Shown here piece by piece: positions 1 to 22,100 of a stretch of DNA of 22,100 bases. The stretch comes from a virus, in the IMG/VR virus record IMGVR_UViG_3300027870_000019, positions 1-22,100 of that record, one strand, 5' to 3'. The first letter of the stretch is position 1; every line of letters starts with the position of its first letter. The notes under the pieces are model-generated. The model searched no databases, had not been told where the DNA came from, and saw nothing but the letters and a program-made list of their open reading frames with translations. A program made the translations under genes and the position numbers.

Positions 1-853
1 GATCTCGCTTCGAGCAATGCTGGCGAATCTCGAACGTGTCGCCTGCTTGTATCGGAGAAACCGTCTCGAAGCGCAGCGTGACGACGCCGGAGGTGTAGTC
101 GTAGGCGTCGACCTCGATCATCTTGCCGGCGTTGTCGCCGGTGAGGAATCGCACCATGCCCGGCGCGAAGTAGTCCGCATCGAACCCGCTGCCGACGAGG
201 TTCGTGGCGTCGATGAACTGGCGGAAGGTATCCGTGCCGACGCTCTCGACTTCGCCCGCCACCCAAAGGGTCGAGGCGTCGAAGCCGCAGGGGAACTCCT
301 CCTCGACCACGCCGCCGCCAGTGCCGATGGGTTGCGATCCGAAGATCGCGCGGCACCGGAGCGAGGTCAGCTGGATCAGGTTCAGCTGCTTCAACAGCTG
401 CGTGAGCGAACGCAGCTCCATGATCGTGAGGCCGCCGTTCTTCTGGCGAACCTCGCCCAGCGTGCCGCCGGCAACGACTTCGCTGCGGCCCGTGGTCAGG
501 TCGTTGTAGTTGACACGCAGCGCGACGAAGCGCACGCCGTCGAGCGCGCCCGAGTCGATCTGCTGCTGCGTGATCCCTTCAATCTCGAAGGTCGCCACCG
601 GCAACAGCGTCTGCGCCTCGGCGTTGTTCACGCCCAAGTCGTTGCCCGATTGCAGCGCCGACATTTCCACGCCCGTGCGCGCGTAGAAGGTGACCGGCCC
701 CAACGGAACCGATGGCGTGAACACCACGTTTCGGTCGAGCGTGGTGAGGCCGCGATAGCTGTTGTCCGGCAGTGGGCCGATCAGCAGCAGGTCGGTTAGC
801 GTCGTGGACGGCTGCGCCTTGTGCGTCAGCAGCGTCGCTTCGATGGTCTTCAC
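1..853 (-). CDS. Tail-tip protein DUF2163 (partial, 3' end outside window)
   Basis: The frame starts at GTG 853, overlapping the DUF2460 stop as GTGA, and stays open through the left edge, giving 284 visible residues. Translated by hand, it starts MKTIEATLLTHKAQPSTTLT. It contains LPVATFEIEGITQQQIDSGA, then GVRFVALRVNYNDLTTGRSE, then EVRQKNGGLTIMELRSLTQL. Next come LNLIQLTSLRCRAIFGSQPI and, further on, ADYFAPGMVRFLTGDNAGKM. The visible end is SPIQAGDTFEIRQHCSKRD. This is the DUF2163 / BR0599-type tail protein (gene transfer agent gp13 position), just before its usual Cys-rich C-terminus. A peptidase and a central tip protein would be expected beyond the edge. Confidence 0.9.
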   Translation of the reverse strand, partial: MKTIEATLLTHKAQPSTTLTDLLLIGPLPDNSYRGLTTLDRNVVFTPSVPLGPVTFYARTGVEMSALQSGNDLGVNNAEAQTLLPVATFEIEGITQQQIDSGALDGVRFVALRVNYNDLTTGRSEVVAGGTLGEVRQKNGGLTIMELRSLTQLLKQLNLIQLTSLRCRAIFGSQPIGTGGGVVEEEFPCGFDASTLWVAGEVESVGTDTFRQFIDATNLVGSGFDADYFAPGMVRFLTGDNAGKMIEVDAYDYTSGVVTLRFETVSPIQAGDTFEIRQHCSKRD

Positions 854-1446
854 TCGCCGAAGACCTCGACAATCTCAAACTCGCCGTCGTGCGCGTCCCA
901 TTCCGACTTCGTGAACGGAAGCCAATCAGAGTTGAAGCGCATGGGGATATCGAACTCGAAGTCAGCCGTCAGCGCGCCGCCAGCCCACGCAGACGAAGGT
1001 GTGAATAGGCCGGTGCCGGCGTCAATCGTTCCGGCCTTCGGCGTGCCATCGACGTACACCACCACGGTGCCATCCACCGGCTTGGTGATCGTGCGGCGAT
1101 ATGCGGAGCCGCCGAACAGGTCGTAATCGCGCACAAGTTGGATGGGGGCGCTTCCCGATGCAGGCGCAGTCCCAAGCGACTGCCCTTCCGCCTTCCAGTC
1201 CAGCCAATTCTTGAACCGGAAAGAGTCCGCCATCCCGCCGGCACGAAGGATCGCGCCGAGCATAAGGTCATGGTCGGATTGCCGGATGCGGGAATACGGC
1301 GCAGTCCCGCGCCATTTGAACGTGTCCCAATTCCGGTTCCGGCGTTCGTTCCCGTTTTTCAGCCCGACATTCCGGGTGTTGAATTGCGGGCCGATCTGGA
1401 ATCCGTAGGCGACCTTATCCAGCAGTCGCGCGTCGATGAAGGCCAT
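850..1446 (-). CDS. Distal tail / tail-tip protein DUF2460, 198 aa
   Basis: The ATG at 1446 overlaps the tape measure stop (TAATG). The sequence reads FIDARLLDKVAYGFQIGPQF, then NERRNRNWDTFKWRGTAPYS, then FRFKNWLDWKAEGQSLG. VRDYDLFGGSAYRRTITKPV and ADFEFDIPMRFNSDWLPF follow. These are the conserved blocks of DUF2460, a tail protein found in siphophages and in the gene transfer agent (gp12 position). The N-terminal part resembles distal tail hub proteins; the FDxPxRFxxD stretch near the end is the family mark. It forms part of the tail tip with the DUF2163 protein that follows. Stop and next GTG overlap (GTGA). Confidence 0.93.
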   Translation of the reverse strand: MAFIDARLLDKVAYGFQIGPQFNTRNVGLKNGNERRNRNWDTFKWRGTAPYSRIRQSDHDLMLGAILRAGGMADSFRFKNWLDWKAEGQSLGTAPASGSAPIQLVRDYDLFGGSAYRRTITKPVDGTVVVYVDGTPKAGTIDAGTGLFTPSSAWAGGALTADFEFDIPMRFNSDWLPFTKSEWDAHDGEFEIVEVFGE

Positions 1447-3692
1447 TAGCGGTTCCTCGCCATTGCCCGGCCTTGTGCGGCAGCGGTTGCCTGCGCGACT
1501 TGCGATGCGCTGTGATATTCGTAACTGCGCGGCACGTTCACTGTGATGTTCGTGACATTGCCGCCGCCCTTGCGCATGGCTTCAACGGCACCGACACCGC
1601 CAGCCGCAGCGATATCCGCCTGCGACCAAACCACTTCTCCCTTGTGGACGATGCCCGCCGGTTGCGTCATTGCGCCGGGGCCGGTGTAGCCGCCAGACGC
1701 ATAACCGCCGCCCATCCACGATAGGAACGAACTGCCCCCGCTCGCAGCGCCAGCACCGCCGCCGCCACTGCCGAACAGCGCGCCGAGCAGGCCGGATAGC
1801 CATCCGCCGCCCTTCGTTCCTGCGCCATCGCTGCCAAGCGAGCCGAACAGTTGATCCATCCATTTGTTTGCGATGGCTTGCGTGATCTGCGCGGCCAATT
1901 CGTCGAAAAAGTCCTTCAGCGCGTCCTTTGCAGACTTCGCGCCGGTCACGAAATCGGTCAGCGCGTTGGCTGCGCCGCGCCGGAAATCGTCCATGAGGTC
2001 GATGGCCTGCTGGCGCGATTGCCCTTCCACCGTGTTCGCGCGGGCCTGCGCAAGCGCCGCCTGTGCCTCTTGGCTGCGAAGGTCGATGCCCTTTTGCAGC
2101 AGCGCATTCATGACCTCGCGCTCGGCGTTCGATTTTCCGATCAGCTCAAGGTCTAGCGCCTGGTTCTTCAGCGCCTGCCCGACCGGATCAAGCTGCGCCT
2201 TGATCGCTTCGGTTTCTTCCTCGTACCGCTTGGTCTCCGCCGCCTTCGCGTCTGCGATTTCCTGCGACGAACGTCCCGCCTGCTTGCCTACGTCGGTGAT
2301 TTCCTGCAACGCTTCCTTGTGGCGTAGCTCGGCCTCTTGCAGCGGGCCAGCGAGGGTTGCGGCCATGCGGTCGAATTGCTGGTTCGCCTCTGCGGTCTTT
2401 GCAACAAGGTCGGCAAGCGCCTGCCGATCCTCTGCGCTGAAATCCGGCATCGCCTTGCGCGAACGCCCGCCGCCACTCTTGCCGCCGACCTTGTCGGTGC
2501 CCGTGTCTGGATCGCCGTTCGGATTGACGGACAGCGCGGGATCGCGTTCGCCCGTGCGCCAGATGATCGGATAGAGGGATTTGGTATTTGCGCCGCCGGT
2601 AACGTTCGTGAAATCGGCAACGGACGGCGCGTTTGGCAGCCCGAACCCGGACGCCATGCGCTTGCCGGCGAGGTCGGCGGCCTTCGTGTCCCCATGCAAT
2701 AAGGCAGATAGCCGATCTTTTGCGCCCGCTAGGAAGTCAAGGCCGGTTCCATTGCGCGTGCCGTCGCCCTTCCCCTTCAGCCCAAGCGAGACTTCAAGTT
2801 GGTTGTTGAAGTCGATCAGCTTCTGGATGCCGACCACGGCCGCATTGGCGACACTGAAAATCCCGTTCACCAACTGCGCGAACGCCGCCTTCGTGTCCGG
2901 CGAATGCATCGTGTCGATCAAATCCTCAAGGGCCGCCTTCGTTCCCTTGATGCCAGCCCCGCCCGTGTCGCCTTCCAGCAGGTCGCCGAACGCTTCCTTC
3001 GCCGCGTCCAGTGCGCCGCCGAGGGTGTCCCGTGCAGCGCGTGCAGCGCCGCCCATTTCGGTCTCAAGCTCGCCGAGGATGATCTTCTGTGCGCTTGCGG
3101 CATCGCCGGTTTCCACCAGCTTCTTGACCAGCTTTTCCTGCGCATCGGTCAACTGCACGCCAACGCGACGAAGCGCGGTCACGCCCTGGATCGGATCGTT
3201 CAGCGCCTTGCCGACCAGCACCGCTGCCGAGTTCAGGTCAGTTCCCATCGCGGTGGCGAGGTTGAGTGTGGCTTCCAGCGCCTTCGGGAACGTCTCCCTG
3301 TGTATATTGGTGAAGGTCAGCAGCAGCGATTGCGCGGAACCGATGGCTTCGTCGCCGTATGTAGTGACGTTTTGCAGCCCCTTCGCCATGTTATTGAGGT
3401 CGCCCAGCGCCAGACCCGCAGCGCCGCCCGTGGACTTGATGCGGGCCGCAAGCTGCGCCTGTACCTTGTCCGCCTCGATGGTGTTGCTAATGACCGCGCC
3501 GAGGAACTTGCCGATCAGCACGCCACCGCCCAGCGCGGCGAAGGCCGTGCCAAGCGCGCCAACGCCGCTCTTCAGCTTGCCAATCGCGCCTTCGGTTTTC
3601 GCGCCCTGCTTTGCGAGGGAGTCAAGGTCGGAGGTTGCACGCTTCGCGCTGCTGGAATCGACCTTGATAACGAGTGAAGCGGTCTCGGTCAT
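1446..3692 (-). CDS. Tape measure protein, 748 aa
   Basis: The ATG at 3692 overlaps the chaperone-fusion stop. This is the tail length ruler, built from long helical stretches. The N-terminus is LVIKVDSSSAKRATSDLDSL. Hydrophobic segments occur around residues 45-70 (GVGALGTAFAALGGGVLIGK). Then come YGDEAIGSAQSLLLTFTNIH and ALNDPIQGVTALRRVGVQLT, the typical tape-measure core. The central part has Lys/Gly/Ser-rich linkers. A long coiled coil (QEAELRHKEALQEITDVGKQ) lies in the second half. The C-terminus has GYTGPGAMTQPAGIVHKGEV with VWSQADIAAAGGVGAVEAMR, a lambda gpH-type terminal motif. By the usual rule of about 0.15 nm per residue the tail would be near 110 nm. The stop TAA overlaps the next ATG. 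Confidence 0.95.
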   Translation of the reverse strand: MTETASLVIKVDSSSAKRATSDLDSLAKQGAKTEGAIGKLKSGVGALGTAFAALGGGVLIGKFLGAVISNTIEADKVQAQLAARIKSTGGAAGLALGDLNNMAKGLQNVTTYGDEAIGSAQSLLLTFTNIHRETFPKALEATLNLATAMGTDLNSAAVLVGKALNDPIQGVTALRRVGVQLTDAQEKLVKKLVETGDAASAQKIILGELETEMGGAARAARDTLGGALDAAKEAFGDLLEGDTGGAGIKGTKAALEDLIDTMHSPDTKAAFAQLVNGIFSVANAAVVGIQKLIDFNNQLEVSLGLKGKGDGTRNGTGLDFLAGAKDRLSALLHGDTKAADLAGKRMASGFGLPNAPSVADFTNVTGGANTKSLYPIIWRTGERDPALSVNPNGDPDTGTDKVGGKSGGGRSRKAMPDFSAEDRQALADLVAKTAEANQQFDRMAATLAGPLQEAELRHKEALQEITDVGKQAGRSSQEIADAKAAETKRYEEETEAIKAQLDPVGQALKNQALDLELIGKSNAEREVMNALLQKGIDLRSQEAQAALAQARANTVEGQSRQQAIDLMDDFRRGAANALTDFVTGAKSAKDALKDFFDELAAQITQAIANKWMDQLFGSLGSDGAGTKGGGWLSGLLGALFGSGGGGAGAASGGSSFLSWMGGGYASGGYTGPGAMTQPAGIVHKGEVVWSQADIAAAGGVGAVEAMRKGGGNVTNITVNVPRSYEYHSASQVAQATAAAQGRAMARNR

Positions 3693-4344
3693 TGAGGATT
3701 CCGTATGAAGTCAAGGCGCACCAATGCCTCGCACTCCCACCCCGCCAATTGGCGATGCGTGAGCGCGGTCCAGTGCGAGAGTTCGGCGTAGGTGACTGGA
3801 CTTCGGAGTTCGCCAAGCCACGCCAGCAGGTAAAGCAGGTCACTCGGGGGGTCGGGAATCTGAAGTTCCGGGGGCGATTGGCCCGTGGCCTTTTTGACCG
3901 CCTCCAGATGCGCCCGCAGGGGTTTCCCGTCCGCCTGCGGGACGCCTAGCTTTACTTCGGCTCGGGCGAACTCGTAGAGGCTGCCGAGCCGCTTCCGAAA
4001 AAAACCTCATCGTCCCCGGCGAAACTATTCACCCGCTCTGCGATCTGTGGCGCATTGCGGAGGAACGCGCGGACTTTCTCCGGCTCCAATTCGCCGAAAG
4101 ACCAGTCCGCGATCAATGCGGCCAGCGCAACGATGCCCGCGTCCCTTGCGACCTGTTCCCGCTTGTCGTCCGGCACCATTGCCACCGCTTGCATGGCCGC
4201 AGACTTCGCGGCCCGGAACTCGTCCGACAGCCGCGACCGCACTTGCAGCCAATGTTCCGTCTGCTTTCCGTCCGGGGTCTGCAACGCCAGGCGTTGGCCT
4301 TCGTTCGCCTTGTCCAGCGTGTAGAACTGTTCCATCGCCGTCAT
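3689..4344 (-). CDS. Tail assembly chaperone, frameshifted G-T fusion form, 218 aa
   Basis: With a -1 shift at TTTTTTC (4003-3997), reading continues from CGG at 3997 without a stop to TGA 3691-3689. This gives 116 residues of the short form plus 102 new ones. The added part reads RKRLGSLYEFARAEVKLGVP, then KPLRAHLEAVKKATGQSPPE, then SDLLYLLAWLGELRSPVTYA, then LTHRQLAGWECEALVRLDFI, ending RNPQ. Such a Tyr/Leu/Trp-rich helical extension is what gpT-type domains look like. Its stop overlaps the tape measure ATG (ATGA), the usual position. The downstream frame has no ATG start, so it is easily missed. The shift itself is inferred from known siphophage biology. Confidence 0.85.
3952..4344 (-). 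CDS. Tail assembly chaperone, short form (G-like), 130 aa
   Basis: The ATG at 4344 overlaps the tail tube stop (TAATG). The protein is mostly helical: MEQFYTLDKANEGQRLALQT, QVRSRLSDEFRAAKSAAMQA, and IVALAALIADWSFGELEPEK (70-90), ending with VRAFLRNAPQIAERVNSFAG and a Ser-rich tail. This is the form of the upstream tail assembly chaperone (lambda gpG role) that coats the tape measure before tube growth. Near its end (codons 115-116, F-F) lies the T TTT TTC slippery sequence, and the -1 frame continues into a gpT-like part. It ends normally at TAA 3952 when no shift occurs. Confidence 0.88.
   Translation of the reverse strand: MTAMEQFYTLDKANEGQRLALQTPDGKQTEHWLQVRSRLSDEFRAAKSAAMQAVAMVPDDKREQVARDAGIVALAALIADWSFGELEPEKVRAFLRNAPQIAERVNSFAGDDEVFFGSGSAASTSSPEPK
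3997..4003 (-). promoter_or_regulatory. -1 programmed frameshift slippery heptamer T TTT TTC
   Basis: Within the chaperone gene, on the minus strand, the codons GTT TTT TTC contain T TTT TTC in the X XXY YYZ phase, which allows tandem slippage into the -1 frame. The frame entered stays open for 102 codons and ends exactly at the tape measure start. The GC-rich sequence downstream (AAGCGGCTCGGCAGCC) could pair as a stimulator. Frameshift efficiency is not known. Confidence 0.85.
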
Positions 4345-5513
4345 TACGCGCTCCGGGTGATGGTCAGCGTGGTGGCGGCGCTTGAGTCATAGCCGGCGCT
4401 GAAGGTGTATTGCGGGATCAATGCGCCCGGCCCGGACACGCCCTTGCTGGCCTGCGTCAGCAGCACCTTCGGGAAGGTGAAGGTGCGGGTGTTCGTGCCA
4501 TCGCTGAACTGCACTTCGAGGTCGGTTTCGGTCTCGTTGAGCTGCTTGCCGTAGAGCCGACCATCGGGCAGGTAGGCGGACAGCGTGCCGCCCACGGCCG
4601 CAATGCCGTTGCTTACGTCATAGGCCGCGCGCTGGAACAGCGCGAAGTTCGGGGCCATGCCGTTCGACAGGTTGAAATCGAACTGCGTCGCATAGCCAAT
4701 GGTGCTTCCGTCCTCGGATAGCGAACCTTGCGAAGTCACCATGAAGTTGGAGGTGGACGCCGCCGCGAACGTGGCGTCTGCCGGAACTTGGTATGCCTCG
4801 GCAGCGGTGCCGATGACGCCGAAGGTGATCCCAACCGCCGCGTCGATGGGCGCGGTCACGGCCACGGTATTGACCCGGCAGCCGCGATAGATGAAATCCA
4901 CCTTCGCCACGATGGTCACCGATTCGCCGGCCGCATCGTCCACCAGCGTGACCGCAGCACCGGCCGCATCGGTCACGGTCAGTTTCCCGGCCGCCGCCGT
5001 GGCGATCTTGAACACGCCGTTGTTGCCAGCATCGCCCGTGAATCCGGAGACAGTAATCAGGTCGCCGACCGCGAATCCTGCGGTCACGAAGCCCGAGCCG
5101 GAATCGTTGAAGCTGCTATCGGAAGCGGTCGCGGACAGGGTAGCCGCCGTGATCGTCGCGTTGTTGATATCCGAATGACGCTCAAGGATGCTGAAGCTGC
5201 GTTCGGTGCTGCCGACCTTCAGGACGTTGGTTGCCCACGTTCCCTGCATCGCCATTTCGAGGAAGTCGTCGAAACTGTCATCCGACAATTCGGCGACGAT
5301 ATCGCCCTGCGTCGAATAGGTGCCCTGCCGCGACAACGGGCGCTGGCGGTTTTGGTTGATTTCATTGGAATCGACCTGCGTCGTATTCCGGGCAAGCGTG
5401 GAAGTGTTGTAACGGATCGGCTTGAACTCAGGCGCGGTCGGATCAATCGCGCCGGACGCATCCTCGACGATGAAGTAATACTTGACGGCCGAGCCGTTTG
5501 CGGACTTGGACAT
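4344..5513 (-). CDS. Major tail tube protein, 389 aa
   Basis: I use the ATG at 5513, preceded by GGAGA seven bases upstream, rather than the TTG two codons earlier. The N-terminus KYYFIVEDASGAIDPTAPEF with FKPIRYNTSTLARNTTQVDS, then QGTYSTQGDIVAELSDDSFD and FLEMAMQGTW, is the pattern of long-tail tube proteins (Phage_tube_2-like). A separate beta-domain of about 85 residues (119-204, SFNDSGSGFVTAGFAVGDLI and VSGFTGDAGNNGVFKI) is inserted in the middle. The fold then resumes with KVDFIYRGCRVNTVAV, and GYATQFDFNLSNGMAP follows. The protein polymerises into the tail tube; the inserted domain is probably exposed on the tail surface. The stop TAA overlaps the chaperone ATG. Confidence 0.88.
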   Translation of the reverse strand: MSKSANGSAVKYYFIVEDASGAIDPTAPEFKPIRYNTSTLARNTTQVDSNEINQNRQRPLSRQGTYSTQGDIVAELSDDSFDDFLEMAMQGTWATNVLKVGSTERSFSILERHSDINNATITAATLSATASDSSFNDSGSGFVTAGFAVGDLITVSGFTGDAGNNGVFKIATAAAGKLTVTDAAGAAVTLVDDAAGESVTIVAKVDFIYRGCRVNTVAVTAPIDAAVGITFGVIGTAAEAYQVPADATFAAASTSNFMVTSQGSLSEDGSTIGYATQFDFNLSNGMAPNFALFQRAAYDVSNGIAAVGGTLSAYLPDGRLYGKQLNETETDLEVQFSDGTNTRTFTFPKVLLTQASKGVSGPGALIPQYTFSAGYDSSAATTLTITRSA

Positions 5514-5515
5514 TC

Positions 5516-5941
5516 TCAAATCTCCGGGCGAGTTGAACGAGCGGTGTAGGTGACGCTGGCGCTAACGCGGAGATAGCCGTCGATTTGTCGAATCGACGAC
5601 ACGTCGCAGTGACGCACCAGCACGTCCTGCCCGCTGTAGGTGAAATACTTGCCGGCCACGAAATAGGCGCGGAGTGCATCGGCATCGGTCAGCAGCGTTC
5701 CGGTTCCGGAGTTTTCGGAAACCGATACGTCGATTTGCAGCACGCCCGAATGTTCGTCCTGCCCGCCAACGCCGAGCGTGACAACATCGATCCCGGCGCG
5801 CAGGTTGAAGATGGCGGCCCACTTGCCAGACACGGGCGGCGTGAAATCCCGACCCTCGAATGCAATGCGGCCGGTGAATCCCGAGCCAAGCGCCGCCGTT
5901 GCCGCGCTTACCAGCGCAGCATTGATGTTTGTTTCGGACAT
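5516..5941 (-). CDS. Tail terminator protein (DUF4128-like), 141 aa
   Basis: The ATG at 5941 lies three bases after the gp10-like stop. The protein contains AFEGRDFTPPVSGKWAAIFN (25-46), GGQDEHSGVLQIDVSVSENS (58-78), LLTDADALRAYFVAGKYFTY (83-103) and GYLRVSASVTYTARSTR near the end. The order of helix, EGRDFxPP strand, G-x-QIDV strand and R-xxSVxYTAR strand is characteristic of tail terminator proteins. These stop tail tube growth and attach the tail to the neck. The placement between gp10-like and tail tube genes agrees. Confidence 0.85.
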   Translation of the reverse strand: MSETNINAALVSAATAALGSGFTGRIAFEGRDFTPPVSGKWAAIFNLRAGIDVVTLGVGGQDEHSGVLQIDVSVSENSGTGTLLTDADALRAYFVAGKYFTYSGQDVLVRHCDVSSIRQIDGYLRVSASVTYTARSTRPEI

Positions 5942-5944
5942 TCG

Positions 5945-6343
5945 CTAGACCTTGTTCCCGGCGACCGCTTTGCGGACGATGGCGTCGATGCGCGCGAAAC
6001 TCACGCGAACCATGCCTTCAGGCGCTTTCGTGTGGCTCCATCCGTCGTATTCGATCCGATGTGCATACGGCAGGTTGTTGGCGAGATAGGTCACGCTTCC
6101 CATGCCGCCGATCTGTGCGACCGCTTCCGCGAACGCCAGCGCGCCTGTCTTATCCGCGCGATCCGTCACGCCATTGGCAGGCGTTCCCACGCTTGTCTGC
6201 CAGTTGCCTTTCAGCCGCCCGGTATCGACCGGCGTGCGGAAGATGACTTCGCGGAACAGGGCGAGCGTGGTCGCGCGGATCGTCTTATCCGTCGCGGCGT
6301 TCGCCTTGAGCGTGATTTCCTTGAGTTCCGTTGCAAAGCTCAT
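5945..6343 (-). CDS. HK97 gp10-like neck/tail completion protein, 132 aa
   Basis: The ATG at 6343 overlaps the previous stop (ATGA); the longer ORF to 6415 shadows the stopper gene. The protein starts MSFATELKEITLKANAATDK and has RATTLALFREVIFRTPVDTG with RLKGNWQTSVGTP (about residues 23-55). GSVTYLANNLPYAHRIEYDG follows, and MVRVSFARIDAIV is near the end. The TPVDTGRLKxNW motif and NxxPYAxxIExG motif define the HK97 gp10 family (tail completion / neck), which joins head and tail. It is followed three bases later by the tail terminator. Confidence 0.9.
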   Translation of the reverse strand: MSFATELKEITLKANAATDKTIRATTLALFREVIFRTPVDTGRLKGNWQTSVGTPANGVTDRADKTGALAFAEAVAQIGGMGSVTYLANNLPYAHRIEYDGWSHTKAPEGMVRVSFARIDAIVRKAVAGNKV

Positions 6344-6699
6344 CGCCGGACGTGCGCCTTGTAAAGCAGCGCCACGCCGCCGGGGTTCACGATCTGCACG
6401 TCCAGAATCGCCCAAGTGTCGGAGCCGAGGATCATCGAATCCGACACCAGCGGTTCATTCGTGGCGATCAATGCCATGCGGTCGCCCGCCTGGACGTTTC
6501 CGCCAAGCTGTTCGGCATAGTCCTTCGCAATCCCCACCACGACCGCGCGCACGCTTGTGTCCGTCGTGGTGTCGCCAGTGGACGTGCCCGTGACCGGATC
6601 ATAGGTGCCGCCCGATACGCGGCGGATGGTGGCGTCCTGCCCGAAATCGGCAATCAGTGACACCGCCACTGCGGCGAGCGGCGAGTAGTCAAAGGCCAT
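6340..6699 (-). CDS. Head-closure / stopper-type neck protein, 119 aa
   Basis: The ATG at 6699 has GGAG upstream. The sequence includes SLIADFGQDATIRRVSGGTY with DPVTGTSTGDTTTDTSVRA, then VVVGIAKDYAEQLGGNVQAG and DTWAILDVQIVNPGGVALLY. This arrangement (N-terminal helix, ATIRR-type strand, DPVTG loop, C-terminal VxxVxxxxPG strands) is usual for the small stopper or head-tail joining proteins placed between adaptor and gp10-like genes. It should seal the head after packaging and bind the tail. Its stop overlaps the next ATG as ATGA. Confidence 0.78.
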   Translation of the reverse strand: MAFDYSPLAAVAVSLIADFGQDATIRRVSGGTYDPVTGTSTGDTTTDTSVRAVVVGIAKDYAEQLGGNVQAGDRMALIATNEPLVSDSMILGSDTWAILDVQIVNPGGVALLYKAHVRR

Positions 6700-6708
6700 T
6701 GGAACTCC

Positions 6709-6731
6709 AAAGAAAAATCCCGCCGGAGCGG
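6709..6731 (-). terminator. Weak terminator-like hairpin after the small membrane gene
   Basis: On the minus strand a short stem CCGC (6731-6728) / GCGG (6723-6720) with loop TCCG is followed by a TTTTTCTTT tract (6717-6709). The stem is only four to five base pairs, so termination would be partial. It lies between the small membrane protein gene and the stopper gene's ribosome site (GGAG before 6699). It may attenuate rather than stop transcription. Confidence 0.35.
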
Positions 6732-6743
6732 ACTTGTTTGCGC

Positions 6744-6905
6744 CTAGCTTGTTCTAGGTCTCGTGGCCTCTCGGATGATCGCGTACAGCAGCCAAATGGA
6801 GCCGCCAAACGCGAGCAATATTGGCACCAATGCCAAACTGCCGATGACGAAAACCCATACCAAGCCGACCAGCGCCACGATTGCAGAAATCAGAATGTTC
6901 GCCAT
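6744..6905 (-). CDS. Small two-helix membrane protein in the neck module, 53 aa
   Basis: I use the ATG at 6905 because a strong ribosome site (GGAGG) lies just upstream; a longer start at 6959 would add a polar leader. The protein is almost all hydrophobic: residues 2-21 (ANILISAIVALVGLVWVFVI) and 25-44 (ALVPILLAFGGSIWLLYAII). It ends in a basic tail, REATRPRTS, giving two transmembrane helices. A membrane protein in the middle of the neck genes does not fit virion assembly, so a moron-type gene (host-membrane function such as exclusion) is plausible. No family is recognised. A terminator-like hairpin follows it. Confidence 0.62.
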   Translation of the reverse strand: MANILISAIVALVGLVWVFVIGSLALVPILLAFGGSIWLLYAIIREATRPRTS

Positions 6906-6933
6906 ATCGCCTCCGTTCGTTGACGGTGCGATC

Positions 6934-7434
6934 TTACGCCCGAATGGCAAACAGTCCACGGTTCAGCAGGTAGTCCGCGAATTGCGCCCGCGATTGCCGA
7001 TCCGGTGCCGCCGGCAGGAGCCGCGCGGTGTTGTTGCTGGCGACCGCATATTCCACTTCGATCACGTCCACCTTCGTCCGCGTCACCGCGCCCTGTCGCT
7101 GGCCAACCGGATCGGTGTCATCTTGGTAAATCTCGCACGCAAGCGCCATCTGGCCGTACTGGATGCGCGCCGGGATCAGGTTCGACGGCAGCGTTTCGCA
7201 GTCCACCACGACGCACTCGCGCGGCCATGCGAGGCTTTGCGTGGCCTCCGCGCGGCTGCCCTTCCATTTCTCGGCATTCATCTGCAACGCCGCCCGGCGC
7301 AATAGCGCCTCTTTCTCAGCGTCTGTCGCCGGCATGGTGAAGCCGTAATTGCTGGCGTAGGCGGTCAGGTCGGCAGCGGATGCATAACTATCGGCGCCCG
7401 CAACCCCGGTGCCGTCCTCAATCGTCAATGCCAT
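6934..7434 (-). CDS. Head-tail connector / adaptor protein (DnaT-like fold annotation), 166 aa
   Basis: The ATG at 7434 lies inside the end of the previous gene. The protein begins MALTIEDGTGVAGADSYASA and contains ADLTAYASNYGFTMP, KEALLRRAALQMNAEKWKGS, and SLAWPRECVVVDCETLPSNL. It then has PARIQYGQMALACEIYQDD and a C-terminal VEYAVASNNTARLLPAAPDR. This is the pattern of the phage protein family commonly labelled DnaT-like ssDNA-binding but located at the adaptor (gp6-like) position between capsid and tail genes. An adaptor of the head-tail connector is the likely role; the label's DNA-binding sense is not supported by motifs here. Confidence 0.78.
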   Translation of the reverse strand: MALTIEDGTGVAGADSYASAADLTAYASNYGFTMPATDAEKEALLRRAALQMNAEKWKGSRAEATQSLAWPRECVVVDCETLPSNLIPARIQYGQMALACEIYQDDTDPVGQRQGAVTRTKVDVIEVEYAVASNNTARLLPAAPDRQSRAQFADYLLNRGLFAIRA

Positions 7435-8231
7435 CGGTCTAGGTTCCTCGTGACAAAATCCGCCGCCAGCCCGCTACGCATTTCCGCTAGCGTCCATTGC
7501 CCGTATGCCAACCGGGCGCACAATGTTCGCCTGGCCGCCATGGATGGCAGCCTTGGGCCGGACAGCGTACCCCAGCACGCCCGGTCGGGCATGGTCGCCA
7601 TCGCGGGCACGCCGGCCAGGATCGCATCCAATCCCGCCGTGCTGCACAAGGTATAGACCACGCTGGAATCGGCCAGCACCGCGTCTAGAGGCCCGTCCGC
7701 GCGTTCGGCATCCACCGCCAAGCTGGGACTGTCCGGATGCGCCCTGAAGCGCGCACCGTGCGCGTCACACAGCCATTGCGCCCAATTGGCCATTTCAACC
7801 GCGCCCAGCCCGTGCGACGGGTCGCCGATATGCTGTCCAAGCACCAGCGGAACATTGCCCTTCCCCTTCGGCTTGACCGCGATCCCCAGCGAGTCGAACC
7901 GATCCGAAGGGCACTCGAAGCTGGGCGGACGATTCAACCCGCCGACGCCTACCTGCCAATGCCCTGTTTCCCACGTCGCCATCCCGCTTGTCCGTGCGAG
8001 GTAGCCGTAATCCATGACGATGACCGGAACGCCGATCCTTTCGTAATCCTCAAGGATGACGCGGCCCTTGCCGCGCATCCCCGTGATGACCACCGCCCCG
8101 AACGATTCCGTTTGTCCGGGGCAGTGATCCGATGCCGAACGCCTTACCGCACGATGACCGCACGCCTCAAGGCCGGCAGAAAACGCGCCGGCCTCAAGGT
8201 TGTAATCGCCCGCATAGACGCCGACCTTCAT
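7425..8231 (-). CDS. GT-B glycosyltransferase-like protein in the head module, 268 aa
   Basis: The ATG at 8231 lies five bases after the capsid stop; the longer ORF to 8696 only shadows the capsid gene. The N-terminal half starts with a strand-loop MKVGVYAGDYNLEAGAFSAG, and residues 66-75 (IGVPVIVMDY) look like the end of a Rossmann-like domain. The C-terminal half has RFRAHPDSPS (161-170) and VVYTLCSTAGLDAILAGVPA (191-210). These resemble the HP and S-T-x-G-L-x-A-xxxG-x-P motifs of capsule or polysaccharide GT-B transferases (KpsC-like and related). No donor or acceptor can be read. A modifier of the phage's own capsid or host surface sugars is possible. It overlaps the next gene by 10 bases. 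Confidence 0.68.
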   Translation of the reverse strand: MKVGVYAGDYNLEAGAFSAGLEACGHRAVRRSASDHCPGQTESFGAVVITGMRGKGRVILEDYERIGVPVIVMDYGYLARTSGMATWETGHWQVGVGGLNRPPSFECPSDRFDSLGIAVKPKGKGNVPLVLGQHIGDPSHGLGAVEMANWAQWLCDAHGARFRAHPDSPSLAVDAERADGPLDAVLADSSVVYTLCSTAGLDAILAGVPAMATMPDRACWGTLSGPRLPSMAARRTLCARLAYGQWTLAEMRSGLAADFVTRNLDRWH

Positions 8232-8236
8232 CCTTC

Positions 8237-9226
8237 TTAGCTCGACACCACCAGGATGCCGGCGTAGTCCTTGTAGGACGAAGCCGCAGCATCCCAATTG
8301 GTGCCCGTGCCAACGGCCGCATCCAGCGGGTTCGCGCCGCCGCTGCCGGTATCCCACTTGAAGCCCTTGACGCCGAGGTTGTAGGCCGATTCGCCCTGCA
8401 AGCGGACGATCAGGTTTTCCAACCCCGTGACGATCTGGGCTTCCATCGTGGACTGCTCGGAGTCCTCCACGACGATGGCATTCGGCACAAGACCGAGGGT
8501 GTGATACTTCGTCACCGCAGCGGTGCCGGTGCCCGTGGTCACGACCAGCGCATCGGAGTCGGTCACGATGACCGGACGGTTCAGGGTCAGCGGGTTCGCA
8601 CCCTGCACCGCAGCGCCGGCCACGATATCGCCATTGGCCGAGGTGCCGATCTGGTGCTTCATCAGGTCGAAATAGACCTTCGAGTGCATGACCCACGCGC
8701 CGATGTTGTTCGCCGCGTCGCCGAACTTGGCGAGGCCGGACACCAGGTCAACCGTGGTGATCGTCGAAGCCGCGTCGAACTGCGTGGTGTTGGCCGTGTC
8801 CAGCGCAGCGCGGCAAGCGCGCAGGCCGGTATTCAGCATTTCCACTTCCATCGCCTTGGCGATCTGCGTGCCGATCAGGAAGGACAGCGCATCCTCGCCG
8901 GCCTCCATCTGCACCTTGCGGAATGAATCCAACGTCTGGCCGACCGGGCCGATCTTGCGGTTCAGCTTGACCGAGATGATCTCGTCCATCGCAACGGCGA
9001 GGTCGGTGGCGGTCGAAACCGAAGTGGTGTCGCGGCGAGTCACCAGCGAGGAAATCGTCTTGATGAACGATTCCTTCGCGTAATCGCCTCGACGCGATAC
9101 GGTGCCGAGGCGAATCGCGCCGCCAGCAGCGTTGAAGAAGGCCGAAGCCTGCGTAAGACGCTCGACGATGCCGCCGCGCATCTCGTCCTGGTAAATCTTG
9201 AAATCCGAAGCCTTGCCGGTTGCCAT
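8237..9226 (-). CDS. Major capsid protein, 329 aa
   Basis: The ATG at 9226 has an AGAGGA ribosome site nine bases upstream, fitting a highly expressed gene. The protein contains FKIYQDEMRGGIVERLTQAS near the N-terminus, GDYAKESFIKTISSLVTRRD, then the helix VGQTLDSFRKVQMEAGEDAL with GTQIAKAMEVEMLNTGLRA. A domain with IGAWVMHSKVYFDLMKHQI and LNRPVIVTDSDALV follows. This layout matches major capsid proteins following a scaffold gene; an HK97-like fold is expected from the family, not shown. The C-terminus is Gly/Ala/Asn-rich, ending KDYAGILVVSS. Confidence 0.88.
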   Translation of the reverse strand: MATGKASDFKIYQDEMRGGIVERLTQASAFFNAAGGAIRLGTVSRRGDYAKESFIKTISSLVTRRDTTSVSTATDLAVAMDEIISVKLNRKIGPVGQTLDSFRKVQMEAGEDALSFLIGTQIAKAMEVEMLNTGLRACRAALDTANTTQFDAASTITTVDLVSGLAKFGDAANNIGAWVMHSKVYFDLMKHQIGTSANGDIVAGAAVQGANPLTLNRPVIVTDSDALVVTTGTGTAAVTKYHTLGLVPNAIVVEDSEQSTMEAQIVTGLENLIVRLQGESAYNLGVKGFKWDTGSGGANPLDAAVGTGTNWDAAASSYKDYAGILVVSS

Positions 9227-9248
9227 TTCTATGTGTCCTCTGGGTTAG

Positions 9249-9917
9249 TTAGGCGGATGCCAATTTCTTGTTCCACGCTTCAAGTCCGTTTTCGCGGATA
9301 TACAGGGCTTTCTCCCCGTCACTCCACTCGCTGACTTTCTTCGCGCTCGCGGCACCGCCGCCCTTGCCCCCGGAAGCCCCGCCGCCGGTTGCCATGCTTG
9401 CGACGATCAACGGTGCGAACCGCGCGTCGCCTGCAATTTCCTTTGCCAAGTCATCCACCGATGCGGCGGACGGCTTGCCATCCGCGCCGAGGACGCGCAC
9501 GACGGGCTTGCCGTCCTGCGTTTCCAGCGCGAGCCGATTCTTGATGTGCGGCAACAGCACATCGGCGCTGCCGGGAATCGCCAGCTTCGCGGACAATTCG
9601 GTTGCCGTGCTGTTCACCGTCAGGTCGCGCACGACGTTGCCAAGCCCGTCACGTTCGGCGATCAATTCCGCCTCTCGCTTCGCCAGCTTGTCCTGCCACG
9701 ACTTTTCCAGCGCGGCCACGTCGCCACTCTTGCGCGCCGCTTCCTCAAGCGCGACCTTCGCCGCTTCCGCTTCCTCGCGGGCCTTCCGCTGCGCGTCCTT
9801 TTTCTCAGTCAGCAATTCGTCATTCTTGGCCTTCAGCGCGTCAATGCCCTTCATGGCTTCCGCCAATTGCGCACTCAGCGCCTCGACCTGCTGTTCGGGG
9901 GTCTTTTCGTCACTCAT
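9249..9917 (-). CDS. Scaffold-like coiled-coil head protein, 222 aa
   Basis: I use the ATG at 9917, with AGAGGG upstream; a longer ORF to 10148 overlaps the minor head gene and reads as low-complexity shadow. The N-terminal half (residues 8-92) is an unbroken charged helix with coiled-coil pattern (VEALSAQLAEAMKGIDALKA, then KKDAQRKAREEAEAAKVALE). Residues 94-170 are a globular part (LTVNSTATELSAKLAIPGSA), then a Gly linker (178-190) and a short C-terminal helix (GEKALYIRENGLEAWNKKLA). Its place directly before the capsid gene and its make-up fit a phage scaffolding protein that directs capsid assembly and then leaves. Confidence 0.85.
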   Translation of the reverse strand: MSDEKTPEQQVEALSAQLAEAMKGIDALKAKNDELLTEKKDAQRKAREEAEAAKVALEEAARKSGDVAALEKSWQDKLAKREAELIAERDGLGNVVRDLTVNSTATELSAKLAIPGSADVLLPHIKNRLALETQDGKPVVRVLGADGKPSAASVDDLAKEIAGDARFAPLIVASMATGGGASGGKGGGAASAKKVSEWSDGEKALYIRENGLEAWNKKLASA

Positions 9918-9958
9918 CGGTTGCCCTCTGGGCTGTTTGCGCCACTGGCGCGATACGG

Positions 9959-11011
9959 TCAAATCCCCGCGCGATTGAACGCGAGGGGTTCTAGCTTTTT
10001 CATCTCTGCCAGCGTCAGCGGCTGGAAATTGCGATCCAGTTGCAACGCGGCGAAGCGTTCGGCGCTCAATCCACCATCGCGGAACAGCTTCGCGCGCACC
10101 GGCCCAAGCGCCTCGTCCTGAAAGGATGCGGGCTGCGACTTCAGCCACTGGAAATAGGTCAACGTGGCGGGAACCGGGCCATCTTTCGACGACCGCATCT
10201 CCCCTTTTGTCAGGAACGCGAACTCATCCGCCAGCACCGGCACGCGGGCGCTACGGCAATTGATATGGATCGGCGGACGCGGCCCCTTGTCCAGATCGAA
10301 CACGCGGCCATCCAGCGCCATGCACTGATCCGACGTGCGGCTATCCAGCACCGAACTCCACTGCTCGCCCTTCACGATGTCCGCGTTGGCCTTGTATGTC
10401 TCCAGCCGTGCGGTATCGCCTACATGCTGGACAGCCGTTCGGACAATCGACTCTGCGTGCCGCTTCGTAATCGCCAGCGCGCCGTCTGTGTAGTTCATCG
10501 CCTTTGTGCCACGTACTGCCGTCACGATCTGCGCCGTAGTCTGCCCCTGGGCAACACCAACACGAACCGCGCCCACCAATGCCTCACGGTCAGATGCCGC
10601 CCAAGCGTCCACAAACGCTAGCAGGCGCTTACCGTTCGCGCCCTTCGCCTGTAGCGGCGCAGCGAACGCGGCAGCCTGTAGCTGGCCTGCCGTTGGCACG
10701 TTGGGCCTAAACCCTGCCTCCGCTAGCGCCTTGCCCGCAAACTCGCCCTCATAGCCTGCCAAATCCGCCAAGTCGGCCTGCAACTGGCCCCTGTACCGCA
10801 GCAGGATCGCCGTAATAATCGCGTCAATCTCGGCAAGCATCCGTTCTGCTCGTGCGCGCTCAACTGCGCCGACGCCTTCGCGGGTCAACACCTCGCGCAG
10901 CCTGCGGTCGATATCCCGAAGGAACGCATCGAACTTGCGAACCTCGCCCGACTTCAGGCGCTCAAGAAAGACCGCGTGGCGGGTTGATGACTCAGCAAGA
11001 CTAGGCATCAT
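9959..11011 (-). CDS. Minor head / head morphogenesis protein (SPP1 gp7 / Mu F-type), 350 aa
   Basis: The protein starts at tandem ATGs (11011 and 11008), the first overlapping the previous stop. After a long helical N-terminus it has the family core ITKRHAESIVRTAVQHVGDTA (181-201), WSSVLDSRTSDQCMALDGRV (218-237) and GPRPPIHINCRSARVPV (243-259). The DxRT-x3-C, DGRVF and PP-H-NCRS motifs are the recognised signature of the Mu F / SPP1 gp7 minor head domain. Relatives sit inside the procapsid near the portal and influence DNA release. The C-terminus (PASFQDEALGPVRAKLF and following) is also usual for the family. Confidence 0.92.
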   Translation of the reverse strand: MMPSLAESSTRHAVFLERLKSGEVRKFDAFLRDIDRRLREVLTREGVGAVERARAERMLAEIDAIITAILLRYRGQLQADLADLAGYEGEFAGKALAEAGFRPNVPTAGQLQAAAFAAPLQAKGANGKRLLAFVDAWAASDREALVGAVRVGVAQGQTTAQIVTAVRGTKAMNYTDGALAITKRHAESIVRTAVQHVGDTARLETYKANADIVKGEQWSSVLDSRTSDQCMALDGRVFDLDKGPRPPIHINCRSARVPVLADEFAFLTKGEMRSSKDGPVPATLTYFQWLKSQPASFQDEALGPVRAKLFRDGGLSAERFAALQLDRNFQPLTLAEMKKLEPLAFNRAGI

Positions 11012-11550
11012 GCGGCCAGAAGGTGAAGGATTGCAGCCAATTCATCATCAGCCAGCTCCAGTCGCGCAGGCTTGGCTGCGCTTGGAACCTCGCGCAGTGC
11101 AACCGACAGTCGCGGGTAGCACATCCCCGATGATGTCCATGCTGCACGCACCTCTACAGCGGTCGCAGCAGCCAGCGTGGGGCGCATGACTGCCAATCTG
11201 GCGGGCGCAGGCATAACCCCCATGCTGACCGATGCAGATAGCACTCCAGACGCGCCGCTGCGCCCTGTAGCGATTACGGACAACTCAACCGCTCTAGCTA
11301 TTGATAGCCGCCCAAAAAGCAGTCCACTAGCGCCAATCCGCGCTGACATGGATCGCGGCACATAAGGGCGAATTATTGGCGCGGCGTGCCAAACCGCCCC
11401 GCCGCCTGCTGCCTCCGCCACCTTGTCGCCGCCAGAAAGGTCGGCCCGCAACATGCCACCAGCCACAACCACGCCAGCCATGTTGGTGATGCCGCCTGAA
11501 TTACCCTCCCCTAGCCAGTCGCCTACCCATTCACCGCCCCACGCCCGCAT
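11008..11550 (-). CDS. Hypothetical structural-module protein, 180 aa
   Basis: The ATG at 11550 follows the previous stop closely, and the frame ends at TGA 11008, overlapping the start of the minor head gene. The N-terminus is Trp/Gly-rich (MRAWGGEWVGDWLGEGNSGG). The long middle is low-complexity Ala/Ser/Val (ASGLLFGRLSIARAVELSVI and similar), and the C-terminus is helical and acidic (ARLELADDELAAILHLLAA). Repeating hydrophobic and small-residue strands suggest a beta-rich or fibrous fold. I do not recognise a family; position suggests a virion component of the same inserted cassette. Confidence 0.62.
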   Translation of the reverse strand: MRAWGGEWVGDWLGEGNSGGITNMAGVVVAGGMLRADLSGGDKVAEAAGGGAVWHAAPIIRPYVPRSMSARIGASGLLFGRLSIARAVELSVIATGRSGASGVLSASVSMGVMPAPARLAVMRPTLAAATAVEVRAAWTSSGMCYPRLSVALREVPSAAKPARLELADDELAAILHLLAA

Positions 11551-11553
11551 GGC

Positions 11554-12030
11554 TCAGTCTCCGTCTAGCGTGGTTATCGTGCGCGCCCCGCCCGTGATTG
11601 TTCCGGCCAATCGGTCTTTTGTCCCGTCCTGGGACTTAAACGCAGGGCTTGTATCCAGACCCGTAGCGTTGCCGCCCACATAGGCCAGCAGCAACCGCAT
11701 AACCTGCTTCAATGTGAGTGCACCCTCAACGCGTGCCTCCAATACAGCGCCCGTCACGTCATCCTGAGTTAGCAACCCAATCCGAATGGTGGATAGCAGC
11801 CGCGCCCTAGCCTTTGGAAGCGCGCCCACCACAAGCCCTGCCGACTGAATGATCGCCGGACTGTTGCGCAGGCGCGTTGCCTTCGCCTTCACTGTTGCGC
11901 CAACACCGGGAATGAACTCCCCAAGTTTCGCCGTGGCTTGAATATCAGCCATCACAGCCGGCGCTGAAGGAACTAGCGCGGCCACGGCAGCCGGCCCGTA
12001 ATAGGTCAGCGTGGTGTACGGCAGCAGCAT
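11554..12030 (-). CDS. Putative structural protein with appendage-type C-terminal domain, 158 aa
   Basis: The ATG at 12030 overlaps the preceding stop. The first 80 residues (YGPAAVAALVPSAPAVMADI, then ATVKAKATRLRNSP) are unfamiliar. The second half contains TQDDVTGAVLEARVEGALTL, then QVMRLLLAYVGGNATG, then KSQDGTKDRLAGTITGGART. This helix followed by the TKDRLxxTI strand motif recurs at the ends of many phage appendage and neck proteins. It probably mediates assembly into a larger fibre or collar. Exact role and attachment point are not known. Confidence 0.65.
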   Translation of the reverse strand: MLLPYTTLTYYGPAAVAALVPSAPAVMADIQATAKLGEFIPGVGATVKAKATRLRNSPAIIQSAGLVVGALPKARARLLSTIRIGLLTQDDVTGAVLEARVEGALTLKQVMRLLLAYVGGNATGLDTSPAFKSQDGTKDRLAGTITGGARTITTLDGD

Positions 12031-12653
12031 TAGGTCAGGTCGTCAACGGTGAAAACAAACATATAGGCGAAGCTGCCGATGGTCGTTGATGTAATGTTCT
12101 TCACCGTCACGCCTTCACCTTCTCGCAATCGGACTTCCTGAACCTCCGAGCCTTCCGGGAGCCAGTTGATACCCGCCTGCAACTGCACGGACGGAAACGC
12201 CTGCGTCGCGCCAACTTCATCGTTAGCGAACGTCAGCGGGAACAACAAGGAAACATCCGTGAGCGTCGCGCCAGTCTTGGCGGTAACACCAGCAGGCAAG
12301 GCAGGGTTCGTGCTGTCGCATGGTGTCGGCGTGATCGCCGTACCGCCTGTGTGCACAGCGCTAAACCGCTTGAAGTCCTGGCGCACCGCAACGCCTGTAA
12401 CCGCTGACAGTTGCAGGTTGATAAGGTACAGCTTCTTGATGACCACCATCACGCCAGAGCCAGCCGCGTTGTACAGTGAAATCATCTGCTTGTTTGCAGC
12501 GAATGCCACCGCGTCGGCCAGCGCGTAATACGTGGGCAACGCGCCTTGGAACACCCCTTGCTCATGCACCGTATTTGCGCCAATAACCCGCGTGCGGGTG
12601 CGCATCTTGTTGCCACTAGAGTTCGGCGGTACTTGGGTAAATGATTCAGGCAT
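12030..12653 (-). CDS. Putative structural (head/neck decoration) protein, 207 aa
   Basis: The ATG at 12653 follows the previous stop by three bases, with AGAGGA seven bases upstream. The protein has an alternating hydrophobic pattern typical of beta-sheet virion proteins: VMVVIKKLYLINLQLSAVTG (residues about 68-87), ATLTDVSLLFPLTFANDEVG (129-148), and a C-terminal strand set ending FAYMFVFTVDDLT. There is no signal peptide or transmembrane helix. I recognise it only as the kind of hypothetical protein that accompanies the neighbouring appendage-like genes. The stop TAA overlaps the next ATG (TAATG). Confidence 0.68.
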   Translation of the reverse strand: MPESFTQVPPNSSGNKMRTRTRVIGANTVHEQGVFQGALPTYYALADAVAFAANKQMISLYNAAGSGVMVVIKKLYLINLQLSAVTGVAVRQDFKRFSAVHTGGTAITPTPCDSTNPALPAGVTAKTGATLTDVSLLFPLTFANDEVGATQAFPSVQLQAGINWLPEGSEVQEVRLREGEGVTVKNITSTTIGSFAYMFVFTVDDLT

Positions 12654-12656
12654 GGA

Positions 12657-13091
12657 TCAATCCTCTGCCATAATCAGGGTTCCAGCCGGGAAGCGCGGAG
12701 TAATCAGGTTTGATACCGCAACTGACGCAGTGAGTGCGCCCGAATAAAGTATTTGGTCGGTCGCCACAACGCTAATTGACGCGTGGGTGATGGTGTCGCT
12801 TCCACCCGTGCATTCAGGGAACGTAATCTCTGCGGCATTCTTGAATGCGTTGCCAGAGGCATTTGGCGCGAATGGGTCGATTCCATCGCAAATCGTCCAG
12901 CCCGTATTGTCTCGGGCTACAGCCACCGCCACATAACCTGTGTACGTTGGCGAGTTAGATGTGGAGGTTCCCGCCTCGCCCGGATCAGACGTGTGCAGGT
13001 TCACCTGTAGGTTTGACCCATATGACGGCATGGCCGTGGCTTGCGCGAGGAACTTAACAAAATCATTTTCCGTGGCGTTGCTCTTGCTCAT
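12657..13091 (-). CDS. Structural/appendage-like protein, 144 aa (tail-fibre-family pattern)
   Basis: The ATG at 13091 has AGAGGA six bases upstream. The sequence has LQVNLHTSDPGEAGTSTSNS, TYTGYVAVAVARDNTGWTI, and PECTGGSDTITHASI followed by ILYSGALTASVAVSNLITP. This beta-rich pattern is often annotated in phages as a tail fibre or minor structural protein. Here it sits directly after the portal, inside the head module, so a head or neck decoration is as likely as a tail part. The codon choice looks less GC-biased than the portal before it (one hand-counted 60-base line, 12721-12780, is 31 G+C). Confidence 0.7.
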   Translation of the reverse strand: MSKSNATENDFVKFLAQATAMPSYGSNLQVNLHTSDPGEAGTSTSNSPTYTGYVAVAVARDNTGWTICDGIDPFAPNASGNAFKNAAEITFPECTGGSDTITHASISVVATDQILYSGALTASVAVSNLITPRFPAGTLIMAED

Positions 13092-13092
13092 A

Positions 13093-14607
13093 TCATTCCT
13101 CTTGCGCGATCAGGTCGCCGTTCGCATCACGCTTGATGCGGGTAGTTTTCTTGGTTGCTGCTGACTCGTTGGGGGGCAGCGTATCTAACGCTAATGCCGG
13201 GGCCTGCGCCTCGACCTCGCCACGAATGTCCTCGTCCGTCTTGTCAGCAGCGATCAAGCCAATGCTGCGGCAGTACGTCCAGAAGTCCGCCTCGGGCAGC
13301 TTGCCGGCCTGCACCGCTGCCAGCGCCTGCGCCATCTGCTGCGCGTCGAACTGGATGCCGGCGAACTCCGTGCCGATGCTGAAATCGACCTCGCCCGCAA
13401 CCGCCATGAACTCGGCCACCCATGCCAGCGCCTTGCGGTAGGCATCCGATACGTTGTCGCAGACCAGCGACAACACCGAATGACTCGTGCGTTCCTCGCC
13501 GCCAGCCTGCGTCGCGGTTTTCGATGCCTCGCCCTGCGTCACAAGGCGCGCACCCAGCGCGGCCATCGTGTCCAGCTTGGCCTTCATTTCCTCGGACAGC
13601 GCGGATACCGGCTCAGATTGCAGGATCTTCACGTCGCCGCCTTGCGGGGCGCAGCCGATGGCACGCGATCCGACGTAGATGCCGGCCTTTTGCATCGCCG
13701 CCAGCCACTGCTCATCCGCGCCGGTAATCCATACCTGCGGTTGCGCGGCGAAATGCAACGCTTCCTCGTGGTCTGCGCTATTGCGGAAATGCGCGATGTT
13801 CAGGTCGGCCAGGTCATACAGCGGCGCTTGGTCTGGCGTGCTGTCGTTGTTCGTGGCACCGATGAAGGTAAATGGAATCACCTTCCACGGCTGGCCCGCG
13901 CCATTAAGGGGCGCGTATTCCTCCACAATCGACCACGAACCGCCGCTATCCGCCTCGTAAATCTGGACGACGTACCGCTCGGCTGCCGTTTCGTCCTCCG
14001 TGGACAGGCGGCCAAGCGACAACACGCGGTAACGATTGACTTCAATGCGCTCGAACCCGTCCCAATCCTCGCGGACTTCCTTCAGCTTCACCATGCCGAT
14101 CAGGTTCAGCGCGCCGCGCTTCACCATGCGCCAGCTATCAATCGCCTCGGCCGCGTAGAACGCCACCGTGGCACGAAGCTCGCCGGCTTCCTGCTGTGCG
14201 CGGGACGCAGGCTTGGTGGCCTTGGGGTAATCGACCAGCAGCCCTGCGCGCCCCGTCTGCATCAGGTCATTGACGGTGAACTGCGCTTGGTTCACCAGCC
14301 CGACGCCGGAACCGTCCGCGTCCCCCTCCAGGTATTCCAGCCCGACCGGCAGCGTGATTTCCGGCCACTTGGCGAAGGCGATGCCCGACAAGGCGGCAAG
14401 GGTGCGGCCGGTCGCGTTCACATACACCGCGCCGTTCAGCCGATCCTTGTTGCGTTGCCTGTTTTCATCCGATGTATCGTGGCAGTTGACTTCCGGCAGG
14501 TAGCCGCCGCACTTCACCGCCTCGCTGCCCTTCACGGCATCGCGCACCAGCTTCCACGAAACGAGCTTCGCGTCGTATTCCGGACGGGTCGCGGTTACGT
14601 CTGCCAT
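13093..14607 (-). CDS. Portal protein (DUF4055 family), 504 aa
   Basis: The ATG at 14607 overlaps the terminase stop. The protein begins MADVTATRPEYDAKLVSWKL and contains RLNGAVYVNATGRTLAALSG, LMQTGRAGLLVDYP, and the middle segment YDLADLNIAHFRNSADHEEA. The helical region EEMKAKLDTMAALGARLVT precedes a long helical domain. These are the hallmarks of DUF4055 phage proteins, which occupy the portal position after terminase. It forms the dodecameric vertex ring through which DNA enters the capsid. The C-terminus is a charged tail (RIKRDANGDLIAQEE). The next gene lies after an AGAGGA ribosome site. Confidence 0.9.
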   Translation of the reverse strand: MADVTATRPEYDAKLVSWKLVRDAVKGSEAVKCGGYLPEVNCHDTSDENRQRNKDRLNGAVYVNATGRTLAALSGIAFAKWPEITLPVGLEYLEGDADGSGVGLVNQAQFTVNDLMQTGRAGLLVDYPKATKPASRAQQEAGELRATVAFYAAEAIDSWRMVKRGALNLIGMVKLKEVREDWDGFERIEVNRYRVLSLGRLSTEDETAAERYVVQIYEADSGGSWSIVEEYAPLNGAGQPWKVIPFTFIGATNNDSTPDQAPLYDLADLNIAHFRNSADHEEALHFAAQPQVWITGADEQWLAAMQKAGIYVGSRAIGCAPQGGDVKILQSEPVSALSEEMKAKLDTMAALGARLVTQGEASKTATQAGGEERTSHSVLSLVCDNVSDAYRKALAWVAEFMAVAGEVDFSIGTEFAGIQFDAQQMAQALAAVQAGKLPEADFWTYCRSIGLIAADKTDEDIRGEVEAQAPALALDTLPPNESAATKKTTRIKRDANGDLIAQEE

Positions 14608-15875
14608 TAGCCTGCAAACCTCATGTTGAGAGAGGCCACCGGCCTAATGACGGGGAAGTCGCGGTGAATGAAGTAGCCGCCCGCATCCGGGTGGTGGTCA
14701 TTCCCGCTCGATTTGTCAGGCTCGCCGTTGTCCGCCCATACCTGCTGTTCGAGACAGTCGGCATAGGTCGGGCAGGTATCGGCATTCACCCTGTAGCGGC
14801 GCTCGCCCTTCGCGTTGCAGAACATCGCGTTCATGGCGTTGATTCGGTCTTTCACCGGCGGATTCGCCTCCGGTGCTGAAACGATGAACTGTGCCGCCTT
14901 CAATAGCTGGATATCGGTCGTGGACGCATTGACCGACTTCCGGTTTGCGCCAGAGGCGTCGGGATAGACCCGAATCTGTCGATCCCCAAGCCGTTCCTTG
15001 AGAATCCGAATCATGTCCGGCGTGTCGTAAGCGTTCACCACTTCGGCCACCGCACGCGGCAGGCCATCGCGCTTCACATGGATCACCGCCGCCATCTTGC
15101 CGACGTTGAAATCCATCCCCACGAACACCGGCTCGCCTTCGCGCATCACGTCGTCGCAGGCGTTCGCCGTGCGGTCATAGGCGTGATAGACCGTGCCGCT
15201 CGTAAGGTTCACGAACTGCCCGTTCAGGTACGCGCTAATCAGTTGCGGCGGATAGCTGGCCCGTAGGTTGTCGATATAGTCATCCGGCAGGTTCGCTTCA
15301 TTGTCGAACGTGCTGGCCTGCACCATGCCGTACAGCTTGGACAGTTCGGGCTTGTCCCGAAGCGCCTTGACGAACGTGCGCCAAGTGAATCGGAAGCCTT
15401 CCGGCGTCGTCGCAATGTCCGCGCCGTTCTGCCCGTCGAACTTCAGGCGGTTGCGGGCGATGATCTTGCGCCATGCCTGCTCGGCCTTCCGCTCGGGCAT
15501 CGTGTCGATCTCGTCAACCGACGCCCGCGCAATCTTGAACCCGACGATGGACGCCGGCTTTTCCATGCTGCGGCAAATCGTCGTGCCGCGATATTGCCGG
15601 CCCGAGTAGAACGAAACCTCCTTGTTAACCTCGGCGATCTTGACCCGCAGCCCCCAATCGAACGCGACTTCCTCAATCGTCGGAAAGTAGATATCCCGAA
15701 TCTGTGAATAGGTCGGCGCGAAGTAACCGCGATTAGCCCTCGGGTGCTGCCAGTAATGCGCACAGTCCGCCGCGCAAATCGCCCAGGTCTTGCCCGTGCC
15801 GAACCCTGCGACTAGCGCACGGTAGGCATGGGGCAATGCGAGGAAATCGGCCTGCGGATCATTCAGCGTCGGCAC
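14607..15875 (-). CDS. terL: Terminase large subunit, 422 aa
   Basis: This is the packaging ATPase-nuclease. Walker A is GFGTGKT (24-30), preceded by RALVAG. Walker B is VDEID (120-124), with TTPEGF (156-161) as a likely coupling motif. The nuclease domain shows FVGMDFNVGK (D255), RVYPDASG (D306) and GNDHHPDAGGYF (D397 region), the RNase H-like acidic triad. The start is GTG at 15875, overlapping terS by 17 bases; the upstream ribosome site is weak, which suggests translational coupling. Length is at the compact end of the family. The stop TAA overlaps the portal ATG (TAATG). Confidence 0.95.
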   Translation of the reverse strand: MPTLNDPQADFLALPHAYRALVAGFGTGKTWAICAADCAHYWQHPRANRGYFAPTYSQIRDIYFPTIEEVAFDWGLRVKIAEVNKEVSFYSGRQYRGTTICRSMEKPASIVGFKIARASVDEIDTMPERKAEQAWRKIIARNRLKFDGQNGADIATTPEGFRFTWRTFVKALRDKPELSKLYGMVQASTFDNEANLPDDYIDNLRASYPPQLISAYLNGQFVNLTSGTVYHAYDRTANACDDVMREGEPVFVGMDFNVGKMAAVIHVKRDGLPRAVAEVVNAYDTPDMIRILKERLGDRQIRVYPDASGANRKSVNASTTDIQLLKAAQFIVSAPEANPPVKDRINAMNAMFCNAKGERRYRVNADTCPTYADCLEQQVWADNGEPDKSSGNDHHPDAGGYFIHRDFPVIRPVASLNMRFAG

Positions 15876-16269
15876 GCTTGCGCCCGCTCTTGATCTCGAC
15901 CGTCACTGCAATAGGCGTGGCATCGTCTGCATCATCGACACCGGACTCCAGCCCCGCCAGTTTCGCCTTCCCCATCGTGGCCGCTGCCATTGCCGAAGCC
16001 TGGCCGCGTTCCTTGCCGACTTGACGGGCCTCCTCAAGCTCGGAAATCAGGCTGGCGACCGTGACGCCGTGAACCCGGTTGATCGTGGCTTCCCGCAGCG
16101 CGGCGATTCTTGCGGAGACCTTGGGGTTAACGATCAGCTCATGCGCCGACCGCGCCACGGTCTCCGGTTTGCCCTTCGATCCGTAGGCCTGCCGATATGC
16201 CTCGCTCGCGTTCCCCGTCTCGACGTACTTCTGGCAAAACGTTTCTTGTTTGATTGTCAGGGCGGCCAC
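15859..16269 (-). CDS. terS: Terminase small subunit (Terminase_2 type), 136 aa
   Basis: The GTG at 16269 is preceded by AGGAGG six bases upstream, one of the best ribosome sites in the window. The N-terminus TIKQETFCQKYVETGNASEA with YRQAYGSKGKPETVARSAH (residues 5-43) is the typical helix-turn-helix-containing start of small terminases. These recognise the packaging site and load the large subunit. The middle is helical (LREATINRVHGVTVASLISE), and the C-terminus is acidic then basic, ending IKSGRKRADAE. It overlaps the large-subunit start by 17 bases. Confidence 0.9.
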   Translation of the reverse strand: MAALTIKQETFCQKYVETGNASEAYRQAYGSKGKPETVARSAHELIVNPKVSARIAALREATINRVHGVTVASLISELEEARQVGKERGQASAMAAATMGKAKLAGLESGVDDADDATPIAVTVEIKSGRKRADAE

Positions 16270-16372
16270 CAGCCACCTCCTCAGCGGCCTCTGGCCTGAA
16301 TATCCGGTCGTATCCGTTCGCGTAAGCGCCTGTCTCGGCCTCGGGCCTGCGCCCGGAACCCTTGCCGCTCAT
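16139..16372 (-). CDS. Small phage protein of the MSGKGS... type, overlapping terS
   Basis: The ATG at 16372 has GAGG five bases upstream and overlaps the previous stop. The first 30 or so residues (MSGKGSGRRPEAETGAYANG, then YDRIFRPEA) are a recurring phage N-terminal signature seen just before terminase genes; relatives are usually only about 40-50 residues. Here the frame stays open for 77 aa and so overlaps the small terminase gene by 131 bases. The last 43 residues may be a by-product of that frame, or the reading frame may have lost its original stop. Function is unknown. Confidence 0.55.
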   Translation of the reverse strand: MSGKGSGRRPEAETGAYANGYDRIFRPEAAEEVAGGRPDNQTRNVLPEVRRDGERERGISAGLRIEGQTGDRGAVGA

Positions 16373-16458
16373 CGCAACCTCATCCCATACAGCGCGAGCA
16401 CGATGCCGGCGGTCAGGCGGTTGAATGGCGGGTGCTTGCCGTTCCAGTGGCGCGTCAC
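16369..16458 (-). CDS. Tiny coupled ORF, 29 aa
   Basis: The GTG at 16458 overlaps the Rz1 stop (GTGA), has GAGGGAG seven bases upstream, and ends in TGA overlapping the next gene's ATG (ATGA). The peptide reads VTRHWNGKHPPFNRL then TAGIVLALYGMRLR: a short basic head and a marginal hydrophobic stretch. It may be a small membrane-associated peptide or just a coupling ORF that keeps ribosomes moving into the next gene. No family is known to me. Dense overlap at both ends and a good ribosome site favour real translation. Confidence 0.45.
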   Translation of the reverse strand: MTRHWNGKHPPFNRLTAGIVLALYGMRLR

Positions 16459-16739
16459 TTGATCACTCCCTCGTTGCGGAGCTTGTTCATGCATTGCGCC
16501 GTGGCAACCCGCTGCCCGAGCACGTGCTCGGCGTAGGCCTGCCATCCGTAGGCGAACACCTGCCACACGGCGACGTCGCGCGATTGCGGGTCAGGGTCGA
16601 GCGGCGGGCGCACCTGCGGCGGGTCGTAGGCCGCGCAGTCGATCCTCGGCGGCACGTACACGACCGCTTGCGGCTTGAGACTCGCGCACGATGTCAGGAT
16701 CAGGGCCAGGGCACACGGCAGGAACAGGCGGACGGTCAT
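16455..16739 (-). CDS. Rz1: Rz1-like outer-membrane lipoprotein spanin (o-spanin)
   Basis: The 94-aa protein begins with a lipoprotein signal (MTVRLFLPCALALILTSC) whose lipobox LTSC puts the lipidated Cys at residue 18. The mature part is Pro-rich (VVYVPPRIDCAAYDPPQVRP), as is usual for Rz1. It overlaps the end of Rz by 149 bases in a different frame and extends 136 bases beyond it, the overlapped (not embedded) Rz/Rz1 architecture. The mature part has two further cysteines (in RIDCAAY and TAQCMNKL). Its stop overlaps the next GTG as GTGA. Together with Rz it should form the spanin complex that disrupts the outer membrane. Confidence 0.9.
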   Translation of the reverse strand: MTVRLFLPCALALILTSCASLKPQAVVYVPPRIDCAAYDPPQVRPPLDPDPQSRDVAVWQVFAYGWQAYAEHVLGQRVATAQCMNKLRNEGVIK

Positions 16740-17040
16740 GGGCTTTTCGCTCGACGGCGGCGAGGCGTTCGTTCGTGTCCGCGGCGCTCGCCTCGTTCGC
16801 GGCCCGCGCTTGGTTGGTGGCGGTTGCGCTGGTGTCCTCTCGCGCGGCGGCTTGCCTCAGCGCACGCACGCTTTCCTCTGCGCGCTGCGCTCGCGCGACG
16901 GCGGCATCGGCACGTGCGGCACTATCAGCGGCGCTAGCCCGAAAGTAGAAGATCGCCACGAGTGCCGCGACCGCCAGCACGGCGCACGCGATGCAGGCGT
17001 ACTTCCACGCGGAAGCGCGCAGGGCGGAGAGGCCGATCAT
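16591..17040 (-). CDS. Rz: Rz-like inner-membrane spanin (i-spanin)
   Basis: The 149-aa protein starts at an ATG overlapping the upstream stop. It has a single N-terminal membrane segment (about residues 13-33, KYACIACAVLAVAALVAIFY) followed by an Ala/Arg/Glu-rich periplasmic helical domain (residues 36-100) with coiled-coil character. This is the topology of an i-spanin such as lambda Rz, which joins with the outer-membrane lipoprotein Rz1 to fuse inner and outer membranes at lysis. The start of the Rz1-like gene lies inside it in another frame, which is the strongest evidence for the assignment. The C-terminus is Pro/Ala-rich because that part is shared with the Rz1 coding sequence. Confidence 0.88.
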   Translation of the reverse strand: MIGLSALRASAWKYACIACAVLAVAALVAIFYFRASAADSAARADAAVARAQRAEESVRALRQAAAREDTSATATNQARAANEASAADTNERLAAVERKAHDRPPVPAVCPGPDPDIVRESQAASGRVRAAEDRLRGLRPAAGAPAARP

Positions 17041-17393
17041 GCCGGCTCAACCGGCGGATCGGGATCGTCCGGCTTCACGAACGAATCGGGCATGTCGATG
17101 TTGTGCGCCTTGAGCACGGCGCGCAGCTGCAGGTTGTCCAGCTCCAGCGCGTGCACCTTGTCCTCGGCCTTGCGGCGCAGGCGGCGTTCCTCGTCGAGGT
17201 CGGATTCGAGCTTGGTCTGGCGCGTTTCCATCGCGGTGAGGCGCTCGGACAGCTGCGACACCAGCGCATCGTTCGCGCGGCCCTCGCTGCTGAAAAAGCG
17301 TTGCCACGCCATCTGTGCGAGCGCTGCGAGCAGGCCGGCCGCGCCGACGCCATAGCCAATCCAGCTGCCCGTTTCGCCGCTATCGATGTCCAT
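17037..17393 (-). CDS. Membrane coiled-coil lysis-cassette protein (possible holin), 118 aa
   Basis: I start at the ATG 17393, which has AGGGGG five bases upstream, rather than the TTG one codon earlier. The N-terminus is acidic, then residues 11-29 are hydrophobic (WIGYGVGAAGLLAALAQMAW), giving one transmembrane helix. Residues 38-95 are a long charged coiled coil (LSERLTAMETRQTKLESDLD, then ERRLRRKAEDKVHALELDN), followed by an acidic Pro-rich tail. Its position between the lysozyme and Rz suggests a lysis role, perhaps a one-helix holin or an accessory of the spanins. The family is not certain. The stop overlaps the Rz ATG (ATGA). Confidence 0.72.
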   Translation of the reverse strand: MDIDSGETGSWIGYGVGAAGLLAALAQMAWQRFFSSEGRANDALVSQLSERLTAMETRQTKLESDLDEERRLRRKAEDKVHALELDNLQLRAVLKAHNIDMPDSFVKPDDPDPPVEPA

Positions 17394-17968
17394 CAATTCC
17401 CCCTGAGGTAGAGCGTGCGTTCGACGTTACGGCGGCGGACGAGGCCCGCGAGCACGCGGCCCTGCGCGCGCGTCCACGCGAGGAAGGCGTTCGCGGCGAG
17501 GTCGTCCTTACCCGCGCAGACCAGCGACCACAGCGTCGACGGCCGACCGCTGCGCAGCTGGAACAGGCCGTCCTTGCGCGCGCCGCCCGGCCCCACGTTG
17601 TCGAGGAACAGCGCGAGCGCGGCGAGCTGGTTGCTCGACAGCCGGCGCGGGCACCTGCGCTGCAGCTCGTCGGCGTGCGCCTCGAACCGCGCCTCCAGGT
17701 TCGCCATTGCCACGCCGCGCGACCACTGCGGGCTGTTCGGCCCGATCGTCGGCCCGGTCGAGCCATAGCCCACCGTCCACGGCGCACCGCTGAGCGTGCG
17801 CACGTTCGCGGGCAGTCGCGCGAGGATGACCGCGGCCGGCTCGAACCCCCACCGCTCGCGCGGCGCGGCGCGGTAGAGCGCGCTGCCGGTGTCGGGATAC
17901 GGGAACGCGCGAAAGTCCTCGAACTCCGCCGCGAGCTTCGTGGCAGTTTCGGCGGCGGGGTTGAGCAT
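17393..17968 (-). CDS. Endolysin, GH24 (T4-type) lysozyme, 191 aa
   Basis: This peptidoglycan-cleaving phage lysozyme has the T4-like pattern. The catalytic Glu is in EFEDFRAFPYPDTG (E17 by alignment), the Asp in that stretch is D26, and PWTVGYGSTGP (64-73) supplies the third motif. LSSNQLAALALFLDNVGPG (110-128) is the conserved helix region, with AFLAWTRAQGRVLAGLVRRR (161-180) near the end. Between D26 and the GYG motif lie about 35 extra residues (ALYRAAPRERWGFEPAAVIL), an insertion I recall from some phage lysozymes of GC-rich proteobacteria. There is no signal or anchor sequence, so export should need a holin. Genes for a membrane coiled-coil protein and Rz/Rz1 follow. Confidence 0.9.
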   Translation of the reverse strand: MLNPAAETATKLAAEFEDFRAFPYPDTGSALYRAAPRERWGFEPAAVILARLPANVRTLSGAPWTVGYGSTGPTIGPNSPQWSRGVAMANLEARFEAHADELQRRCPRRLSSNQLAALALFLDNVGPGGARKDGLFQLRSGRPSTLWSLVCAGKDDLAANAFLAWTRAQGRVLAGLVRRRNVERTLYLRGN

Positions 17969-17971
17969 GGG

Positions 17972-18553
17972 TTAGATACAGGTGAGCAGCGCTGCGCGAA
18001 GTGCGCTCGGCGTGCGGGTGAAGTCGTCGTCGATGGTCGGATTGCAGAGCGCGAGCACTTCGGGCACTTGGTACGGCCTGCGGTCGGGCCGGTACCATTT
18101 CCGAACATCCGCGATCACGTTGTAGAAATGGATATAGCCATTCGCTCCGCGAGCGTAATCAGCGAGATCCAACGGCGCCTCCAGCTCCCGCGCCAGTCGA
18201 ATCGTGCGCCGCTCGCAATCGGCCTCCAGCTCGCGTGTCGCAGCGAGCTTCTTCCGGATATTGCGTACCGGCTTGCCGGACAGCCATGTGTCGAGGTCGG
18301 CGTCCTTGTCATCGCGCCAGACGGTTGCGTTTTCGATCCACTGCGTGAGGTGGCAATACTCGTGCAGGAGGGTGCCGAGATGGCGTTCGTGCTTCCATGC
18401 GACAGCGAGCGTCGGCTGTCCGTGGTCGCTGAAATAGCCCGACGACTGCAACCCATCGCCATAGTCCACGAGATCGCTCGGCGCAAGGATCACGGCCACG
18501 CCGAAGCGCCAAGCGCGCGCAACGATTTCGCGCACCACCTCGTCCTCGGTCAC
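17972..18553 (-). CDS. HExxH zinc metallopeptidase-like protein, 193 aa
   Basis: The GTG at 18553 overlaps the upstream stop. The protein carries LLHEYCHLTQ (H64, E65, H68), a zincin HExxH motif in a helix, and further on RELEADCERR (E108-D112), a suitable third zinc ligand region like that of ImmA/IrrE-type and related zincins. The preceding strand TLAVAWKHERHLG is also typical of an edge strand before the active helix. There is no signal peptide, so it probably acts in the host cytoplasm. Its target is unknown; relatives of this size are frequent hypothetical proteins in phages. It ends with TAA three bases before the lysozyme ATG. Confidence 0.72.
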   Translation of the reverse strand: MTEDEVVREIVARAWRFGVAVILAPSDLVDYGDGLQSSGYFSDHGQPTLAVAWKHERHLGTLLHEYCHLTQWIENATVWRDDKDADLDTWLSGKPVRNIRKKLAATRELEADCERRTIRLARELEAPLDLADYARGANGYIHFYNVIADVRKWYRPDRRPYQVPEVLALCNPTIDDDFTRTPSALRAALLTCI

Positions 18554-19689
18554 GCCGCCTCCAGCATCTTGTGCGACACGCGTACCCGGCCAACCTCGCC
18601 GAAGCGCCGCGAGTAGGTGATCACCTGCGCATCGCGTCCGCTCATCCAGCCACCGCGCGAGGCGTAGGCGTCCGGCGCAGCGAGCGTGCGGTGCTGCTCG
18701 ACGATCATCAGGTTCGTTTCCTTCACGTCGATATGGTGCAAATGGCCCATGTGCGCATAGGCGTGTTTCGTGCGCCCGAACACGTCGCGGAACTTGGCCG
18801 CGAACACCGTGTCCACGTTGGCCGGCTTGCGCTTGTGGCCGTGGTGGAAGAACAGCGCGGTCTCACCGTGCTCGACGCAGTAGTACGGATCGGGGCTGGT
18901 GTCGACCGAGATCCGCGGCTCATTCTCGTACACCGCCGCCAGCCATTCGCGCAACCAGATCGACGACGCCGGATCGTGGTTGCCCTCGGCCATCAGCACG
19001 TGAACGTGCGCATGACGTTCGAGCAGCAGCCCGATCACGCGACGGATCGCGCGGATGGCAACGCGCACCAGGCGCTGGAACCGCGTGTCCGCGTCGAGCA
19101 GGTGCTTCGATGCCGGCGTCACCGCATCCATCCCATCCCAATGAAGGAAATCGCCCAGCTGCGCGAACACCGCGCGTTCTGCGCGAGGCGCCTGCGCAAT
19201 GGCCGCGGCGAACCAGTCGACGAGCATCTGCTCGGCGATGGCCGTGTCCCAGTCCGCGCCCGTTTCCTCGCCCCACGCCAGCATGCCGAGATGGAAGTCG
19301 GTCAGGACGTAGCAGTTCAGCAGATCCGGCAACGTAGCGACCGGCCCCTTGCGCGGTTTCTCGCGTGGCAACTTCTCCGCGAAGGCGGAGACCGCCGCGC
19401 GCATGATTGCCTCGCGCGCCTTCGCGTCCTCGTCGGCCTTCACCCATTGCAGCACCGTGTCGCCGGTGCGAAGATCGGTGAGCGTCGTCGTGCCGCGCAC
19501 GCGGAAGCCTGCCGGCTGCGGCGCGTTCAGCCCATACTCGGGCGCAATGCCAATGCGCGCGTCTGCGGCCTCGGCCGCCTCAAGCTCGGGCGTGATTGGG
19601 AACGTATGCGGCTTCGGCCCCGCAGTGCAGCGACCCCGGCTACTGCCGTTGCGTATTGCCCCTTCTGCGCCGCACTTGGGGCAGCGCAT
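18550..19689 (-). CDS. Zinc-ribbon calcineurin-like metallophosphoesterase, 379 aa
   Basis: I use the ATG at 19689, just after the previous stop, because the protein then starts with MRCPKCGAEGAIRNG. This is a likely zinc ribbon or knuckle (C3, C6, C21 and perhaps H28). The longer ORF to 19767 adds a Thr/Arg/Pro-rich leader overlapping the previous gene. The metallophosphoesterase motifs appear in order: TDFHLG (D131, H133), GDFLHWDG (D180), EGNHD (N238, H239 region), FFHHGHKR (about 282-285) and GHLHH (315-319). The last has the expected GHxH form. The enzyme should cleave phosphoesters with two metal ions; the substrate (nucleic acid, nucleotide or protein) cannot be read. Stop and next GTG overlap (GTGA). 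Confidence 0.88.
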   Translation of the reverse strand: MRCPKCGAEGAIRNGSSRGRCTAGPKPHTFPITPELEAAEAADARIGIAPEYGLNAPQPAGFRVRGTTTLTDLRTGDTVLQWVKADEDAKAREAIMRAAVSAFAEKLPREKPRKGPVATLPDLLNCYVLTDFHLGMLAWGEETGADWDTAIAEQMLVDWFAAAIAQAPRAERAVFAQLGDFLHWDGMDAVTPASKHLLDADTRFQRLVRVAIRAIRRVIGLLLERHAHVHVLMAEGNHDPASSIWLREWLAAVYENEPRISVDTSPDPYYCVEHGETALFFHHGHKRKPANVDTVFAAKFRDVFGRTKHAYAHMGHLHHIDVKETNLMIVEQHRTLAAPDAYASRGGWMSGRDAQVITYSRRFGEVGRVRVSHKMLEAA

Positions 19690-19690
19690 G

Positions 19691-20101
19691 TCAGTCGCCG
19701 GTGTTCGTGGCGGGGGCGCAGAGCGGGTGCGCGTCGTAGGGCGCTGGCCCGCCGTGGTAGAAACCAATGACCCCGCCGTAGATTGTCGATCCGAACGACG
19801 AAACCCTCGCGCCCGGCGCCATCGGCGCGCCCTCGGCCTCGCATTGCAGTTGCAGCGCCGCGAGGATTCGCCACGCAGCGCCCGCGAGGTCGCCCTCGAT
19901 CAAGTGCCTGCCGGCAGCGTCGAGATGATCGTCCGACTTGCCGCGCGCATGGTGCAGCGGTTGGCCGGGGTTGTGCTTCTCGTTGCCGAGGTAACTGTGA
20001 TGCGCCACCTTCGCCAGCGCGGCTGGGAAATACTGGAAGCAGCCCGAATAAATCGGGTAGGTCTTTCGCTCGGCGCTGTCCTCGGGGAACGGGCCGTTCA
20101 C
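19691..20101 (-). CDS. dATP/dGTP diphosphohydrolase-like domain protein (DUF5664 type)
   Basis: The GTG at 20101 overlaps the preceding stop as GTGA. Residues 25-69 (FPAALAKVAHHSYLGNEKH, then HARGKSDDHLDAAGRHLIE) match by eye the phage DUF5664 domain, also named dATP/dGTP diphosphohydrolase N-terminal domain. Its helices with conserved KVA, H, N and D/H residues resemble MazG-type nucleotide hydrolases. The remaining 60 residues are a Gly/Pro-rich tail with no recognised domain (136 aa in all). A role in adjusting deoxynucleotide pools is the family suggestion; activity here is not shown. The neighbouring metallophosphoesterase makes a nucleotide or nucleic-acid processing context plausible. 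Confidence 0.7.
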   Translation of the reverse strand: MNGPFPEDSAERKTYPIYSGCFQYFPAALAKVAHHSYLGNEKHNPGQPLHHARGKSDDHLDAAGRHLIEGDLAGAAWRILAALQLQCEAEGAPMAPGARVSSFGSTIYGGVIGFYHGGPAPYDAHPLCAPATNTGD

Positions 20102-20388
20102 AGGAGGCCACCCGATTTACCACGCGGATTGCGCGGGTAGCCGGTGCCGGGACATGGCCCGTCGATGCGCGCTTCATTCCCAAACCTCAGCCCATTGAAC
20201 CAGCGGCGCAGGACGTATTGCCGCGCGAGGCTAATCCCGGTGAAGATGATGCCGATGCCGAACGCCTGTCCGCCGGTGACGTGAAACCCGAACAGCGGCA
20301 GGATCGCCATGTTCGCGCACCAGTTGATCGAAAAGCCCACGGCGATGTTTGCGGACGCCTCCGCGAGGCTTCCGGTTCGAGTCTGCAT
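20098..20388 (-). CDS. DUF7220-like small membrane protein, 96 aa
   Basis: The ATG at 20388 has GAGGGG just upstream. The protein begins MQTRTGSLAEASANIAVGF and shows two hydrophobic segments, roughly residues 14-36 (ANIAVGFSINWCANMAILPL) and 40-57 (QAFGIGIIFTGISLARQY). A basic motif YVLRRWFNGLRFG follows. This pattern is that of the phage DUF7220 family as I remember it: small two-pass membrane proteins of unknown function often seen near lysis or packaging genes. The C-terminal 25 residues are an extra polar Gly/Pro/Arg tail. It could act as a holin-like protein, but that is only a possibility. Its stop overlaps the next GTG (GTGA). Confidence 0.75.
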   Translation of the reverse strand: MQTRTGSLAEASANIAVGFSINWCANMAILPLFGFHVTGGQAFGIGIIFTGISLARQYVLRRWFNGLRFGNEARIDGPCPGTGYPRNPRGKSGGLL

Positions 20389-20406
20389 GACGCCCCTCGG
20401 GCAATG

Positions 20407-20476
20407 TCGCGGCCTCGCCGCGGAATAGGTGCCGGCGTGCCCTGTCGGGCAGCGTTGCGCGGGGTCGAGGCCGCGA
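20407..20476 (-). other. Structured leader: 11-bp inverted repeat with internal hairpin
   Basis: A perfect 11-base inverted repeat (20407-20417 and 20466-20476, core CGCGGCCTCG / CGAGGCCGCG) encloses 48 bases. Inside lies a second small hairpin, TGCCC-GACA-GGGCA on the minus strand (20451-20438). The segment follows the terminator and ends about 20 bases before the ATG of the DUF7220-like gene. It may be a structured 5' leader or part of a small RNA. No known RNA family is recognised, and the rest of the 20389-20564 gap shows no gene. Confidence 0.5.
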
Positions 20477-20486
20477 GCCGGCGTAG

Positions 20487-20519
20487 AAACGAAAACGCCC
20501 CGGCCGCAGGGCCGAGGCG
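20487..20519 (-). terminator. Rho-independent terminator hairpin
   Basis: On the minus strand a 10-bp stem, CGCCTCGGCC / GGCCGGGGCG with one G-T pair (20519-20510 and 20505-20496), closes a four-base loop (CTGC). It is followed by TTTTCGTTT (20495-20487). The GC-rich stem and T tract are a textbook intrinsic terminator. It lies between the small-gene cluster (ending 20565) and the next gene (start 20388). It would end the upstream transcript or attenuate readthrough. Confidence 0.8.
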
Positions 20520-20537
20520 CAACATTCGCACGATGAC

Positions 20538-20568
20538 ATTCTGCGGCAAGGTGCGCGGGCGCTGTCAA
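20538..20568 (-). promoter_or_regulatory. Possible sigma70-type promoter
   Basis: On the minus strand a perfect TTGACA (20568-20563) is followed after 19 bases by CAGAAT (20543-20538), which matches four of six -10 bases. The spacer is longer than the usual 17. It sits at the end of one gene cluster and would fire into the non-coding leader before the DUF7220-like gene. The terminator lies only about 20 bases downstream, so transcripts would be short or attenuated. This is inference from consensus only. Confidence 0.35.
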
Positions 20569-20729
20569 GGGTGATTCCGAGGCGTGATGGCGTGGAGCGT
20601 TCCGCCAGCGAAGCGCAGAGCGCGCCCTTCGTAGAAACTGACCACCTCGCCAACGATACGGCCCCACGTCACGATCCGCGCATAGCTGAACCGCTTGCCG
20701 CGCCAGCGCACACGATGCTGCGTCCTCAC
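20565..20729 (-). CDS. Small hypothetical protein, 54 aa
   Basis: The GTG at 20729 overlaps the previous TGA as GTGA, and the stop is TGA 20567-20565. The protein is basic and strand-rich (RWRGKRFSYARIVTWGRIVGE, then FYEGRALRFAGGTLHA), reading like a small beta-barrel-type domain. There is no membrane segment and no recognised family. It is the last gene before the only sizeable non-coding gap in the window, and its stop codon overlaps the TTGACA of a possible promoter. The longer ORF in the same frame up to 21287 is mostly a shadow of the 171-aa gene. Confidence 0.6.
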   Translation of the reverse strand: MRTQHRVRWRGKRFSYARIVTWGRIVGEVVSFYEGRALRFAGGTLHAITPRNHP

Positions 20730-21241
20730 CTCCGCCTCCGCCGCGCCGCCAACGCCAGCGCATCCTCGGCCGACTGTTCGAGCAACAGGCACGCGAACAG
20801 CAGCAGCTCCTGCCAGTCGCGCGGGCGGATGCCGTCCGGCTCGGGCGGGCAGCGCCACCCCTGCACGATGGCGTTGTACGCGTGCTCGGCCGCCGGCGCG
20901 AGATGACCGCGGCAGCGCCGCGCAGGCCCATAGCCGTCCGCGCCGTGCGTCGCCACGCTGCCAAGCTGCGCGCCCAGCCACACGATGCACCGCCGCGCGT
21001 GCGCCGGATGCCCGGTCGCCATGTCGAACGCGATGTCCGGGCCGATGTCGCCCGGGCCTGAGCGTCCAAAGCTGAGCGCGCCCGCGATCTCGACGTCGCG
21101 CGGCCCCAGTTCGCCGTCCGGCTCGCGCCAGGTCGTGTGCCCTGCCAGCGCGGCGACGCGCTCGCGGAAGGGGACGGGCGAGCGGGGCTCGTGCGTGGGC
21201 TTGAGCGCAGCGTTCGCTGTGGCCTGTCGTCGTGTGGTCAT
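20726..21241 (-). CDS. Hypothetical phage protein, 171 aa
   Basis: The ATG at 21241 overlaps the preceding stop (ATGA) and the frame ends at TGA 20726. The protein is soluble and rich in Arg, Ala and Gly. It has a central part GDIGPDIAFDMATGHPAHA, a possible helical core (RCIVWLGAQLGSVATHG), and a C-terminal Trp- and Leu-rich helix (RDWQELLLFACLLLEQSAED) before a poly-Arg end. I do not recognise a catalytic motif or family. The longer ORF to 21364 adds only a shadow of the upstream gene. Position and coupling place it in the same transcript as the nuclease and small membrane genes. Confidence 0.75.
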   Translation of the reverse strand: MTTRRQATANAALKPTHEPRSPVPFRERVAALAGHTTWREPDGELGPRDVEIAGALSFGRSGPGDIGPDIAFDMATGHPAHARRCIVWLGAQLGSVATHGADGYGPARRCRGHLAPAAEHAYNAIVQGWRCPPEPDGIRPRDWQELLLFACLLLEQSAEDALALAARRRRR

Positions 21242-21399
21242 GGGCGGCTCCCGAAGTAGTAGCCGATAGCGAAACCGACGAGCGCATTGCGGCAATCGCG
21301 TTCGCTGCCCTTCGTGCAGGCGAGGCCGATGCTGAACACGCAAAAGGCCAGCAATCCTACGCACGCCAGTCCTAGCGCCAACGCTGTCCGCTTACTCAC
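21238..21399 (-). CDS. Small membrane protein, 53 aa
   Basis: The GTG at 21399 overlaps the previous gene's TGA as GTGA, and the frame ends at TGA 21238, which in turn overlaps the next ATG. The protein is KR-positive at the N-terminus, then hydrophobic over about residues 6-26 (ALALGLACVGLLAFCVFSIG). A short Cys-containing loop (CTKGSERDC) follows, then a second weakly hydrophobic stretch (NALVGFAIGYYFG). One or two transmembrane helices are likely. The two cysteines in the loop could form a disulfide if it is periplasmic. Function is unknown; small lysis-related or superinfection-related membrane proteins are possibilities, but nothing in the sequence proves either. Confidence 0.62.
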   Translation of the reverse strand: MSKRTALALGLACVGLLAFCVFSIGLACTKGSERDCRNALVGFAIGYYFGSRP

Positions 21400-21692
21400 G
21401 CTGCTTTCCTCCTCTCGCAGTTGCGCGCCTCGACCTCGGCGCGGATGTTGTCGGCCAGCTCGTCCGGATCCGACTTCCAGTTGCAGACCATCAGCAACTC
21501 GGCCGGCGGCGTGCTGTCCATGCGGTCGACGACGATGCGGCCCGACAGATCCATGCCGACCTCGTAAAACTTCGGCCGTCCCTGCCGCGAACGCTTGCCC
21601 AGCCCGGCGATCGCTTCCAGCGCCGCCTCGGCCAGTTGCGTGGCCGTGCGCCGCTGCACCGAGCCGACGAAGATCGGAACGGTCGGTGTCAC
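21396..21692 (-). CDS. Hypothetical phage protein, 98 aa
   Basis: I chose the GTG at 21692 because it overlaps the preceding stop by four bases (GTGA) and has GGGAG eight bases upstream. An in-frame ATG at 21707 would add five residues and is also possible. The protein has an N-terminal helical stretch (RRTATQLAEAALEAIAGLG), a central strand-like part (KFYEVGMDLSGRIVVDRMD), and a charged C-terminus (PDELADNIRAEVEARNCERR). It looks soluble and cytoplasmic. I do not recognise the family. The ORF extends upstream to 22010 only as a shadow of the nuclease gene. Confidence 0.7.
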   Translation of the reverse strand: MTPTVPIFVGSVQRRTATQLAEAALEAIAGLGKRSRQGRPKFYEVGMDLSGRIVVDRMDSTPPAELLMVCNWKSDPDELADNIRAEVEARNCERRKAA

Positions 21693-21850
21693 TGCGGGCG
21701 CTCCCATCGCCGGCGCGCCGCGGCAAGTTCGGTGATCGCGCTCGACTGGCCAAGCACGAAGCCCTGCAGCCCGCCCCGGCGCACGCCGATGCGGTAGCCG
21801 AGCCAGAGGGCGAGCGCGGCGCACAGCACGGCGAGCGCAGCAATCAGCAT
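21689..21850 (-). CDS. Small single-pass membrane protein, 53 aa
   Basis: The ATG at 21850 overlaps the stop of the VRR-NUC gene and the frame ends at TGA 21689. The protein opens with a strong hydrophobic segment (residues 2-19, MLIAALAVLCAALALWLGY), followed by a basic, polar tail of about 30 residues ending in ELAAARRRWERPQ. This suggests one transmembrane helix with a short soluble tail. A longer in-frame start at 21949 would add a low-complexity basic extension lying entirely over the nuclease gene, so I rejected it. No family is recognised. The tight coupling on both sides supports it being a real gene. Confidence 0.6.
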   Translation of the reverse strand: MLIAALAVLCAALALWLGYRIGVRRGGLQGFVLGQSSAITELAAARRRWERPQ

Positions 21851-22100
21851 GGCGGTTCCTCCAGGTAATCGCGGATGACGTCGAACGCCTCCTCCCAGCC
21901 GCGGCAGACCTCGACGCGATGGCCTTGCGCTCGGAGCGACGAGTGCCACGCCCGCTGCTCGGCGCTGAGCTGGCCGCCCTTCGTGCGCTTGAGTTCGACG
22001 AACAGGCCATGCCAGCCGCCGCGGGCGACGGGCAGGTGGTAGTCGGGGACGCCGGCCTTCACGCCCTCGGCCTTGAGCTTGGCGGCGACGACGCGATGGC
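21844..22100 (-). CDS. VRR-NUC domain nuclease (partial, 5' end outside window)
   Basis: The reading frame is open from the right window edge to a TGA at 21846-21844, so the start is not in the window. A GTG at 22062 is in frame, but the residues before it (ending AAKLKAEG) continue the usual family N-terminus, so I treat the gene as truncated by the window edge. The visible protein contains GVPDYHLPV, then GLFVELKRTKGGQLS and QRAWHSSLRAQGHRVEVCR. This is the PD...ExK core plus following helix of VRR-NUC nucleases (PD-(D/E)XK superfamily), which are stand-alone in many phages and act on DNA junctions or flaps in relatives. The stop overlaps the next gene's ATG (ATGCTGA). The role in this phage, recombination or DNA processing, is inferred. 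Confidence 0.88.
   Translation of the reverse strand, partial: HRVVAAKLKAEGVKAGVPDYHLPVARGGWHGLFVELKRTKGGQLSAEQRAWHSSLRAQGHRVEVCRGWEEAFDVIRDYLEEPPC

Follow-up and report, generated by a model that had tools for sequence, protein, structure and literature searches.

By fold, the closest described systems are the retaining β-Kdo transferases KpsC, WbbB, and KrkA, which have in common a nucleophilic Asp within a QxxxD motif and an HP motif for CMP (PMC10148158, PMC9587256, PMC12887879). Known members of this fold group use glycans, and not proteins, as acceptors. Direct modification of a protein is described for the Maf flagellin glycosyltransferases, which transfer from CMP-ulosonates, Kdo included, directly onto surface Ser/Thr residues (PMC11339370). 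Among phages, glycosyltransferases encoded by mycobacteriophages of the Che8 type place covalent glycans on the capsid (Freeman et al. 2023, as cited in PMC11256854). Glycosylation of phage virions and transferases of the Kdo kind have each been described separately; few phages are established cases of capsid glycosylation, and literature text searches found no CMP-Kdo-type enzyme reported for phage capsids.

The stretch of DNA analyzed here (the window) is an entire IMG/VR record of 22.1 kb, in which a predicted Kdo-type glycosyltransferase (GT) is encoded between the genes for the major capsid protein (MCP) and a head-tail adaptor. The predicted enzyme shares with the N- and C-modules of KpsC (GT107) and with WbbB (GT99) a modified GT-B fold, QxxxD, HP, and an acidic residue at the base position. 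It differs from them in its low identity (12–19% in structural alignments), its much shorter length (268 aa, one module), an Asp at the base position where they have Glu, and its location in a phage head operon with no capsule or LPS genes adjoining, where its acceptor would be a protein. The fold group, QxxxD, and HP are also common to KrkA (GT140), a retaining enzyme that transfers Kdo in E. coli K13; however, KrkA is more distant (Z of about 11), takes its base, E102, from another structural element, and is a polymerizing capsule enzyme. The Che8-type system, as described in PMC11256854, differs in its actinobacterial hosts and in the position of the Maravista glycosyltransferase genes, which lie near the 3' end of the genome and not between MCP and adaptor. 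The Maf enzymes differ in having flagellin as acceptor, and the searches made revealed no sequence relation to the window GT.

Position and relatives of the glycosyltransferase gene

The features of the window on which the analysis rests are as follows.

6934–7434, minus strand: head-tail adaptor Ad1 (phrog_477, E 3e-46), overlapping the GT gene by 10 nt
7425–8231, minus strand: predicted Kdo-type glycosyltransferase gene (GT), 268 aa, assigned by profile, predicted fold, and motifs
7482–7508, minus strand: GT residues A242–E250, family signature AYGQWTLAE, with Q245 in 72 of 72 relatives
7605–7652, minus strand: GT residues T194–P209, TLCSTAGLDAILAGVP, nucleotide-site motif
7734–7739, minus strand: GT H165–P166, HP motif (CMP phosphate)
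7821–7835, minus strand: GT Q133-x-x-x-D137, QxxxD motif, with D137 aligned to the nucleophile Asp of KpsC and WbbB
7899–7901, minus strand: GT R111 of the PSDRF motif, in 71 of 72 relatives
7995–8231, minus strand: N-terminal Rossmann-like domain of GT, residues 1–79, homologous to stand-alone small proteins of the same slot
8010–8012, minus strand: GT D74, in the motif D/E-x-G-Y-x-x-R, at the alignment position of E66, the general base of KpsC
8237–9226, minus strand: MCP, HK97 fold (phrog_247, E 1e-43), proposed acceptor
8522–8533, minus strand: GTGT, MCP residues 232–235, in a β-hairpin turn, proposed glycosylation site from covariation with GT and the MCP model

The GT open reading frame starts with ATG and runs for 268 codons free of internal stops. 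Its ATG lies exactly 5 nt past the MCP stop (8237–8239) and its stop falls inside the adaptor gene, an arrangement already noted in the first-pass annotation, which had also quoted two motifs found here at residues 161–168 (RFRAHPDS) and 196–209 (CSTAGLDAILAGVP). The GT gene is a real gene under purifying selection, because its full frame is kept in relatives at 84, 70, 63, and 59% identity, with dN/dS values of 0.14, 0.19, 0.20, and 0.13 against the four (range 0.13–0.20). All head, neck, and tail genes of the window are on the minus strand, and PHROGs assigned head closure, neck, tail terminator, portal, terminase, scaffold, MuF-like head protein, and tape measure functions around GT. This gene layout suggests that GT is co-transcribed with the virion genes; between positions 5500 and 16500 of the window no promoter-like sites were found, and terminator-like sites were no more frequent than chance. 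Two further minus-strand ORFs were observed: a short, very hydrophobic one between the adaptor and head-closure genes (6744–6959; MANILISAIVALVGLVWVFVIGSLALVPILLAFGGSIWLLYAII...), and one just downstream of the tape measure (850–1446) encoding 198 aa with a match to phrog_2913, "glycoside hydrolase" (E 2.5e-44).

Relatives of GT were collected from IMG/VR and GTDB scans down to approximately 25% identity. Loci carrying GT together with an MCP of the window kind have the order MuF, scaffold, MCP, GT, adaptor, and head closure, and most related loci that have GT and MCP retain GT in the slot between MCP and adaptor. All 13 host-genome matches to GT were in Pseudomonadota or Planctomycetes, and the relatives include prophages; GT-bearing candidates, if intact, are L062 (Pseudoxanthomonas kalamensis), L067 (Pusillimonas noertemannii), and L065 (Rhodanobacter lindaniclasticus). 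Among 50,697 GenBank phage records no close relative was found, the only matches being MW202713 and Caulobacter jumbo phages at 24–30% identity; in the latter, the relatives lie outside the MCP–adaptor slot. Also outside the head-slot context, a podovirus carries a relative with TibC-like, methyltransferase, and PLP genes, and marine phages carry two or three tandem copies in which the motifs are partly lost. In MW202713.1 the homologue is an unannotated 273-aa ORF (37086–37907; L007:4792–5613) between methyltransferase and PLP-enzyme genes. Divergent GT copies, in tandem or otherwise repeated, were observed in the metagenomic phages L033, L040, L038, L039 (three), L036 (two), and L026/L147 (two), some of which have lost QxxxD and changed HP to KP. 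In L013, an ORF that resembles HNH endonucleases in sequence (3105–3842) is inserted between MCP and GT and is perhaps a homing element. In Tunturiibacter phage Tunturi_4 a glycosyltransferase gene stands ahead of the portal gene, and the MCP loop discussed below does not carry the motif.

Predicted fold, catalytic motifs and the stand-alone N-terminal domain

The GT protein had no match in PHROGs and reached no cut-off in Pfam or NCBIfam, where matches were sub-threshold only, including PF05159 Capsule_synth (11.2 bits against a cut-off of 20) and PF20471 DUF6716, "putative glycosyltransferase" (16.1 bits against 27). A search of the PDB with the single sequence returned nothing meaningful, and a profile was needed. 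The profile of 35 GT relatives (A3) matched KpsC (6mgc, E 2.6e-6) and WbbB (5fa0, E 5e-6), placing QvpgD on QTFND, RPHP on VKVHP, and D-x-G-Y on E-D-G-F of KpsC. The same correspondences were obtained with hhalign against KpsC modules of Cupriavidus, Citrobacter, and Cereibacter (probability 98.5%, E 2e-14). The AlphaFold model of GT (pLDDT 96.3, pTM 0.91) gave KpsC, WbbB, and KrkA as top PDB matches in Foldseek (E 3e-9), and in VIA-align it reached Z 14.3 with KpsC (235 residues, 4.3 Å), 13.5 with WbbB, and 11.2 with KrkA, against 8.8 or less for unrelated folds.

The residues expected to be catalytic are conserved: in A3, Q133 and D137 are at least 90% conserved and H165–P166 is invariant. 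The base position is D74 in the window GT and D or E across relatives, compared with Glu in KpsC (E66) and WbbB (E158); the base of KrkA is differently placed, so the base can move within the fold group (PMC12887879). On profile and model evidence, GT is predicted to be a divergent GT-B-like member of the retaining β-Kdo fold group (KpsC/WbbB), with no single CAZy family assigned. The GT-B call of the first-pass annotation is thus borne out by both the sequence profile and the predicted fold, and narrowed to this group, and the motifs are not degraded in most relatives. The fold was also found in several proteins of Tetraselmis virus 1, a green-algal giant virus (BFVD matches A0A2P0VNK4 and A0A2P0VP72); these may be Kdo enzymes too, because Tetraselmis scales contain Kdo.

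A search based on the MCP revealed many relatives lacking GT, in which the slot usually holds a protein of 90–215 aa. The first approximately 80 residues of these small slot proteins are homologous to the N-terminal domain of GT: an HMM of 24 of them finds GTs with E-values down to 7e-8, and the hhalign comparison with the GT N-domain gives a probability of 95.9% (E 5e-9). One such protein follows the end of the MCP gene at L089:80–487, with equivalents in L091–L148 and L158–L230, and their tails are acidic, Lys/Arg-rich, or HeH/SAP-like. The N-domain was unmatched in PHROGs in all six representatives searched, one of which was matched by its tail only. By analogy, the small slot proteins may be acceptor-binding modules, because acceptor specificity in the retaining β-Kdo fold group is set by the N-terminal domain (PMC10148158).

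Capsid covariation, proposed mechanism and alternatives

An unbiased Ser/Thr (S/T) scan of all 12-residue segments of the MCP, comparing 24 MCPs from phages with GT (GT+) and 38 from phages without it (GT−), ranked the loop at residues 228–243 top (p 4e-8), with the next unrelated region at 3e-4. The motif G[ST][GS][ST] was found in this loop in 19 of 24 GT+ and 0 of 38 GT− MCPs, a definition made post hoc on this same set, for which a tree test and newly collected loci served as controls. The difference can be seen between the window (TTGTGTAAVTKY, GT+) and its nearest GT− relative, L077 (VTGTPDAYYTLGL). On an MCP tree built without the loop and tail columns, the motif moved together with GT in six to seven of eight supported independent GT changes and in the opposite direction in none, although the sign test is borderline (median p 0.03, range 0.016–0.06). 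Among MCPs collected later, none of them more than 93% identical to an MCP of the earlier set, the motif was present in 8 of 10 GT+ and 0 of 20 GT− (p 8e-6). The exact motif is absent in 5 of the 24 GT+ phages of the first set and 2 of the 10 of the new set, and it is also absent from GT-less phages with a small slot protein. The MCP model (pLDDT 78.7) has the HK97 fold, with the Acinetobacter phage SH-Ab15497 capsid as nearest structure (Z 28.1), and it places the motif in the turn between strands 228–231 and 238–246.

The same S/T scan of adaptor, scaffold, MuF, and head closure proteins revealed no motif association with GT; the strongest difference outside the MCP, in the adaptor (p 4e-5), was reversed, with less S/T in GT+ phages. 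A second GTG[ST] of the MCP, at about residue 306, was rejected as acceptor, being common to GT+ and GT− phages. Hitchhiking of the 3' end of the MCP gene with GT was also considered; other MCP segments, on both sides of the loop, are without comparable association. Between the window and L003, GT is more alike than the MCP (dN 0.26 versus 0.49), yet their loop motifs match; recombination could move the loop or the 3' part of the MCP gene together with GT.

Covariation of another kind was observed in a second, Burkholderiales-type MCP. Across 43 dereplicated MCPs of this type, a Ser/Gly/Ala-rich C-terminal tail (e.g., SSGSGSASASGSASGSGSGV) was present in each of the 10 whose GT is full-length, in one more whose GT is cut by the contig end, and in none of the 29 without GT or the three with the N-domain only (0/32 together). 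GT and tail each require four changes on the tree of these MCPs, and three of three independent pairs agree, too few for a test alone. A Ser-rich tail as universal acceptor was rejected, as the window MCP type is tailless and has the hairpin loop in its place.

These observations make it likely that a late-expressed, cytoplasmic, retaining β-Kdo-type GT O-glycosylates the capsid, with CMP-β-Kdo as candidate donor. The analysis itself shows the gene with its predicted fold, motifs, synteny, purifying selection, and MCP covariation; catalysis, donor, O-linkage, timing, and benefit are inferred. Late transcription would yield MCP and GT from one message, and GT would then take a sugar acid from the CMP-activated pool of the host, most likely the CMP-β-Kdo of the LPS pathway. 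Nearly all Gram-negative hosts make CMP-Kdo, whereas other CMP-ulosonates are made by some only. Asp137 would form the covalent sugar adduct, His165 acting as the acid that protonates CMP, and the sugar would pass to Ser/Thr hydroxyls of a G-[S/T]-G-[S/T]-type MCP loop (GTGT, 232–235, in the window), or of the Ser/Gly-rich MCP tail in related phages. The outcome would be a sugar-decorated head, for which shielding, stability, or adhesion to surfaces are conceivable benefits.

The first-pass annotation had offered two functions, glycosylation of the virion or alteration of host surface sugars, and the capsid is much better supported than the host surface because a Ser/Thr-Gly loop or tail of the MCP covaries with the GT gene. 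In the second case, GT would act in the infected cell or lysogen on intermediates of LPS or capsule, where an added Kdo-like residue would mask the receptor, resulting in superinfection exclusion or in progeny that do not adsorb to debris. Prophages do occur among the relatives, and the characterized enzymes of the fold group build LPS or capsule (PMC10148158, PMC9587256, PMC12887879). However, this function is unlikely: it does not predict the MCP covariation, the gene is embedded in the late head operon, where it was found to have no separate promoter-like site, and the well-folded model seems to leave no spare segment for membrane anchoring.

Transfer to the MCP of another CMP-sugar (pseudaminic acid, Pse, or other nonulosonate), with Kdo unused, appears improbable, as the model is closest to Kdo enzymes and CMP-Kdo is the donor that Gram-negative hosts widely supply. 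In its favor, Pse has been discussed among the donors that related enzymes might use (PMC12887879), and Maf enzymes place nonulosonates as well as Kdo on protein Ser/Thr (PMC11339370). It is also improbable that GT is a non-enzymatic protein that binds the capsid via its N-domain, with the MCP loop as binding site, as the small slot proteins filling the slot in many GT-less relatives may do, since even distant relatives conserve its catalytic residues, loop and tail follow the catalytic domain and not the N-domain alone, and methyltransferases accompany GT.

Regarding capsid glycosylation in its most specific form, the chances seem about even that GT is a sequon-guided, KpsC/WbbB-like O-ulosonyl transferase placing Kdo or a close relative directly on the Ser/Thr of G[S/T]G[S/T] loops or tails of HK97-fold capsids, and that its acceptor-binding N-domain also exists alone in this slot as a capsid-associated protein, a remnant or ancestor of the enzyme. 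If this is true, retaining β-Kdo transferases would gain a new acceptor class and Gram-negative phages a capsid glycosylation system, and an enzyme group with an unusual double-displacement mechanism would thereby act on proteins as a new kind of substrate. The collections and literature searched contained neither the combination of phage virion glycosylation with a Kdo transferase nor the capsid-slot family, its predicted sequon, or the N-domain paralogues. The family brings together a retaining-Kdo enzyme type, a sequence predicted to be the acceptor sequon, prophages in named hosts, and natural GT+/GT− sister pairs (e.g., L131/L133, L003/L119, and L020/L228), together with a possible function for unannotated proteins adjoining the capsid gene in many phages.

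Accessory genes of sugar type were observed in several loci. Between GT and adaptor, SAM methyltransferases are encoded in L023, L025, L030, and L080, the last of TylF/Methyltransf_24 type, and methyltransferases were assigned by sequence resemblance in L079 and L081. L041 has a GDP-mannose dehydratase and a methyltransferase, and L147 an FkbM methyltransferase and a cytidylyltransferase-like protein, next to which lies a protein that looks like a GT-A enzyme but has no Pfam match. These genes are consistent with a further-decorated glycan. In the GT-less L208, a GT2 domain protein (1943–3526) directly follows the MCP gene in the place of the Kdo-type GT, and the MCP ends in DLSSGS.
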